From assembly GCF_000816085.1 (NCBI RefSeq), contig NZ_CP008747.1:1116001-1180000 (forward strand): 64,000 bases of DNA, given 5' to 3'. The notes under the pieces were generated by a model that did not search any database, was not told the DNA's origin, and was given only the letters and a program-made list of their open reading frames with translations. A program made the translations under genes and the position numbers. This document shows positions 1-64,000 of this stretch, piece by piece. How positions within the stretch are numbered: position 1 is the first letter of the stretch; each line of letters begins with the position of its first letter. Source of the stretch: Staphylococcus hyicus. GTDB lineage: Bacteria > Bacillota > Bacilli > Staphylococcales > Staphylococcaceae.

Positions 1-466
1 TATTAAATTGGTTGAATCAGTGATATTAGAATCAATCAAATTGTTAGAAAGTGAACTCGAATTATTATTAGAAGATAACGATAATCAGAAAGAGGTTGCA
101 CTATTAGAAAAAAGAGCTAAGAAGATTAATAAAGAAATTGAGCAGCTAGAGGGTGAAATTGATAGAATTCAAGAAGGATTTTTAGCAGGTCTATTTAATG
201 CTGAAGAAGCAGCTCAGATTAAAAAGAAGAAGAATAGTGAAGTTGATGTTAAAGAAAATGAACTTTTAGAAGTAAATAAAAGTATAGATAAAGTTTCAAA
301 TTCAACTAACTTAACCAGGCTTGATAGATGGCAAAATATATATAAAATGATAAATGACTCCAGTAATCCAACAAAGTTGAACGAAATATATAAAAGTATA
401 ATAAATGATATAGTAGTATCTAGAACTGTTTTTGATGAAATCGATGTACAAGTAAATTTTCTCTAG
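1..466 (+). CDS. Large serine recombinase, C-terminal part only
   Basis: The reading frame is open at the left edge of the window and ends at the TAG at 464-466, so only about the last 154 residues are visible. They form a long charged coiled coil rich in Glu and Lys, with a phrase of the type FLAGLFNAEEAAQIKKKK, which is typical of the coiled-coil tail of large serine integrases. The resolvase catalytic domain and zinc ribbon would lie upstream, outside the window. These enzymes insert phages and other elements at a specific attachment site next to their own gene. Here the gene ends about 60 bases before a truncated symporter gene, which fits an integrase beside its attachment junction. The family assignment rests on the tail alone, so it is likely but not certain. 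Confidence 0.72.
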   Translation, partial: IKLVESVILESIKLLESELELLLEDNDNQKEVALLEKRAKKINKEIEQLEGEIDRIQEGFLAGLFNAEEAAQIKKKKNSEVDVKENELLEVNKSIDKVSNSTNLTRLDRWQNIYKMINDSSNPTKLNEIYKSIINDIVVSRTVFDEIDVQVNFL

Positions 467-540
467 GGGAATAGGCTTTGACTGGTTTAAATATTGTGTC
501 GACCGCAAGGCAACATAGAGTGAGTACCATGGACGGTACA
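467..540. mobile_element. Probable right end (attachment junction) of integrated element
   Basis: Sequence up to about 528 continues from the recombinase and has no resemblance to a symporter. From the ATG at 529 the sequence codes for the family motif MDGTAIMQG of Na+/dicarboxylate or glutamate symporters. The junction therefore falls around 525-540, inside the host gene. That the joint is a serine-recombinase attachment site is inference; the other end of the element is outside the window. Confidence 0.55.
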
Positions 541-864
541 GCAATCATGCAAGGTGTTGCTACGATATTCATTGCACAATTGATGGGAGCAGATTTAACA
601 TTACTTCAATTAATTACTGTAGTGGCAATTGCTGTCATTGCCTCGGTCGGTACGGCAGGTGTACCTGGAGTAGGACTCATTATGCTTGCGATGGTATTAA
701 CTGCAGTAGGATTAAACCCTGCAGCAATTGGTATTATATTAGGTATTGATAGACTTCTAGATATGACACGTACGGCTGTAAATATTACAGGTGATGCCGC
801 ATGTGCTGTGATTTTATCTGAACGAGAAGGTCGTAAATTAAAAGGGAATATACACGCTGAATAA
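478..864 (+). pseudogene. Dicarboxylate/amino acid:cation symporter, 3' fragment
   Basis: From 529 the frame encodes the C-terminal third of a DAACS-family symporter (GltP/DctA/TcyP type). It carries the MDGTAIMQGVATIF motif, the glycine-rich GTAGVPGVG hairpin, and the helix with DRLLDMTRTAVNITGDA, which hold the sodium and substrate sites in this family. About 112 residues remain from a protein normally over 400. The roughly 17 codons before 529 belong to the inserted element and are not family sequence. The remaining frame has no stops or shifts, so the disruption may be recent. No ribosome-binding site precedes 529, and a fragment without the first helices should not transport. A strong terminator follows. 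Confidence 0.8.
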
Positions 865-874
865 TGAATATTTC

Positions 875-908
875 AAACGGGGTTGGACTTACGTCTAGCC
901 TCGTTTTT
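875..908 (+). terminator. Terminator of the symporter gene
   Basis: A 14-bp stem with G-T pairs (AAACGGGGTTGGAC with GTCTAGCCTCGTTT) closes a TTAC loop and runs into five T. It lies just past the symporter stop at 864. Confidence 0.8.
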
Positions 909-1244
909 CACTTGGCTAAATAATAAAAGTGCATTTTTTTAAAAGATGAATGTTTTGTGATAATAGTACAAGTGTTAAATGGAAACACCATTTATTATTA
1001 AACATAAATCAAAATATGTTCTTCATAATATAGATGAACTTTATTAATGAACACAAATATATTTTTGTGATAAATTAGGTTTGTCATAAGATTTGGAGTA
1101 GTTAGATTGGAATAATGATTCGTCAATTATTATTAAAGGCGAGAATATTATTAATTATATTTTTGGACATTGAGGACACTATTTCAATGTCTTTTACTAA
1201 TGCAGAAGTGTATTTAAAACATGGAAATAAAAGGTGTTATGTTT
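909..1244. other. Gene-free AT-rich stretch
   Basis: No convincing coding frame with a ribosome-binding site is seen. The stretch separates the symporter fragment from the small membrane protein at 1245. Confidence 0.5.
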
Positions 1245-1457
1245 ATGACAAACTTCATATTTGTATTTTTAATAACAGCTATTGTCTATTCAATGTTTAA
1301 GTATATGTACATTTTTATCTCACGGAAATTAAAACAGAGTAAAATCGCAAAAAATAACTACGTGGTTAAAGAAATACTTCTTTCAGCAAGCGGAAAATTT
1401 GATATTTTAGATCTTATAATTGTTTTTATTATAACTTTTATAGTGATTTATAAATAG
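1245..1457 (+). CDS. Small hypothetical membrane protein (70 aa)
   Basis: I do not recognise this protein. It has two hydrophobic helices, one near the N terminus (about residues 3-20, FIFVFLITAIVYSMF) and one at the C terminus (about 51-68, ending IVFIITFIVIYK), joined by a basic linker with several Lys. This suggests a two-pass membrane protein with the linker in the cytoplasm. The ATG at 1245 is preferred over in-frame ATGs at 1221 and 1239 because AAGGTG at 1231-1236 is eight bases upstream. It lies between two copies of the symporter 3' end, in a stretch that looks rearranged. Its role is unknown. Confidence 0.5.
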   Translation: MTNFIFVFLITAIVYSMFKYMYIFISRKLKQSKIAKNNYVVKEILLSASGKFDILDLIIVFIITFIVIYK

Positions 1458-1479
1458 ACGACATACAGTTATACATATG

Positions 1480-1653
1480 ATGGTATTAACTGCAGTATGA
1501 GTAAACCTTGCAGCAATTGGTATTATATTAGGTATTGATAGACTTCTAGATATGACACGTGCGGCTGTAAATATTACAGGTGATGTCGCATGTGCTGTGA
1601 TTTTATCTGAGCGAGAAGGTTGTAAATTAAAAGGGAATATACACGTTGAATAA
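1480..1653 (+). pseudogene. Second, decayed copy of the symporter 3' end
   Basis: This 174-base stretch aligns without gaps to 691-864, the last 58 codons of the symporter fragment, with eight mismatches by my count. One mismatch turns a glycine codon into TGA, so the frame is dead; others change Ala, Arg and Pro codons. Four of the eight are C to T changes. It begins abruptly in the middle of the symporter frame and is followed by a different terminator. It is a duplicated relic, either from an earlier insertion at the same gene or from a tandem paralogue that lost its 5' part. Confidence 0.88.
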
Positions 1654-1654
1654 C

Positions 1655-1696
1655 AAAAATCGCGTTGTCTCAAAACATGAGATCACGCGATTTTTT
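1655..1696 (+). terminator. Terminator between convergent units
   Basis: An inverted repeat pairs AAATCGCGT-GTCTC with GAGAT-ACGCGATTT around a loop of about seven bases and is followed by TTTTTT. It overlaps the stop codon of the minus-strand gene that ends at 1695. Confidence 0.8.
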
Positions 1697-1910
1697 ATTT
1701 ATGCTGTTTATAAAATAGCCATTTATAGATTATTGATAAGAGGGAAAATATGATGAAAGGTAAGAGACAGTATAGGGCGACGATGTAAAGATTTTCTGTC
1801 ACTTTAAAAATAAAAAAATTCATAACTAATAAAAATAAACTTGATATAAGTCCGGCTAAAGGTAATGCATTCAGATATGACAATAAATTCCTTTTGTATT
1901 TTTCTTTCAT
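1695..1910 (-). CDS. Small hypothetical membrane protein (71 aa)
   Basis: I do not recognise this protein. A basic N terminus (MKEKYKRN) precedes two hydrophobic helices, about residues 11-34 and 40-62, and a short basic tail, giving a two-pass membrane protein with both ends probably in the cytoplasm. The ATG at 1908-1910 is chosen because GGTGAT lies just upstream; a longer TTG start would place that site inside the gene. It converges on the decayed symporter copy and shares its terminator. Its function is unknown and it may be accessory. Confidence 0.5.
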   Translation of the reverse strand: MKEKYKRNLLSYLNALPLAGLISSLFLLVMNFFIFKVTENLYIVALYCLLPFIIFSLLSIIYKWLFYKQHK

Positions 1911-2569
1911 AATGATCACCAATGTTAATAAGTATTTTGATAATAAAAGATTAGAATTCTAAAATGAATACTTTAACTAAAGTTAGTTTATTATTTAAAT
2001 TTTATTATACCGATAGAAATAACACAATGTTAAACCATGTTTAAGGAACATTTAACATTTAGGTATTGCAAAATATATTTGTGTGTCATATACTTACTCG
2101 GGTGTAAATTCCACTTTAATTGAAGGTGTGTGTTTGAAATTTCTTTGCAAATAAAATGTCATTCTAATTTCATTTCTAAGAGACATTAAAATGAGAAATG
2201 AAGAAAGGAACATAAAATTTTCTATCTAAGGATACACCCGTAAAGGAACTGGGTATCACAATTGAAGATATAAGGGGAATTTATCTGTAATTGATGATGA
2301 TGCCACTAATAAGAAAAAGTAAAAATCAGTGGTTAATAAAGTAAAAATCCAATGATTCGCAGTTGCTTTTATATATAAATAAGTAAAAAATTGATGATCC
2401 ATGATTAAAATCATTGTGAATTATACATTAATTATGAAGATTTAAAGTTTAAAAATGATAAATATTCCATTTACCATATAATGGTAAATTTTTACAAAAA
2501 TCTTTTTGACTATAAATATACAATTTTATATATTATGTTATAAGATAACAGCATAGAAAGGACATAAGA
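1911..2569. other. Long AT-rich intergenic region with possible coding relics
   Basis: No intact gene is visible. Around 2215-2290 a frame reads like part of a protein (GITIEDIRGIYL) and continues as IDDDATNKKK only after a frame change, so this may be a decayed short gene. The last 100 bases hold the upstream region of the DsbA lipoprotein gene. Confidence 0.35.
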
Positions 2570-3148
2570 ATGAAATATTTGACTCATAAATTTTTAATAG
2601 TATTATTATTAATCACTGCGGGATTTTTAGGGGCATGTGGTAACAAAGAGAAAAAACATGAAATTATCGCATACGTAGACTTTAAGTGCCCATATTGTAA
2701 AAAATTTGATGAAAACATTATGTCAAAAATAACGAAGTCTTATATTGACACAGACAAAGCTACTGTGACATACGTTAATGCTGCTATATTAGGTGACGAA
2801 TCAAAATTAGGTTCTGCTGCCACGCATGCAGTTAAAGACATGGCACCAGAAAAATATTTGGAATTCAAAACTGCCATTTTTAAGCATCAAGGCCCAATTA
2901 GTAAAATGTGGTTAACAGAAGCATTTTTGGATAAAGAAATAGACAAGTTAAAATTAAATGATCAAATTACGCGTAATATCAAAAATGCATATAAAGATAA
3001 AAACAGTCAAGCTTGGAAAAACATGAAAGCAGATCAAAAGAGAATTGAAAAAGAGAAAATTGAAGAAATACCGGCTATTAAAATTGATGGTAAGTTGGTT
3101 AAAGATGTACACGATTATAATGATATTAAAACACAGTTAGACCAATAA
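2570..3148 (+). CDS. dsbA: DsbA-family thiol-disulfide lipoprotein
   Basis: A 192-residue thioredoxin-fold oxidase anchored outside the membrane. A lipoprotein signal ends in LGAC with the lipidated Cys at residue 23. The redox motif CPYC is at residues 40-43 and the cis-proline loop (EEIPAI) is near residue 168, with the helical insert of the DsbA fold between them. Length and layout match the known S. aureus DsbA lipoprotein, which oxidises thiols in exported proteins. The start has AAAGGA seven bases upstream. No DsbB-like partner lies nearby; staphylococcal DsbA is known to work without one. The gene stands alone with its own terminator, next to a surface adhesin, in an accessory-looking stretch. 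Confidence 0.85.
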   Translation: MKYLTHKFLIVLLLITAGFLGACGNKEKKHEIIAYVDFKCPYCKKFDENIMSKITKSYIDTDKATVTYVNAAILGDESKLGSAATHAVKDMAPEKYLEFKTAIFKHQGPISKMWLTEAFLDKEIDKLKLNDQITRNIKNAYKDKNSQAWKNMKADQKRIEKEKIEEIPAIKIDGKLVKDVHDYNDIKTQLDQ

Positions 3149-3201
3149 CTTATAGGTGTATGTTTGAAACGATTTCTCTTGATGCACTGTTCATTGTGAA
3201 A

Positions 3202-3236
3202 GTCGACAAAGTGAGTACTTTGCCGGCTTATTTTTT
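3202..3236 (+). terminator. Terminator of the DsbA gene
   Basis: An imperfect stem (GTCGACAAAG with CTTTGCCGGC) is followed by TTATTTTTT. A near-identical but perfect stem (GTCGACAAAG/CTTTGTCGAC) ends prsA at 14904-14930. Confidence 0.65.
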
Positions 3237-3514
3237 ATGCCAATATTCCAGAGTGTTTTTGTATAATTTTTACAGTTTAAGAATAATTTAAGAAGTATTT
3301 TATACAATTATTAGATGAAGTGTATTGTTAATAAATACTTAAGATGAATTTAATTTTATAATATTGCAAAACAAAAAATAGAGCTATATAATTACTGACG
3401 TGAAAGATATCAAATGGCAAAAACTACTTTAGAAGTTGTTTGCTATTACTGTAGTTTTAAGCATATCGGGTTATGAAGTTAATACAAAAATCTAAGAAGA
3501 CGGAGACAAATACT
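3237..3514. other. Upstream region of the surface protein gene
   Basis: AT-rich and without a coding frame. It should hold the adhesin promoter and a long untranslated leader, but I cannot pick one promoter with confidence. Confidence 0.4.
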
Positions 3515-5821
3515 ATGAACAACACACAAAGATACGGCATCAGAAAGTATAAAATCGGAGCAGCTTCTATCGCTTTAGGCACAGTTGTAGTAATAGGTAT
3601 GAGTGAAAGTAATGAAGCAGCGGCTTCTGAATATCATACAAGCCAAGTAACAACATCAGCACAATATGTTGCGCATCACGTTGAAGAAGTTTCAACAAGC
3701 GCTCAAGTAACAGCTTACAAAGAAAATGCCACGAATAACGAAGTGCAAAAGTATGTCAAGAATACTTCGACACATCAAGCACATAATAATGAGCATTTAA
3801 AACAGTATGGAACTGACCAACAGAGAGTAACGCCAATTGTAAAACCAGAAACTAAAGTAACAACAGCTGTAGAACCTAAAGTGATAGCAGCACCACAGTC
3901 AACTAAAGTCGTTGAAAGTCAAAAAGAAGCGCATCACCACATAAAAGGTACTGATGTTACGGAAAAAGTAACGGTTGTTGAAAGTAAAATCGAAGGTCAT
4001 GAAGGCAAAAAGAATATTACACCGCACAATGCAGAGCGTGTAACATTAAAATACAAATGGAAGTTTGATAATAGTATTAAAGCTGGAGACCATTTCCACT
4101 TTACAATTAGTAACAATGTAGATACACGAGGGGTTGCATTTAAGAAAAAAGTACCTGAAATCAAAGATAAACAAAATGTAGTTGCACGTGGAGAAGTATT
4201 AGAAAATAACAAAATACGATATACTTTTACAGATTATGTGAATTACAAGAAAGACATTAATGCAGAGTTGTCTTTGAATTTATATTTCAATCCAGTAACA
4301 GTACCAAATAGAAGCCGACAAACTGTCGTAGCGACACTTGGTAAGGTCGAAACGAAAGAAACATTTGATGTAAATTATTTAGACGGCGTGCATGATAGAA
4401 CAGGGTCAGGTGTAAAAGTAAATGGACGTATTCATAGGTTAGACAAAGACAATCGTATATTTACACATATTGCATATATCAATCCAGATAAAAAACATTT
4501 AAATGCTGTTGATGTAGTGGGATACTTCCGTAAAGGTGGTACACATGTGAGTCGTCCTAAAAATGTTCAAATATATGAATATGTTGGAAAACATCCTTTG
4601 GCTCAAAGTGTATATGCGGACTTTAATGTAGATGATTATAAGGAAGTAACTAAAAACGTAAACCTCATAGTTCAAGAAAATGGTCAATATAAAGCTACAT
4701 TAGGCAATTTAAATGGAAAAACTTATGTCATTCGCTTTGATGGTCAATATCATGAAAATGCAAATGATTTGAGTTTTGCTACAGAATTAACAGGTCATCA
4801 TCTTGTTAATGGATATTATGTACCTACTAAATTAACGTGGTTGAATGGCGTGACATTCTATTCAAACAACGCACACGGTAACGGTCATGATCGTTCTTTC
4901 AATGGCAAGAGTGAACATGTTGAAATTTCATATGATACTTATAAAACTGAACATCATACACAACAAGGTGTTTTAGAAGAAAGTTATGATTCCAAACCTA
5001 TCGTATCGATAACAGAGTCTGGATCAGAATTTGGACATGGACATTACCAAAAGACAGAAGAGATTGAAGATACTGTAACAACAGACTATATTACGCAACA
5101 AAATTTACTTGAATTTAATGAAGATAATACGTTACCTCCATCAATTTCAGGCCATGCACAAGGTACAATTGAAGAAATAGAAGATACGATGAAGACGGAT
5201 TATATAACAGAGCAAAATCTAATCGAATTTGAAGAAGAATTGCACATTGAACGCGGTGCACACGAAAATATGATATTTGAAGAAGACACAAATGATGATA
5301 AACCATTTATCAAAACTGGTGCGCATGAACCGATTGAAATAAATGAAAATTCCATTCCTAAAGAAAGTGGCAAGACGAAAGGTGTTATCATTGAAGAAGA
5401 GAGCAATCCAAATCATAATACACCACAACAACCTAAAGAAGAAATGCCTGAGAAGCCACAACCACCTATGTCACCTAATGGAGAATCACCTAAGATTAAA
5501 CATAATATCATACCAAAAAAAGAGAATAATAAAGGAATCGTCGATATTCACGGTAAAGGTAACAAAACACCTCAAAATAAACCGAATATGTCTGATTTGA
5601 GCAAAGATAACAATCAAAGACCATCAATGAGTGGACATCATAAAACGAAAGACAGACACGCAAGTATAACAATATCGCACACGAATCATAGAGCAGAACA
5701 ACGTCCAACATTGCCAGAAACAGGGCATTCTTCAGCACAACATTCTTATATTATAGGAACAGTATTAAGCATATTTGGATTTACTTTCTTAGTAAGAAGA
5801 AAATGTGAAAAACGTCATTAA
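3515..5821 (+). CDS. LPXTG surface adhesin, fibronectin/fibrinogen-binding type
   Basis: A 768-residue MSCRAMM. It has a YSIRK-like signal (YGIRKYKIGAASIALG), then about 130 residues of low-complexity linker, then two immunoglobulin-like adhesin domains of the N2/N3 type (roughly residues 140-470). Next come fibronectin-binding-type repeats with EEIEDT and FEEDTNDDKP motifs, a Pro/Lys/His-rich wall-spanning region, the sortase signal LPETG at residues 733-737, a membrane helix and a basic tail. Two repeats start at 5054 and 5165, a period of 37 codons. The ATG at 3515 is chosen because GGAG at 3502-3505 is nine bases upstream; the ATG at 3473 has no such site. The layout resembles S. aureus FnBPs and SpsD/SpsL of S. 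pseudintermedius. The actual ligand is inferred. Confidence 0.88.
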   Translation: MNNTQRYGIRKYKIGAASIALGTVVVIGMSESNEAAASEYHTSQVTTSAQYVAHHVEEVSTSAQVTAYKENATNNEVQKYVKNTSTHQAHNNEHLKQYGTDQQRVTPIVKPETKVTTAVEPKVIAAPQSTKVVESQKEAHHHIKGTDVTEKVTVVESKIEGHEGKKNITPHNAERVTLKYKWKFDNSIKAGDHFHFTISNNVDTRGVAFKKKVPEIKDKQNVVARGEVLENNKIRYTFTDYVNYKKDINAELSLNLYFNPVTVPNRSRQTVVATLGKVETKETFDVNYLDGVHDRTGSGVKVNGRIHRLDKDNRIFTHIAYINPDKKHLNAVDVVGYFRKGGTHVSRPKNVQIYEYVGKHPLAQSVYADFNVDDYKEVTKNVNLIVQENGQYKATLGNLNGKTYVIRFDGQYHENANDLSFATELTGHHLVNGYYVPTKLTWLNGVTFYSNNAHGNGHDRSFNGKSEHVEISYDTYKTEHHTQQGVLEESYDSKPIVSITESGSEFGHGHYQKTEEIEDTVTTDYITQQNLLEFNEDNTLPPSISGHAQGTIEEIEDTMKTDYITEQNLIEFEEELHIERGAHENMIFEEDTNDDKPFIKTGAHEPIEINENSIPKESGKTKGVIIEEESNPNHNTPQQPKEEMPEKPQPPMSPNGESPKIKHNIIPKKENNKGIVDIHGKGNKTPQNKPNMSDLSKDNNQRPSMSGHHKTKDRHASITISHTNHRAEQRPTLPETGHSSAQHSYIIGTVLSIFGFTFLVRRKCEKRH
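5054..5239 (+). repeat. Two in-frame 111-base repeats in the adhesin
   Basis: The segments beginning at 5054 and 5165 encode similar sequences (EEIEDT, then TDYIT-QNL-EF) one period of 37 codons apart. They resemble tandem fibronectin-binding repeats that add a beta-strand to fibronectin type I modules. Confidence 0.75.
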
Positions 5822-5865
5822 TTAATCTTGATTTAGTAAATTAATAAAGCTTAGGTAATAAATTG

Positions 5866-5904
5866 TGGACTAGGTGAAAGTATAAACCTAGTCCATTGTT
5901 TTTT
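5866..5904 (+). terminator. Terminator of the adhesin gene
   Basis: A perfect 10-bp stem, TGGACTAGGT with ACCTAGTCCA, is followed by TTGTTTTTT. Confidence 0.85.
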
Positions 5905-6069
5905 GAAAAGCTCAGATTTCTATCTGAATGACTTTATATATTCGTTTTGTTGAAAAACCGTGAGGAAAATTTTATATCTATTGCTTCAAATGTATTTAAT
6001 AAAGGCTAAATGGGAGAAATGTGCACATATTAACGTTATTGCACAAAAGTATTAGGGAGGGGTGAGGAT

Positions 6070-6369
6070 CTGAAAAAGCTTGTTATTATTTTTTATATTA
6101 TTTTCCTATTTAGTATACTATACATGATATGGAATCCTTTTTATATTTTGAATTATGAAGGAGCAGATATCGTTATTGCAACACACGCATTATCTTTTAG
6201 TTTTTTAATTATTTCTACAATGTTATGTATTTTTGATAAAATGAGACGAGATACATGGGTTTTAAGTATTATTTTAGCACTCGTTATGATGTTTATTGCT
6301 ACGCCTATATTACTATTTTTATACTTTTTTGGCATACCTTTTATTTTAGAAGCGTGTTTAAGTTTATAG
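6070..6369 (+). CDS. Small hypothetical membrane protein, probable CTG start
   Basis: Unrecognised and about 99 residues long. Three hydrophobic helices are visible: an N-terminal one after LKKLV, one around IATHALSFSFLIISTML, and one around SIILALVMMFIATPILLFLYFF. The first ATG in frame (6124) has no ribosome-binding site and would cut the first helix. A very strong site, GGAGG at 6056-6060, lies nine bases before an in-frame CTG at 6070, and the codons from 6070 encode a good signal-anchor helix. I therefore place the start at the CTG, with ATG 6124 as the fallback. It follows the adhesin and its terminator. Function unknown. Confidence 0.5.
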   Translation: MKKLVIIFYIIFLFSILYMIWNPFYILNYEGADIVIATHALSFSFLIISTMLCIFDKMRRDTWVLSIILALVMMFIATPILLFLYFFGIPFILEACLSL

Positions 6370-6514
6370 GTATATAGGACCAATGAAAGTAAACAATGTG
6401 ATTGATATCACCCAAAGGTAAAAGCTTCAAGAGACAAAATATCATTGTTATTTTCTTCACGCTTCATGTAGCTCCCACGCGTCTTTGGGAGTAAATAATA
6501 GGAGAATCAAAAAG

Positions 6515-6598
6515 ATGCGTGAATATAAACCTTCGAAGAAAAAGACATTCGCTCACAACTTTTCTGTCGGAATTGCCTTAAATGGAAATCACGAATAA
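6515..6598 (+). CDS. Very short basic reading frame (27 aa)
   Basis: GGAG at 6501 precedes an ATG at 6515 and a 27-codon frame starting MREYKPSKKKTFAHNF. It is basic, without a membrane helix. It may be a real small peptide or the start of a decayed gene. Weak support. Confidence 0.25.
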   Translation: MREYKPSKKKTFAHNFSVGIALNGNHE

Positions 6599-6603
6599 CA
6601 ATT

Positions 6604-6639
6604 AAAAAACCGCTTAAAGCAATGAGCTTTAGCGGTTTA
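6604..6639 (-). terminator. Terminator of the minus-strand membrane gene
   Basis: The 13-bp stem AAACCGCTAAAGC, with one bulged base, closes a short loop. Read on the minus strand it runs into six T. It lies just past the stop of the gene at 6655-6897. Confidence 0.8.
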
Positions 6640-6654
6640 TTGACAGTGAACGTA

Positions 6655-6897
6655 TTACTTCTTTTGATTACGGCGCATTTTAACTTGAAAATGGTAACAT
6701 TCAAATATAATAATGATGATACAAATCAATATGATTTTAAAGGATTCATTATGCCAACCTTTGAGCCAAAAATCTATGAAAAAAATAATTACCGCAATGC
6801 ACGCAGCGCCAATATTAAAAATCCAATGCGTACTTTGATAGACGCCAATTACAATAAAACATGCTAATATTAATGTGAGTAAAATAATAAAAAACAT
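6655..6897 (-). CDS. Small hypothetical membrane protein (80 aa)
   Basis: Unrecognised. Three closely spaced hydrophobic helices cover most of the protein, about residues 1-20, 26-44 and 53-66, and the tail is basic (KMRRNQKK), so the C terminus is probably cytoplasmic. GAGGTG sits six bases upstream of the ATG, and a clean terminator follows, so it is probably a real single-gene unit. It is divergent from the regulator gene at 7288 across about 390 bases. Function unknown. Confidence 0.55.
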   Translation of the reverse strand: MFFIILLTLILACFIVIGVYQSTHWIFNIGAACIAVIIFFIDFWLKGWHNESFKIILICIIIIIFECYHFQVKMRRNQKK

Positions 6898-7287
6898 AAT
6901 TCACCTCAAAATGTATATCTATTCATTTTAAATTCATAAATTGATGTAGAAATGCATTACATAATTTACAAATATTTTGGCTACTTCTATTTTATTGAAT
7001 AATAATATTAATGATAAGTCAATGCATTCATACTAAACTTAAAGATTTTTAGTGCATAATTAAGGCGGTGTCACAAGGCGGCGTACCAATTTTTTATTTT
7101 TTTCATCAAAGTGATGTTTTTGATTTTTGTGACAATTGTGGCTATTTATAAATTATAATGTTTCTACAAAAACGCTCTTTTCATTTTTCGAGTTTTGTAT
7201 TAATATGTAATTTGTGTTTCAAGAATTGTGTAGATTTGCAATTACTTGTGTGCGGATAAATTTTAGACTAGAAAGGTAGTTATAGTA
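6898..7287. other. Divergent intergenic region
   Basis: About 390 bases between a minus-strand membrane gene and a plus-strand regulator. It is AT-rich with long T runs, and I see no coding frame. It must hold both promoters. AAAGG at 7273-7277 is the regulator's ribosome-binding site. Confidence 0.4.
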
Positions 7288-7752
7288 ATGGATAGACAAA
7301 GTTTTACTGATTTAATTCAAATGAAATTTAAAATGGTGCGTATTGAAGCGGGATATACGCAAGATACAATGGCTCAAACAATTGGCTTATCTAAAAAGAC
7401 TTTAGTACAAATAGAAAAAGAACGTGTTTTACCAAACTGGACAACATGTGTATCAATTTGTTCATTATTCAGAGATTCAGAAGTCCTTAACAGTACGTTT
7501 GGATGTGATCCTTTAGAAATGGTTCAAACAATTTCACGAGGACAATCTGCATATCCAAATTATTCTACTATTAGTGACATATATTGGGATACAATTGATA
7601 CTAAAGGTGGTTACATTTTACAAAGTAACAAAGTCAGTGAGCTGTACCGCATTTTAGACACTGAGAAGCAACCTGTTTTCGGTACACCAAAATTAAGAGA
7701 AGCAGAAACTTATTTTCAACGTAATGTGAAAGAAGATCTTATTCGCGCATAA
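7288..7752 (+). CDS. XRE-family transcriptional regulator
   Basis: A 154-residue DNA-binding protein. Residues about 10-70 form a helix-turn-helix of the Cro/CI type, with MVRIEAGYTQDTMAQTIGLSKKTLVQIEKER holding the turn and recognition helix. The C-terminal half (GGYILQSNKVSELYRILD) is not a domain I can name; it may sense a ligand or mediate dimers. The gene stands alone with its own strong terminator, upstream of yheB. A regulator of this shape is found in the same position in other staphylococci as I recall, but its targets are not evident from the sequence. Confidence 0.75.
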   Translation: MDRQSFTDLIQMKFKMVRIEAGYTQDTMAQTIGLSKKTLVQIEKERVLPNWTTCVSICSLFRDSEVLNSTFGCDPLEMVQTISRGQSAYPNYSTISDIYWDTIDTKGGYILQSNKVSELYRILDTEKQPVFGTPKLREAETYFQRNVKEDLIRA

Positions 7753-7767
7753 ATTATATAAATTTTT

Positions 7768-7801
7768 AAGTAGGCTCTTTCCCCTAAAGAGTCTACTTTT
7801 T
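7768..7801 (+). terminator. Terminator of the XRE regulator gene
   Basis: AAGTAGGCTCTTT pairs with AAAGAGTCTACTTT around CCCCT and ends in a T run. Confidence 0.85.
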
Positions 7802-7867
7802 GTTTATAATGATAGAATAGTGGATATATACGTTAATTAAAAGTAAGCGGTAAGGGAGTATACTTTA

Positions 7868-8998
7868 ATGAAATTATTACTCATCGTTATTTGTATGACA
7901 ATTATAGGTGCTATTATTGGTGGCGTGACCAATATGATAGCGATTAAAATGCTTTTCCACCCATTTAGACCTTATTATTTTCTAGGTAAACGTCTTCCGT
8001 TTACACCAGGTTTAATTCCTAAACGGCGTGAAGAAATTGCGACAAAAATTGGTGGTGTTGTGGAAGAACATTTACTAACTGAAGCTTTAATCCGTGAAAA
8101 ATTGGAAAGTCAAACGATGCATGAAACAATTAAAGAAACGGTAAAACAATATATAAATCGTTTACACGACGATGATATAACTTTACAGCGCTTACTACAC
8201 CCTTTTAATATTCAAATAGTAAACCAAGGTGAACGTTGGGTTGCAGACGTGCTTAATGAACAATTAGAGCGAAAATATTTAGAACATTCGTCACACCGTA
8301 TTAGAGATATTTTACCTGATGATATGATGGATGTTATAGATCGAAAAGTGTTTCATTTAGATACAATATTGCTTCAAAAAGGACGTGAATATCTTTCTTC
8401 TGATAAAGGGTATCGAGATATTTATGAGATGTTAAATACATTTTTTAATGAAAAGAGTCGTATTCTTTCTGTTTTATTAATGTTCATGTCGAAAGATGAT
8501 TTAGTAAACAGAGTTCAGGCGGAGTTGTTACGTCTTTTAGAACATCCCAAAGCACAGCGTATTATAAAAAAACAAATCATAGCAGAATATGAAACCATGA
8601 AACAATCGACGCTGAGTACGTATATTCATAAAGAGCAATTTGACAGTTATTGCAATCAATTTGTAACTGCGTTTGTTCACCAATTAAATGTATCAAAACG
8701 TGCACACCAGCCATTACGAACACTTGCACCGAATCTCATACATTATTTGTCGAATGAGGGCACTTTGAAAATAACCGATTTCATTATTCAATCATTAGCG
8801 CAACGTTTAACTCAAATTCTTAGAAAAATTAATATTTCAGGAATGGTAGAAGAGCAAATTAATCGCTTTGATTTAGACTATATTGAACGCCTTATCCTAG
8901 AAATTGCTAATAAAGAATTAAAATTAATCATGTTATTAGGCTTTATTTTAGGAGGAATTATTGGTTTTTTCCAAGGATTGATTGCAATTTTTGTATAA
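7868..8998 (+). CDS. DUF445 family membrane protein (YheB-like)
   Basis: A 376-residue protein of the DUF445 family, of unknown function, as B. subtilis YheB. An N-terminal membrane helix (IVICMTIIGAIIGGVTNMIAIKML) leads into the conserved stretch LFHPFRPYY...PFTPGLIPKRREEIA. The long helical middle is soluble, and a C-terminal helix (LLGFILGGIIGFFQGLIAIFV) returns to the membrane. In Bacillus, YheB localises to the cell surface or spore region; no function is firmly established here. It is followed after 85 bases by yheA in the same direction, as in Bacillus. The ribosome-binding site is AAGGGAG. Confidence 0.88.
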   Translation: MKLLLIVICMTIIGAIIGGVTNMIAIKMLFHPFRPYYFLGKRLPFTPGLIPKRREEIATKIGGVVEEHLLTEALIREKLESQTMHETIKETVKQYINRLHDDDITLQRLLHPFNIQIVNQGERWVADVLNEQLERKYLEHSSHRIRDILPDDMMDVIDRKVFHLDTILLQKGREYLSSDKGYRDIYEMLNTFFNEKSRILSVLLMFMSKDDLVNRVQAELLRLLEHPKAQRIIKKQIIAEYETMKQSTLSTYIHKEQFDSYCNQFVTAFVHQLNVSKRAHQPLRTLAPNLIHYLSNEGTLKITDFIIQSLAQRLTQILRKINISGMVEEQINRFDLDYIERLILEIANKELKLIMLLGFILGGIIGFFQGLIAIFV

Positions 8999-9083
8999 CC
9001 TCGAAAAATATGGTATTGTAAGCAAGGAGTGAGATTGGTAGGTAAATCCAATCTTCTAACAAACAACTTAAGGAGAGATTCCA

Positions 9084-9428
9084 ATGGCTGTAAATTTATA
9101 TGATTATGCAAACAAATTAGAGCAAGCATTACGTGAAAGCGATGAATACAATGCAATTAAAGATGCATATGCTAAAGTAAACGCAGATGAAAATTCAAAA
9201 AAACTATTTGATGAGTTCCGTGAAACACAATTAAGTTTCCAACAAAAACAAATGCAAGGTGAAGAAATTTCTGAAGAAGATTTACAAAAAGCGCAAGAAC
9301 AAGCACAACAAATCGAACAAGATCAAAATATTTCTGAATTAATGAATGCTGAGCAAAAAATGAGCCAAGTATTCCAAGAGATTAATCAAATCATCGTAAA
9401 ACCATTAGATGAAATTTACGCTGACTAA
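9084..9428 (+). CDS. yheA: YlbF/YmcA-family protein (YheA)
   Basis: A 114-residue all-helical, Gln- and Glu-rich protein of the YlbF/YmcA (former DUF964) family. Paralogues in B. subtilis form the Y-complex that guides RNase Y and phosphorelay activity; YheA itself is less studied. The characteristic opening is [22 protein letters not shown], with a C-terminal Gln-rich helix ending in the short motif KPLDEIY. It is cytosolic, with no membrane segment. It lies directly after yheB and ends at a strong terminator, so the two may be co-transcribed. Confidence 0.88.
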
Positions 9429-9440
9429 TTTAAGATTTAT

Positions 9441-9483
9441 AAAAAACCAGGAAGAATGCGACATGTATTCTTCCTGGTTTTTT
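9441..9483 (+). terminator. Terminator after yheA
   Basis: A long perfect stem, AAAAACCAGGAAGAAT with ATTCTTCCTGGTTTTT, is followed by T residues. Confidence 0.9.
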
Positions 9484-9662
9484 ATAGTAATATATGTGGT
9501 TGGGAATGATTTGATACAGAAAAATATTTAAATTTAGAAATCAAATTAGCTTGCTTTCGCATCAGAAAGTCATCACATAAATCAACAAAAATATGATAAA
9601 ATAAATGAATACAATACATGTACAAAGGCTTGTTAAAGATTCTTAAAAAGGAGTATGCATTC

Positions 9663-10850
9663 ATGGTAAAATTTTTGCATTGTGCAGATTTACATTTAGA
9701 TAGCCCATTTGCCTCCAAACAGTTTTTAAGTCCGAATATTCTTAAAGATGTTGAAAATAGCGCATATGAAAGTTTCAAAACAATTGTTGATATTGCATTA
9801 CGTGAAGAAGTCGACTTTATCGTAATTTGTGGGGATCTATTTGATTCAGAAAATAGAACATTAAAAGCTGAAGTGTTTTTGAAACAACAATTTGAAAGAT
9901 TAAATAAAGAACAAATTTTCGTTTATGTGATTCACGGGAATCACGATCCGCTTTCAGATGCATTAATATCAGATTGGCCACAAAACGTAACGGTTTTTTC
10001 TAATAAAGTAGAAACGTATCAGACCATAACTAAAAATGGCGAAAAAGTGCATTTGCATGGTTTCAGTTATCAACATAATGAAAGTTATGAAAATAAAATT
10101 GACGATTACCCAACAAGCGAGAGTCATCACGTCATTAACATTGGACTTCTCCATGGTACATATAGTAAATCGGGTGTGTCTGATCGCTATACAGAATTTC
10201 GTTTAGAAGATTTAAATGCTAAAATGTATCATTATTGGGCATTGGGTCATATTCATAAACGTGACCAATTAAATGATTTGCCTCAAATACATTATCCTGG
10301 AAATATTCAAGGACGTCATTTTAATGAACAGGGTGAAAAAGGATGTCTGATTGTTGAAGGAGACCACGTTGAACTTCACACGCGGTTTGTGCCAACGCAA
10401 TTTATTCGCTTTGAATCTGCGGTTATCGAAACTGAGCAAATCAATCAACATCATCTATACGAATTGATACAAGCGTTCAAAGCACGTGTGAGACCTCAAG
10501 GACGTGCGTTTTATCGTTTGCGATTAGATGTGAGTGGAGATGAACGGATAGATCCACAAACACTTGTACAACTTAATGAGATGATTACAGAGTATGAAGA
10601 AAATGAACAATATTTTGTGCTCATTGATAAATTAACAATACGTTATACAGAACTTGAAAAAACATCTATTATGAAAGAATTTTCGCAAGATATACTTTCA
10701 CAAGACAGTGTGTTTGAACGTGCCTTAGGTGATTTATATATGAATCCTAAAACGTCACGGTATCTCAATAAATTTACAGATTTAGATCGAAAAGCACTCA
10801 TTACACGCGCTGAAGAAATTATCGATGCTGAATTAAAAGGGGGCAATTAA
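9663..10850 (+). CDS. yhaO: YhaO DNA repair exonuclease (SbcD-like)
   Basis: A 395-residue metallophosphoesterase of the Mre11/SbcD family. The metal-binding motifs are all visible near the start: DLHLD (residues 9-13), GDLFDS, GNHD and later LLHGTY and GHIHKR. The C-terminal half is the capping and partner-binding region. Its partner is the next gene, yhaN, four bases downstream, a coiled-coil ATPase like Rad50/SbcC. Together they probably process DNA ends. The start at 9663 (MVKFLHCADL) is chosen because AAGGAG at 9648-9653 fits it; an upstream ATG at 9618 lacks such a site and would prefix a non-family peptide. Confidence 0.88.
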   Translation: MVKFLHCADLHLDSPFASKQFLSPNILKDVENSAYESFKTIVDIALREEVDFIVICGDLFDSENRTLKAEVFLKQQFERLNKEQIFVYVIHGNHDPLSDALISDWPQNVTVFSNKVETYQTITKNGEKVHLHGFSYQHNESYENKIDDYPTSESHHVINIGLLHGTYSKSGVSDRYTEFRLEDLNAKMYHYWALGHIHKRDQLNDLPQIHYPGNIQGRHFNEQGEKGCLIVEGDHVELHTRFVPTQFIRFESAVIETEQINQHHLYELIQAFKARVRPQGRAFYRLRLDVSGDERIDPQTLVQLNEMITEYEENEQYFVLIDKLTIRYTELEKTSIMKEFSQDILSQDSVFERALGDLYMNPKTSRYLNKFTDLDRKALITRAEEIIDAELKGGN

Positions 10851-10853
10851 ACC

Positions 10854-13781
10854 ATGAAAATAAAATCTGTAGAAATTTATGGCTATGGTCAGTTTGTCCA
10901 ACGTAAAGTTGAATTTAACACTCAATTTACGGAAATTTATGGTGAAAATGAAGCAGGTAAATCGACATTGCAAGCGTTTATCCATTCGATATTATTTGGT
11001 TTTCCTACAAAACGTGAAAATGAGCCCCGTTTAGAGCCGCGGATGGGAAATCATTACGGTGGACGCGTCACATTATTGATGGACGATGGTTCACTTGTAG
11101 ATGTTGAACGTGTTAAAGGACGTGCACAAGGTGATGTGAAAGTATTTTTACCTAATGGTGCAATTAAAGATGAAACTTGGCTTCAACAAAACTTAAATTT
11201 TATTAATAAACGTACATATCAAGATATCTTTTCATTTAGCGTGATGGGATTACAAGATATTCACCAAAATATGAATGAACAACAGCTTCAAAATTATCTC
11301 ATGCAAGCAGGCGCTTTAGGTTCAACAGAATTTATTGGTATGCGCGACTTGATTCACCAAAAGAAACAAGCACTGTATAAAAAGTCAGGGCAAAATCCTC
11401 AAATCAATAGACAAGTTGAAGCATTAAAACAACTTGAAGCACAAATACGAGATGAATCGGCTAAATTAGAAACGTATCAACGATTAACTGATGAACGTGA
11501 TAAAGCGTCCAGAAGATTAGAACACGTTAAAACAAATTTGAATCAATTAACTGGCTTTTTTGAAACAAAACAAAAAGAAATCGCTTTGCATGATCAAGTA
11601 CAAGAATGGAAAGGTTTAGAGGCGGACCTCAATGTGGAACCACTAGAATTTCCAGAGCAAGGTATTGATCGGTATGAAAATGCTAAATTCCAAACGGAAC
11701 AATTAAAACGAGATATTGGTTTGCGAGATGAAAAGTACCAACAATTAACACATGAAAATGAGCAATTATATCTACCTTCCGAATCATTGATTCAATCCAT
11801 TGAAAACATTGCTAAAAAAGAAGAATCAATTAAGCAAAGTACATTAGATTTACGTCAAACTGAGCGTGAAATTGAACATACAGAGCGTCAAATTGATGGT
11901 TTAATGTCAAATATTGGTTGGCAGGAAATTGATACTAACGTGGACACTTCTGATATACAAAAAAGTGATTTAAGTGATGCCTTAAAAGAAAAGCGTGATT
12001 TAAACGCTACGGTGCAACAATTACAGCACAGTTATGAAAGTTTACAAGTTGATCAGCAATCGTCACAATCAGAAATTAAAGAATTGAAAGGTCAACTTGT
12101 GTCAGATGAAAATTTTGCAAAGAAAAAAGAATATGATAAACGTGCGTTAGAGTTAAGAGAAAAGAAAAATCTTTTCACGAAAATGAAAGAAGCTTTTGAA
12201 ACAGAACAATATCAAAAAGAGAAACAACAAAAGTCTTTACGGATTGCAATGATTATCTTAGCAATTATTTCTGTAGGACTTGCAGTTTTTTCTTTTGTAT
12301 CTCAAACAATGTTATTTAGTATTGTATTTGCGGTTTTAGCTGTTATCTTTGTAATTGGTTGTTTTGCGATTAAAACAAAAGCTGAAGGACATACGGAACG
12401 TTTTTCCGAAGAAATAAATCAACTAGAAACAGAAGTTGCACGTTTAGAAAAAGAGTATGATCTTAAATTTGATTTGGCTGATCAATATCAATTAAGAGAC
12501 CAAATCCATCAACGTGAACAACAATTTATAGTATTAAACACTAAGCAAAAACATATTGCTCAGCAATTGGAAGCATCAGAAGCTGATTTGCAGCAAGTAA
12601 CACAAAAAATTAAACAAGCTAAAGTGGATATGCATGTTTCAGAGAAGCTATCAGATGATTTGTTAATTGATGCGATGATGACGATACATCAAATTAAAGA
12701 GCATCATACCCATTTACAAACATTAATATTAAAGAAACAACAATTAAGTCAATCGATTGAAGCCTTTTATGAAGAGGCGCATCAACAAGTTTCGGAAGCA
12801 TTACCTGAAACCGATAACGAAGCACTCTTTCATGACGTGAGAGAGTGGATAGCGCGTATAAATAGTAATCGCATTCAGCATCAACGAAATCATGAACAGA
12901 TCACGTTACTTGAAAAAGAACTCAAACATTTGACACATAGATTAAATGAAAACAAATCTATTATTCAAAAATTGTTTAACTTTATTGGTGCAATTGATGA
13001 AGAAAGTTATTATAGACATCACGATAATTACCAAACATATCATCAGCGTTTATCTCGATTTAACGATTTAACACATTACCTAGAAAATCAAAATTATGGT
13101 TATGATGAAAGCTCAAAATTAAGTGAGAAAACGACTGCTCAATTACAAGATGATTATGAAAAATTATCAAATCAAATCGATGATTACAATCAGCGTTATT
13201 TGACACTTCAAAGTGAAGTAAGCGACTTAAACGCACAAATTAATCATATGGAAACAGATGACACATTACGTCATCTACGACACCGTTATCAATTATTGCG
13301 CAACCAACTCAATGCTACAGCAGAAGATTGGGCAGCATTAAGCTATTTAGAAGCGCTTGTTGATGAACATATTAAGCAAATTAAAGATAAGCGTTTACCT
13401 CAAGTAGTAGATGAAGCGACGCAAATTTACAATGCGTTAACCGCTGGTCAATATGTTCAAGTGACGTATCAAAATGAACAAGTAATGGTCAAACACCGTG
13501 ATGGTCAAATGTATCAACCGATTGAGCTCAGTCAATCAACGAAAGAATTATTATACATTTCATTACGCTTAAGTCTAATAAAAATCTTAAAGCCATACTA
13601 TTCATTACCAATTATAATTGATGATGCTTTTGTACATTTTGATGCAACGAGACGTCAACGTATGATGAAGTTTTTAAGAACATTACCTGATGCGTATCAA
13701 GTCTTATATTTTACGTGCGCTAAGGATAACCATATTCCATCTAAGCAATTGGTTACGCTTGAAAAAATAGAGAAACAATAG
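10854..13781 (+). CDS. yhaN: YhaN coiled-coil ATPase (SbcC/Rad50-like)
   Basis: A 975-residue SMC-like ATPase. Walker A (GENEAGKST) is at residues 30-38, and the Walker B region (LPIIIDDAFVHFD) lies near residue 920, separated by long coiled coils rich in Glu, Gln and Lys. Unlike Rad50, two adjacent hydrophobic helices sit in the middle (about residues 462-510, starting IAMIILAIISVGLAVFSF), so the coiled-coil apex is probably embedded in the membrane, as in Bacillus YhaN. It follows yhaO by three bases and is probably translated with it. The complex likely acts on DNA ends or stalled structures at the membrane. Confidence 0.88.
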   Translation: MKIKSVEIYGYGQFVQRKVEFNTQFTEIYGENEAGKSTLQAFIHSILFGFPTKRENEPRLEPRMGNHYGGRVTLLMDDGSLVDVERVKGRAQGDVKVFLPNGAIKDETWLQQNLNFINKRTYQDIFSFSVMGLQDIHQNMNEQQLQNYLMQAGALGSTEFIGMRDLIHQKKQALYKKSGQNPQINRQVEALKQLEAQIRDESAKLETYQRLTDERDKASRRLEHVKTNLNQLTGFFETKQKEIALHDQVQEWKGLEADLNVEPLEFPEQGIDRYENAKFQTEQLKRDIGLRDEKYQQLTHENEQLYLPSESLIQSIENIAKKEESIKQSTLDLRQTEREIEHTERQIDGLMSNIGWQEIDTNVDTSDIQKSDLSDALKEKRDLNATVQQLQHSYESLQVDQQSSQSEIKELKGQLVSDENFAKKKEYDKRALELREKKNLFTKMKEAFETEQYQKEKQQKSLRIAMIILAIISVGLAVFSFVSQTMLFSIVFAVLAVIFVIGCFAIKTKAEGHTERFSEEINQLETEVARLEKEYDLKFDLADQYQLRDQIHQREQQFIVLNTKQKHIAQQLEASEADLQQVTQKIKQAKVDMHVSEKLSDDLLIDAMMTIHQIKEHHTHLQTLILKKQQLSQSIEAFYEEAHQQVSEALPETDNEALFHDVREWIARINSNRIQHQRNHEQITLLEKELKHLTHRLNENKSIIQKLFNFIGAIDEESYYRHHDNYQTYHQRLSRFNDLTHYLENQNYGYDESSKLSEKTTAQLQDDYEKLSNQIDDYNQRYLTLQSEVSDLNAQINHMETDDTLRHLRHRYQLLRNQLNATAEDWAALSYLEALVDEHIKQIKDKRLPQVVDEATQIYNALTAGQYVQVTYQNEQVMVKHRDGQMYQPIELSQSTKELLYISLRLSLIKILKPYYSLPIIIDDAFVHFDATRRQRMMKFLRTLPDAYQVLYFTCAKDNHIPSKQLVTLEKIEKQ

Positions 13782-13799
13782 TGAGAAAGGCGTTTTAAT

Positions 13800-14741
13800 A
13801 TGAGAAATGTAGAAAAGCTACAGCCAGGAGATGCCGTCGATCAATTTTTCCTTGTCCATAAGGCAACACAAGGGGTCACAGCTCAAGGTAAAGATTATAT
13901 GACGTTACATCTTCAAGATAAAAGTGGTGAAATTGAAGCGAAAGTTTGGACGGTTACGAAAGAAGATATGGCCACTTTAAAACCAGAGTTAATTATTCAT
14001 GTAAAAGGTGACGTTATCAATTACCGTGGTCGAAAACAAATGAAGGTCAATCAGTTTCGAGTTGCGACAGAAGCTGATGGATTGAAAACACAAGACTTTA
14101 TTGATGGTGCACCGATGCCAGTTGACGATATAAAATCAGAACTTCAATCTTTTATATTCGAAATGGAAAATGCGCATTTACAGCGTATCACACGGCACTT
14201 AATCCAAAAACATGAAGAGGCATTTTTTACGTATCCTGCAGCAAGTTCCCACCATCATAACTTTGTCAGTGGTTTAAGTTACCATGTATTAACGATGTTA
14301 CAAATTGCAAAAAGCTTATGCGGTATATATCCTGAATTAAATAAAAGTTTGTTATATAGCGGCATTATTTTACATGACATGGGGAAAGTGAGAGAACTTT
14401 CTGGTCCTATCGCTACGAGTTACACGCTAGAAGGGAATTTACTTGGCCATATATCAATAGCTAGTGAAGAAGTTGCTGAAGCGGCTAGAGAATTAGGCAT
14501 TGAAGGTGAAGAAGTTTTATTATTACGTCACTTAATTCTATCTCATCACGGTAAATTGGAATACGGTTCACCTAAATTACCTCATGTTAAAGAAGCAGAA
14601 ATATTACATTTTATAGATAACATCGATGCGCGAATGAATATGTTTGACAAAGCATTTAGAAAGATTGAGAAGGGTCAATTTACAGAACGTATATTTGGCT
14701 TAGAAAATCGTCAATTTTATAAACCTGAAAAATTAGACTAA
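13800..14741 (+). CDS. yhaM: YhaM 3'-5' exoribonuclease
   Basis: A 313-residue RNase with an N-terminal OB-fold (about residues 10-110) and a C-terminal HD hydrolase domain. Metal ligands are visible as HHH around 151, LHDMGK around 191, and HHG in LSHHGK. Known relatives, B. subtilis YhaM and S. aureus Cbf1, trim RNA from the 3' end and also degrade single-stranded DNA. It closes the yhaO-yhaN-yhaM unit, 18 bases after yhaN, and is followed by a terminator. No odd features; the length is usual. Confidence 0.92.
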
Positions 14742-14750
14742 ATGAGGGAA

Positions 14751-14793
14751 AACAACAATCTAAAACATCAGTTTAAGATTGTTGTTTTTTTTT
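14751..14793 (+). terminator. Terminator of the yhaONM unit
   Basis: AACAACAATCT pairs with AGATTGTTGTT, with further partial pairing inside, and is followed by a run of T. Confidence 0.88.
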
Positions 14794-14894
14794 ATGTAAA
14801 AGGAGCGATAAATGTGTACATATATTACGTGTGAAAACATATATTTATAATATGAGTTAAGTGAAAACGGTATACATATAAGGAAGGACCGATT

Positions 14895-14930
14895 TAAAAA
14901 AATGTCGACAAAGCGTGTTACTTTGTCGAC
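14895..14930 (-). terminator. Terminator of prsA
   Basis: A perfect 10-bp stem (GTCGACAAAG/CTTTGTCGAC) around a 7-base loop is followed on the minus strand by seven T. The stem sequence is shared with the terminator after the DsbA gene. Confidence 0.88.
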
Positions 14931-14942
14931 AGATTAATGTTA

Positions 14943-15911
14943 TTACATTCCCATATTTTGTTGTCCTTGTCCACCTTGAGAGGCTTGTTCTTTTAACGCT
15001 TTAGGATTTAAAATGTTATCTTCTATTGCTTTTTTGATATCGCTATCTTTATAGTCAACTTTATATTCATCTAATAACTTTTTATATGCATCTGTTAAGA
15101 TTTCAGGTTTTTCTTGGAGTTTATTTTGGATGAACTTTTCTTTTAATTTTGATTTCTCTTTATCAAAATCAGTTGGTTTGTCAGCGCGGATAATGTGATA
15201 ACCATAGTCTGTTTTAACAACATCCGAAATTTCGTCGTCTTTTAACTTGAATAAAGCTTTCTCAAAAGGTTTAACCATTTGACCTTTTACGACATAACCT
15301 AAACTACCATTTTTGTCTTTACTTGAATCCATAGATTCGTCTTTTGCAATTTTGTCGAAATCTTTAGGGTTTTTATCAAGTTGCTTTTTAATATCTTCTA
15401 TTTTCTTTTTGGCATCTTCGTCAGAAAGCCCTTCTTTATCATTTTTATCTTGTTTCACCTTAATTAAGATGTGAGAGGCTTTCTTGGTATTGTCTTTTAT
15501 TTCTTTATCAGAGATATCGACTTTTTCATTTAACAATGCTTTTTGGTATTCCATCATTTTACGTTGTTCTTTATATTTTTCCATTGTCAAACCTTGCTGT
15601 TTAAGAAGGCTTTCAAATTGATCTTTCCCACCATACTTTTTGATTTCACTATCAATTTGTTTTTCGATATCATCATTATTTACTTTCTCACCATATTTAT
15701 CTTTTAAGATTTTGCTTAAAAGCACTTTGAATGAGTTACTCGCAATTTGATCTTTACCAATTTCTTTCATCACATCTTCTACTTTTACATCGCCAGCTTT
15801 TGAAGAAATGAGCGTTTGATCTTTAGATGTTGGTGTGTCGTTCCCACAGGCCCCTAAAATTACTGCACTGGCTGTGAGGGGAATAATCATTTTTTGTAAA
15901 CCTTTCTTCAT
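14943..15911 (-). CDS. prsA: PrsA foldase lipoprotein
   Basis: A 322-residue peptidyl-prolyl isomerase that folds exported proteins on the outer face of the membrane. The lipoprotein signal ends in LGAC with Cys near residue 22. A parvulin domain in the middle carries the family phrases ASHILIKVK and [16 protein letters not shown]...[11 protein letters not shown]. The N and C lobes form the helical chaperone domain rich in Lys. The C-terminal tail is Gln/Gly-rich ([10 protein letters not shown]), as in other staphylococcal PrsA. AAAGGAG lies eight bases upstream. It sits between yhaM and hpr as in Bacillus. Confidence 0.95.
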
Positions 15912-16011
15912 CGTGTTAGCTCCTTTATTTTTAAATTATCACTGATAATATTACCATATTGTATGTATCATACCAACGAAGAAGGGTATATCTAAGACTA
16001 TTTTACGAGAA

Positions 16012-16064
16012 AAAACGTAGTATTTAAATCTTATTTAAGGTTAAGATTTAAATACTACGTTTTG
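16012..16064. terminator. Long bidirectional hairpin
   Basis: About 22 bases (AAAACGTAGTATTTAAATCT onward) pair perfectly with their downstream complement around an 8-base loop, with A and T runs at the ends. It most likely ends the minus-strand DUF3267 gene and insulates prsA. Confidence 0.75.
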
Positions 16065-16123
16065 TAATAGATTTTATTAAAAGATATTTAATTTGACATT
16101 GAAAAGAGTAAGTTTAACATGGT

Positions 16124-16666
16124 TTATTTTTTTTCGAGAATCATTAAGCCATATATATGTTCCTCTATATAATCGCCTTGTCTTGAAAAGATGATGATTT
16201 TCAAATAAAGTAAATCCATGACAGAGTAACCTGCGTTTAAAGCCAGTAAGAACATTGCATAATGTCCATACTCTGGGAATTGTCTTGCAATTAAAATCAT
16301 CAAGATTGTAATCACGATTAAGGGCATTAATAAACAAATGCAAAAATAAAATTTTCGTATCGGTTTATCCACATAAATATTGTAAAACGGCAACCATCGA
16401 CTACGCACCAACTTATGTATTTTAAAATACTTTACATATGGGATGACTGTCATTAAATGTATCGCTTTATGAATAGGATATAAAAGTATTAATAAGACCA
16501 GAAATAGAAAAAAATGTTCGTCAGTTAACCTTACATTATTATTGAAATGAAAAATTTCAAAACTAATAAAAAATGTAATAACCATCGTAACAAAACTAAT
16601 AAAAGCAATACGTGGTAGCCCAAATCGCGAGTGTATATCTATTGAGCGCGAGCAATTCAACATCAT
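16124..16666 (-). CDS. DUF3267-like membrane protein
   Basis: A 180-residue protein with about four membrane helices: IAFISFVTMVITFFISFE, FFLFLVLLILLYP, FCICLLMPLIVITILMILIA and MFLLALNAGYSVMDLLYL. Its layout and place between hpr and prsA match the DUF3267 family, proposed to be zinc peptidases of the site-2 protease type. Known family members carry an HExxH-like motif; here the matching spot reads HKAIH, so the catalytic Glu seems to be missing and catalysis is doubtful. AAAGGAG is correctly placed before the two adjacent ATGs. Function is unknown. Confidence 0.65.
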   Translation of the reverse strand: MMLNCSRSIDIHSRFGLPRIAFISFVTMVITFFISFEIFHFNNNVRLTDEHFFLFLVLLILLYPIHKAIHLMTVIPYVKYFKIHKLVRSRWLPFYNIYVDKPIRKFYFCICLLMPLIVITILMILIARQFPEYGHYAMFLLALNAGYSVMDLLYLKIIIFSRQGDYIEEHIYGLMILEKK

Positions 16667-16715
16667 GCATACTCCTTTAAACTTTTAATAGATAACTTGT
16701 ATTATCTACTTTCGA

Positions 16716-17246
16716 TTACTCAACGTCAAGCAAATGTTTTCTTAAATGATTGTGACAAGCATTAACATCATCGATAAAATCCTTGCCATGCATTTTGGCA
16801 ACTAAATAATGGGCGTCACTAAAGTTAGGCTTATGGAACATTTCTTCACTAAATTGTTCTGAAGCTTGATATACAGTATTATTATCGATGTTATATTGTT
16901 CAAATATTTCCTCGATGAGCTTCTTACCATTATCTGTTAAATGTATATAAGTATTACGCTTATCGTTTGTGTCTTTTTCAAGCGTTAAAAGTCCTTGTTG
17001 TTCAAGTCGCTTAGCAAAGTTATAAGCTGTTGAAACATGCATCACACCATAACGTGAAATATCAGAAATTGTTACACGACCAAATGCATATATTGTCATT
17101 AAAATCAGGTGTTCATTCATTGTTATTCCTGATTTGCGTAACCAGTTTTGCCAATCGCGTTCCGCATTCTTCCAAATCACTTTAGATAGCATGGCTGCTT
17201 TGTGAGTGAAAAGGATACTTTCAATTTGTTTTTGTTTATCAGTCAT
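16716..17246 (-). CDS. hpr: MarR-type regulator Hpr (ScoC)
   Basis: A 176-residue MarR-family regulator. The winged helix spans about residues 45-110, with VTISDISRYGVMHVSTAYNFAKRLEQQGLL as turn and recognition helix and DKRNTYIHLTDNGK as wing. In B. subtilis Hpr (ScoC) represses protease and sporulation genes. Its position between prsA and yhaH/hit is the same in both genera. The start at 17246 (MTDKQK) is preferred over 17252 because AAAGGAG would otherwise be only two bases from the ATG. Targets in staphylococci are less well known. Confidence 0.88.
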   Translation of the reverse strand: MTDKQKQIESILFTHKAAMLSKVIWKNAERDWQNWLRKSGITMNEHLILMTIYAFGRVTISDISRYGVMHVSTAYNFAKRLEQQGLLTLEKDTNDKRNTYIHLTDNGKKLIEEIFEQYNIDNNTVYQASEQFSEEMFHKPNFSDAHYLVAKMHGKDFIDDVNACHNHLRKHLLDVE

Positions 17247-17271
17247 GCGCATTGCTCCTTTCTCAAACTAT

Positions 17272-17304
17272 AAAAAAACATGATACTCACCGTATCATGT
17301 TTTA
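17272..17304 (-). terminator. Terminator of the hit-yhaH unit
   Basis: AAAACATGATAC pairs with GTATCATGTTTT around five bases; on the minus strand it continues into a T run ahead of hpr. Confidence 0.85.
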
Positions 17305-17345
17305 ATACTATTATATCGAATAATTCTTTGATAAACACTACAAAT

Positions 17346-17702
17346 TTACTTTTTGGATGGAAAATTTGTGATTTCTTCGCCACGATTTTGTAAATTTTCA
17401 ATGTGAGACTGTAATCTTTTAAAATTAGGATCGATATCTGATTGGAATTCACCAATCATTGTTTTAACTTCATCTCCAATTGAGCCGGCTACAGTTTGAC
17501 TTTCCGTTTTAATGTCATTCACATAGCTTAAAATATCACTGAAACTACGTTTAATATTGTTGATTTCTTTTTCTAAATCTGATTTAGGTTTTTCTACAGT
17601 TGTACTTTCGATACGTGTTCCACTGTCACGTTTCATTAACGCGACGCCAAGTCCAGTTGCAACACCTGCAGCAAGGCCTAAAGTAATTTGTAAGGCTCTC
17701 AT
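17346..17702 (-). CDS. YtxH-domain protein (YhaH-like)
   Basis: A 118-residue small membrane-anchored protein. An N-terminal glycine-rich helix (LQITLGLAAGVATGLGVALM) is followed by a basic residue and then a long amphipathic helical tail, which is the YtxH pattern. In Bacillus the homologue YhaH is an uncharacterised stress-associated protein in the same place. The start at 17702 (MRALQIT) is chosen because GAGGAGG is seven bases upstream; the longer frame has no such site. It follows hit in the same direction with about 80 bases between, and ends at the shared terminator. Confidence 0.82.
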   Translation of the reverse strand: MRALQITLGLAAGVATGLGVALMKRDSGTRIESTTVEKPKSDLEKEINNIKRSFSDILSYVNDIKTESQTVAGSIGDEVKTMIGEFQSDIDPNFKRLQSHIENLQNRGEEITNFPSKK

Positions 17703-17781
17703 ACTTTTCCTCCTCTGAAGCACTTTTAATATTTCATACCCATTATAACTGATATTTATGCATAAATTGTTGTAGTGCGAT

Positions 17782-18210
17782 TTATTGTTGTATTTTATTT
17801 GCAATTTGTTTCGCTATACTAGCTTTAGCTTCATCATTAAACACATCTTCGTGCGTTTCCCAATGGTACTCAAAACCATCTATATCGTTTTTATAGCGTG
17901 GAATGAGGTGAAAATGAATATGAAAAACAGATTGTGATGCGTATTCTCCATTATTTTGTACTATATTTAAGCCATCTGGATTGAAAGCTTCTTTTATCGC
18001 ATTCGCAACGATAGGTAACGCTTCACCAATATGCTTCATCGTTTCAGCGTCTGTTTCATAAATATTTGCTGAAGGTTTTTTCGGTATAAGTAAGGTATGT
18101 CCTTTTGATAATTGTGAGATATCTAAAAAAGCATAGACATAGTCATTTTCATAAACTTTAAAACTTGGAATATCGCCATCGATAATTTTTGAAAAAATTG
18201 TTTCAGCCAT
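17782..18210 (-). CDS. hit: HIT-family nucleotide hydrolase (Hit)
   Basis: A 142-residue histidine-triad protein of the Hint branch. The triad HIHFHLIPR is near residues 96-104; the opening MAETIFSKIIDGDIPSFKVYE and the loop KPSANIYE are typical. These enzymes hydrolyse adenosine phosphoramidates and related nucleotides. The start at 18210 is preferred because TAGGAG precedes it and the extra upstream codons are outside the family. It is divergent from ecsA, with about 130 bases for both promoters, as in Bacillus. Confidence 0.93.
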   Translation of the reverse strand: MAETIFSKIIDGDIPSFKVYENDYVYAFLDISQLSKGHTLLIPKKPSANIYETDAETMKHIGEALPIVANAIKEAFNPDGLNIVQNNGEYASQSVFHIHFHLIPRYKNDIDGFEYHWETHEDVFNDEAKASIAKQIANKIQQ

Positions 18211-18338
18211 TATTTTCGCTCCTATCATTTTTTAATCATTATAGCATTAGTTCATCATTCTGTAACGTTTCAACAGCGTTTATAAATAGCAAAATCTATT
18301 TATTTTATGTACAATAAATCTCACGGAGGTGCAGGATA

Positions 18339-19076
18339 ATGACTGTACAAGTTACTAATTTAACTGGTGGTTATGGAAAAACACCGATTATAAAAAATAT
18401 CAACTTTTCACTTAAACCTGGAGAAATTGTTGGCTTAATTGGATTAAATGGCGCAGGTAAAAGTACAACAATTAAACATCTTTTAGGATTGCTTACACCA
18501 ACGGAAGGGGAAATGTCGATTTCTAATATAAATATTAATGATGATATTGAAGCATATCGTCGTCGATTATCTTATATTCCTGAATCACCTGTCATTTATG
18601 ATACATTAACATTGAAAGAACATATCGAAATGACTGCGATGGCATATAACATTGACGTTAACACTGCAATGACGCGTGCAATACCACTATTAAAATCATT
18701 CCGCTTAGAAGACCAATTGGACATTTTTCCAAGCCATTTCTCTAAAGGGATGAAACAAAAAGTGATGATTATTTGTGCGTTTATTGTTGATCCAGATTTA
18801 TACATTATTGATGAACCCTTTTTAGGTCTTGATCCATTAGGCATACAAGCGATGCTCGATTTAATGGAGTCAAAAAAACATGAAGGCCGCACAGTACTCA
18901 TGAGTACACATATTTTAGCAACCGCTGAAAGGTATTGTGATCGATTTATCATTTTAGATCAAGGTCAAATCGTTGCTATGGGAGATTTAGATGAATTGCG
19001 CCAACAAACACAAATGCCAAATCACACACTTGATGAGATTTATATTAAAGTGACACATCAAGGAGCGTCATTATGA
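18339..19076 (+). CDS. ecsA: ABC transporter ATP-binding protein EcsA
   Basis: A 245-residue ATPase subunit. Walker A is GLNGAGKST (about residues 37-45), the signature region is FSKGMKQK, Walker B is YIIDEPFLGLD, and the switch His is in MSTHI. EcsAB in B. subtilis and S. aureus is needed for normal protein secretion, cell division and regulated membrane proteolysis, and has been linked to peptide pheromone or propeptide export. It overlaps ecsB by four bases (ATGA), indicating translational coupling. GGAGGTG precedes the start. Confidence 0.94.
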   Translation: MTVQVTNLTGGYGKTPIIKNINFSLKPGEIVGLIGLNGAGKSTTIKHLLGLLTPTEGEMSISNININDDIEAYRRRLSYIPESPVIYDTLTLKEHIEMTAMAYNIDVNTAMTRAIPLLKSFRLEDQLDIFPSHFSKGMKQKVMIICAFIVDPDLYIIDEPFLGLDPLGIQAMLDLMESKKHEGRTVLMSTHILATAERYCDRFIILDQGQIVAMGDLDELRQQTQMPNHTLDEIYIKVTHQGASL

Positions 19077-20287
19077 ATAATGTAAAAGCATTATATCGGT
19101 CAAGACAACGAAAAGACTTTGAAGAAAAACGCTATTACAATAAATTTATCTTTAATGGTCACTTTTCAGTATTCCTTGTCATTTTATTAGGCGCATTCAT
19201 TTTAGGTTACGGTGAATGGTTGCGTGCGATTCCAAAAGGTATTAACTATTTACTAATTATGTCAATATTATTAAGTTTGACTTCACTGTTTCCATTAAAA
19301 ACGCGTTTGCTTGAAGCAGACCAACTTTTTTTACTCCCATTTGAAAATAATATGATGTATTATATGAAACGTTGTGTACTATCTAGTTATTTGTCACGTT
19401 TACCATTACACATCATTATGCTTATCATATTCTATCCATTATTCCATACCTTATATCCTAACGATACGTTACACTTTATTGTGCTTATCATTTTAGCACT
19501 CTTTTTACCTTTTTTAGGACTCATGTTACGTTGGCAATGGTATCTATATGGACTGGAAAATTGGTCTATTAATTTACTGTTATTTATATTAATTTTATCT
19601 GGTTATTATGTTTGGATAGACGGCAAATCATACATGGGGCTTGCAAGCGTTCTTTTTATTATTGGACTCATCATATTGTTGAAAAATATGAATACTAAAA
19701 AACGTTTTCCATGGTATTTTATGGTGAACCAAGCACATCAACATCAAGCGAATTATTATAAATTTGTAAACATGTTTACAGATGTAAAAGGGTTAACTGC
19801 GCCATCTTCTAGACGTAAATATTTGGATGTATTTTTGCGTAAACCGAAGCAAATGACGAGTGATACAATGTATTTATATTTGTTCAAACGGCACTTTCTT
19901 CGAGGTAAAGATGCATTTCATTTAACATTACGATTAGGTATAATTGTCGCATCTTTAATGATATGGTTACATCAACCTATTGTTAGTTTGATTATTGGTA
20001 GTTTAGGAATGTATATCATCATTTTACAAATGTCGCAATTTTATACACAAGAAGCTTATGGTATATGGCCACAAGTGTGGCCGGTATCTGATTTAAAGGT
20101 GATACAAGGATATCAAACATTTTTATATCACACAGTTGTTGTTGTTGGCATAGTATTAAGCCTTACTTTTATGATTTCAAACTTACAATATGCCTATGCA
20201 GTAGTTGTCTTTTTTATAGTAGGGATTTTAACAGTAAGAGCAACTATCAAAAAATTAAAATATCAAGAAACGTTATTGCGCGATTAA
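19073..20287 (+). CDS. ecsB: ABC transporter permease EcsB
   Basis: A 404-residue permease with about nine or ten membrane helices, two groups separated by a cytosolic loop carrying the phrase TAPSSRRKYLDVFLRKP. Its opening (MNNVKALYRSRQRKDFEEKRYYNKFIFNGHF, shortened here to its pattern of basic residues) is cytosolic and typical of EcsB. It is the membrane partner of EcsA, with which it overlaps by four bases. An ecsC gene, present in B. subtilis, is absent, as is usual in staphylococci. A strong hairpin follows. Confidence 0.92.
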   Translation: MNNVKALYRSRQRKDFEEKRYYNKFIFNGHFSVFLVILLGAFILGYGEWLRAIPKGINYLLIMSILLSLTSLFPLKTRLLEADQLFLLPFENNMMYYMKRCVLSSYLSRLPLHIIMLIIFYPLFHTLYPNDTLHFIVLIILALFLPFLGLMLRWQWYLYGLENWSINLLLFILILSGYYVWIDGKSYMGLASVLFIIGLIILLKNMNTKKRFPWYFMVNQAHQHQANYYKFVNMFTDVKGLTAPSSRRKYLDVFLRKPKQMTSDTMYLYLFKRHFLRGKDAFHLTLRLGIIVASLMIWLHQPIVSLIIGSLGMYIIILQMSQFYTQEAYGIWPQVWPVSDLKVIQGYQTFLYHTVVVVGIVLSLTFMISNLQYAYAVVVFFIVGILTVRATIKKLKYQETLLRD

Positions 20288-20289
20288 TA

Positions 20290-20331
20290 AAAGAGGAAAC
20301 GAAGTGTGACAAGCACGCCGTTTCCTCTTTG
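20290..20331. terminator. Bidirectional terminator between ecsB and traP
   Basis: AAGAGGAAACG pairs with CGTTTCCTCTTT around a longer loop, with T or A runs on both sides. It serves the convergent ecsAB and traP genes. Confidence 0.82.
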
Positions 20332-20334
20332 TTA

Positions 20335-20865
20335 TTATTCATATTGTTCTTGATTTATAATGTCTTCTTCCGAAATAGGATAGAAATAGCGTTCTAAATA
20401 AGAGCTGTGTGCACTTGTCACTCCCGCTAAAGAGCGTACAGCTTCTTTTGAAAAGTTTTCTCTAAATACGGATGATTTTTTGAAATCTTCATACGCTGTT
20501 CTAGACTCAAAACCAAACATCACTTTATATACATTTTCTTTTAAGGGTTTAAGTAATCTAAAACTTTTATATCCTTCAAAATCAGATAACGTAGGATAAT
20601 AAGCATCTAATTTTTTTTCTAATTGATATTTATGGTCTTCGGAAGTGGGGATAGAAATGACTGCTTGGAAATCATTTTCTGAAATGTCTCCAACACGAGA
20701 TAGTGAACGAAAAGCATTAGGTTGTTGGAAAACACTTTCTTTTTCAGTTTCATCTATTAATACAGAACGATCATCAGATGAAAAAATCAGTAACTTTCTA
20801 TCTTTATTGTTAAGTTGAATTTGGTGTATATAACCATACGTACCATAAGTGATATATAGTTTCAT
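20335..20865 (-). CDS. traP: Signal transduction protein TRAP (haem-monooxygenase-like fold)
   Basis: A 176-residue homologue of S. aureus TRAP, normally 167 residues, related to B. subtilis HmoB. The C-terminal half (KSFRLLKPLKENVYKVMFGFESRTAYEDFKKS as pattern) is an antibiotic-biosynthesis-monooxygenase (ABM) fold. TRAP was proposed to relay an agr-related signal through phosphorylated histidines, which later work disputed; a role near haem or stress fits its place beside hemEHY. The ATG at 20865 (MKLYITYGTYGY) has AGGAGG upstream; the longer upstream frame does not look like the family. It is divergent from hemE. Confidence 0.9.
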   Translation of the reverse strand: MKLYITYGTYGYIHQIQLNNKDRKLLIFSSDDRSVLIDETEKESVFQQPNAFRSLSRVGDISENDFQAVISIPTSEDHKYQLEKKLDAYYPTLSDFEGYKSFRLLKPLKENVYKVMFGFESRTAYEDFKKSSVFRENFSKEAVRSLAGVTSAHSSYLERYFYPISEEDIINQEQYE

Positions 20866-20946
20866 GGTGTTTCCCTCCTTAATATTGAACTTATTATACT
20901 TTTTTTTACGGTAAAAGACCACAATTTATATTACCCATTTGAATAC

Positions 20947-20962
20947 ATTGTAAAAGTACAAT
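20947..20962. promoter_or_regulatory. Inverted repeat between traP and hemE
   Basis: ATTGTA-aaag-TACAAT lies in the shared intergenic region. It could be an operator, but no regulator can be named from sequence alone. Confidence 0.35.
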
Positions 20963-21061
20963 TTTAGATTTTAAACTTTTATGACATTTGAGTACCTTGT
21001 AAGCGGTATATATAGTAAATATGCTATAGTTGATAAGAATGAAGTTTTTAAGGAGGTTCTC

Positions 21062-22105
21062 ATGGTTACACCGTTTAATGATACGATTTTAAAAGCGATA
21101 AAAGGGGAACAAATCAAACACACGCCTGTTTGGTTTATGCGACAAGCTGGGCGTTCGCAACCTGAGTATCGTAAACTAAAAGAAAAATATTCTCTATTTG
21201 AAATTACACATCAACCAGAACTTTGTGCATATGTAACTGCCTTACCCGTAGAACAATATGACACAGATGCAGCAGTACTATACAAAGATATCATGACACC
21301 TTTAAAGGCTATAGGTGTAGATGTTGACATTAAAAGTGGCATAGGTCCTGTGATTGCAAATCCTATACGTCAAATGTCTGACGTGGAGCAATTAGGACAA
21401 ATTGATCCCAAACGTGATGTGCCATATGTATTAGATACGATTAAGTTATTAACGTCAGAAAAGTTAAATGTACCTCTCATTGGTTTTACTGGCGCGCCAT
21501 TTACATTGGCGAGTTACATGATTGAAGGAGGACCTTCTAAAAATTATAATAAGACAAAAGCTTTAATGTATAGTGATGAAGCAACGTGGTTCAAATTAAT
21601 GGATACATTAAGTGATATGTCCATCACTTATGTTGGCGCGCAAGTTGAAGCTGGCGCACAGTTAATACAAGTATTCGATTCCTGGGTAGGTGCATTAAAT
21701 CAAGCTGATTACGACTACTATATTAAACCGTGTATGGATAAATTAGTTGCAGGAATCAAAGCGTTTAATATTCCTGTCATTTTATTTGGTGTAGGTGCAA
21801 GCCATCTAATTACATCATGGAATGCACTTCCAATAGATGTATTAGGTTTAGATTGGAGAACATCCATTAAAGAAGCAGAGGCATTAGGTGTTAAGAAAAC
21901 GGTGCAAGGCAATCTCGATCCTAGTATTTTATTGGCGCCATGGGCAGTGATTGAAGAAAGATTAAAACCGATACTTGACCAAGGTTTAGCACACGGAACA
22001 CATATTTTTAATTTAGGACATGGTGTATTTCCAGAAGTAAAACCAGAAACGTTACAACGGGTATCAAAATTTGTACATGATTATACAGGGGAAAAATTAA
22101 AATAG
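21062..22105 (+). CDS. hemE: Uroporphyrinogen decarboxylase
   Basis: A 347-residue TIM-barrel enzyme that turns uroporphyrinogen III into coproporphyrinogen III in haem synthesis. The substrate-binding loop [11 protein letters not shown] is near the start; [19 protein letters not shown] and the C-terminal [11 protein letters not shown] are family signatures. The ATG at 21062 (MVTPFNDT) is preferred because AGGAGG lies a few bases upstream; an earlier ATG at 20981 adds codons outside the family. It heads the hemE-hemH-hemY operon with 22-base spacing to hemH. Confidence 0.95.
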
Positions 22106-22127
22106 ACTTGAAAAAGGACGGATTTGG

Positions 22128-23051
22128 ATGAAAAAAGAAGTCGGTTTATTAGTAATGGCTTATGGTACTCCGTATCAAAAGAGTGATATTGAACCATATT
22201 ATACGGATATCCGACGGGGTCGTAAACCTAGCGAGGAAGAGTTAAACGACTTAGTTTCTCGTTATGAGGCAATTGGGGGGCTTTCGCCACTTGCGAAAAT
22301 TACCGAACGTCAAGCTAAAGCAATTTGTGAAACATTAAATGAACAGCAATCCGATGTAACGTATCGATTATACATCGGATTAAAACATATACATCCTTTC
22401 ATTGAAGATGCGATTACAGACATGTATCGTGATGGTATTACTGAAGCGGTAACAGTTGTACTTGCGCCACATTTTTCAAACTTTTCAATTGGTTCATATG
22501 ATAAGCGTGCAGATAAAAAAGCAGCTGAGTTTGGCATTCAGCTTCGTCATGTAGAACACTATTACGACCAATCAAAATTCATCGAATATTGGACGATGCG
22601 AATTAATGAAATTTTAGCAAATATACCTCAAGAAGAGCATGATAAAACGATGTTAATCGTATCTGCACATAGTTTGCCAGAGAAGATGATTATAGAAAGT
22701 AATGATCCGTATCCAAAAGAACTTGAAAATACAGCTTTAGCGCTCAAAGAACAATCAGCAATTAAGCATGTTGCAATAGGGTGGCAATCTGAAGGGAATA
22801 CAGGTACGCCTTGGTTAGGACCTGATGTGCAAGATTTAACACGTGAGCTTTATCATCAAAAGCAATATCAACATTTTATTTATACACCTGTAGGTTTTGT
22901 AGCTGAACACCTCGAAGTCCTTTACGACAACGATTATGAATGTCGCGTTGTATGTGAAGAGCTAGGGGCAATGTATCATCGACCGCCTATGCCAGATACA
23001 CATCCACTTTTCATAGGTGCCATCGTAGACGAAATCTCAAAATTGGGTTAG
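22128..23051 (+). CDS. hemH: Coproporphyrin III ferrochelatase
   Basis: A 307-residue chelatase (also named CpfC) that inserts iron into coproporphyrin III in the Gram-positive haem pathway. The metal-site His is in SAHSLPEKM, preceded by the conserved GLKHIHPFIED region; the second metal ligand, the Glu of the GFVAEHLEVLYD motif, is also visible. Bacillus-type ferrochelatases of this length are soluble. It lies between hemE and hemY in one operon. Confidence 0.95.
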   Translation: MKKEVGLLVMAYGTPYQKSDIEPYYTDIRRGRKPSEEELNDLVSRYEAIGGLSPLAKITERQAKAICETLNEQQSDVTYRLYIGLKHIHPFIEDAITDMYRDGITEAVTVVLAPHFSNFSIGSYDKRADKKAAEFGIQLRHVEHYYDQSKFIEYWTMRINEILANIPQEEHDKTMLIVSAHSLPEKMIIESNDPYPKELENTALALKEQSAIKHVAIGWQSEGNTGTPWLGPDVQDLTRELYHQKQYQHFIYTPVGFVAEHLEVLYDNDYECRVVCEELGAMYHRPPMPDTHPLFIGAIVDEISKLG

Positions 23052-23064
23052 AGGTGTGAAATCA

Positions 23065-24468
23065 ATGACAAAAGTTGCAATTATAGGTGCAGGTATTACA
23101 GGTTTATCAAGTGCGTTTTTTATTAAAAAACATTATCCAGATGTCGACATCACAATATATGAAGCTTCTGATGTTCCGGGTGGTAAAATTAAAACAGTGA
23201 CACGTGATGGGTATACCATAGAATTAGGTCCGGAATCTTATTTAGGTCGGAAAACGATAATGACGGATGTAGCAAAAGAAGTTGGGATATTAGAAAAAGA
23301 TATCATTACTAATCATACAGGACAGTCATTTATATTTGCACGTAATCAATTGTATCCGGTTCCTGGGGGTTCTATTTTAGGAATACCTACCGATATTAAA
23401 CCTTTTATTACAACGAAACTGATTTCATTTAAAGGGAAAATACGTGCATTAAAAGATTTAACACGCAAACCAATTCCTATGAAGGACGATATTTCTGTAG
23501 GCGCATTTTTTAGATATCGATTAGGAGACGAAATTTTAGAAAATCTGATTGAACCTTTATTGAGTGGTATTTATGGTACAGATATCGATCAATTAAGTTT
23601 AATGAGTACATTTCCAAATTTTAAAACGTTAGAAGAAACACACGGCAGTATTATGAAAGGGATGCAAAATGTGCGTTTGCACCGGGAACAAAAGGAACAA
23701 CACAATACAGAGGGACCTCAAGGACAATTCAAACAATTTCGTCATGGTTTATATCACTTTATTTCACAATTAGAAGAATGGTTAATGAACCACCATGTAC
23801 AATTTAAATATAACACCCCTGTAAAAGACCTTATTGGAGAACAAAAAGGATACAATGTTGTTACATCGAATGAGACCTCCACATTTTTTGATGGGGTAAT
23901 TGTGACGACACCGCATCACGTTTTTCATAAATGGTTTGAAACAGATCCTGGTTTTGATTATTTTAAAAAACTTGAAGCTTCATCAGTCGCAACAATCGTA
24001 CTTGGTTTTGATGAAAAAAATATTAAAAATACACATGATGGGACTGGCTTTGTTATTGCTAGAACAAGTAATACATCCATTACAGCTTGCACATGGACGA
24101 CAAAAAAATGGCCACATACAACACCTAAAGGGAAAGTACTTATTAGGGCTTATATCGGAAAACCTGGTGATGATATTGTGAAGACGCGCTCGGATGAAGA
24201 ACTCATTGCAATCGCAAAAAAAGATTTGTCAAAAATGATGACATTTTATGGAGAACCTGACTTTACAATTGTCAATAAAATGATTGATGCGAGCCCACAA
24301 TATCATGTTGGTCACATTCATAATATTAAACGTATTCAAGAACACATTTATAAAGAATATCCACATCTTCAAATTACTGGCGCGCCATTTGAAGCGGTGG
24401 GGTTACCAGACTGTATCCAACAAGCACAAGATGCAGTTCAGAGGTTGATTCCTAGAATTCAAACATAA
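23065..24468 (+). CDS. hemY: Coproporphyrinogen III oxidase (protoporphyrinogen oxidase family)
   Basis: A 467-residue FAD enzyme (also named CgoX) that oxidises coproporphyrinogen III to coproporphyrin III. The dinucleotide-binding motif GAGITGLSSAF is at residues 8-18 with the FAD acid in IYEAS. The C-terminal FAD contact region TGAPFEAVGLPDCIQQA is present. The ATG at 23065 is chosen because GAGGTG is eight bases upstream; a GTG at 23056 would be inside that site. It is the last gene of hemEHY and is followed by a terminator. Confidence 0.94.
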   Translation: MTKVAIIGAGITGLSSAFFIKKHYPDVDITIYEASDVPGGKIKTVTRDGYTIELGPESYLGRKTIMTDVAKEVGILEKDIITNHTGQSFIFARNQLYPVPGGSILGIPTDIKPFITTKLISFKGKIRALKDLTRKPIPMKDDISVGAFFRYRLGDEILENLIEPLLSGIYGTDIDQLSLMSTFPNFKTLEETHGSIMKGMQNVRLHREQKEQHNTEGPQGQFKQFRHGLYHFISQLEEWLMNHHVQFKYNTPVKDLIGEQKGYNVVTSNETSTFFDGVIVTTPHHVFHKWFETDPGFDYFKKLEASSVATIVLGFDEKNIKNTHDGTGFVIARTSNTSITACTWTTKKWPHTTPKGKVLIRAYIGKPGDDIVKTRSDEELIAIAKKDLSKMMTFYGEPDFTIVNKMIDASPQYHVGHIHNIKRIQEHIYKEYPHLQITGAPFEAVGLPDCIQQAQDAVQRLIPRIQT

Positions 24469-24478
24469 AAATAATGAT

Positions 24479-24521
24479 ATCAGCAGGACTTGGCCTTAAT
24501 GCTAATGTTTTGCTGATTTTT
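24479..24521 (+). terminator. Terminator of hemEHY
   Basis: ATCAGCA and TGCTGAT pair around a loop of about 25 bases and are followed by TTTTTAA. The long loop makes it moderate. Confidence 0.55.
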
Positions 24522-24550
24522 AATTTGTAAAATAAAAGGGGATGATTTAA

Positions 24551-25105
24551 TTGACTCAAGTGTATATTGCACATGGTTATCATGCAGATCCTAATCAACA
24601 TTGGTTTCAATGGTTAAAAAATGTTTTAGAAATTGAGGGACATGATGTAAAGGTGATTAAATTTCCAAATCCAGATACACCTCAAATAGATGAATGGCTA
24701 GATGCAATGAGAAAGCAAGTAACACAACTCAATCACGATACTTTATTTGTAGCACATAGTTTGGGAGTCATAACAACCTTGAAATTTTTATATGATGCAG
24801 ACATTTCATCAATTGGTGGTGTAGCACTTGTCTCAGGGTTTAAAGATCGTCTACCGCATATGCCAGAATTAAATGAATTTGTCGATCAATCAATTGATTA
24901 TAAATCTCTAAAATTAAAACTCAACCACCGCTTTTGTATTGCAGCTAAAAATGATACTATTGTGCCTTTTTCTTATACAGCAAAACTCAGTGACGTATTA
25001 GGTGCAAAGTTGTACGTGAAAGAAGAAGGGGGACATTTTTGTCAGGAAGATGGTTTTGAGTCGTTTAATTTCCTTAAACAAAAAATTATTCAAAAATTAG
25101 ATTGA
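24551..25105 (+). CDS. RBBP9/YdeN-family serine hydrolase
   Basis: A 184-residue alpha/beta hydrolase. The opening VYIAHGYHADPNQHWFQWL is typical of the RBBP9/YdeN family. The nucleophile elbow is AHSLG (about residues 74-78); the acid is in NDTIVP and the base in GGHF, completing the triad. Substrates of bacterial members are unknown; the human relative is a serine hydrolase. It starts with TTG at 24551, with AAGGGG upstream. It stands alone between hemEHY and the tRNA cluster. Confidence 0.85.
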   Translation: MTQVYIAHGYHADPNQHWFQWLKNVLEIEGHDVKVIKFPNPDTPQIDEWLDAMRKQVTQLNHDTLFVAHSLGVITTLKFLYDADISSIGGVALVSGFKDRLPHMPELNEFVDQSIDYKSLKLKLNHRFCIAAKNDTIVPFSYTAKLSDVLGAKLYVKEEGGHFCQEDGFESFNFLKQKIIQKLD

Positions 25106-25213
25106 GTATGCGATTTTTTAGATGATAAATAAAGAAATGTTAATACTTTGAAACTAATTGTAGGCTTTTTACCTTATGAGTTCTAAATTACACATTTTCT
25201 TTGCGGAAAAGCG

Positions 25214-25242
25214 TTGACCTTTTAATAATCTGACTATATACT
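25214..25242 (+). promoter_or_regulatory. Promoter of the tRNA cluster
   Basis: TTGACC and TATACT are separated by 17 bases, about 30 bases ahead of the first tRNA. Confidence 0.8.
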
Positions 25243-25271
25243 AAGAAAGTCCTTAAGGGATTTAGCGCTGT

Positions 25272-25346
25272 GGCTCCTTGGTCAAGCGGTTAAGACACCG
25301 CCCTTTCACGGCGGTAACACGGGTTCGAGTCCCGTAGGAGTCACCA
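25272..25346 (+). tRNA. tRNA-Glu (TTC)
   Basis: The acceptor stem GGCTCCT/AGGAGTC, the anticodon loop CTTTCAC with TTC, and the T loop GGTTCGAGTCC are all present, with CCA encoded. Confidence 0.95.
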
Positions 25347-25387
25347 TTTAATTTTATTTACAATTTTAAAATTAATTTAAAAAAGTG

Positions 25388-25416
25388 TTGACATTCCTTA
25401 CAATAATTGCTATGAT
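25388..25416 (+). promoter_or_regulatory. Second promoter inside the tRNA cluster
   Basis: TTGACA and TATGAT are separated by exactly 17 bases in the gap between tRNA-Glu and initiator tRNA-Met. It should give the remaining eight tRNAs their own transcription. Confidence 0.85.
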
Positions 25417-25446
25417 ATAAAGGTAGCTGATTTTAAATAACATTAT

Positions 25447-25520
<74 letters not shown>

Positions 25521-25528
25521 TTACTTTA

Positions 25529-25605
25529 GGTCCCGTAGTGGAGCGGTTTAACACGCCTGCCTGTCACGCAGGAGATCGCGGGTTCGATTCCCGTCGGGAC
25601 CGCCA
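25529..25605 (+). tRNA. tRNA-Asp (GTC)
   Basis: The acceptor stem GGTCCCG/CGGGACC, anticodon GTC in CTGTCAC, and a standard T loop are seen. CCA is encoded. Confidence 0.95.
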
Positions 25606-25614
25606 TTTTAATAT

Positions 25615-25687
25615 GGTTCAGTAGCTCAGTCGGTAGAGCAAAGGACTGAAAATCCTTGTGTCGGCGGTTCGATTCCGTCCTGAACCA
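25615..25687 (+). tRNA. tRNA-Phe (GAA)
   Basis: The acceptor stem GGTTCAG/CTGAACC and anticodon GAA in CTGAAAA are seen. CCA is not encoded. Confidence 0.94.
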
Positions 25688-25698
25688 CTTTCAATCAC

Positions 25699-25772
25699 GG
25701 CGGCTGTGGCGAAGTGGTTAACGCATCGGATTGTGGTTCCGACATTCGTGGGTTCGATTCCCATCAGCCGCC
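25699..25772 (+). tRNA. tRNA-His (GTG)
   Basis: The acceptor stem GCGGCTG/CAGCCGC has the extra 5' G at 25699 opposite C at 25772, as His tRNAs require. Anticodon GTG. CCA is not encoded. Confidence 0.94.
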
Positions 25773-25785
25773 CATATCGCTAAAT

Positions 25786-25859
25786 GCGGGTGTAGTTTAA
25801 TGGCAAAACCTCAGCCTTCCAAGCTGATGTTGTGGGTTCGATTCCCATCACCCGCTCCA
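25786..25859 (+). tRNA. tRNA-Gly (TCC)
   Basis: The acceptor stem GCGGGTG/CACCCGC and anticodon TCC in CTTCCAA are seen. CCA is encoded. Confidence 0.94.
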
Positions 25860-25868
25860 TTTTATTGT

Positions 25869-25943
25869 TCCACAGTAGCTCAGTGGTAGAGCTATCGGCT
25901 GTTAACCGATCGGTCGTAGGTTCGAGTCCTACCTGTGGAGCCA
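25869..25943 (+). tRNA. tRNA-Asn (GTT)
   Basis: The acceptor stem TCCACAG/CTGTGGA and anticodon GTT in CTGTTAA are seen. CCA is encoded. Confidence 0.94.
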
Positions 25944-25944
25944 T

Positions 25945-26016
25945 GGCCCCTTGGTCAAGCGGTTAAGACACCGCCCTTTCACGGCGGTAACACGGGTTCG
26001 AGTCCCGTAGGGGTCA
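25945..26016 (+). tRNA. tRNA-Glu (TTC), second copy
   Basis: It is nearly the same as the first tRNA-Glu, but with the acceptor stem GGCCCCT/AGGGGTC and no encoded CCA. It begins one base after the CCA of tRNA-Asn. Confidence 0.94.
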
Positions 26017-26064
26017 TATAATCAGAAGTGAAACATCGCTTCTGATTTTTTTGTTTATATCTTT

Positions 26065-26153
26065 GGAGAGTTGTCCGAGTTGGCCGAAGGAGCACGCCTG
26101 GAAAGTGTGTAGGCGCCACAAGCGTCTCGAGGGTTCGAATCCCTCACTCTCCG
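26065..26153 (+). tRNA. tRNA-Ser (GGA)
   Basis: A long-variable-arm tRNA with acceptor stem GGAGAGT/ACTCTCC, anticodon GGA and a standard T loop. Its 3' end from 26140 is the attachment site of the phage relic that follows; the gene remains complete. CCA is not encoded. Confidence 0.95.
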
Positions 26154-26156
26154 TTA
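26140..26156 (+). repeat. Attachment site repeat, left (in tRNA-Ser)
   Basis: TCCCTCACTCTCCGTTA covers the last bases of tRNA-Ser plus three bases beyond. It is repeated exactly at 30409-30425. Confidence 0.92.
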
Positions 26157-26338
26157 CTTTAAAAATATCTGTTAATATTTGAATAACCAAAACCTTTAGA
26201 AACATTGATACATCAGTGTTTCTTTTTTATTTTGTCTAATATTTGTGAATATTTGTTTTGGTTTTATGTGGTCACAAATGGCACAAATTTAGATGAATAT
26301 TAATTTTTGGTCACAAGTTGTGTCCAAAATTTCCTGAA

Positions 26339-27370
26339 TCACATACTACGTAAGGCTTTTAATGTTTTATTTTCTTCCACACTTTTTGTTTCTTCTAACA
26401 AATGGCTGTAAATTGATAGGGTAGTTGTTATATCTGCATGTCCTAATCTTTTAGAAATATAATATATAGAAATTCCGTTATGAATTAGCATTGAGCAATG
26501 GGTATGTCTTAGGGAATGCAGTGTGGTAATTACCTAACTTATTTTCTATACAAAACCTCTGTAAAACATTTGTCACTGTATTATGTGTTATGAGGTTAGC
26601 ACCAGTTGTAAATATATTACCTTGTATATTGTTGGGGAAATTATTTAAAACCTTTCTAACATGTTTAATATCTTCTTTAGTAATTTTTATGATGCGATCT
26701 GCATTTTTAGTTTTTGTACCTCTAATATGCACAGTTTCATCAGTTAAATTAAGATCTTGATACTTTAACTTTTGAACCTCACTAAATCTAGCACCAGTCA
26801 CTATACATAAGTATATAAATAAATATGATAACTGTTCTTTTTCTTTGGAAAACTCTTTTAATTTATAGAAATAAGACAATTGCATAAATTTATCTCCTTC
26901 CGCTTGAGCTTCTTTTTTACATTGCACAATCACTTTATAAGTAGGGTCTTTAGCTATCATACCTTCGTAAAAGGCATCAGATAATGCAGACCTTAAACAG
27001 TAATTTAATTTCCTAACAGATTCAGAAGTATGGGTTTCTGCGTAATCATTGATTAATTCTTGATAATTCATTCTATTAATTTTATTAAGAGGCATATTAC
27101 CGAATTTTTTTTCGAATATATTTTTGGCATTATAATAAGTTTTCAATGACTTATCTGTTAAATAGGGGGCTTTGTGAATTTTAATCCAGTTTTCAAAAAG
27201 TCTATAAACGGCATATCGGATGATAAATTATTGCCTTTGTTCAACGTATTATATGTTGCGTTCATTGCTTGGATAGCTTCTTTTTTTGTTTTAAATCCGC
27301 TTTTTCTATGACGTTTTCCGTTTAATCTAAAGTCATATTGCCATTTATTACCACGTTTTGTTACATACAT
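26339..27370 (-). pseudogene. Phage tyrosine integrase, broken by two frameshifts
   Basis: The frame starts well, with GAGGAGG before ATG 27370, and encodes the N-terminal arm-binding domain (RGNKWQYDFRLNGKRHRKSGF). Near 27197 a T run is one base short; moving frame restores ENWIKIHKAPYLTDKSLKTYYNA and the core-binding domain. The catalytic domain follows, with GARFSEVQKLKYQD holding the first Arg. A second one-base shift near 26523 separates it from HSLRHTH, LGHADI and the nucleophile in IYSHL, which are in the other frame and end at 26339. Repaired, it would be about 344 residues, normal for staphylococcal phages. It should not be active. Confidence 0.92.
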
Positions 27371-27394
27371 TTTGTTTCCTCCTCAAAAAAAGTA

Positions 27395-27425
27395 AAAAAA
27401 TAATAAGGGTACGTGGGGTACCCAG
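27395..27425 (-). terminator. Possible terminator before the integrase
   Basis: On the minus strand GGGTAC and GTACCC form a short hairpin followed by TTATTATTTTTTT. It would end transcripts from the lipoprotein side. Confidence 0.5.
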
Positions 27426-27435
27426 TATTATTTAG

Positions 27436-27666
27436 TTATTCTTCGTCAAAGACGTCTACTACATTAATTACGATTTCTTTAGTTTCAGCTTTAATAGTTA
27501 TGTCGTTTGTATAACCTACTTGTTTTATTTGTACTGAATTATCATTAACTATTAAAGCTGCTTCCACATTCTCAAAGTTTTGAATTAAAATAATTTTATT
27601 ATCGTTAGTCAATATATCGTAGTCATCTTTACCTTCAAAGATAATGTTCCAGTTATTAAATTTCAT
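27436..27666 (-). CDS. Small acidic phage-type protein (76 aa)
   Basis: Unrecognised. It is predicted to be mostly beta strand (KFNNWNIIFEGKDDYDILTNDNKIILIQ), has an acidic end (VVDVFDEE) and has no membrane segment. AAAGGAG precedes the ATG. It lies between the integrase and the lipoprotein in the lysogeny module of the relic, where siphophages carry varied small accessory genes. The frame is intact. Confidence 0.6.
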   Translation of the reverse strand: MKFNNWNIIFEGKDDYDILTNDNKIILIQNFENVEAALIVNDNSVQIKQVGYTNDITIKAETKEIVINVVDVFDEE

Positions 27667-27733
27667 TTAATAGTCTCCTTTAGTTTTTTTGTATATGTTA
27701 CTTTTTTTATGATGGAAAATAGTATTATTAATC

Positions 27734-28813
27734 TTAATAGGGTTTAACCTCATCTAAAATTCCATTTTGACGTTGTTCCATTGATTTTAAATCAGTGTCT
27801 GATACGCCATCTTGGTTCATTTTGTCTGATAAGTCAAAGTATTCTTTTTCTAATTCAGCCTCGCGAGCTGACTGTTTACTATCACTGTCTGATTCTTCTG
27901 ATGTACCCTCAAATTCAGATGAATTTATATCAGATTCGGCTTCATCTTCCATTGCTTCGTACTTCGCCATCTCTGCATTATCTCTCGCTTCTACTTCTTC
28001 ATTATGCACTTCAGTCAAAACATTGTTTATTTCCATAAGAATATTGTAAACATATACATTAACTTCGTCATCAACACGACTAATCTGTGAATCTTTATCC
28101 AATCTTTTATTAACTTCGTCAACAAGTTCATTAAATTCAGCAGCAGACACTGTTCGAGTGTGGTTGTTTTTAGAGTATTTATTTAATTTAACCATATCTC
28201 GTTTTGGTATTTTATCTGTATCGTTAATAATATGATTTTTATTTTGCAACAAGGCAAATGCTTTGATTAACTCTTCTTGTTCTTCCTCTTTAGTGTGAAG
28301 GATATTGTATAAATTATTATTTTGCTCTTTTCCTAGAATTTTTCTAGTTTCTACATTTTCAATATTTACTTTTAAATTCCCTAAACTTTCTTGAGCTATA
28401 TAAATGTCTTTAACTGCTATTTTAAAATAAGCTTCTTTAGAAACGCCATCAATAGACCCTACATTATCAAGTCTCATATACAAATCTGAATAAATTTCAT
28501 AAATATATTTAAATGTTTTGTCAAGTTCTTCACGATCATAATAATCTTTCAATAATTCTTTATCAACTTCTTGTTTGTAATCTTTGTATGATTTATCAAT
28601 CTCTTTAGAAGCCTTTTTTGCCTCTTTGCTAATCACGTTAGGGTCTTCAGATTTAATTTCGTCAATCTTTTTGAAAGTTTTAGTAATATCTTTCACATAC
28701 TTTTTGGTTGCATCTGAAAATTTCTTTTCCTTATCTTCTTCGCTCATGCCACATGCCGATAAAAGTACCAAACAGATAAACATTAAGCCAGCTAACAATT
28801 TAAATTTCATCAT
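27734..28813 (-). CDS. Intact phage-encoded lipoprotein
   Basis: A 359-residue exported lipoprotein. The signal ends in LLSAC with the lipidated Cys at residue 21. The mature part is highly charged and almost wholly helical, with many Lys/Glu pairs and an acidic stretch around residues 275-310. I cannot name a domain. It is the only large intact gene in an otherwise frameshifted phage relic, between the integrase and the ImmA gene. Some Gram-positive phages encode a superinfection-exclusion lipoprotein in this slot (Ltp of Streptococcus phage TP-J34); that this one acts so is inference. Its start overlaps the end of the ImmA frame, so it was co-translated with it. Confidence 0.8.
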   Translation of the reverse strand: MMKFKLLAGLMFICLVLLSACGMSEEDKEKKFSDATKKYVKDITKTFKKIDEIKSEDPNVISKEAKKASKEIDKSYKDYKQEVDKELLKDYYDREELDKTFKYIYEIYSDLYMRLDNVGSIDGVSKEAYFKIAVKDIYIAQESLGNLKVNIENVETRKILGKEQNNNLYNILHTKEEEQEELIKAFALLQNKNHIINDTDKIPKRDMVKLNKYSKNNHTRTVSAAEFNELVDEVNKRLDKDSQISRVDDEVNVYVYNILMEINNVLTEVHNEEVEARDNAEMAKYEAMEDEAESDINSSEFEGTSEESDSDSKQSAREAELEKEYFDLSDKMNQDGVSDTDLKSMEQRQNGILDEVKPY

Positions 28814-29275
28814 AATTCCTCCCCTGGATGTCCTTATATATTGTTAAAGGTTCAAAACAAATATTGTAATTTTTATAGCGAACCATTAAACCATATTTTT
28901 GTTTGTAATGATTTATAGTGTCTTGCACAAAACCTTCTGTGACCTCAAAAAAAGAGACATCTCATGCAAGTTGTGTACTCCATTTTCGTAAGCATCTATA
29001 ATCCCTTGAATGCTTATTACTGATTCGTAAGCTTTTCGTCTTGCGTAATTTTCAAATTTTCTGTTTAGAATTTTTGACTGATCTAAGATGTTTCCATATG
29101 TAATTTTATGATGTGCGATTTCTTCAGCAAGCGTTTCATGTTTTTTATACACACTCATATTTTCTTTTGTGTAAATTGTTCCCTCGTAATATAATCCACG
29201 TTGAAAGTGCGGTAGGGAAGATGTCTCAACCACATCTATGTTTTCGTTTTCGATTAATAAACTTTCGTACTTTAA
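28800..29275 (-). pseudogene. ImmA/IrrE-type metalloprotease, frameshifted
   Basis: The frame reads LPHFQRGLYYEGTIYTKENM and then the zinc motif HETLAEEIAHH, which is typical of phage ImmA proteins that cut the CI repressor. Near 28950 a run of T is out of register: the present frame ends at 28913, but one base of shift restores FFEVTEGFVQDTINHYKQK and continues to a stop at 28800-28802, overlapping the lipoprotein start. At the 5' end the frame extends to about 29275 (KYESLLIENENIDVVETS) with TTA where a start codon is expected, so the start may be lost too. Confidence 0.85.
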
Positions 29276-30224
29276 TTTACATCATCCTTTGAAAAGTTAC
29301 TTTACTTTTTGCGATTTTTAATAAATTCAATAAATTGACGCACTTACTCCATTAGATTTTCCTTATCAAAGTAAGTTGCAATTGATTTTGATATTTGAAA
29401 TGAGTTTCATCTTATCATGGTACTAAAGGCAATTTAATATTACAATCTTCATATTTATATTTTATCATTAAATACGTTTATATGGAGAAATATATAAAGC
29501 GCCTTATTCAAAATTATCTTAACGATTATTATTAATTGGTAACTTTCTTTTTTGTTTGCAAAAAGCAATGCAAGTTCTTTATTTGGTGTGAGGTGATATT
29601 TATGAGACTGGGTATGGATACAGATAGAATGATAGAGCTATACAATTAAAATAAACCGTAATAAAATGTTGTGATTTAATGACTGAGGAAGAAAAATTAG
29701 CTGCATGGGATGTGCAATACGGCTGTTTGATGAAATTTTTTTAAAAAATTGACACGTAGAAAATTAGATAGAAAAATTATGGTTTCTATAAAACATAACG
29801 ATGAAGTTATTTGTATAAAATAGCCGTACAAAAAATGCGCAAAGAAAATAGGTAACCTCGAATAAAAAATGACCAATTAAACGGTCGTTTTTTTGTTATT
29901 TATGAAACACCTACTACGGTTACCTTCTATATTTACAGAGAAATATAAAAGTAAGGTGTTTTTTATGGTGAGGTCAAAAATACAAACTCTATTATCAATT
30001 TGTATTCGAAGGAAGATGTACATAAGGAAAACGGGAAAGAAAATTTAAAGTCCTTTATCAAAGGAGATATAATTAAAGTTGTATATACCGATAACAAGGG
30101 AGTCATACTTCAAACTAAAAAAGTAAATAAGAGTGAAGTAGCTAAAGAAGTTCGCGAAAAATTAACAATTTAAACTGTAAATAATTAGATATATAAATAA
30201 AACTTAGGGGAAGGGTGAGACGGA
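29276..30224. other. Decayed phage region without intact genes
   Basis: The part next to ImmA (around 29290-29350, minus strand) reads VRQFIEFIKNRKK before a stop, which may be the end of a lost repressor gene. Around 29890-29915 a hairpin with a T run (GACC/GGTC) looks like a terminator. From 29955 to 30172 a plus-strand frame of about 70 codons (starting around GEVKNTNSIINLYSKED, ending EKLTI) is intact but has no start codon in frame. All fit a collapsed phage segment. Confidence 0.5.
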
Positions 30225-30362
30225 ATGATTGATGTAAAATATTATACAGATATTGAAATAACACACTTTATAAGCATTGGTGAATTAGAACTTCATAAAG
30301 TTAGGAAAGATGAAATAAAGACTATAGAAAAATTATTTAAACCTAACTTATTTATGCTGTAA
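30225..30362 (+). CDS. Short phage-relic protein (45 aa)
   Basis: A 45-codon frame starting MIDVKYYTDIEITHF, with a strong purine-rich ribosome-binding site (GGGAAGGGTGAG) just upstream. It has no signal or membrane segment. It ends about 45 bases before the right attachment repeat, so it is the last gene of the element. Not recognised. Confidence 0.45.
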   Translation: MIDVKYYTDIEITHFISIGELELHKVRKDEIKTIEKLFKPNLFML

Positions 30363-30408
30363 GTGCCAATCACGAGTCAAAATAGTTTTAGATGGGAAGC
30401 ATCAAATG

Positions 30409-30425
30409 TCCCTCACTCTCCGTTA
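30409..30425 (+). repeat. Attachment site repeat, right
   Basis: This is an exact copy of the 17 bases at 26140-26156. It marks the right end of the phage relic. Confidence 0.9.
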
Positions 30426-30447
30426 ATTGCTTATATTTCGTAAATCT

Positions 30448-30491
30448 ACCGTTGTATCACGTATCTATATACGTTGATATGACGGTTTTTT
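30448..30491 (+). terminator. Original terminator of the tRNA cluster
   Basis: The stem (ACCGT...CGTAT with ATACG...ACGGT) runs into six T, 23 bases past the right attachment repeat. Before the phage inserted it would have followed tRNA-Ser directly. Confidence 0.7.
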
Positions 30492-30851
30492 GCTGTGTCT
30501 AGTTGTCTAATGTGAACGTTGTATTAGATACGTAACATCCAAGGGAATAGTTATTCAATCAGTTAATCATTTAATGGTTTAGGTTTTGCAGTAATCATAG
30601 TCAGTCATTTATGTACAACAAAGATATAGTAAAGGTTTTAAGTTAAATCGTTCACTGTCATGATGATCAAATTGAGAATGGTAACATATTCTACGGCAAA
30701 ATAAGTTTTGACTATGCAATGCTAGTATGTCAGTCGTTAGCTTAAGATTAACTTAGATAAATTTCGGAACCCTTAATAATATATTAAATACAAACGTATA
30801 TAGAGTATATTGATATATAATATTATTAAAGGATTAATAGAATATTAAATG

Positions 30852-30998
30852 TGCATAAGGAGATTTTTAAAACAAAAAGATGCGCATTATAAACCGTGGG
30901 AGTAATTAGATGATAACTGTGATAGTGACGGTCGCTTAGTTCACTATAGTATTTCAAATTAAGTCGATATGTTTTCGTCTTTTGAGTAAGATCGTCTA
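30852..30998 (+). pseudogene. Relic of a coding frame with several stops
   Basis: One frame reads FLKQKDAHYKPWE, stop, LDDNCDSDGRLVHYSISN, stop, VDMFSSFE, stop, DRLPTCN. The text between stops looks like real protein, so this is probably a dead gene fragment. The parent gene is not recognised. Confidence 0.4.
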
Positions 30999-31060
30999 CC
31001 TACATGTAATGTTGTAATTTTGGTATTCAATAAAAAATTATGTATAGGAATAGAAACATC

Positions 31061-31924
31061 ATGAAAAAATTCTTAAAAAAATACAAATATCATGCACTTG
31101 TAATTTTCGCGGTGTGGAGCTTTATTTCTGGTTTTAAACTCTATTATACTAACTTTGGTAAGCCAAATGGTTTTGAGGAAAAGTATCCATTATTTTTGCT
31201 TAATATAGCGCTTATCGCAATTTACGCAATTCCCTTGATTCTACTAGCGCGTTATTTAACGAAACGCTTTGAAATTTCTAAAAAAGTAGTAACGTTAAGT
31301 TGGATTATGGGTTTAACTGCCTCCCTTTATTTGTCTGGTATAGGGCATTTGTTTGTTGCGCTTTTTTGGATTAAAGTAATTAACCCACCTCAATCTTTTA
31401 TTAATCAATGGGGCGCTGCTGTATCAGGCCCTTTTGCTGAAGAATTTGGCAAAGGGCTAACGGTTCTAATTATTTTACTCCTTTTCAAAAAAATGGATTT
31501 AAAACATGCCTTAGTGAGTGGTATGATCGTTGGTTTAAGTTTCCAAATTATTGAAGACTGTATTTTTACATTCCGAAACGTATTTGTAGCTAATGGTGAA
31601 GGTTTTGCAACTTTAATTGAACGTATTGTGCATGCAGGCGGTACCCATTGGACTTTCTCAATTTTATTTGCAGTGGGTATGGTAGCGCTAATTGCTAAAA
31701 ATACTGGATTTAGTAAAATTCAAGGTGTTTTCTGGTTAATAATGGGTATTTTCGCGCATTTCTTAGTCAACTCACCGTTCAATGATGGCATTGATTCAAA
31801 AACAGGGGAAGTGACTGTATTAATTTTAACGTTTAACTTATGTTTAGCGATCGCAGCAATTAAATCAGTCGATAAAATTGAATCGAAAAAAACTGAAGAC
31901 GCTTGTCAGGAAAAAACAAAATAA
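31061..31924 (+). CDS. PrsW-family intramembrane metalloprotease, first paralogue
   Basis: A 287-residue protein with about eight membrane helices. The family motifs are present: EEFGKG at residues 127-132 (the EExxK motif), FQIIEDC, and HAGGTHW with His at 191 and 196. PrsW (peptidase family M82) cuts anti-sigma factors in B. subtilis; related proteins act in bacteriocin immunity or prenyl-protein processing. The ATG at 31061 is chosen because AGGAA lies ten bases upstream and it aligns with the second paralogue. A terminator follows, so it is transcribed alone. No anti-sigma gene is nearby; its target is unknown. Confidence 0.82.
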   Translation: MKKFLKKYKYHALVIFAVWSFISGFKLYYTNFGKPNGFEEKYPLFLLNIALIAIYAIPLILLARYLTKRFEISKKVVTLSWIMGLTASLYLSGIGHLFVALFWIKVINPPQSFINQWGAAVSGPFAEEFGKGLTVLIILLLFKKMDLKHALVSGMIVGLSFQIIEDCIFTFRNVFVANGEGFATLIERIVHAGGTHWTFSILFAVGMVALIAKNTGFSKIQGVFWLIMGIFAHFLVNSPFNDGIDSKTGEVTVLILTFNLCLAIAAIKSVDKIESKKTEDACQEKTK

Positions 31925-31985
31925 AAATGAGCATTGATCTGTTCTAAATGTAATCTAATTAATAAAACTGAAAAACAACATCAAA

Positions 31986-32018
31986 TCCACCCGTTCAAGC
32001 GGGTGGAATTCATTTTTT
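31986..32018 (+). terminator. Terminator of the first PrsW gene
   Basis: A perfect stem TCCACCCG/CGGGTGGA around six bases is followed by ATTCATTTTTTATT. Confidence 0.82.
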
Positions 32019-32618
32019 ATTCCTTGAAAAGAAGCTATAAACAGTAAAAATAGGAGGGCGAAGTAATTTATAAAAGGAATAAGCAGGAAATCAATGGGAT
32101 TGTGATAAAGTTGATGTAATCACACATATCGATAACGAATGATGCTTTGTATTGGTTTATTCTAAATGATTAAAAGTAACGTATACCCTTATATAAGAGA
32201 TTGACCATTGAATCAAGCCTTATGAGAATTTTTATTCTTTTCATTAAGTTTAATTTTCAACGAATAATATGTATGGAAATGCCGAAAGCATTCATTGTGT
32301 TATCTGAAGGAGTATATCTTTTGCAAATCTTAAAAATACATTAATTTATAGACTATTTATAGTGTGTGTATATATAATATGGTTAGTGAATTTATAGTAA
32401 TACAATATTGCACTGGTGATGATTGGAAGTTAAAAGTCAAATTTTAAACGAAAATCATATAGTATTCACGAAGTGTGTTATTGTTGGGGGGATTTATATT
32501 ATTCGTTAATGCTATGCGTAACATTTATTTACCCTCATCTCTCGCACGGGATAGAATTTACTCGTTGTGCCCTTGTATTATTCTAAATTTTTCAAAATAC
32601 ATATAGGAAAGGGACATC
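32019..32618. other. Gene-free stretch between the PrsW paralogues
   Basis: About 600 AT-rich bases. No coding frame or clear repeat is seen apart from the ribosome-binding site AGGAAAGGG ahead of the second gene. It should hold that gene's promoter. Confidence 0.4.
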
Positions 32619-33470
32619 ATGAAAAATTTATTTAACAAATACAAATATCATGCACTTATACTTTTTGCAATATGGAGTTTTTTCTCAGGTTGCAGAATTT
32701 TTTATGAGAGTTTTGGTAAACCGAATGGGTTAGAAGACAAGTATCCGTTGTTTTTGCTCAATATTGCACTCATTGCTATATATGCGATACCATTAATTTT
32801 ACTCACTCGATATTTAGCAAAACGCTTTGAAATTTCAAAAAAAGTAATCCAATTAAGTTGGGTTATGGCTTTAACTGCTTCTGTTTATTTTTCAGATATT
32901 GGCCATACAATTGTGGGATATACAACAATTGTTATTTTAAAAGTTCCCAATGCCATTTTAGCAGATTGGGGAGCCGCTATTAGTGGTCCGTTAGCTGAAG
33001 AATTTGGTAAAGGTTTTGCAGTTTTACTTGTACTGCTGATCCTTAAAAAAATGGATTTGAAAAATGCGTTAGTGAGCGGAATGATTATTGGTCTTGGTTT
33101 CCAAATTATCGAGGACTGTTATTTTACTTTCCAAGAGATATTTAAAGCTAAAGCTGACGGTTTTTCTCTACTTCTAGAACGTATTGCTTTTGCTGGAGGT
33201 ACACATTGGGTATTTACACTAATATTTGCTATCGGTATCGTTGCTCTAATTGCTAAAGATACTGGCATATCAAAAATCCAAGGTTTAGTTTGGATGTTGG
33301 TAGCATATTTCGCGCACTTTATTTACAATACGCCATTCAATAATGGAATAGGTTCAAGTACAGGTGATTTCACAGTTCTGCTACTAACAATAAATTTATC
33401 GCTAGCACTTTTAGCATTCAAAACGGTGGACAAGATTGTGTCGCAACAAAAAGGACAATTACCGAATTAA
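32619..33470 (+). CDS. PrsW-family intramembrane metalloprotease, second paralogue
   Basis: A 283-residue paralogue of the gene at 31061; the two start alike (FNKYKYHAL against LKKYKYHAL) and share most helices and all motifs: EEFGKG, FQIIEDC and FAGGTHW. In this copy the first His of the HAGGTHW motif is Phe, so it has lost one putative metal ligand or active residue while keeping the second His. A tandem duplication with divergence in the active site is therefore visible. AGGAAAGGG precedes the start. Confidence 0.82.
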   Translation: MKNLFNKYKYHALILFAIWSFFSGCRIFYESFGKPNGLEDKYPLFLLNIALIAIYAIPLILLTRYLAKRFEISKKVIQLSWVMALTASVYFSDIGHTIVGYTTIVILKVPNAILADWGAAISGPLAEEFGKGFAVLLVLLILKKMDLKNALVSGMIIGLGFQIIEDCYFTFQEIFKAKADGFSLLLERIAFAGGTHWVFTLIFAIGIVALIAKDTGISKIQGLVWMLVAYFAHFIYNTPFNNGIGSSTGDFTVLLLTINLSLALLAFKTVDKIVSQQKGQLPN

Positions 33471-33818
33471 TAGTTAGTAAAGAAAAGGAACAATTTCTTT
33501 CAAAAGTTATAACTTAATATTTTTTATAGGTTCTATGCTTATAGTGAGATGAGCGAAAGCTTCATTGACAATATAAGTAGAGGACCTATTTTTTAGCTCA
33601 TCTACAAAATTTTTATCACTTCTAAATTATGATATTTCACATAAAAGTGACTAAATAAAAACCCGCTCTTTTTCTATGTGAAGATTGCCAACACATGATG
33701 TTGATTTACGCGGATTATCATTTTCAAATATATAATATTAAAAAAATGAAGAATAAATTTTCGAATCAAGAAAGCGTGACGTGGCATTGAATACTTTTAA
33801 TAAATTTTATCATATTAG
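33471..33818. other. Gene-free stretch before the asp23 operon
   Basis: About 350 AT-rich bases with a long-range inverted repeat, AGATGAGC around 33547 and GCTCATCT around 33595, which may be a weak terminator. No coding frame is supported. Confidence 0.4.
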
Positions 33819-33844
33819 GTTTTTCATTATTTTTTAAAGGGTAG
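33819..33844 (+). promoter_or_regulatory. Sigma-B-type promoter of amaP-asp23
   Basis: GTTTTT at 33819 and GGGTAG at 33839 are 14 bases apart, close to the sigma-B consensus GTTTAA-N14-GGGTAT. The asp23 operon is a classic sigma-B target in S. aureus. Confidence 0.75.
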
Positions 33845-33884
33845 ATTTAAGAGTAGTGAATGTTTTCAGGAGGTGAGAATAATA

Positions 33885-34430
33885 ATGAAAAGATTGAAGA
33901 ACTTTATTTTAGGCTTGTTGATTGTTGTGATTGTTGGTTTTCTATTATTTATGTACATAGATCATCAATCCATTAAACAATATCAAAATTATTTTTACCA
34001 ATTCAATTGGTTTCAACCGTTATTGATTGGATTGGCAGGGCTATTAATCTTAATCGGTTTAATATTATTCTTTAGCGCATTTAAACCGACACATCGAAAA
34101 CCAGGTTTATATAAAGATTATAGTGACGGTCATATCTATGTTTCTCGTAAGTCTATCGAAAATACAGTTTACGATACGTTGAAACAATATGATGATATTC
34201 GTCAACCTAACGTAATCTCCAAGCTTTATAATAAGAAGAATCATAGTTACATTGATATCAAAGCAGATTATTTAGTACCAACAAGTACAACAAATGTACA
34301 AACGCTCAATGAGAAAATTCGCAACGATATTAAAGAACGTGTGGAGCACTTTGCGGAGATACCTGTGCGTAACCTTGAGATAAATGTACGTGATCAACGA
34401 AAAAGTTCAAATGAGCCACGTGTTGTATAG
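33885..34430 (+). CDS. amaP: Alkaline shock membrane anchor AmaP
   Basis: A 181-residue protein with two N-terminal membrane helices (about residues 5-25 and 42-65) and a cytosolic C-terminal domain. In S. aureus AmaP holds Asp23 at the membrane. The ATG at 33885 is preferred to GTG at 33873, since AGGAGG at 33868-33873 must lie upstream. It heads the operon amaP-DUF2273-asp23. The opuD2 transporter gene that precedes it in S. aureus is absent here. Confidence 0.9.
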   Translation: MKRLKNFILGLLIVVIVGFLLFMYIDHQSIKQYQNYFYQFNWFQPLLIGLAGLLILIGLILFFSAFKPTHRKPGLYKDYSDGHIYVSRKSIENTVYDTLKQYDDIRQPNVISKLYNKKNHSYIDIKADYLVPTSTTNVQTLNEKIRNDIKERVEHFAEIPVRNLEINVRDQRKSSNEPRVV

Positions 34431-34450
34431 TTGTAAAAAGGAGGGTTTCC

Positions 34451-34693
34451 ATGAATAATAATGAAAATCACCAATCACACCAAGCTGCAGTTGATACGTT
34501 AGCGATTTTTTTTCGTGCATATCAATGGCGTATCATTGGCTTTTTCTTATTTCTAATTTTAGCTATTTTATTTATTACACTTGGTTTTTGGAAAACTATC
34601 CTTATAGCCTTTTTGTGTTTAGTAGGAATAGGATTAGGGTATATTAAAGATCGTACGCAAGATTTCTTAAATTTCATAAATAGAATTAGTTAG
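34451..34693 (+). CDS. DUF2273 small membrane protein
   Basis: An 80-residue protein with two membrane helices (WRIIGFFLFLILAILFITLGF and ILIAFLCLVGIGLGYI, each here as pattern), a Gln/His-rich start and a short basic end. DUF2273 proteins are regularly encoded between AmaP and Asp23 and are thought to join that membrane-bound envelope-stress complex. AAAGGAGG precedes the ATG. It is 20 bases after amaP and 46 before asp23. Confidence 0.88.
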   Translation: MNNNENHQSHQAAVDTLAIFFRAYQWRIIGFFLFLILAILFITLGFWKTILIAFLCLVGIGLGYIKDRTQDFLNFINRIS

Positions 34694-34739
34694 TTTAGAT
34701 GAAAAATATAAAAATTATTAATTAAAAGGAGTGTTTTAG

Positions 34740-35231
34740 ATGGCTAATCAAAATTTCAAACAAGCTTATAATGAACAAACAGGTGTGAATGATAAAGTAC
34801 GTGAAGAAAAAGAAAAAAACGCTCAAAGTGAACCACAATTCAAAAATAGTCTTACTTTCACAGATGAAGTGGTTGAAAAAATTGCTGGTATTGCTGCACG
34901 TGAAGTCAATGGTATTTTAGATATGAAAGGTGGCTTTGTTGACAGCATAAGTGGTTCGTTCTCAAATGGTAATAACGTCACTCAAGGTGTGAGTGCTGAG
35001 GTAGGCGAAAAGCAAGCAGCGGTTGATTTAAAAGTTATTTTAGAATACGGTGAATCAGCACCTAAAATTTTCCGTAAAGTGACTGAAATGATTAAAGAAC
35101 AAGTCAAACATATGACTGGATTAGAAGTTGTAGAAGTAAATATGCAAGTAGATGATGTTATGACACGTAAAGAATGGCAACAAAAAAACGAGCGTAATAA
35201 ACAAAACAACGAAAGTAAAAGTTTACAATAA
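34740..35231 (+). CDS. asp23: Alkaline shock protein Asp23
   Basis: A 163-residue DUF322/Asp23-family protein, one of the most abundant proteins in stationary staphylococci. The family core reads [22 protein letters not shown], then the glycine-rich loop and [11 protein letters not shown]. It is cytosolic and held near the membrane by AmaP; its loss causes envelope stress. The tail is Gln/Asn/Lys-rich. AAAGGAG lies upstream, and a terminator follows. Expression is probably driven by sigma B from the promoter at 33819. Confidence 0.95.
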
Positions 35232-35276
35232 TATTGAAGTCGCACATACTTTAAGATGATGTGTGATGCGATAGCG

Positions 35277-35308
35277 GAACTGGGGCTCATATGTCTCAGT
35301 TCTTTTTA
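35277..35308 (+). terminator. Terminator of the asp23 operon
   Basis: GAACTGGGGC pairs with GTCTCAGTTC, including G-T pairs, and is followed by TTTTT. Confidence 0.82.
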
Positions 35309-35733
35309 TGTATAAGGTGTTGTTAATAAATATATAAAATTGTAATAATATATAACTATAAATGACTGAGACATAACGAGTTGGAAATATTGTGTTACAC
35401 ATTCATTGATTTTACTCAATTTAGATGTATTTTGACGTAGATAGAATGAGAAAAGTTGGCATTAGTGAACACGTACTTTAAAGGATTACGGTGCTTTAAA
35501 CAGTCATGATTTATAACCTTTTGGACGCCACAATGCAACGAAGGCGTGAAGCGGTATCTTTGAAGCTCAACATATTGCTAAGACAGTATTTTTAGTGTAA
35601 TTGAGCTTCTTGTAAGTAAACCATTTAACATTGAAACACCTTCAAAAGTCACTTGAAAAAATGTTTTGAAGGCGCGTGAACATAGATTATTTTAGTCAAC
35701 ATTGACTATATAAACGATTGAAACAATAAATGA
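35309..35733. other. Gene-free stretch after asp23
   Basis: About 425 bases without a supported gene. GAAGCTCAA around 35569 and TTGAGCTTC around 35600 form a 9-bp inverted repeat, and CTTCAAAA/TTTTGAAG around 35640-35672 another. They may be terminators or a small RNA; no T-run clearly follows either. Confidence 0.4.
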
Positions 35734-36027
35734 TTAATCTACTAATGTTACAGCAGTAATATCATCTACAAAAATAAATAAGTGCGGTAGCGATGTACTT
35801 TTATCCCCGGACATTAAAGTGACATCTTTAAGATTGAAACCAATAGGTGATTTTAAACTTGATTGTATGTCATTGCTAATTTCTTTTAGTTGTTGTTGAA
35901 ATTTATCGCCATGATCAGAGGTGTAAGGTTCCCCGTACACCACATTTCCGTTAAGCGTTAATGCCAATTTTAAATGGTTAGACGCTGCTAAATCGATATA
36001 ATGTTCAATAAGTGCTTTTTTCTCCAT
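35734..36027 (-). CDS. Hypothetical staphylococcal protein (97 aa)
   Basis: An unrecognised cytosolic protein of mixed helix and strand (helices in KALIEHYIDLAASNHLK and FQQQLKEISNDIQSSL), without signal or membrane segment. The ATG at 36027 (MEKKAL) is preferred because GAGGTG is six bases upstream, whereas the ATG at 36036 would be almost on top of it. It is divergent from menE across about 220 bases and probably conserved, but I cannot assign a role. Confidence 0.6.
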   Translation of the reverse strand: MEKKALIEHYIDLAASNHLKLALTLNGNVVYGEPYTSDHGDKFQQQLKEISNDIQSSLKSPIGFNLKDVTLMSGDKSTSLPHLFIFVDDITAVTLVD

Positions 36028-36246
36028 ATCATTCACCTCAATAATTTATTTATATTACTTTACCCCAATCTAAAATATCTAATTGAATAAAAGCATATTA
36101 TTTATGTTAAGGTATGATTGATTTTTCGCATTGAGAAGATATCTTGATTAAGACACGGTTTCTACCTGAATAATTCGTATCATTCTCATGCAAGTCTTTG
36201 AAATTAGCATTATAATAGATGTAAGAATGTGGTGGAGGTTTTCTAC

Positions 36247-37656
36247 ATGGAACATTGGTTGGATACACAAGCGCGCTTAGCGCCAAATAAAATTGCTGTA
36301 GAAACAGATACGCATATTTTGACGTTTGGTGCGCTCTATCAAAAAGCGAAAGTAGTTGGTGCTCAGTTATTTAAACTTGAACAAAAGCGTATTGGATTAT
36401 ATGTAAATAATTCTATTGAAGCATTGATTTGTATTCATGGTGCTTGGTTATATGGTATTGAAATTGTGATGATCAATCATCGATTAACGCAACGTGAAAT
36501 TGTAAACCAACTTAATTCAGTGGAGGTAAATTATATTATTACCACGATGCCACTTATTTTATCAGAACAATTTCATATCATTGAATTTACGACATTTCAA
36601 ACAACTCCTGAGGTAAAGGGTATAGATCGACCGCCGTTGAAATTGGATCGCATTGCAACTATAATGTTTACTTCTGGTACAACTGGTCCTCAAAAAGCTG
36701 TACCACAAACTTTTAATAATCATAAGGCGAGTGCACAGAGCTGTCACGAAACGTTAGGATTTACACGTGAATCACGATGGCTTGCAGTGTTGCCTATTTA
36801 TCATATATCAGGACTGAGCATCATTATTAGAAGTGTGTTATATGGATTTACAGTGTATTTAAAAGAAAAATTTGACCCGCAAGCGATATTGTCATGTATT
36901 CAACACAAACATATTACGCACCTTTCTCTTGTCCCACAAACGTTAACGCGATTGATGGACGAAGGATTGAATCAACCATTTAATATTGAAAAAATCTTGT
37001 TAGGGGGTGCGAAGTTGGATGAAGAGTTTATCGCTCAAGCTTTAAAATATCAACTTCCAATTTATAATTCGTTTGGCATGACCGAAACATGTTCACAATT
37101 TTTAACCGCATCGCCTAAAGTTTTGCAACGGCGTCCTAATACAGTGGGGTGTCCGAGTGGAAATCAACGTATCAAAATTAAAGATGCTAACAAAGAAGGC
37201 CATGGTGTACTATATGTGAAAGGTGAAAATGTGATGAACGGTTACATTTTTCCGGAAGAGGTCAATCCGTCTATGTTTGATGATGATGGTTATTTTAATA
37301 CTGGTGACATCGCAAGTATCGAAGAGGGTTATATTACGATTTATGATCGGCGAAAAGATTTAATAATTAGTGGTGGAGAAAATATTTATCCTTTTGAAAT
37401 AGAATCTAAAGCGAAATCATTGTCAGGTGTTTCAGATGCTATGTGTGTTGGTGCTACAGATGAAATTTGGGGGGAAGTACCAGTATTATATATTGTGAGT
37501 GAAACTGGGGAAGCGATTCTTTCTGAATTAAATCATTATTTAAATGTGCACCTCGCAAAATACAAACATCCTAAAAGAATTTATATTGTAAGTGCATTGC
37601 CTTATACAAGTACTGGAAAATTACAACGTCAACATTTGGTAGAGGTAGAAAAATGA
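36247..37656 (+). CDS. menE: O-succinylbenzoate-CoA ligase
   Basis: A 469-residue acyl-CoA synthetase of the AMP-forming family that activates o-succinylbenzoate in menaquinone synthesis. The phosphate-binding loop is MFTSGTTGPQKAVPQ, the adenine motif is YNSFGMTET, and the hinge region YDRRKDLIISGGENIYP and the final catalytic Lys (TSTGKLQR) are present. The start at 36247 is set by GGTGGAGG; the GTG at 36229 is upstream of that. It overlaps menC by four bases. Confidence 0.94.
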   Translation: MEHWLDTQARLAPNKIAVETDTHILTFGALYQKAKVVGAQLFKLEQKRIGLYVNNSIEALICIHGAWLYGIEIVMINHRLTQREIVNQLNSVEVNYIITTMPLILSEQFHIIEFTTFQTTPEVKGIDRPPLKLDRIATIMFTSGTTGPQKAVPQTFNNHKASAQSCHETLGFTRESRWLAVLPIYHISGLSIIIRSVLYGFTVYLKEKFDPQAILSCIQHKHITHLSLVPQTLTRLMDEGLNQPFNIEKILLGGAKLDEEFIAQALKYQLPIYNSFGMTETCSQFLTASPKVLQRRPNTVGCPSGNQRIKIKDANKEGHGVLYVKGENVMNGYIFPEEVNPSMFDDDGYFNTGDIASIEEGYITIYDRRKDLIISGGENIYPFEIESKAKSLSGVSDAMCVGATDEIWGEVPVLYIVSETGEAILSELNHYLNVHLAKYKHPKRIYIVSALPYTSTGKLQRQHLVEVEK

Positions 37657-38642
37657 AGATTGTCGACATCCAATTTTATAGTTTTAACCCCAAATTTAAA
37701 CAACCGATTGTTACGCCGAAAGTTGCAATGACCTATCGCTCTACACTTATTGTTGGCCTTATAGATGAAAACGGTAAAGAATGGTTTGGCGAAGCGAATG
37801 TTTTTGAAACCGACTGGTATTATGAAGAAACCATTGATACTGTTAAGAATGACATAATGCAATGGTTTATAAAAGTTAAAAATGAGTCATTTTCGCATTT
37901 TGAAGATTGTATTGAACGATTAGAAAGTCTTAATCATGTACCTGCAGCACGAGCAACATTAATGATGGCTCTGTATCCGATGTTTCATGATTTGCCTACT
38001 TTTAAGGTGGAACCGGTTCAAACGATAAATGGAGACTTTAATCAAAGGGTATTAAATTTGAATCATATTGCACGACTTAAATTAAAGTGGTCCCAAAATA
38101 TATTAAACCAAGTCCATATGATACGTACGATATATCCAGATGTACCAATTAGTTTAGATGCCAACCGGACATTAAATAAAGGAGATGACGCTACATTAAA
38201 AGCGTTATGGAAAGAAGAGATTGCATATATTGAAGAACCTTTTGAACAATTGACGCGTTTACATGAAGATATGAGGGTGCCGCCTGTTGCAATCGATGAA
38301 TCTGCTATATCTTTAGAACGTATTTTACAGTTAATTGAATCCTACCCAATTTCAGTTGTAGTTCTCAAACCATTTCGTCTAGGTGGGATTGATCGTACAT
38401 TATTAGCGATGCAACGTTTACAAGGCCAAGGGGTTAAAGTGGTTATAGGAGGGATGTATGAAACTGCACTGAGCCGTTATTATACTGCGTGGCTGAGTCG
38501 ATATGGAGATTTTGCAGGTGACATTCCTCCGCATGGGTATTATTTTGAGCACGATTTATGTGAAACGTCCGGCCAACTTCAGCAAGGTGTGTTAACATTT
38601 GCACCACCTAAAGTTGACCGAAAACAGTTAATGCCGGATTAA
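37653..38642 (+). CDS. menC: o-Succinylbenzoate synthase
   Basis: A 329-residue enolase-superfamily enzyme that dehydrates SHCHC to o-succinylbenzoate. The catalytic KxK motif is in RLKLKWSQ; the metal ligands appear in SLDANRT, EEPFEQ and AIDESAI; the second catalytic Lys is in [10 protein letters not shown]. Its start overlaps the menE stop (ATGA), so the pair is translated together. Its 3' end overlaps the stop of the convergent yidD gene by four bases. Confidence 0.93.
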
Positions 38643-38869
38643 TGTTTCTTTTCATTTTTTAGTGGGACAGGATCAAACCCTCCCTTATGCAAAGGATGAC
38701 ATTTTAAAATACGTTTAATTCCTAGCCATATGCCTCTAAACGCACCATGAACTTGAATGGCTTCTATGGTATAGTTTGAACATGTAGGATAAAATCTGCA
38801 CGACGGCGGTGTTAGTGGAGATATGAACTTTTGATAAAAGCGAATAGGCAAAATAAACAAATGTCTCAA
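38639..38869 (-). CDS. yidD: Membrane insertion efficiency factor YidD
   Basis: A 76-residue protein of the YidD (DUF37) family that helps YidC insert membrane proteins. The signature [23 protein letters not shown], here as pattern, with its three Cys, and the C-terminal [13 protein letters not shown] are complete. A TTG at 38867-38869 is chosen as the start: AGGAGG is seven bases upstream and the family begins with xRHLF. The ATG at 38887 has no such site. It is convergent with menC, sharing four bases. Confidence 0.92.
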
Positions 38870-38931
38870 ACTAATACCTCCTCTCATTATTTTTAATCTA
38901 TTCTAACACAGTTCGTAAAGGGGAAAGGGAA

Positions 38932-39402
38932 TTGGAGTTTATTGACCAGAAAAATCAACATATAAAATTGCGTTATTGTGGACCAAATGAAGAACCTACA
39001 GGGGATCATGTGTTAGGGTTAACGCAATATCGTAATAAATTACTATTTACAAAACATCGTAAACGGGGGATAGAATTTCCTGGTGGTAAGTGTGAAAAAG
39101 GTGAAACAAGTATAGAAGCATTATCGAGAGAAATCTATGAAGAGACAGGTGGACACCTAGAAGTGGCGTACTATATTGCGCAATATACTGTTACAAACGC
39201 ACAGCGGGTCTTTACTAAAGATGTTTTTGTATGTGTTGTAAGTGAACTCGAATCGAAACAGGATTATTTAGAGACAGAGGGACCGATTTGTTTTTCTACC
39301 ATTGATAATATTCCTCCACAAAATAAGAGTTTTTTGTTGGATGATCCAGCCATTTTAAAATGTGTGGAAAGGATGATGATGCTTGGGTTTTACAGCACGT
39401 AA
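38932..39402 (+). CDS. ytkD: Nudix hydrolase (YtkD-like)
   Basis: A 156-residue Nudix enzyme. The complete Nudix box is visible as GGKCEKGETSIEALSREIYEETGG in pattern (G-x5-E-x7-RE-x-x-EE-x-G). The place next to menC and the flanking sequence fit YtkD, an 8-oxo-dGTPase and RNA 5'-pyrophosphohydrolase-type enzyme in B. subtilis. It uses a TTG start with AAAGGG upstream. Its last 20 bases overlap the next gene, which starts in another frame. Confidence 0.85.
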   Translation: MEFIDQKNQHIKLRYCGPNEEPTGDHVLGLTQYRNKLLFTKHRKRGIEFPGGKCEKGETSIEALSREIYEETGGHLEVAYYIAQYTVTNAQRVFTKDVFVCVVSELESKQDYLETEGPICFSTIDNIPPQNKSFLLDDPAILKCVERMMMLGFYST

Positions 39403-40165
39403 GTTAATGCCAACTGAAATACAAACGCACAAAGTTGAAGAACTGACTTACCAAGTGGATGGTTTGAACGTTAAAGGATTGTGCTTAACACCAATCAAAC
39501 CTGTACAACGTATCATAATATATTTAAGAGGTGGAAAAGGGCAGGTGGGACGCGTCCGTTTAGCCCGATTACTTCAATTTATACAACCACACACACTCGT
39601 TTTTGCGCCTTATTATAGAGGGAATAATGGAAGTGAAGGACGGGATGAGTTTGCAGGAAAAGATTTGAATGACGTGGAGATCGTAGCATCAATTTTAAAA
39701 ACGCAATTCCCAGAAGCCTTCATTCATATTATTGGTTTTTCAAGGGGTGGTATTCAAGGGTTATTAACCTTTCAACATATCCCCGTTCACAGTTTTATTA
39801 TATGGGGTGGGGTAAGCGATTTGCGTTTGATGTTTGAAGAACGTGTCGATTTAAGAGGAATGCTAAAACGTATGATTGGACACCCGAGTCAAAATATAGC
39901 TGCATATGAAGCGCGAAATGCGTTAAAAACCCTTCATAAAGAATCGCCGCCTATACTCATTATTCATGGTCATAAAGATAAGCAAGTGGGTATACAACAT
40001 GCACATGTTTTAACGGCGCGATTAAAATACGTTGGCGCATCCTTTGATACTTATTATCAAATGGATGAAGGGCATGTCCCGAAGCCACATGCGATGCAAG
40101 AAGTATTATCATATATTCAAAGATGGATGAAGACGATTGAAAAAAGTAAAAGCTGTGATACATGA
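39383..40165 (+). CDS. Alpha/beta hydrolase (peptidase S9-like)
   Basis: A 260-residue serine hydrolase. The oxyanion region is YLRGGKGQVGR, the nucleophile elbow is GFSRGG (about residue 118), the acid is in HGHKDKQVG and the His in DEGHVPKP. The arrangement resembles prolyl-oligopeptidase-type hydrolases; the substrate is unknown. It starts at TTG 39383, with GGAAAGG ten bases upstream, inside the 3' end of the Nudix gene, so the two are coupled. The next ATG (39407) has no ribosome-binding site. Confidence 0.8.
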   Translation: MGFTARKLMPTEIQTHKVEELTYQVDGLNVKGLCLTPIKPVQRIIIYLRGGKGQVGRVRLARLLQFIQPHTLVFAPYYRGNNGSEGRDEFAGKDLNDVEIVASILKTQFPEAFIHIIGFSRGGIQGLLTFQHIPVHSFIIWGGVSDLRLMFEERVDLRGMLKRMIGHPSQNIAAYEARNALKTLHKESPPILIIHGHKDKQVGIQHAHVLTARLKYVGASFDTYYQMDEGHVPKPHAMQEVLSYIQRWMKTIEKSKSCDT

Positions 40166-40189
40166 AATCAGTCATGTGTCACAGCTTTT
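40148..40189. terminator. Bidirectional terminator between hydrolase and pckA
   Basis: AAAAGCTGTGATACATGA pairs with TCATGTGTCACAGCTTTT around AATCAG with one wobble. It serves both convergent genes. Confidence 0.9.
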
Positions 40190-40192
40190 GTC

Positions 40193-41773
40193 TTATCCTT
40201 TGAAGCCGCCTGTCTCTTCAAGATGTTGCGTATCATCACCAAATTTTTTGAAGTTCTCTTTAAAACGTGCCACTAAATCTTTTGCTTGTGTTTCATATGC
40301 CTCTTTATTTGTCCATGCGTTAATAGGTTGTAAAATTGTAGTCGGCACATCTTCTACTTTTTTAGGAATATTTAAACCGAAAATATGATCCTTTTCAAAT
40401 TCAACATTTTTTAATTTTCCACTAATCGCATCATTGACCATTTTTCGTGTATGTCTTAGTTCAATACGGTTACCCACACCGTATTTACCACCGGTCCAAC
40501 CTGTATTGACTAAATACACATCAACTTCGTGTTTATCAATTAAATTACCGAGAAGGTCAGCATAGACTTTCGCACTTAATGGCAAGAATGGTGCCCCAAA
40601 ACATGTTGAAAAAGAGGGTTGAGGTTCAGTAATACCACGTTCAGTACCCGCAAGTTTTGATGTAAAACCGCTTAGGAAATGATACATTGCTTGATCTTTT
40701 GTTAACTTAGAAATAGGAGGTAATACCCCAAAAGCATCTGCTGTTAAGAAAATAATTGTATTTGGATGTGACGCTTTGGACGGAACGACAATGTTATCTA
40801 TATGGTGAATTGGATAAGCAGCACGCGTGTTTTCAGTGAATTTGTTATCGTCGAAATCGACATATCCTTGTGAATCCACGACGCAATTTTCTAAAACCGT
40901 ACCATATCTGATGGCTTTAAAAATTTGTGGTTCTTTTTCTGCGGACAATGAAATGGCCTTGGCATAACAGCCACCTTCAATATTAAAGACACCATTTTCA
41001 TTCCATCCATGTTCATCATCACCGATTAATTTACGATTAGGGTCTGCTGATAAAGTCGTTTTTCCAGTACCAGATAATCCAAAGAATAATGCAACATCAC
41101 CTTTATTACCCACGTTTGCAGAGCAATGCATACTCATTATTTTTTGTTTTGGTAATAAGTAATTCATCACAGAGAAAATTGATTTTTTCATTTCACCCGC
41201 ATATTCCGTGCCCCCGATTAAAACGGTTTTATGTTTGAATGAAATAATGACAAACGTTTCAGACCGTAGTCCATCTTTGTCTGGGTCGGCTTTGAATGTT
41301 GGTGCCGATATAACTGTAAAGTCAGCTTTGATTTTTGAAGCTTCTTCTTTAGAGCTTGGCTTAATAAATAAATTTTGAGCAAATAAATTATGCCACGCAA
41401 ACTCATTGACGACTGTTAAATCAAGTTGTGAATCTTTATCACTTCCAGCATAACCATTGAAAACAAATATCTCATCTTTACTGTCCAAATAATCAATCAC
41501 TTGGTAGTACAAGTTTAAAAACTTTTCTTCTGAAATCGGCTGATTAACCGTACCCCAATCAATATCATCTTTGACTTGAGGATTGTCTACGATATATTTA
41601 TCTTTTGGAGAACGTCCTGTATATACGCCCGTTTTTGCATTAATGGCCCCAAATTCTGTGAGTTCAGCTTCGTCTCGTTTTAAAATTTTGTTGTAGAGTT
41701 CAGTAGTAGTAAGTTGAAAATGAGATGAAGGCTTGGTTTTTAAAGCGTCAATTGCTTGTGTATCAAACGACAT
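40193..41773 (-). CDS. pckA: Phosphoenolpyruvate carboxykinase (ATP)
   Basis: A 526-residue enzyme that makes PEP from oxaloacetate in gluconeogenesis. The P-loop [16 protein letters not shown] is near residue 230; [22 protein letters not shown] holds the metal and substrate residues, and [14 protein letters not shown] contact GRSPKDKY is near the start. The length is usual. GGAGGG precedes the ATG. It is divergent from metK; glucose repression would be expected but I cannot point to a clear operator. Confidence 0.96.
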
Positions 41774-41942
41774 GGTTTATCCCTCCAATAGTGATTTCGG
41801 CGATGTAAGCCTTTACAATTCAAGAGTATAACACAATGATTTCATTATCCATACTGAAATTAGGTAATTTGGAGAGAAAAATAGTAAAATAATTAGATTG
41901 CTGTATCGGTTTTATATTTGTGTTACATAAACTCAAACTGAA

Positions 41943-41971
41943 TTGACACTGTTAAAAAATTTATGTAATAT
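41943..41971 (+). promoter_or_regulatory. Promoter of the SAM riboswitch-metK unit
   Basis: TTGACA and TAATAT are exactly 17 bases apart, about 15 bases before the riboswitch. Confidence 0.88.
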
Positions 41972-41985
41972 AGGACTAACGGATT

Positions 41986-42098
41986 CTCTTATCCTGAGTG
42001 GTGGAGGGACATGGACCCAATGAAACCCAGCAACCTCTTCTTTTATAGAAGAAAGGTGCCAAACCGTTTGCAGACATATACAGTCTGAACGATAAGAG
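41986..42098 (+). promoter_or_regulatory. SAM-I riboswitch (S-box)
   Basis: CTCTTATC at 41986 pairs with GATAAGAG at 42091 to close the four-way aptamer. The conserved core GTGGAGGGAC, CGATGAAACCC-type segment (CAATGAAACCCAGCAACC) and AAGGTGCCAA are all present. Binding S-adenosylmethionine should favour the terminator that follows and switch off metK. Confidence 0.95.
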
Positions 42099-42107
42099 CG
42101 AATGGAC

Positions 42108-42152
42108 GTTAAAGGCCTTCTCTCTATTTAAGAGTATGAAAGGCTTTTTTTA
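42108..42152 (+). terminator. Riboswitch terminator
   Basis: The stem AAAGGCCTTC/GAAAGGCTTT with partial pairing runs into TTTTTTT. It is the expression platform of the S-box. Confidence 0.85.
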
Positions 42153-42202
42153 TTGGCTCAGTTACAAAGAGAACTTCGTAATAAAATAAAAAGGAGCTTA
42201 AT

Positions 42203-43402
42203 ATGACTTACAATAGACGCTTATTTACTTCAGAATCAGTTACTGAAGGACATCCAGATAAAATTGCCGATCAAATTTCAGATGCAATTTTAGATGAAAT
42301 TTTGAAAGGTGACCCGAATGCACGTGTGGCGTGCGAAACGACTGTTACGACTGGTATGGCTTTAATTGCTGGAGAGATTACAACTTCTACTTATGTAGAC
42401 ATACCTAAAGTTGTTCGTGAGACCGTTAAAGAAATCGGATATACTCGAGCAAAATATGGGTATGACTATAAAACAATGTCTGTACTTACAGCTATCGATG
42501 AACAATCACCTGATATCGCACAAGGTGTAGACCGTGCTTTAGAATATCGCGACCAAGATCAAGATGAAGTATTAAATATTGGGGCTGGAGACCAAGGATT
42601 AATGTTTGGATATGCGACAAACGAAACAGACACATTTATGCCGTTGCCGATAGATTTATCGCATAAGTTATCTAAGCGTTTAACGACGGTTCGTAAAGAT
42701 GGAACATTAAGTTATTTAAGACCAGATGGTAAAGTACAAGTTACGGTTGAATATGATGAAAATAATCATCCTAAACGTGTCGATACGATTGTCATTTCAT
42801 CTCAACATCATGAAGATATTGAATTGGAAGACATTCAAGAAGATTTAAAAAAACATGTGATTTATCCAACTGTTGAAGATCATTTAATTGATAAAGATAC
42901 GAAATTCTTTATTAACCCAACTGGACGTTTTGTTATCGGTGGTCCTCAAGGTGATGCAGGTTTAACTGGTCGTAAAATCATTGTTGATACGTATGGCGGT
43001 TATGCGCGTCATGGTGGCGGTGCATTTTCTGGTAAAGATCCTACGAAAGTAGACCGTTCGGCTGCATATGCTGCACGCTATGTTGCTAAAAATATTGTAG
43101 CTGCAGAATTAGCAGATAAATGTGAAGTACAAATTGCTTATGCAATCGGTGTCGCACAACCGGTATCGATAGCTATTGATACATTTGGCACAGGAAAAGT
43201 GTCGGAAAACATTTTAATAGAAGCTGTTAGACAAAATTTTGATTTGCGTCCAGCCGGAATCATTAAAATGTTAGACTTACAACGACCGATTTATAAACAA
43301 ACTGCGGCTTATGGTCATTTTGGACGCAATGATATTGATGTCCCTTGGGAAAAGACAAACAAAATTGATATTTTAAAGGAAGCGGTAGAAACGCTTAAAT
43401 AA
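42203..43402 (+). CDS. metK: S-adenosylmethionine synthetase
   Basis: A 399-residue enzyme joining methionine and ATP to give SAM. Family hexapeptide-like loop [12 protein letters not shown] and the P-loop-like [19 protein letters not shown] are present, as are the opening [16 protein letters not shown] contacts. AAGGAG precedes the ATG. It is controlled by the SAM riboswitch directly upstream, a direct product feedback loop. Confidence 0.97.
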
Positions 43403-43484
43403 ATTTTCTCAATAAAGATTCGCGATTTTATTCGCTTTTTTATATAATGATTATAATAAAGCAAATGAAGGAAAAGGTAGGTCA

Positions 43485-44399
43485 ATGTCCATGTCACAAT
43501 TAGATCCCATTCAAATTGGGTTAATCGTTGCGAGTGTGCTCGCATTCTTATTTCTTATCATGTTTTTATTTGCATTGCGCAGTAAGAAAAAAGTTAAAGA
43601 AACATATTCGAGTCAGTATCAATCTAAAGAAGAAAAATTAAACGCTGAACATAAAGAAGCTTTAGAAGAAGTTCGAATTGAAAAGAAAAAATCAGATACG
43701 CGTCATAAAGAACAATATGATGCAATGGTATCATCAAAAAATCGTGAAATTGATGCATTAAAATTATTTTCTAAAAATGATAGTGAATATATTACAGATA
43801 TGCGTTTGTTAGGAATTAGAGAACGTCTTGTAAAAGAAAAACGTATCCGTCCTGAAGATATGCACATTATGGCAAACATATTCATGCCAACGAATTCTTT
43901 AGAAGAGATAACACGCATTAGTCATCTTGTACTAACGCGTACAGGTCTATATATTATTGATTCAGAATTATTAAAAGGACATGTATATCAAGGTGTAAGT
44001 CAAAGTCAATTCAAAGAAAATCCTATGATGGAACAGGTGTTTAAAACGTTGAATTTAGATACACAATCACCACAAACACTTGTGCTTGATCAAAATGATG
44101 AAAAACAAGCTTTGTCTGTAATTGATTACACATCGCAGCTTCAGTCTATCGAAACATTGGCAACGACTTTACAGCAAAAACTTAATCTCAAATATGTACC
44201 AACTGCGATTCTTTATTTCAATCCGAGACATGAAGGCGATATTACCATTTCGAATTACGCATCGCAAAGTGGCACAAAAGTATTGGTGGGCCCTGAGCAA
44301 CTTGATGAATTCTTTAATAAATTTGTATTTCACGGCCGTATCCAATACGATGTAAATGATTTACAAACCATTATGGATGAAATTGAATCATTTAACTAA
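43485..44399 (+). CDS. Membrane-anchored coiled-coil protein, possibly NERD-like
   Basis: A 304-residue protein. One N-terminal helix (IQIGLIVASVLAFLFLIMFLFAL) anchors it, followed by a charged coiled coil (about residues 30-85) and a cytosolic domain. In that domain, THLVLTRTGLYIIDSELLKGHVYQG-like text (ISHLVLTRTGLYIID) recalls the nuclease-related NERD fold, but I am not sure. It follows metK with about 80 bases and has its own terminator. Similar genes follow metK in other staphylococci as I recall. Function unknown. Confidence 0.65.
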   Translation: MSMSQLDPIQIGLIVASVLAFLFLIMFLFALRSKKKVKETYSSQYQSKEEKLNAEHKEALEEVRIEKKKSDTRHKEQYDAMVSSKNREIDALKLFSKNDSEYITDMRLLGIRERLVKEKRIRPEDMHIMANIFMPTNSLEEITRISHLVLTRTGLYIIDSELLKGHVYQGVSQSQFKENPMMEQVFKTLNLDTQSPQTLVLDQNDEKQALSVIDYTSQLQSIETLATTLQQKLNLKYVPTAILYFNPRHEGDITISNYASQSGTKVLVGPEQLDEFFNKFVFHGRIQYDVNDLQTIMDEIESFN

Positions 44400-44463
44400 T
44401 ACTATTTAAGCGTGTCATAGCTTAGAAAATAAATAAGAATGACATAATAATAAGTGAATGACT

Positions 44464-44496
44464 AAAGAGTAGGACAGAACATGTCCTGCTCTTTTT
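44464..44496 (+). terminator. Terminator after the coiled-coil gene
   Basis: AAGAGTAGGAC pairs with GTCCTGCTCTT and is followed by T residues. Confidence 0.85.
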
Positions 44497-44579
44497 GTCT
44501 ATGTGGGAGTTGAGACAAAATGATTTACGCGATGCGAGGACTTCGATATGATAAATTCAAATAAGAAAGGGTGAGAGCT

Positions 44580-45416
44580 TTGCAAGAAATCAAATTGTAT
44601 AATGGGAATACGATGCCTCAAGTTGGGTTAGGCGTATTTCGTGTTAAAAACGACCAAACAGCGAAAGAAGCGGTAAAACACGCAATATTAAATGGCTATC
44701 GAAGTATTGATACAGCAATGATTTATAAAAATGAACAAAAAGTTGGCGAAGGTATTAAAGCAGCTCTTGAGGAATCTGATATTAAACGCGAAGATTTATT
44801 TATCACATCAAAATTATGGCTAGATGACTATGGTCGGGACAATGTAGAACAAGCCTATAATGAGTCATTAAAATTATTAGGGTTAGACTATTTAGATTTA
44901 TATTTAATGCATTGGCCAGGTCAAGATGAAAACCTTATGATAGATACATGGAAAGGGATGGAAGACTTATATAAAGCGGGAAAGGTAAAAAATATTGGTG
45001 TAAGTAATTTTAATATTGAACATCTAGAACGATTATTGACTGAAACATCAATTAAACCTGTAGTCAATCAAGTGGAATTTCATCCTTATTTAACTCAAAC
45101 AAAATTAAAAACATATTTAGAAGCACAAAAAATTCAAATGGAATCTTGGTCGCCGTTAATGAATGCTCAAATTTTAGAGGATGAGACTGTGAAGGCGATT
45201 GCAACTGAAATTCAAAAGTCACCTGCACAAGTCATAATCAGATGGAATATTCAAAATGGCGTTGTCACTATTCCTAAATCAATTACGCCAAATCGAATTG
45301 ATGAAAATATAAAGGTATTTGATTTTGAATTATCACAAACGCATATGACACAACTCAATGCGTGTAATGAAAATAAAAGAATAGGTCCGGATCCTTTACT
45401 GTTTAATGGTAAATAA
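44580..45416 (+). CDS. Aldo/keto reductase
   Basis: A 278-residue NADPH-dependent oxidoreductase. The catalytic tetrad is visible: Asp and Tyr in SIDTAMIYKNE, Lys in FITSKLW, and His in LYLMHWP. The cofactor region includes GVSNFNIEHLE, NQVEFHPYL and IPKSITPNRI. It resembles B. subtilis YvgN (glyoxal reductase), so detoxification of reactive aldehydes is likely. A TTG at 44580 is the probable start, with AAAGG nine bases upstream; GTG at 44571 is an alternative. Confidence 0.9.
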   Translation: MQEIKLYNGNTMPQVGLGVFRVKNDQTAKEAVKHAILNGYRSIDTAMIYKNEQKVGEGIKAALEESDIKREDLFITSKLWLDDYGRDNVEQAYNESLKLLGLDYLDLYLMHWPGQDENLMIDTWKGMEDLYKAGKVKNIGVSNFNIEHLERLLTETSIKPVVNQVEFHPYLTQTKLKTYLEAQKIQMESWSPLMNAQILEDETVKAIATEIQKSPAQVIIRWNIQNGVVTIPKSITPNRIDENIKVFDFELSQTHMTQLNACNENKRIGPDPLLFNGK

Positions 45417-45797
45417 TATTAACTGATAATGTTCATACAACAGGGTTCACGTATCTAAATGGGCCTGGTTTAAAAATCATTTCTATTTTGATTGTTCCTA
45501 ACGCCTCGCTTTTGAGGTGTTTTACCTCAAAAGGTATTATCGGATTTGGCTTAATGCCTTAGAAGTCTCGTCTGTGTATGCAATCAAAGCGATTTTTTAA
45601 TTCACCATCTTTCCTCGCACAAAGACAAAATTTATATATAAATAACCAACAAAATTCAAGTACGAAGAATTTTGTTGGTTTTTGATTAACAGGGGAGAAG
45701 TGTCGTAGCCCATTACCTTGTATTTAAATTTAAAAAGAGATGGTGTTAAAGTGTTTACCTATATTTTCTATGGCAAATTTATGTGTTTCAATGGTGA
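45417..45797. ncRNA. Intergenic region with two hairpins; possible small RNA
   Basis: ACGCCTC/GAGGTGT around 45500-45520 can end the reductase transcript. About 120 bases on, a strong terminator at 45644-45685 (AACCAACAAAATTC with its complement, then TTTTTG) has no annotated gene before it. This leaves room for a short plus-strand RNA of 100-200 bases. I see no clear promoter, so it is tentative. Confidence 0.3.
45644..45685 (+). terminator. Orphan strong terminator
   Basis: A 14-bp stem, AACCAACAAAATTC with GAATTTTGTTGGTT, is followed by TTTTTG on the plus strand. Confidence 0.8.
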
Positions 45798-46163
45798 TTA
45801 ACTGATGACGCAATATGATAGTGCATAACCCGCAATCAAACTTAAGAAACCACCAATATATTGAAACATAAGTATTAGCCAAACTTGAAACCATTTTTGA
45901 CGTCGTATCTGTGTTGACAATTCAAGTTGTAACGTCGAAAATGTAGTGAATCCTCCGAGTATACCAATCATGAGTAAATGAAAGTGTGCACTTTCGGAAG
46001 ACATTAGCGGGCTGACTAGGCCGAAGGAAAAGCATCCAAGCAAATTAACTACTAATGTGGCAACTGGAAAATTAGTTTTGGTCGATCTATTTATCAGATT
46101 GGATAACAACGCACGTAACATTGCGCCGATACCGCCGCCTATCATAACGAGGAGGATGATCAT
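45798..46163 (-). CDS. crcB: Fluoride channel subunit (CrcB/Fluc), downstream copy
   Basis: A 121-residue four-helix Fluc-type fluoride channel. GGGIGAMLRALLSNLI, NLLGCFSFGL and GGFTTFSTLQLE are present, with the two conserved Phe and the TFST segment that line the pore and bind the central sodium. Fluc channels are dual-topology dimers; staphylococci carry two copies that may pair. It overlaps the upstream crcB by four bases (ATGA) and so is translationally coupled. No fluoride riboswitch is seen. Confidence 0.92.
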   Translation of the reverse strand: MIILLVMIGGGIGAMLRALLSNLINRSTKTNFPVATLVVNLLGCFSFGLVSPLMSSESAHFHLLMIGILGGFTTFSTLQLELSTQIRRQKWFQVWLILMFQYIGGFLSLIAGYALSYCVIS

Positions 46164-46525
46164 GAAACATTAGCCCCTAACTTCAAGCCGAGTAGACAAC
46201 TCGATAATCCTATTAAGCTACTTAAGATAAGATAGAGCATTCCTTTAAGCCATTCATCACCTGTCAGGAAGTGAAATAATTCAAATTGAAATGTAGAGAA
46301 CGTTGTTAATGCACCAAGACCACCAGTAGTGATGCCTTTTTTTAAATACGGATGCGTATGAAACAAAGAGATTGAATTTGAAAATAAAAGCCCCATAAAA
46401 AAAGCGCCTACGATGTTGGCAAAAAAAGTGCCTATGGGGAATCCGTACCATTGGGGGATATAGGAAAGTATATAACGACAAAACGCTCCAATGGCACCGC
46501 CGATAAAAATATATAAGTATCCCAT
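46160..46525 (-). CDS. crcB: Fluoride channel subunit (CrcB/Fluc), upstream copy
   Basis: A 121-residue paralogue of its neighbour. GGAIGAFCRYILS, NIVGAFFMGLLF and GGLGALTTFSTFQFE carry the family's Arg, Asn, Phe and TFST residues. The start at 46525 (MGYLYIFI) is set by GGAGGGG; the longer upstream frame lacks family sequence. It is the first of the pair and lies 20 bases after a small membrane protein gene reading the same way, so the three may form an operon. Confidence 0.92.
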   Translation of the reverse strand: MGYLYIFIGGAIGAFCRYILSYIPQWYGFPIGTFFANIVGAFFMGLLFSNSISLFHTHPYLKKGITTGGLGALTTFSTFQFELFHFLTGDEWLKGMLYLILSSLIGLSSCLLGLKLGANVS

Positions 46526-46545
46526 TAAATCCCCTCCAATACACC

Positions 46546-46848
46546 TTAAATAATACCAAACAAATACAATGCTGAAATGATATGTAGGATTAAAACGCAT
46601 AAAATAAACCATGGTAATCGTTTAGATGCACGATGAATCCAGCTTTTATTTTCAGGTAAATGTTTAATAGCTTTGTCGGCAAAAATGATTGTGAAAATTA
46701 AAATTAATGCATTCAAAAACACACTTACAATAATTATTTTTATAATAGTATTAAAGTGAATATGTAATAGGGGGTTAAATGCATTGAAATATAAGCTTAC
46801 TAATAATAAGAGTACAGTTAAATAGAAATATTTCTTCGATTTTGACAT
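46546..46848 (-). CDS. Hypothetical membrane protein (100 aa)
   Basis: Unrecognised. Three hydrophobic helices (YFYLTVLLLLVSLYF, IIIVSVFLNALILIFTIIF, LPWFILCVLILHIISALYLF) with a basic loop (KHLPENKSWIHRASKR) between the second and third. AAGGAGG precedes the ATG. It ends 20 bases before the first crcB start and may be co-transcribed with the fluoride channel pair. Confidence 0.65.
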   Translation of the reverse strand: MSKSKKYFYLTVLLLLVSLYFNAFNPLLHIHFNTIIKIIIVSVFLNALILIFTIIFADKAIKHLPENKSWIHRASKRLPWFILCVLILHIISALYLFGII

Positions 46849-47002
46849 GCGTGTGCCTCCTTGTCGACTAATATCATATCATATTATATTTTATTTTCTT
46901 AAAAAAATGGATACTTTTCATCTTTCGTAAGCGTAAATATAGCATTTCTATGTTAAAAAATGATATAACATAACTATCAATACTCACATCTAGGAGGACA
47001 TT

Positions 47003-47713
47003 ATGAAAAATTTAAAAGTACAAGTATTTGCTGATGGTGCAGATATCAATCAAATGAAACAAGCGTATGTAAATAAAGAAGTAGATGGTTTTACTACGAA
47101 CCCTAGCTTGATGGCTAAAGCAGGTGTAGAGGACTATACACAATTTGCTAAAGAAGTCGTAAAAGCAATACCTGATGCTTCAGTTTCATTTGAAGTTTTT
47201 GGTGATGATATGGAAACAATGGAAAAAGAAGCTGAAATTATCCAACAATTTGGGGAGAACATCTTCGTTAAGATACCAATTGTCAATACAAAAGGGGAAT
47301 CGATGTTGCCTTTAATTGAAAAGTTATCAGCAAAAGGTGTTAAACTTAATGTGACAGCAGTTTATACGATTGAACAAGTAAAAGCAATTACTGAAGCAGT
47401 TACTGAGGGTGTCGAAACATATGTTTCTGTATTTGCAGGACGTATTGCTGATACAGGTGTGGATCCATTACCACTAATGAAAGAATCTGTTAAAGTGACA
47501 CACAGTAAGAAGGGTGTACAATTACTATGGGCTAGTTGCCGTGAATTGTATAATGTTATTCAAGCAGATGAAATTGGGGCTGATATTATTACATGCCCTG
47601 GTGATGTCGTTAAGAAAATCCCAAATATTGGTAGAAACATCGATGAACTATCAGTAGATACAGTAAAAGGGTTTGCAAAAGATATTCAAAGCTCAGGTTT
47701 AAGTATTTTATAA
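47003..47713 (+). CDS. tal: Transaldolase-like aldolase (TalC/Fsa family)
   Basis: A 236-residue class I aldolase. The opening ADGADINQMKQAYVNKEVDGFTTNPSLM holds the family TTNP motif; the Schiff-base Lys region is read here as VFVKIP-type IFVKIPI, and NVTAVYT and FAGRIADTG follow. The short length matches TalC/fructose-6-phosphate aldolases and the known staphylococcal tal product. It would link sugar phosphates of glycolysis and the pentose phosphate pathway. GGAGG precedes the start and a strong terminator follows, so it is a single-gene unit. Confidence 0.88.
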   Translation: MKNLKVQVFADGADINQMKQAYVNKEVDGFTTNPSLMAKAGVEDYTQFAKEVVKAIPDASVSFEVFGDDMETMEKEAEIIQQFGENIFVKIPIVNTKGESMLPLIEKLSAKGVKLNVTAVYTIEQVKAITEAVTEGVETYVSVFAGRIADTGVDPLPLMKESVKVTHSKKGVQLLWASCRELYNVIQADEIGADIITCPGDVVKKIPNIGRNIDELSVDTVKGFAKDIQSSGLSIL

Positions 47714-47735
47714 TCGAACAGTTTTGATAAAATAG

Positions 47736-47777
47736 AGACTCAAACACTTCGATCTTTTACGAAGGTTTGAGTCTTTT
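47736..47777 (+). terminator. Terminator after tal
   Basis: AGACTCAAACACTTCG pairs with CGAAGGTTTGAGTCT with one bulge, then TTTTTAA. Confidence 0.88.
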
Positions 47778-47806
47778 TAAATAAATTAAACTTAAAGGAG
47801 TGCATC

Positions 47807-48256
47807 ATGGAACAACCGATGTTTAAAGCTAAAATAGAGAAACAATTATGGTACTTAAACAGAAAAGAACGAAAGATATTAAATTCAGAATTAAGTGGAT
47901 TCAATGCCGAAACGTTTAAAGCACAATATCGCTCACAAAATCAATTTGTCATATTGTTTCTATCTCGCCATATATTTAATTCTAAACCAAAATCACAATT
48001 ACATTTAGTGATTACATTGCTAGGGCTGATATTTTTAAACACAATAATTATAGGTTTTTTTATAACGGGATTGTTGTTGTCATTAGCCTCGATTAAATAT
48101 TTAATATCGCCTACAAATTCATTACAACTGCAACATGTCTTTCTTATTCTTATTGCAAGTGGCTGTATGATAATAACTACTATACTTTTAGTTAAACCTG
48201 TAAATGGCTTTTTGACAAAGCGTTTAATTGACTACAAGCTAAACAGATTGACTTAA
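47807..48256 (+). CDS. Hypothetical membrane protein (149 aa)
   Basis: Unrecognised. A basic soluble start (QLWYLNRKERKILNSEL) precedes two long hydrophobic helices, about residues 66-92 and 103-125, and a basic end. The N-terminal part recalls the small helical start of DUF1700/DUF1129-type proteins, but this is weak. AAAGGAG precedes the ATG. Its 3' end overlaps the convergent ComK-like gene by 18 bases. Confidence 0.6.
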   Translation: MEQPMFKAKIEKQLWYLNRKERKILNSELSGFNAETFKAQYRSQNQFVILFLSRHIFNSKPKSQLHLVITLLGLIFLNTIIIGFFITGLLLSLASIKYLISPTNSLQLQHVFLILIASGCMIITTILLVKPVNGFLTKRLIDYKLNRLT

Positions 48257-48673
48257 CATTAATTGACGTAATAATAGACACTCTTTCCATTTCTTTAAAC
48301 AAAACGTTATTGAAACATCTGCAATGAATTGATGATTCTGTTTGAAGTGAATGCGTGTGCGATCTTTCATTGATGTTAACCCAATGACTTCGGTCATATT
48401 AATATATACTTGATAGGTGGAGCGTTTTGGAAATAGCGGACATATAATGAGTTCTGGAGAAATGTAAATCGGGATAAACTGACCAATATTTAACATGTTG
48501 CTGGCTAACGCTATTTGTGTATTTAAATGTTTATGATGAGATTTGACTAAAGTATTTAAAAACGAGGTCAATGACATAGAGGAATGAATATTAAAGTAGC
48601 GGAATTGAATATTAAGTTCGTGTGTCATAACAAGTGGTGTTTCTACATAGAGAAGTGAATTAAATTGAGTCAT
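48239..48673 (-). CDS. ComK-family protein (ComK2/EcfX type)
   Basis: A 144-residue ComK-like regulator. The family stretch is at the C-terminal half: ELIICPLFPKRSTYQVYIN, then LTSMKDRTRIHFKQNH and FCLKKWKECLLLRQL. ComK activates DNA-uptake genes in Bacillus. In S. aureus a gene in the same place next to sigS is known as ecfX, and a ComK-like second gene is described; I infer they are the same. It is 14 bases after sigS in the same direction, so likely one operon. Confidence 0.75.
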   Translation of the reverse strand: MTQFNSLLYVETPLVMTHELNIQFRYFNIHSSMSLTSFLNTLVKSHHKHLNTQIALASNMLNIGQFIPIYISPELIICPLFPKRSTYQVYINMTEVIGLTSMKDRTRIHFKQNHQFIADVSITFCLKKWKECLLLRQLMLSQSV

Positions 48674-48687
48674 TCATGCATTCCTTT

Positions 48688-49149
48688 CTATTGATATTCT
48701 AAGTGAGATTTTAAAATGGCTAACGTTTGTTTTTTATAGTTTTTTACTGTACTGAGGGAACATTGCATTTTATTTTGAATTTCACTTTGATTATAACCAT
48801 TTAAGTGTAGTGTTAGCCATGTCCATTGTTGTGGGGATAAATGATTTGAAATTAAAGATAATTGAAGGTAGAAATATGAGGGGATTACAGAGATATTTAA
48901 ATTCGAAATTTCTGTTGTAGTAGGGTGACGCCAATGTTGACGTAATAAATCAATGAGATAAAAATGAAGTTTGGTCCTTATATAACGATGAAAATCTTTA
49001 GATCGTTCGGCATCATAATTACATTGTAATTCCCATAGCCGAATGAACAACATTTGAAAGTACTCGTCATAATTATAAGAGATATTGTACTTTTTTAGAA
49101 GATAATGCAGAAACTTTTCATATTTTACATATAATGTTTTGAAATTCAT
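48688..49149 (-). CDS. sigS: ECF-type sigma factor SigS
   Basis: A 153-residue alternative sigma factor. Region 2 is visible as YDEYFQMLFIRLWELQCNYD and FHRYIRTKLHFYLIDLLRQ; region 4 as LSPQQWTWLTLHLNGYNQSEIQNKMQCSLSTVKNYKKQ in pattern, a helix-turn-helix. SigS of S. aureus, 156 residues, is tied to stress survival and lies in this neighbourhood. No anti-sigma gene follows; the ComK-like gene does instead. The ATG at 49149 is fixed by GGAGG; the longer frame lacks family sequence. Confidence 0.88.
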   Translation of the reverse strand: MNFKTLYVKYEKFLHYLLKKYNISYNYDEYFQMLFIRLWELQCNYDAERSKDFHRYIRTKLHFYLIDLLRQHWRHPTTTEISNLNISVIPSYFYLQLSLISNHLSPQQWTWLTLHLNGYNQSEIQNKMQCSLSTVKNYKKQTLAILKSHLEYQ

Positions 49150-49347
49150 AAATTGCCTCCTTGCCATACTTTGACCGGTTAAATAAGTCATACCAGTTTA
49201 AAATGATTGAGACACCTGCATTTTTATGATATTTTTAGATTAAATTCGACATTAAGATAATAAAAATAAGACGTTTTTGATATATAGGTACATTTTTACC
49301 CGTTTAACGACATCATTTATCAAAAAAAGGACGTTATGGAGGAAACT

Positions 49348-49572
49348 ATGGACTATGAACATTTAAATTTAGAGCATTTCTTTGCGCGAAATGATGATTT
49401 AGATGTCATTCGTGACCGAGCTGATTTCGTCATGATTAACAATATGACAAAAGAAATGATGTATCGTGATGGAGAAATTGAAGGTGCGATTGACTTGACA
49501 AAGTACTACTATAAAAATCGGTCTCAAGCAGCAAGTTTCATTATGATGGATTATTATCGTCAAGAAAAGTAA
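49348..49572 (+). CDS. Small hypothetical protein (74 aa)
   Basis: Unrecognised small soluble acidic protein (MDYEHLNLEHFFARNDDLDVI), with no signal or membrane segment. GGAGG at 49338-49342 is six bases before ATG 49348, which is preferred to the ATG at 49336. A hairpin with a T run follows at once, so it is probably a real single-gene unit, divergent from sigS. Confidence 0.6.
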   Translation: MDYEHLNLEHFFARNDDLDVIRDRADFVMINNMTKEMMYRDGEIEGAIDLTKYYYKNRSQAASFIMMDYYRQEK

Positions 49573-49606
49573 TGAATTTCTTTACATATTCATTACTTTT
49601 TTTTTA
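49568..49606 (+). terminator. Terminator of the small gene
   Basis: AGTAATGAAT pairs with ATTCATTACT and runs into nine T. Confidence 0.85.
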
Positions 49607-49734
49607 TGAATTCATGACAAGAGATATCTTCAATTGTGTTCGTCTCACATTGGTGGTAAAATTTGTATTCAAGCGTGAATGTTTAATAGATGAATCATTT
49701 ATCCATTGAAACAACTTAATGAAGAGGTGTGTTT

Positions 49735-50601
49735 ATGAGAAAGCACAAAAAAGGTTCATTGATTTCTGTAATCGTGTTACTCATCGTAGCGGCAATTGCA
49801 GGGTTTTTATTTTTTTCAATGATTAAAGACCAAATTTTCTTTAAATCAGTCAAGCAAGTTGAGCGTGTTGAAAAACTAAATGTGACACTTGAACAGGCTG
49901 CAAAAAAGCAAATTGATAATTATACAAGTCAACAAGTATCTAATAAGAATCATACGAACTGGCGTGACGCTTCTCCTACTGAAATTCGAGAAGCGATGAA
50001 CAGCTCAAGTTTTATGGATGATAAAAAGCAAAAATATCAATTTTTAGATTTATCAAAATATCAAGGTATAGATGAGAACCGTATTAAGAGAATGTTAATT
50101 AATCACCCTACATTATTAAATCATACAGAAGACTTTCTTAATGCTGCGAAAGCAAAACAAGTGAATGAAGTTTATTTGATTTCCCATGCCTTACTTGAAA
50201 CAGGCTCTGTGGCATCAGAGCTTTCAAATGGTGTTGAAATTGACGGTAAAAAATACTATAACTTTTATGGTGTAGGGGCACTTGACGAAGATCCAATTAA
50301 AACAGGTGCGGAATACGCTAAGAAAAAAGGATGGGACACACCTGAAAAAGCAATTTATGGTGGTGCAGAATTTATACATGATCACTACTTAAAAAACCCT
50401 GAACAAAACACACTTTATAGTATGCGATGGAACCCTAGTAATCCTGGAGAACATCAGTACGCTACGGATATTAATTGGGCTAAAAGTAATGCAACAATTA
50501 TGGCTGACTTTTATAAAGATATGAAAACTGAGGGTAAATATTTTAATTGGTATGTATATAAAGATGATCAAAAACATCAAGATGGTAAAAATCATGAATA
50601 A
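49735..50601 (+). CDS. sagB: Membrane-anchored glucosaminidase SagB
   Basis: A 288-residue peptidoglycan hydrolase. A single N-terminal helix (LISVIVLLIVAAIAGFLFF) anchors it outside, and a GH73-type N-acetylglucosaminidase domain fills the C-terminal half. The catalytic Glu is in SHALLETG, and YNFYGVGALD and GWDTPEKAIYGGAEFI are family signatures. SagB trims new glycan strands to their final length in S. aureus. The ATG at 49735 is preferred because GAGGTG fits. It stands alone with its own terminator. Confidence 0.9.
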   Translation: MRKHKKGSLISVIVLLIVAAIAGFLFFSMIKDQIFFKSVKQVERVEKLNVTLEQAAKKQIDNYTSQQVSNKNHTNWRDASPTEIREAMNSSSFMDDKKQKYQFLDLSKYQGIDENRIKRMLINHPTLLNHTEDFLNAAKAKQVNEVYLISHALLETGSVASELSNGVEIDGKKYYNFYGVGALDEDPIKTGAEYAKKKGWDTPEKAIYGGAEFIHDHYLKNPEQNTLYSMRWNPSNPGEHQYATDINWAKSNATIMADFYKDMKTEGKYFNWYVYKDDQKHQDGKNHE

Positions 50602-50607
50602 TAAGTA

Positions 50608-50642
50608 AAACGACTTTCAATATTTTTGAAAGTCGTTTTTTA
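50608..50642 (+). terminator. Terminator after sagB
   Basis: A perfect stem AAAACGACTTTCAA/TTGAAAGTCGTTTT around five bases, ending in T. Confidence 0.9.
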
Positions 50643-50718
50643 TATGTGGTAATAAAAGAATTCAATGATATTTCTCTTTTCAAAGTTAAATATAATTTAT
50701 CGTTATATGATTCAATAG

Positions 50719-50799
50719 TTATTCTGCTTTATTGTTTTTGCCAAAATAAAAGAAAAATATGACAACCAATATAAAGATTTTTGTGCATTTTTTTAACAT
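50719..50799 (-). CDS. Very small hydrophobic peptide (26 aa)
   Basis: GGAGTG is seven bases before ATG 50797-50799, and a 26-codon frame follows: a basic start (MLKKCTK), a single hydrophobic helix (IFILVVIFFFYFG) and a short charged end. This is the shape of small membrane peptides such as type I toxins or regulators of membrane proteins. Too short for most gene finders. No antisense RNA promoter could be identified. Confidence 0.45.
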   Translation of the reverse strand: MLKKCTKIFILVVIFFFYFGKNNKAE

Positions 50800-50939
50800 G
50801 TGCGTCACTCCGAAATCAGTGTATTTATAATATGTATATTTTAACACACAGGCACGCAGCTAAAAATTAATCCGATTATTATTAATCTTGGAAAGATTAG
50901 GGTAAAATTAAAAGAAAACTCGGAGAAAGGGTGGTTGAA

Positions 50940-52610
50940 ATGAGAGTCGCAATTATAGGTATGGGTACTGCTGGCGTCAGTGTGTTGCGTCATTTAGTAA
51001 AGTTTGAAAAGTTTAAGCAGTTGGACGTTGATGTTTACGATAATGAAGTAAATATGGGACAAGGTAAACCGTTTCAAGATGATAGTGAAGATTTATTAAC
51101 AAATGTACCCGTTTCAATGATTTCTTTAAATCAAGATAACATAAATGAATTTAAAGAGTGGTATGATGCGCATGACGAATATGAATATGGCAAAGTAGAA
51201 TATCTCCCAAGATTCGTATTTGGGCATTATATGAAAGACTATTTGAATACATTTAAATCGTCATTCTCAAATATTCATGTTATCACTCAAGAAGTGACGC
51301 ATATGTACATTGAAGAAGTGAATGATGCGATTATCCCTCGAACGATAAATGTTTGTACAGGAAACGATTTATCCTCATGCCAAAAGTATGATTATGTTTT
51401 TCTAACAATAGGTACATTGAGTTATAATGACCCTTACAATCTTAAAGGGAAAAACCACTATATTCATTCGCCATATCCTGTCAATCGAACGCTAGATGAT
51501 GTAAAGGAAACGGATCAAATTGCAATCATAGGAAGTGGATTGGCAAGTTTAGATGTTATCCGCTATGCTGTAAATCATCATCAAAAAAAGCCGATTGTCG
51601 TTGCAAGTCGTAGCGGCAAATTACCAAGCGTTCGTGGCGACATGATTGATGTGACATTACAATACGTAACGACTGCCAATTTTGAAACAATTAAGCAAAA
51701 GAATTTGGGATGTGTTCCTTTAGATGAGGCAATAACTTTATTTAAAAAAGAGTGTGAGTCTCTAAATATTCCATTACAACGACTGCTTAAACGTAGAAAA
51801 TATGATTCTGTACGCGATTTGACTTATGACTTAAATCACCCAAAAGAACTCGGCGCATTGCAAAGTCTCATTGAAGTGATTAAAGAAAATATGGATTGGA
51901 TTTGGAACAGTTTTAGTCATGAAGATCAAGAGCGTTTCATTCATAAATATCAACGTTATCTTGTTGAAAATTCAAATCCAATGCCTCAAGAAACTGCAAG
52001 ATTATTATTACAAGAAATTAAATCAGGAAACATAAAAATTTATTCAGGCTTAGAAGACATTCGTCACTATTATGGTAAATTCAGATTAAAATTTAGAAAT
52101 AAAGATGAGGCGATTAAAGCTGATGTGGTGATCAATGCAACTGGAGCGAAAAAACATTTAAGTCAATTAGATGATGACGATGCATTGTTGTTAGATATTG
52201 CAAATCGACAAATCATTCAATCACATCCAATGGGAGGAATTCAAATCGTTCCTTCAAGTAACGAAGTCATAAGTCCATTATATGGCACTTTAAATAACTT
52301 AAGAGCAATTGGACAAGTAACGAATGGTGTTAATTATTATAGAAATGGTATACCCTCTATTGTTCAACAAGCTGTACGATCGGTTCAAAATTTGTATGAT
52401 ACATTAGACGACCGTGATACTTTAAACAAAGAACATGGACATGGCCCTAAAATTGATCAACAGGTGACTTCAATTGAAAGTGCAAACGAGAAAAAAACAA
52501 AGTTAGAAAATAAAAAGCATAAAGATAAAAAAGATAAGAAGCATAAAAAAGATAAGAAAGAGAAAAAGAAGAAAAAAAAGAAAAAAAGTAAGAAGAAGAA
52601 AAAAGAATGA
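50940..52610 (+). CDS. FAD/NAD(P)-binding protein with polylysine tail
   Basis: A 556-residue flavoprotein. The dinucleotide-binding motif GMGTAGVSVLRHL is at residues 7-19, and a second one (IAIIGSGLASLDVI) lies near residue 198. GVNYYRNGIPSIVQQAV near the C terminus completes the fold. It resembles uncharacterised FAD-NAD(P)-binding proteins related to monooxygenases; the reaction is unknown. The last 40 or so residues, from about 515, are almost only Lys with some Asp, Glu and His, coded by a purine-only strand at 52491-52609. AAAGGGTGG precedes ATG 50940. Confidence 0.8.
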   Translation: MRVAIIGMGTAGVSVLRHLVKFEKFKQLDVDVYDNEVNMGQGKPFQDDSEDLLTNVPVSMISLNQDNINEFKEWYDAHDEYEYGKVEYLPRFVFGHYMKDYLNTFKSSFSNIHVITQEVTHMYIEEVNDAIIPRTINVCTGNDLSSCQKYDYVFLTIGTLSYNDPYNLKGKNHYIHSPYPVNRTLDDVKETDQIAIIGSGLASLDVIRYAVNHHQKKPIVVASRSGKLPSVRGDMIDVTLQYVTTANFETIKQKNLGCVPLDEAITLFKKECESLNIPLQRLLKRRKYDSVRDLTYDLNHPKELGALQSLIEVIKENMDWIWNSFSHEDQERFIHKYQRYLVENSNPMPQETARLLLQEIKSGNIKIYSGLEDIRHYYGKFRLKFRNKDEAIKADVVINATGAKKHLSQLDDDDALLLDIANRQIIQSHPMGGIQIVPSSNEVISPLYGTLNNLRAIGQVTNGVNYYRNGIPSIVQQAVRSVQNLYDTLDDRDTLNKEHGHGPKIDQQVTSIESANEKKTKLENKKHKDKKDKKHKKDKKEKKKKKKKKSKKKKKE

Positions 52611-52669
52611 ATAAAAAATACCTAAAAAAAACCAAATGATTGTAAAATAAAATCTGTTGAGCTAATATA

Positions 52670-52708
52670 GACTCAAGTGCTTATTCATAAGTGCTTGAGT
52701 ATCTTTTT
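52670..52708 (+). terminator. Terminator after the flavoprotein gene
   Basis: ACTCAAG and CTTGAGT flank CTTATTCATAAG-type inner pairing, followed by ATCTTTTTAT. Confidence 0.82.
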
Positions 52709-52731
52709 ATCTCAACACAATTTTATATTAT

Positions 52732-52859
52732 ATTCTTTCGGGGCTGGGTGAAATTCCCAACCGGCAGTAATTTTAAGCCTGCGACCCATAGTTTTTAACT
52801 ATGGCTGATCTAGTGAGAATCTAGAGCCGACAGTGAAAGTCTGGATGGGAGGAAGAATA
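52732..52859 (+). promoter_or_regulatory. FMN riboswitch (RFN element)
   Basis: ATTCTTTC at the start pairs with GAAGAAT at the end. The conserved core GGGGCTGGGTGAAATTCCC, ACCGGCAGT, AGCCTGCGACCC, GATCTAGTGAGAATCTAGAGCCGACAGT (here in shortened form) and GGATGGGAGGA are present. FMN binding should end transcription ahead of ribD. Confidence 0.95.
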
Positions 52860-52951
52860 ACGGTGACAAACATAACATGTTTATGTTTATTTGCTGATGA
52901 AAAATAATAGAACATCAGTTTATTTTGTGATGTCTATTTTTCATATTACCT

Positions 52952-52984
52952 TCCACTCGAATCGACAATCGGGTGGTTTTTTTT
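52952..52984 (+). terminator. FMN riboswitch terminator
   Basis: CCACTCGA pairs with TCGGGTGG and runs into eight T, directly before the ribD ribosome-binding site. Confidence 0.88.
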
Positions 52985-52995
52985 GAGGTGAAAGA

Positions 52996-54042
52996 GTGAA
53001 TCATTTTTTAGAAAAAGCAATTACGTTAGCACAAATGGTAGAAGGTCAAACTGGTTTAAACCCACCTGTAGGCGCAGTCATTGTGAAAAACGGCCGTATC
53101 ATTGGTATGGGTGCGCATTTAAAACAAGGTGAACGTCATGCAGAAATCCAAGCAATTGATATGGCAGGCGCAGACCAGGTGAAAGGTGCAACGATATATG
53201 TATCGTTAGAACCATGTTCTCATTTTGGCAAAACGCCACCCTGTGCAAAGCGTATAATCGAAACGGGAATTACGCATGTTGTCTATGCAGCGCGCGATGT
53301 TACGTTGCCTGCGACGGGTCATCATATGATGGAACAGGAGGGGGTTAAAGTAGATTATCGACCTCACCCGAAAGCTGCACAATTATATGCATCATTTTTT
53401 AAAAGCAAGCAAGAGGGACATCCGATAGTTACTGTGAAAGTAAGCGCGAGTTTGGATGGCAAACAAGCCACAGATCATTTTGAAAGTCAGTGGATTACGA
53501 ATCCCTCTGTAAAGAAGGATGTATTTCGTTTACGTCATAAACATGATGCAATTATCACAGGTTCTGGCACTTTAAAGTGCGATAATCCGAGCTTGACTGT
53601 GCGCTCTGAACAAGGAAGGCAACCGGTTAGAGTCATTTTGGCACGTAAAGGTGACATTGATTGGTGTTCTAACATGTTTCATGATAATGATAGTCCGGTT
53701 TTAATTTATACCGAAAATAAAACTTTAAAATCCTCACTTTCTAACATAAAAGTGATAAATTTAGAATGTTGTGATGTAGACAATATTTTAAGGGATTTAT
53801 ATTTAAAAGGGTTTGGACGTGTTCTTGTCGAAGCAGGTCCAAATGTAACCTCTCAATTTTTATCATCTAAAATGGTAACGCATTTCATTTTATATTTAGC
53901 CCCGAAATTAATAGGTGGACGAGGCGTAAATCAGTTCTATCAAACCGAAACTGTATGTAAGCTTAGTGACACCCACCAATTTGAAATTGTTGAGACATCA
54001 TTAATAGATACAAATGTGAAAATCCACATGAAAAGGAAGTGA
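52996..54042 (+). CDS. ribD: Riboflavin biosynthesis deaminase/reductase
   Basis: A 348-residue bifunctional enzyme. The N-terminal deaminase has zinc ligands in HAEIQAI (about residue 48) and PCSHFGKTPPC (73-83). The C-terminal reductase (from about 145) shows VTVKVSASLDGKQA and VLVEAGPNV. It makes two successive steps from the GTP cyclohydrolase product. GTG is the start, with GAGGTG at 52985-52990. It is the first gene of ribDE(BA)H, under the FMN riboswitch. Confidence 0.95.
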   Translation: MNHFLEKAITLAQMVEGQTGLNPPVGAVIVKNGRIIGMGAHLKQGERHAEIQAIDMAGADQVKGATIYVSLEPCSHFGKTPPCAKRIIETGITHVVYAARDVTLPATGHHMMEQEGVKVDYRPHPKAAQLYASFFKSKQEGHPIVTVKVSASLDGKQATDHFESQWITNPSVKKDVFRLRHKHDAIITGSGTLKCDNPSLTVRSEQGRQPVRVILARKGDIDWCSNMFHDNDSPVLIYTENKTLKSSLSNIKVINLECCDVDNILRDLYLKGFGRVLVEAGPNVTSQFLSSKMVTHFILYLAPKLIGGRGVNQFYQTETVCKLSDTHQFEIVETSLIDTNVKIHMKRK

Positions 54043-54046
54043 CAAC

Positions 54047-54676
54047 ATGTTCACTGGTATCATTGAAGAAGTCGGAACAATTCTTTCTATCCGCAAACAA
54101 AATCCCACGACTCAATTAACTATCTCATGTTCAAAAATTATTGAGGACATGTCCATCGGTGACTCTATAAGTGTGAATGGTACATGTTTAACTGTGACCG
54201 CATTCAATGACCACAGTTTCAATGTAGACGTCATTTTAGGCACTGAAAATAAAACGTATTTGGGCCAATTAAAAGTTGGTGATTGCGTTAATCTTGAACG
54301 TGCATTACTTGCTACAGGACGTCTTGGTGGTCATTTTGTTCAAGGACATGTAGACGGTAAAAGTAAAATAGTTCACATTCAAAAGTCAGCGAATGAATGG
54401 ATTTATACAATTGAGGCGCCAAGCACTCTACTGGCACAAATGATTCCGCAAGGTTCTATTGCGGTTGATGGTATTAGTTTAACAGTATTCGAGAAACATC
54501 TAACCAGTTTTAACATTCATTTAATTCCTGAAACGCGTCAAGCAACGTCTTTGTCTCAAAAAAAACATGGAGATTTTGTGCATCTTGAAACAGATATGTT
54601 ATTCAAATACGTTCAAGCACTCAATACAACAAAACAAGAACTCGCAATCGATGATTTGTTAAAAGCGGGATTTTAA
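54047..54676 (+). CDS. ribE: Riboflavin synthase alpha subunit
   Basis: A 209-residue enzyme of two repeated lumazine-binding barrels. It opens with MFTGIIEEVG; SVNGTCLTV in the first and SIAVDGISLTV in the second repeat mark the paired sites, and GGHFVQGHVDG sits between. It joins two lumazines to give riboflavin. Four bases separate it from ribD. Often named ribE in Firmicutes, ribC in E. coli. Confidence 0.95.
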   Translation: MFTGIIEEVGTILSIRKQNPTTQLTISCSKIIEDMSIGDSISVNGTCLTVTAFNDHSFNVDVILGTENKTYLGQLKVGDCVNLERALLATGRLGGHFVQGHVDGKSKIVHIQKSANEWIYTIEAPSTLLAQMIPQGSIAVDGISLTVFEKHLTSFNIHLIPETRQATSLSQKKHGDFVHLETDMLFKYVQALNTTKQELAIDDLLKAGF

Positions 54677-54689
54677 TGGAGGAATTAGG

Positions 54690-55871
54690 ATGGAATTTGA
54701 TTCAATTGAACTAGCTTTAGAAGAACTTAAAAACGGTAAACCTATTATCGTTTTAGATGATGAAAATCGAGAAAATGAAGGGGATCTCGTAGCTGTTACA
54801 GAATGGATGCACGATGATACCATTAACTTTATGGCCAAATATGGTCGGGGGTTAATATGCGCGCCAATCTCAAAAGAAATCGCTACTCAAGCTGGATTAG
54901 TCCCTATGGTATATGAAAATAAAGATCCAAACGGAACAGCATTTACAGCGAGTATTGACCATGTATCATCTACAACGGGCATTAGTGCGTTTGAACGTAC
55001 ACAAACTGTACGAGCCCTGGTACAAGAAGGAATGAATGAACACACGTTTCATCAACCTGGACACATTTTCCCATTGATTGCAGAAGATAATGGTGTGCTT
55101 GTAAGACGTGGTCACACAGAAGCAGCGGTTGATTTAGCATTATTAACCAATGCCAAACCAGCTGGCGTTATATGTGAAATTATGAATGAAGATGGGACAA
55201 TGGCACGTGGTCATCAATTACAAGTTTTTAAGGATGAACATCAATTAAAGATGATTACAATTGAGTCTTTAGTGTCCTATATAAAAGTAAATCGTAAATT
55301 AATTAAACAAGAAGCAAAAGTAAAACTGCCAACACGTTATGGCACATTCGACATGTTGGGTTTTACGTCTGAATTTGATGGTCAAGAACATTTGGCAATT
55401 GTTAAAGGCGACATTAAGCCTGAAATGAATGTGCGCATTCATTCTGCTTGCGCCACAGGTGACATCTTTCATAGTGAACGCTGTGATTGCGGCGAACAAC
55501 TGGAAAAAGCAATGCAATATATACAAGAACATGATGGAATCATTCTTTATCTCCCTCAAGAAGGACGCGGAATCGGTTTAATGAATAAACTAAAAGCCTA
55601 TGAATTAATTGAGCAAGGTTATAATACTGTTTCTGCAAATGAAGCATTAGGTTTTGAACCTGATTTAAGAGATTATGATATTGCGGCCCAAATGTTAAAA
55701 CATTTGGGCGTATCATCTGTGAATTTATTAAGCAATAATCCCGAGAAATTTGAGGGATTAAAAAAATATCAAATTGATATTAAGGAACGTATTCCTTTAA
55801 TTACATGCGAAAATGAAAATAATCATGACTATTTAGAAGTTAAAAAAACACAAATGGGACATTTAATTTAG
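54690..55871 (+). CDS. ribBA: DHBP synthase / GTP cyclohydrolase II
   Basis: A 393-residue fusion. The N-terminal dihydroxybutanone phosphate synthase has [12 protein letters not shown] and [11 protein letters not shown]; the C-terminal GTP cyclohydrolase II has zinc Cys in [18 protein letters not shown] (shortened) and the loop PQEGRGIGL. It feeds both branches of riboflavin synthesis. Spacing of 13 and 8 bases to its neighbours shows one operon. Confidence 0.96.
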
Positions 55872-55879
55872 GAGGTAAA

Positions 55880-56341
55880 ATGATGAAATTTGAAGGTCAA
55901 CTTATTGGAGAAGGTTTAAAAATTGGGATTGTCGTGAGTCGATTTAATGATTTTATTACAAGTCGACTCGTTGATGGGGCGAATGATGCGCTCAAACGTC
56001 ATCAGGTAAAGGAAGATGACATTGATATCGCATATGTACCAGGTGCATTCGAATTGCCAATCGTTGCTAAGAAAATGGCACAATCAGGCAAATATGATGC
56101 CGTTATTACTTTAGGTTGTGTTATTAGAGGGGCAACGACACATTATGATTATGTTTGCAATGAAGCAGCTAAAGGCATTGCCAAAGCGAGTGATGATTCA
56201 GGTGTGCCGGTAATTTTTGGTGTCGTTACGACCGAAAATATTGAGCAAGCGATTGAGCGCGCTGGTACGAAAGCAGGGAATAAGGGTGCTGAAGTTGCAG
56301 TAGGTGCAATTGAAATGGCAAATCTTCTTAAAACCCTGTAA
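55880..56341 (+). CDS. ribH: 6,7-Dimethyl-8-ribityllumazine synthase
   Basis: A 153-residue enzyme forming large icosahedral shells in relatives. Its signatures are [23 protein letters not shown] and [12 protein letters not shown], with GNKGAEVA near the end. It makes the substrate of riboflavin synthase. AGGAGG precedes two adjacent ATGs. It is the last gene of the operon; a terminator follows after about 160 bases. Confidence 0.96.
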
Positions 56342-56503
56342 ATATAACATGTATGAAATATGCGTACATGACATATGTAGATGTCTTTATGAAGCGTTTG
56401 AATTTGCTTAATAAAAGGATTTGGGGTATCAATCAAAATGAAATGACATGTTAACTCCATCAAAATCCTTCTCGTAAAGACCACATCTTTGAATAAAAAT
56501 AAA

Positions 56504-56552
56504 AAACATCCGACACTGTTCATATACTCATGAATGTTGTTGGATGTTTTTA
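56504..56552 (+). terminator. Terminator of the riboflavin operon
   Basis: ACATCCGACA pairs with TGTTGGATGT with one mismatch; an inner TTCAT/ATGAA extends it, and TTTTAA follows. Confidence 0.8.
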
Positions 56553-56620
56553 ATGAACGGGATTGGGATGTCCCACTCCTAATTTTTCTCTATGTTGCCA
56601 GTTATATACAAAATTGTTCG

Positions 56621-57661
56621 TTATAACGTTTTAATACAACGTTGCTTTTCTTCTGCCGAATTATTCTGCTTGTGACATTTGGATTTCTTACGAGAATAAC
56701 TAAACAATGTACCTAAAAGTGCTAAGCCACCAACAACTGCAAGTGTTTTTGGCTTAACAAACTCTTTAAAAGCAAGTGTTAAGTTTTGAGGACGTTCAGC
56801 CAATCTTCTCATAAAATAACCAAACCAGTCATCACCATATGGAACATATATCGTAAAGTGATATCCCTCTTTCGCAATTTGTTCAGCTAATTCAGTTCTA
56901 AAACCATATAACATTTGAAATTCAAATTTAGATTTATCAATGTTATTTTCTTTTACAAATGCTTTAACATGATTAATGATATGATGGTCATGTGTCGCGA
57001 TTGAGGTGAAGTTTTTAGCGTTTAGTAAACGTTTTTCGATTAATCTTATGTAATTGTTATCGATTTCTTCTTTAGTTTGATAAGCAATATGTGGCGATTC
57101 TTTGTATGCCCCTTTGACTAAACGCAATCGCAAATCAGGATATTTATCTAAGAGAACGTCAGCTTTAAATAGATATGCTTGAATTACAGTCCCAACGTTC
57201 GTAAATTCACTTTTTAAACGATCTAATGTTTGTGTTACATCAAATAAACTGTCATATTTCTCTGTATCGAAATTAATGTGCATATTGTTATAAGATTTAG
57301 CTGTTTTTACGATTTCGTAGACATTGTCATATGCTAAAGCACGATCAAATTCAATACCAAGTTGACTTAATTTTATAGACATATGTGCGTCGAGCTTATT
57401 TTCATGTAATACTTTCATTACTTTTAAAATTTCATTTTTAGCGTCAATCGCTTCTTGACGGTTGTGAACAAATTCTCCAAGGATGTCTACAGTGCCAGCG
57501 ATGTTTTTATCATTCAGACGTTTTATCGTGCTAACAATATCAGGCAATTGATTTCCTGCTACAACTTTTTTTGCCCCAAGTGAAGGTCCCACTTTTTTTG
57601 CCGTCGCATTTAAAAAAGCATTGTTAGATAACGCCATAAAAAAATTCTTAACTAAACCCAT
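56621..57661 (-). CDS. putA: Proline dehydrogenase
   Basis: A 346-residue FAD enzyme of the monofunctional Gram-positive type that oxidises proline. The barrel motifs are ATHDHHIINHV, FEFQMLYGFR, YVPYGDDWFGYFMRRLAERPQN (as pattern). Near the C terminus a hydrophobic helix (TLAVVGGLALLGTLFSYS) and a Lys/Cys-rich tail may attach it to the membrane. The ATG at 57661 (MGLVKNFF) is set by GGGAGGAA; a longer frame has no site. A CcpA-like site overlaps its promoter. Confidence 0.93.
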   Translation of the reverse strand: MGLVKNFFMALSNNAFLNATAKKVGPSLGAKKVVAGNQLPDIVSTIKRLNDKNIAGTVDILGEFVHNRQEAIDAKNEILKVMKVLHENKLDAHMSIKLSQLGIEFDRALAYDNVYEIVKTAKSYNNMHINFDTEKYDSLFDVTQTLDRLKSEFTNVGTVIQAYLFKADVLLDKYPDLRLRLVKGAYKESPHIAYQTKEEIDNNYIRLIEKRLLNAKNFTSIATHDHHIINHVKAFVKENNIDKSKFEFQMLYGFRTELAEQIAKEGYHFTIYVPYGDDWFGYFMRRLAERPQNLTLAFKEFVKPKTLAVVGGLALLGTLFSYSRKKSKCHKQNNSAEEKQRCIKTL

Positions 57662-57694
57662 ATTGATTCCTCCCATGTCTCTGTAATGCTCATA

Positions 57695-57709
57695 GTGATA
57701 GTGTATCAC
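57695..57709. promoter_or_regulatory. Palindrome at the putA transcription start
   Basis: GTGATA-gtg-TATCAC is a perfect inverted repeat just downstream of the putA -10 box. It could be an operator; the protein is unknown. Confidence 0.5.
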
Positions 57710-57710
57710 G

Positions 57711-57738
57711 ATTATATAGTGTAAGAAAACGGTTTCAA
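57711..57738 (-). promoter_or_regulatory. putA promoter with overlapping cre-like site
   Basis: On the minus strand TTGAAA and TATAAT are 16 bases apart. The site AGAAAACGGTTTCA at 57724-57737 (plus strand) matches the catabolite-response element in 12 of 14 positions by my count and covers the -35. Repression by CcpA when glucose is present would follow. Confidence 0.7.
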
Positions 57739-57804
57739 AAAAGTTTTTAGAATTTAATGAAAAAGAGAGGGAGTAGGGGGTGTGAAATTACCCTAGCGTT
57801 TCTT

Positions 57805-57850
57805 AAAATAGCCATCAAAACATTTATTCATGAATATTGATGGCTATAAA
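57805..57850. terminator. Hairpin downstream of the small secreted peptide
   Basis: ATAGCCATCAA pairs perfectly with TTGATGGCTAT, and the loop itself contains TTCATGAA. It lies past the stop of the peptide at 57906-58016 on the minus strand. Confidence 0.65.
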
Positions 57851-57905
57851 AATAAGGGAGGCGCAGAGGATCATATTCATATGGACATACGAATAAAGTA
57901 ACAAA

Positions 57906-58016
57906 TTATCGTGTAAACTGTATACTTGCATCAATAGGCTCTTGTAGGGCAGCTGAAAAAATAGGGAGATTAAAAATAATGAAAAAACTAAGTGCACACT
58001 TTAGGAAAAATTTCAT
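57906..58016 (-). CDS. Small peptide with a signal-like N terminus (36 aa)
   Basis: AAAGGAG is seven bases upstream of ATG 58014-58016. The 36-codon frame has a basic start (MKFFLK), a hydrophobic core (ALSFFIIFNLPIF) and SAA at about residues 21-23, a good signal-peptidase site, leaving a short tail LQEPIDASIQFTR. This suggests a secreted peptide of about 13 residues, or a membrane peptide if uncut. It is in a 570-base gap without other genes and has a hairpin after it. Not recognised. Confidence 0.5.
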   Translation of the reverse strand: MKFFLKCALSFFIIFNLPIFSAALQEPIDASIQFTR

Positions 58017-58230
58017 GTTTTAACTCCTTTACAGTTTGACTTACTTGTACCTTAGCATACTGGTTTAAATGTGCTGCAAAGAGATTGTAAACCTACGTTA
58101 AAGGTTCAATGAACTTTCCGAATTGTTAAAATGATGTAAACGATAAGATGTAAATCTTAACGATAACTTTAAATTTAAAATGGCGATACCATGTTAAAAT
58201 AGTATTAAGCATATGTAAGGGAGTTTTTAA

Positions 58231-58563
58231 ATGTTTAGAGATTTGATTTTTTACACATTAGGCACCGATTTGGATACCTTTTTCCAATATTTTGTTTTTG
58301 AGCTTATTTTATTAACGTTAATCGGCTTGGCTATCGTGTTTTTCAGTAAAAAATTATGGATAGCTATTACATTAATTATTGGATTAAATTTAATTGATGC
58401 AGGGATTGTCGGTAATTTTAATGCCATGCAAGGTGAAGGGACTTTAATCGGGCAATTTTTCTTAATGATAGTTGCTAAATTTTTCCCTACATTTTATGAA
58501 GTCCTACTTGTAGTGTTAATTTCACGCATTCCATTTTTTAGACGCAAATTTAAACTCGCATAA
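58231..58563 (+). CDS. Hypothetical membrane protein (110 aa)
   Basis: Unrecognised. It has three or four hydrophobic helices (FQYFVFELILLTLIGLAIVFF, LWIAITLIIGLNLIDAGIV, FLMIVAKFFPTFYEVLLVVLI) and a basic end (PFFRRKFKL). AAGGGAG precedes the ATG. It is a single-gene unit with a strong terminator, between putA and a lysophospholipase-like gene. Function unknown. Confidence 0.65.
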   Translation: MFRDLIFYTLGTDLDTFFQYFVFELILLTLIGLAIVFFSKKLWIAITLIIGLNLIDAGIVGNFNAMQGEGTLIGQFFLMIVAKFFPTFYEVLLVVLISRIPFFRRKFKLA

Positions 58564-58610
58564 TGTCGTTACAAAGAGCTGTTATAGGCGCTATATTGAT
58601 GAATGATTTT

Positions 58611-58655
58611 GGCGTACGTTTATTGTCATAAATTGACATAGACGTACGTTTTATA
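58611..58655 (+). terminator. Terminator after the membrane protein gene
   Basis: CGTACGTTTATTGTCA pairs almost fully with TGACATAGACGTACG and runs into TTTTAT. Confidence 0.85.
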
Positions 58656-58726
58656 TTTGATGGCACATTTTGTAAAGAATTGATAAGATTAAATTAAAGA
58701 TTTCTGAAATAGGAAGGAACAATAGT

Positions 58727-59548
58727 ATGTGGAAATGGGAAACAGAAAATGAAGCTAAAGGTGTCGTAGTGATAATACATAATATGTTAGAACACACGGG
58801 GCGGTATGCTTATGTCATTACACATTTGCGTCGAAATGGATATCATGTCATTATGGGAGACTTACCTGGACAAGGGCAAAGTTCGAGAACGAAAAAAGGA
58901 CAAATCGATCATTTTGATGTCTATCAAGAACGTGTGCTAGAATGGATTCAAATTGCAGAAGAATATCACCTACCTACATTTGTATTTGGGGTTGGTCTAG
59001 GTGGGCTTATTGCTGTCAATGTTCTTGAAAAATTTGATTTAGCTCTAGAGGGTCTTGTTTTGATATCACCGCTATTTGCGTTTCATCAAACCAATCAAAC
59101 TCGAAAACATTTGGTAACTTCACATCTCGGAGATGTTTCGAAAAGTGCAAAATTTGAACTGGGTTTCCAAATAGAAGATTTAACGATGAACCCAGTAGTA
59201 CAAGAGGAAACATTAAAAGATGCATTAATGTTAAAAAAAGTGAGTTATCATTGGTATAAGCAAGTGACGCAAGCTATGAAGAAAACAATAGAACACTTGG
59301 ATACCCTTCCTAAGTTGCCGTTATGTGTTATGTACGGGACGAAAGATACAGTATCTGATACAACAGTTACGCAGCATGTCATACAACAGTGTATGTGCGA
59401 TGAAATGTATTATAAAGCGTGGCCAGGGATGGTGCATGAAATACACAATGAAATAGAACGTGAAGCGGTAATGCGTTATGTTTTAAGTTTTTTAAATAAT
59501 CGTGTCTTTGCAGCGGGATTTGTAGTGGAAGATCAGGTCACGTTATAA
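58727..59548 (+). CDS. Alpha/beta hydrolase, lysophospholipase-like
   Basis: A 273-residue serine hydrolase of the monoglyceride lipase type. MLEHTGRYAYVITHLRRNGY and GDLPGQGQSSR are the family opening; the nucleophile position reads GVGLGG (about residue 91), where a Ser is expected (GxSxGG). Here the residue is Leu or Gly, so the catalytic Ser seems replaced. The acid (GTKDTVSD) and His (GMVHEIHNE) are still visible. S. aureus has a relative here, next to rot. It may be inactive or use another nucleophile. Confidence 0.8.
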   Translation: MWKWETENEAKGVVVIIHNMLEHTGRYAYVITHLRRNGYHVIMGDLPGQGQSSRTKKGQIDHFDVYQERVLEWIQIAEEYHLPTFVFGVGLGGLIAVNVLEKFDLALEGLVLISPLFAFHQTNQTRKHLVTSHLGDVSKSAKFELGFQIEDLTMNPVVQEETLKDALMLKKVSYHWYKQVTQAMKKTIEHLDTLPKLPLCVMYGTKDTVSDTTVTQHVIQQCMCDEMYYKAWPGMVHEIHNEIEREAVMRYVLSFLNNRVFAAGFVVEDQVTL

Positions 59549-59614
59549 GTGACATGGTTATGACAATCACATGTAAAATATTGCATGCAAATAGAATTCA
59601 TGGTAAATTAATAA

Positions 59615-59630
59615 TGTGAAAAATATCACA
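59615..59630 (+). promoter_or_regulatory. Rex-type operator upstream of ldh
   Basis: TGTGAAAAATATCACA is an imperfect palindrome close to the Rex site TTGTGAAWWWWTTCACAA. Rex represses fermentation genes when NAD+ is high; ldh1 is a known Rex target in S. aureus. Confidence 0.75.
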
Positions 59631-59676
59631 TATAACATAATTGATTAAAGGACTACGTAGATAGGAGCGTGTCAGT

Positions 59677-60630
59677 ATGTCAAAAAAAGGTAACAAAGTA
59701 GTTTTAGTAGGAAATGGTGCAGTAGGTGCGAGTTACGCATTTACTATGGTAAGTCAAGGTGTAGCAGATGAATTGCTCATCATTGATATTAATGAAGATA
59801 AAGTTCGTGGTGACGTATTAGATTTAAACCATGGTGCACCGTATGCGATGTCTCCAGTAAAAGTAAAAGCAGGTAAATATGAAGATTGTGGCGATGCAGA
59901 TTTAATCGTGATTTGTGCTGGCGCGCCGCAAAAAGTTGGAGAAACTCGCTTAGATTTAGTAGAAAAAAATGCAAAAATATATAAAGGTATTATTACTTCT
60001 ATTATGGACAGTGGTTTTGATGGAATTTTCTTAATTGCAGCAAACCCTGTTGATATTTTAACTTATGTAACATTAAAATATTCTGGTTTACCAAAACATA
60101 AAGTGATTGGTTCGGGTACAATTTTAGATACAGCGCGTTTCAAACATCTATTAAGTGAAGCATTTAATGTTGCACCTTCAAGTGTACATGCCAACATTAT
60201 TGGTGAGCATGGCGACTCTGAAGTACCAGTATGGTCTAGCGCAACAATTGCAGGTGTATCTCTTTATGACGAATTGAAAAAAGACCCTGCTAAAAGTCAT
60301 TTAATTGAAGATATCTATGTACAAACGCGAGACGCAGCGTATGATATCATTAAAGCTAAAGGTGCGACATATTATGGCGTTGCAATGGGATTAATGCACA
60401 TTTCTAAAGCAATATTACGTAATCAAAATGTTGTATTAACAGTTTCAAGTTATTTAGAAGGCGAATATGGTCATGAAGGTGTGTATACAGGCGTACCTAC
60501 TTTAATCAATAGAGAAGGTGCAGTTAAAATTATTGAAACACCATTAAATGATGAAGAAAAAGAAAAATTTGCGAAATCTTGCAAAGTATTAAAAGATATG
60601 CAAGATTCTATTGAATATTTATTTGAATAA
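59677..60630 (+). CDS. ldh: L-lactate dehydrogenase
   Basis: A 317-residue NAD-dependent enzyme that reduces pyruvate to lactate. [12 protein letters not shown] is the NAD-binding loop, [11 protein letters not shown] holds the mobile-loop Arg, and [12 protein letters not shown] holds the catalytic His. GGAGCG precedes the ATG. A Rex-type site is about 50 bases upstream. In S. aureus ldh1 is elsewhere on the chromosome; here it stands between a hydrolase gene and rot. Confidence 0.96.
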
Positions 60631-60739
60631 TTAAAAGTCGATAATTAATTAACGATATGATTAAGCTTTCAATGTTTAGGGTACACATATCATAATGACT
60701 ATTGTATCAATTAGGATAATCTATATTGGAGGCTTAATC

Positions 60740-61150
60740 ATGGGAAAAAAATCAAAATATGATGTAAGTGATATCGTTCTTTTGGATAATTTGCAAAAGC
60801 AAGTCGAAGAGATTTTTGATGAGATTGACAAACAATTTAATTTATCTAAAGAAGAGTTTCTTATTCTACTTACGTTGTGGGATAAAGGTTCTATGACTTT
60901 AAAAGATATGGACAATTATGTCAAAGTAAAAGCTTATAAACGAACACGAACGTTTAACAATTTAGTCGAAAAAAAATGGATTGTAAAAGAACGACCTTCA
61001 GACGATGAACGCACTGTGATTATCCACTTTAATGAGAACAAATCACAAGATAAACAAGAACTTATTGATTTTACATGTACTGCCATTGAAAATAGGCAAG
61101 ATAACTTAAAAAATCAACTTAATTCCATCATAAATGGCTGCGAAATATAA
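60740..61150 (+). CDS. rot: SarA-family regulator Rot
   Basis: A 136-residue winged-helix regulator, close to S. aureus Rot (133 residues). The shared phrases are LSKEEFLILLTLWDKGSMTLKDMD, VKAYKRTRTFNNLVE and KERPSDDERTVIIHFNE (each partial). Rot represses toxin genes and activates surface proteins; in S. aureus RNAIII of agr blocks its translation at its leader. GGAGG lies seven bases before ATG 60740, in a C-poor leader (TTGGAGGCTTAAT), a likely RNAIII target. A long frame beginning at 60695 lacks family sequence. Confidence 0.92.
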   Translation: MGKKSKYDVSDIVLLDNLQKQVEEIFDEIDKQFNLSKEEFLILLTLWDKGSMTLKDMDNYVKVKAYKRTRTFNNLVEKKWIVKERPSDDERTVIIHFNENKSQDKQELIDFTCTAIENRQDNLKNQLNSIINGCEI

Positions 61151-61226
61151 ATCTATGGATGGTTCCTAATTAACGTTGATATTAATGGTAAAATGATTCA
61201 ATTAAGTTTGAATACATGTATAGAAT

Positions 61227-61264
61227 AAAACGGAAGTGAGGGCATTAACTCACTTCCGTTTTTC
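61227..61264. terminator. Bidirectional terminator, rot and ytqB
   Basis: AAAACGGAAGTGAG pairs with CTCACTTCCGTTTT around seven bases. The stop of the minus-strand gene (61250-61252) is inside the stem. Confidence 0.9.
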
Positions 61265-61813
61265 TATACCAATAATATAAGGGGGATGATTTTGTTGATT
61301 TATAAACTCATATTTAATAACGTGGGCTTGTTGTTGATTTAATTGTTCAAAATATGCATTTAATAGTTGGCTTTCTTCATAACCTTCTGGGTGACCCGGG
61401 TATATCGCTAAAACTATGATACCTTCTGGGCGTAGGCATTCGAATATACTTTCAAATGCTTTAATTGTATTCGGCGCGTTGGTAACGATGGTCTTGTCTC
61501 CTTTAGGCAAATAGCCTAAATTAAACAATGCGGCATCAATTGTTGAGCGATGCGTTGTATCGATGTATTGTGTAATGTTTTCATGACCAGTGTGAATTAC
61601 TGTGACATTAGAATAAGATTGAACTTTTTGACGCGTTTGTTCAATTGCTTGTAATTGAATGTCACATGCATAGACATGACCATTAGGGACTGTTTGTGCT
61701 AAAAATTCGGTATCATGACCATTTCCACATGTACCGTCAATAACAATACTGTCATCTCTAACATGGGATTTGATTAATGATTTTGCAAATGGCAAAATAC
61801 GTTGGACTATCAT
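61250..61813 (-). CDS. ytqB: Class I SAM-dependent methyltransferase (YtqB-like)
   Basis: A 187-residue methyltransferase. The SAM-binding motif is VIDGTCGNGHDTEFLA; FNLGYLPKGDK is the post-motif seen in the YtqB/MnmM family, which methylates the wobble uridine of tRNA. It is translated with ytqA, overlapping it by four bases (ATGA), as in B. subtilis. Its stop codon is in the terminator stem shared with rot. Confidence 0.9.
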   Translation of the reverse strand: MIVQRILPFAKSLIKSHVRDDSIVIDGTCGNGHDTEFLAQTVPNGHVYACDIQLQAIEQTRQKVQSYSNVTVIHTGHENITQYIDTTHRSTIDAALFNLGYLPKGDKTIVTNAPNTIKAFESIFECLRPEGIIVLAIYPGHPEGYEESQLLNAYFEQLNQQQAHVIKYEFINQQNHPPYIIGIEKRK

Positions 61814-62769
61814 TGTAACACCTTCTGATTAGGATGATAATGAGCACCTTGTACGGACTGTCTTCGCTCTAATTCTGCATCTATCTCATTTAATACTTCC
61901 CATTTATTGACACTCCACATAGGACCTACGAGTAAATCAATTGGCCCGTCACCCGTAATTCGATGCACGATCATAGATGGAGGTAATAATTCAAGTTGAT
62001 CACACACTAAATGAATGTATTCTTCTTTAGTCATAAATTGCAATAATCCTTTTTCGTATTGTTTGACCATAGGTGTGCCTTTTAACAAATGAAGTAAATG
62101 GATTTTAATGCCTTGTACATCCATTTGAGATACGACGCGCGCAGTTTCCATCATCATGTCATAATTTTCACCTGGCAAACCATTGATTATGTGAGTACAA
62201 ACATTAATATTGTGTTTTCTTAATTTTTGTACGCCTTCATAATAACACGCCATATCATGAGCACGGTTGATAAGGTCTGATGTTTCTTGATGAACGGTTT
62301 GAAGCCCGAGTTCAACCCATAAATAGGTACGTTGATTCAGTTCAGCCAAATATGCCACCACATCATCAGGTAAACAGTCTGGACGCGTGCCTATAGAAAG
62401 CCCAACAACACCTTCTTCATTTAAGGCTGCTTCAAACTTTTCGCGTAGTATATGTACAGGTGCGTGTGTGTTTGTAAAAGCTTGGAAGTAAGCGATATAT
62501 TGACCTTCATGCCACTTTTCATGCATATGTTCTTTAATTTCTTTAAATTGAACATGAATGGCATCGGCTCGATTTCCTGCAAAGTCACCACTGCCAGCGG
62601 CTGAACAAAACGTGCACCCGCCGTGAGCAACAGTACCATCTCGGTTTGGGCAATCAAAACCTCCATCTAAAGCGACCTTGAAAATCTTTTGTCCAAAATG
62701 CTGTTTCAGATGGTAATTTAGCGTGTGATACCTTTTGTTTTCAAATGCATAGGGAAAGTATTTACCCAT
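61810..62769 (-). CDS. ytqA: Radical SAM protein (YtqA/TIGR01212, MnmL type)
   Basis: A 319-residue radical SAM enzyme. The cluster Cys are in DCPNRDGTVAHGGCTFC (three Cys spread out, as in the Elp3-like YtqA/YhcC family). LSIGTRPDCLPD and WVELGLQTVH are family signatures. YtqA relatives take part in tRNA wobble uridine aminomethylation together with YtqB-like methyltransferases, which fits the operon. AAAGGAAG precedes the ATG. Confidence 0.9.
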   Translation of the reverse strand: MGKYFPYAFENKRYHTLNYHLKQHFGQKIFKVALDGGFDCPNRDGTVAHGGCTFCSAAGSGDFAGNRADAIHVQFKEIKEHMHEKWHEGQYIAYFQAFTNTHAPVHILREKFEAALNEEGVVGLSIGTRPDCLPDDVVAYLAELNQRTYLWVELGLQTVHQETSDLINRAHDMACYYEGVQKLRKHNINVCTHIINGLPGENYDMMMETARVVSQMDVQGIKIHLLHLLKGTPMVKQYEKGLLQFMTKEEYIHLVCDQLELLPPSMIVHRITGDGPIDLLVGPMWSVNKWEVLNEIDAELERRQSVQGAHYHPNQKVLQ

Positions 62770-62880
62770 ATGAAGAAACTTCCTTTCTAAATTAAATGTA
62801 TTTCAAGATTTTAACATATTTTGTGGTAGTCGTGTTATAGTGAAAAAATAAAGACAAAGAAATGAAGAGGTGTCAAACAT

Positions 62881-64000
62881 ATGAAAATGCCGAAAGAAAT
62901 TTGGTGGCTTGTGATTGGAATGGCAATTAATATCACGGGTGCCAGTTTTTTATGGCCATTAAATACAATTTATATGAGTGAAGTTTTAGGGAAATCATTA
63001 AGTACAGCGGGAATTGTATTGATGGTAAATGCTTTTGGTATGGTCGTGGGTAATTTATTAGGAGGCGCACTATTTGATCGTTTAGGTGGATATCAAACCA
63101 TTATGTCAGGTACGTGGATCAGTTTGTTTGCTACGGCCGGGTTGAATTTTTTTCATGGTTGGCCATGGTATCCCTTATGGCTTATCATTTTAGGATTTGG
63201 TGGGGGAATGATTATACCAGCGATTTATGCAATGGCGGGAGCGGTTTGGCCTAGAGGTGGTCGCCAAACGTTTAACGCTATATATCTCGCGCAAAATATT
63301 GGTGTCGCAGTGGGAGCAGCGTTAAGTGGATTTGTTGCTGAACTTAGTTTTAACTATATTTTCTTAGCAAATTTACTCATGTATGTAGTTTTCTTTTTTG
63401 TAGCACTATTGAATTTTAAAATAGAATATCGTGCTACTGTTAAAACTGCGGAAACGTTAGAGGGTATGACACATGTACAAAATAAAAAACATTTTAAAGC
63501 ATTACTATTAATTTGTGTGATGTTTGCAATTTGTTGGATTGCATATGTACAATGGCAAACAACAATCGCATCCTTTACGCAAGAAATTGGGATTTCAATG
63601 AGTCAATACAGCTTGCTTTGGACTATCAATGGTATGCTGATACTGCTAGGACAACCCCTTATTTCACCGATTATTTATGTATTAAAAGGTCAACTGAAAA
63701 AGCAACTCTATGTTGGGGTGTTGATTTTCATCATTTCCTTTTTTATTACAAGTTTTGCGGAAAGCTTTACAATGTTTATCGTTGGTATGGTGATATTAAC
63801 TTTTGCTGAAATGTTTGTTTGGCCTGCCGTGCCAACCATAGCGAATACTTTATCTCCTAAAGGAAGAGAAGGGGTCTATCAAGGTATCGTTAACTCTGCA
63901 TCTACAGTAGGCAAAGCGTTCGGACCATTAATTGGTGGTATCCTTGTAGATGTATTTAATATGCAAGTGATGTTTCTTTCAATGATTGGATTGTTAATGG
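62881..64000 (+). CDS. MFS transporter, partial at window end
   Basis: The frame is open from ATG 62881 to the right edge of the window (373 codons). It encodes a major facilitator of the DHA1 type with about 10 of 12 membrane helices visible. GNLLGGALFDRLGGYQ is the loop-2 motif, and RGGRQTFNAIYLAQNIGVAVGAALSG is typical of drug/H+ antiporters. GAGGTG is nine bases upstream of the ATG. A YttB-like efflux pump is likely; the substrate is unknown. Its end is outside the window. Confidence 0.85.
   Translation, partial: MKMPKEIWWLVIGMAINITGASFLWPLNTIYMSEVLGKSLSTAGIVLMVNAFGMVVGNLLGGALFDRLGGYQTIMSGTWISLFATAGLNFFHGWPWYPLWLIILGFGGGMIIPAIYAMAGAVWPRGGRQTFNAIYLAQNIGVAVGAALSGFVAELSFNYIFLANLLMYVVFFFVALLNFKIEYRATVKTAETLEGMTHVQNKKHFKALLLICVMFAICWIAYVQWQTTIASFTQEIGISMSQYSLLWTINGMLILLGQPLISPIIYVLKGQLKKQLYVGVLIFIISFFITSFAESFTMFIVGMVILTFAEMFVWPAVPTIANTLSPKGREGVYQGIVNSASTVGKAFGPLIGGILVDVFNMQVMFLSMIGLLM

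Follow-up and report, generated by a model that had tools for sequence, protein, structure and literature searches.

A lysogeny-module lipoprotein stranded in a collapsed prophage of Staphylococcus hyicus as a candidate superinfection-exclusion factor

The closest described counterpart of the protein studied here is Ltp of the Streptococcus thermophilus phage TP-J34 (PF07553, Lipoprotein_Ltp), which the accessible part of the source describes as a lipoprotein of the lysogeny module that blocks DNA injection (PMC3952083). The tape measure protein has been reported to be the target of Ltp. In the accessible part of PMC11436027, the terms Ltp and lipoprotein are absent. The 64,000-nucleotide stretch of Staphylococcus hyicus DNA analysed here (the window, whose coordinates are used throughout) encodes a lipoprotein that shares with Ltp the lipid-anchor motif and the place of its gene in a lysogeny module. 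It differs from Ltp in its length of 359 aa, in a large helical domain with an acidic linker after it, and in lacking the PF07553 repeats, for which no row was returned up to E 1. The serine-rich spacer of Ltp follows the anchor, whereas the serine-containing acidic linker of the window protein, at residues 270-316, follows the helical domain. Membership of the Ltp family was ruled out because the repeats are missing. An earlier note on this DNA had likened the protein to Ltp; the likeness stands for the slot, the lipobox and the lysogeny module, but not for the family. We keep two statements apart, namely that the protein may work like Ltp, as proposed here by analogy, and that by family it is a member of an unnamed tail family and not of Ltp. 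No sequence or fold relative with a known function was found in the family libraries or by Foldseek, PADLOC gave no match to the protein, and none of the literature titles listed concerned it or its tail hairpin. In a structural comparison, Foldseek returned no match at E <= 0.001 for the window model, no exclusion protein was matched structurally, and the comparison with VIA gave rows within the background.

The lipoprotein gene is an ORF with an ATG start at 27734-28813 on the minus strand, as given by the ORF list and its translation, and is open according to the ORF call, the genome match and a codon alignment to relatives. A search of its own genome (2.47 Mb, one contig) revealed a single match. 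The translation and an alignment of relatives point to a signal peptide and lipobox (28751-28813, minus strand) ending at Cys21, and lipidation is predicted from the lipobox motif. Charged residues (D/E/K/R) make up 39% of the mature protein. The predicted structure is almost wholly helical, with a mean pLDDT of 87.4 and a pTM of 0.71; the pLDDT is 90 or higher at 258 of the 359 residues and below 50 at residues 1-9, 14-21 and 298-310. The protein has a two-part make-up, in which a helical domain is joined to a conserved tail of 43 residues shared with phage lipoproteins. The helical domain (residues 22-269; 28007-28750, minus strand) was delimited by its occurrence alone in other staphylococcal lipoproteins and by the model. 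It is followed by the acidic linker with serines (residues 270-316; 27866-28006, minus strand), which was defined by composition and by the model, with low confidence at 298-310. The tail hairpin (residues 317-359; 27737-27865, minus strand) was recognised by alignment, profile and model, and carries Gly351 in place of Glu. The clean 1.08-kb frame seen in the earlier note was thus confirmed, and its description of an exported, lipidated, highly charged helical protein holds as a prediction.

The helical domain stands alone in lipoproteins of 265-304 residues from other staphylococci. Chromosomal members of 270-304 aa align to window residues 1 to about 269 and, unlike the window protein, have neither the tail nor a lysogeny slot. 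Some helical-domain lipoproteins have no phage genes nearby and lie in tandem, and one (in genome G017) adjoins phage-like genes. UniRef names one cluster of these proteins 'EMYY motif lipoprotein', and NCBIfam gave no match over the cut-off for the three tested (P0003, P0005 and P0011). A homologue of the helical domain is also encoded in the 153-kb Staphylococcus capitis phage Fi4S2 (L003:3962-4864; 22% identity, E 3e-6), where it sits among small hypothetical genes. Over positions 1-150000 of the 153406 in this phage, the annotation names no product integrase or repressor; the products include a transposase and a recombination directionality factor, and the record does not state a lifestyle.

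Residues 317-359 align with the C-terminus of phage lipoproteins that are about 190-240 residues long, for example gp04 of IME1354_01, and this hairpin is unnamed in the family libraries searched. A profile of the tail family collected 913 proteins at E <= 0.001, and the tail motif was present in 111 of the 120 best of these 913. Tail-bearing phage lipoproteins (IME1354_01 gp04 and those of S. arlettae, G005, and S. xylosus, G082) likewise have a lipobox, the slot before the integrase and a near-identical C-terminal hairpin. However, they carry a disordered charged spacer where the window protein has its helical domain, and their hairpin has Glu where the window protein has Gly. At residue 351, Glu was found in 113/113 tail proteins under a strict pattern and in 117/118 under a looser one; the set of 134 proteins was gathered by a consensus-favouring profile, so Gly351 is suggestive and not decisive. 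The tail alone is present in 10 of 84 genomes of the genus, the window genome included. A count with profile A3 (76/84 genomes) was discarded because many of its matches span the signal peptide and charged spacer only.

The gene lies in a collapsed prophage of 4.3 kb (26140-30425) between copies of a 17-bp direct repeat, which is the 3' end of tRNA-Ser. The integration site is the tRNA-Ser (gga) gene found by ARAGORN at 26064-26154 on the plus strand, and a repeat search located the left, attL-like copy at 26140-26156 and the right, attR-like copy at 30409-30425. Outward from the tRNA, the relic contains an integrase remnant (26335-27370, minus strand; PF00589 and PHROG integrase matches, alignment to L052), a 76-aa frame (27436-27666, minus strand; from the ORF list, with no family match over the cut-off), the lipoprotein gene and a metalloprotease gene (28800-29275, ends approximate, minus strand; PHROG 87 match and alignment). 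Beyond these lie the final 52 bases of a CI-type repressor gene (29302-29353, minus strand), identified by alignment to relatives in which the remainder does not align, and about 1 kb of further DNA (29354-30408) with one weak 66-base phage match. Three single-base breaks interrupt the flanking genes, two in the integrase and one within a homopolymer run in the metalloprotease, in agreement with the frameshifts reported before. The repressor gene is mostly lost, its 5' end included. This loss, the bounding repeat, the relatives without breaks and the true Ltp genes in the same slot elsewhere go beyond the earlier note. The 76-aa frame is absent at the corresponding place in the relatives L004 and L032 and has a 76% DNA match elsewhere in G015. 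Just outside the relic are two similar PrsW-family (PF13367) membrane protease genes (31040-31924 and 32619-33470, plus strand).

Relatives without these breaks were found in L004, a 41-kb IMG/VR contig of which 8.8 kb was read, and in L032, a region of genome G015. Both have the gene order Cro, CI, metalloprotease, lipoprotein, integrase, with the last four on one strand and the start of the lipoprotein gene overlapping the end of the metalloprotease gene, and the relic keeps this lysogeny-module place. L004 adjoins the same kind of tRNA-Ser (96% identity over 26000-26154). The DNA from 27734 to 29353, comprising the lipoprotein, the metalloprotease and the repressor end, is 83% identical to both relatives, whereas the relic integrase has no DNA match to either of their integrases, which also differ from each other. 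Within the module, the lipoprotein therefore moves together with the repressor side. In IME1354_01, two genes lie between the lipoprotein gene gp04 and the integrase gene. In its relatives without breaks, the window gene is an ordinary lysogeny-module gene. Between the window and L004, dS is 1.05 for the lipoprotein and 0.40-0.53 for the adjacent metalloprotease, and between L004 and L032 the relation is reversed (0.11 versus 0.25), which fits an exchange of alleles at the lipoprotein.

The earlier note had also placed the gene in a slot that some temperate phages use for exclusion lipoproteins, and this was supported in other staphylococcal loci. We took 39 loci around metalloprotease matches, the G015 locus not being among them. 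A metalloprotease frame was present in 38, and 34 also had a same-strand downstream integrase; L097, L109, L122 and L127 (no integrase found) and L135 (no metalloprotease frame) were dropped. At least one lipobox frame lies between metalloprotease and integrase in 19/34 loci. When non-overlapping frames of at least about 60 aa are counted, a lipobox is present in 23 of 77 inside the slot, compared with 4 of 114 outside (Fisher p 3.4e-7). In a Pfam scan of ten lipoproteins, nine from slot loci and one from L043, true Ltp proteins with two PF07553 repeats each were found in the slot of at least 3 of the 34 loci (L102:908-1459, L112:936-1472 and L125:3784-4338; 4.7e-42 or better). The slot proteins of L113 and L126 carry DUF5067 and not Ltp repeats. 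A gene for a second, charged lipoprotein comes after the Ltp gene in L102 and L112. Tail-bearing proteins account for 1 of the 23 slot lipoproteins and are thus one of several kinds of occupant. A clustering of the slot lipoproteins was set aside, as low-complexity spacers join most of them. Among five viral loci checked, the match covers the tail in four and the signal peptide only in L143. The tail lipoprotein gene lies directly before the integrase gene in L142 (the L004 contig), L139 and L141; in L140 both frames are broken and the order is the same.

We interpret the window gene as that of a lysogeny-module lipoprotein stranded in a collapsed prophage and likely to be a superinfection-exclusion factor, a reading to which we assign a probability of about one half. 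Judged from sequence and from the analogy with Ltp, superinfection exclusion would be its most likely role. The gene order in L004, L032 and IME1354_01, the slot statistics, the PF07553 slot-mates, the Ltp analogy and the sign of allele exchange at the lipoprotein all fit this role, and the helical-domain homologue in Fi4S2 fits a use against rival phages. In a lysogen, the lipoprotein would be co-transcribed with the repressor and displayed, through its lipid anchor, on the outer face of the membrane. There, its outer domains could contact the injection apparatus, probably through the tail hairpin, or else the partner of this apparatus in the membrane, and incoming phage DNA would be stopped from passing the lysogen membrane. 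Several observations argue against exclusion. PF07553 repeats, a PADLOC match and a structural match to an exclusion protein are all lacking, company in the slot is not function, and Fi4S2 encodes the transposase and recombination directionality factor mentioned above. In addition, the helical-domain lipoproteins without phage neighbours fit a housekeeping role.

The last observation also favours the strongest alternative, which we consider less likely, that the protein is a lysogenic-conversion lipoprotein with a role at the host surface (wall, adhesion or stress), carried because it helps the lysogen and not as an anti-phage factor. The chromosomal, partly tandem places of the helical-domain relatives and the presence of DUF5067 rather than Ltp repeats in other slot proteins agree with such a role. 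However, true Ltp proteins share the slot, and a homologue is found in a 153-kb phage without an annotated integrase. A wider form of the exclusion reading, which we regard as speculative and rather unlikely, is that the slot is modular, with one anchor and interchangeable outer domains (Ltp repeats, the near-invariant tail hairpin and helical domains), and that the tail could represent a novel type of DNA-entry blocker, retained by hosts as an orphan gene once the prophage is lost.

The earlier note had taken the preservation of the frame as a sign of selection and suggested that the gene may have been domesticated against phages, with selection still acting on it in this host. This proposal, which we now consider improbable for the window copy, was not borne out by the comparison of substitution rates with the broken neighbours, run against L004 and L032. 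The lipoprotein gene has a dN/dS of 0.108 against L004 (dN 0.113, dS 1.049) and 0.129 against L032, and the metalloprotease gene gives 0.108 before its break and 0.078 after it against L004, and 0.098 and 0.094 against L032. The lipoprotein (0.11-0.13) is thus under no stronger constraint than the broken metalloprotease (0.08-0.11). The three stretches of the integrase give 0.38, 0.20 and 0.055 against the more distant L052. No stop codons were found in the aligned stretches of the broken genes. Because the broken metalloprotease has an equally low ratio and no stops, the low ratio of the lipoprotein most simply dates from its time in the phage. For three indels falling in 2.8 kb of coding sequence, the probability that none hits the lipoprotein gene is 0.23 by length, 0.20 when the 76-aa frame is left out and 0.16 by Poisson count, so the open frame among broken neighbours, although it favours domestication, says little about selection in a relic this young. 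The promoter region also argues against domestication. The best forward promoter-like match of L004 is at the repressor 5' end, a region deleted in the window, and no minus-strand promoter-like match was found at 28814-29512; such matches are no commoner than in shuffles. The operon promoter is presumed to have been lost with the repressor 5' end, and the window gene is thus probably weakly expressed or silent. Gly351, where 113/113 tail proteins have Glu, points in the same direction. The window copy is most simply a young leftover rather than a gene with demonstrated retention by its host, a reading for which the metalloprotease dN/dS, the absence of stops, the chance of 0.16-0.23 and Gly351 are suggestive.

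Two observations favour domestication beyond the open frame. The homologue P0001 is full length and 97% identical to the window protein, and of the 11 residues that differ, 6 lie in the linker (p 0.0013), which fits constraint elsewhere; P0001 could, however, come from a phage. The window protein also has private residues at positions 36 and 265 with respect to P0001 and P0002; as other members vary there, we did not take these as signs of decay. The second observation is that open orphan copies occur in other species. Among the nine other tail-bearing genomes, an integrase domain lies within 1 kb of the tail lipoprotein in G005 and G015 and 14-20 kb from it in G007, G071 and G082, the gene of G071 holding two stop codons. 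No integrase domain was found within 100 kb in G032 and G049, or on the 106-kb contig of G048; the copy of G054 is on a 6,062-base contig, too short to call it orphan or not. In G048 (Staphylococcus pettenkoferi), the tRNA cluster and its tRNA-Ser are the ones found in the window, and the tail copy lies 1.1 kb from this tRNA-Ser. Beside it, at L043:7602-10551 (G048:C32), are three consecutive lipoprotein-like frames, of which one carries the tail and another DUF4352, on a contig without an integrase domain. Because the copies in G032, G048 and G049 are open and without a nearby integrase, tail lipoproteins do outlive prophages. Together with the low change outside the linker in P0001, these orphans fit retention better than drift. 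The orphan copies, in at least three other species, let the idea of domestication stand for the family, but not for the window copy.

It is highly improbable that the three breaks arose in sequencing or assembly and that the living strain has open neighbouring genes. In favour of such errors, each break involves a single base, one is in a homopolymer run, and the sequence beyond each break still has a low dN/dS and no stop codons. Against them, the repressor is mostly missing and 4.3 kb remain between the repeats, so that the prophage is collapsed in any case, and the upstream host genes, which we take to be hemE, hemH and hemG, are open.

For the staphylococci, these results suggest a testable rule, that many lysogeny modules hold a lipoprotein slot before the integrase and that a known exclusion family accounts for some of the proteins found there. 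The tail hairpin offers a small, defined part to test for the blocking of phage DNA entry, which bears on the choice of therapy phages.
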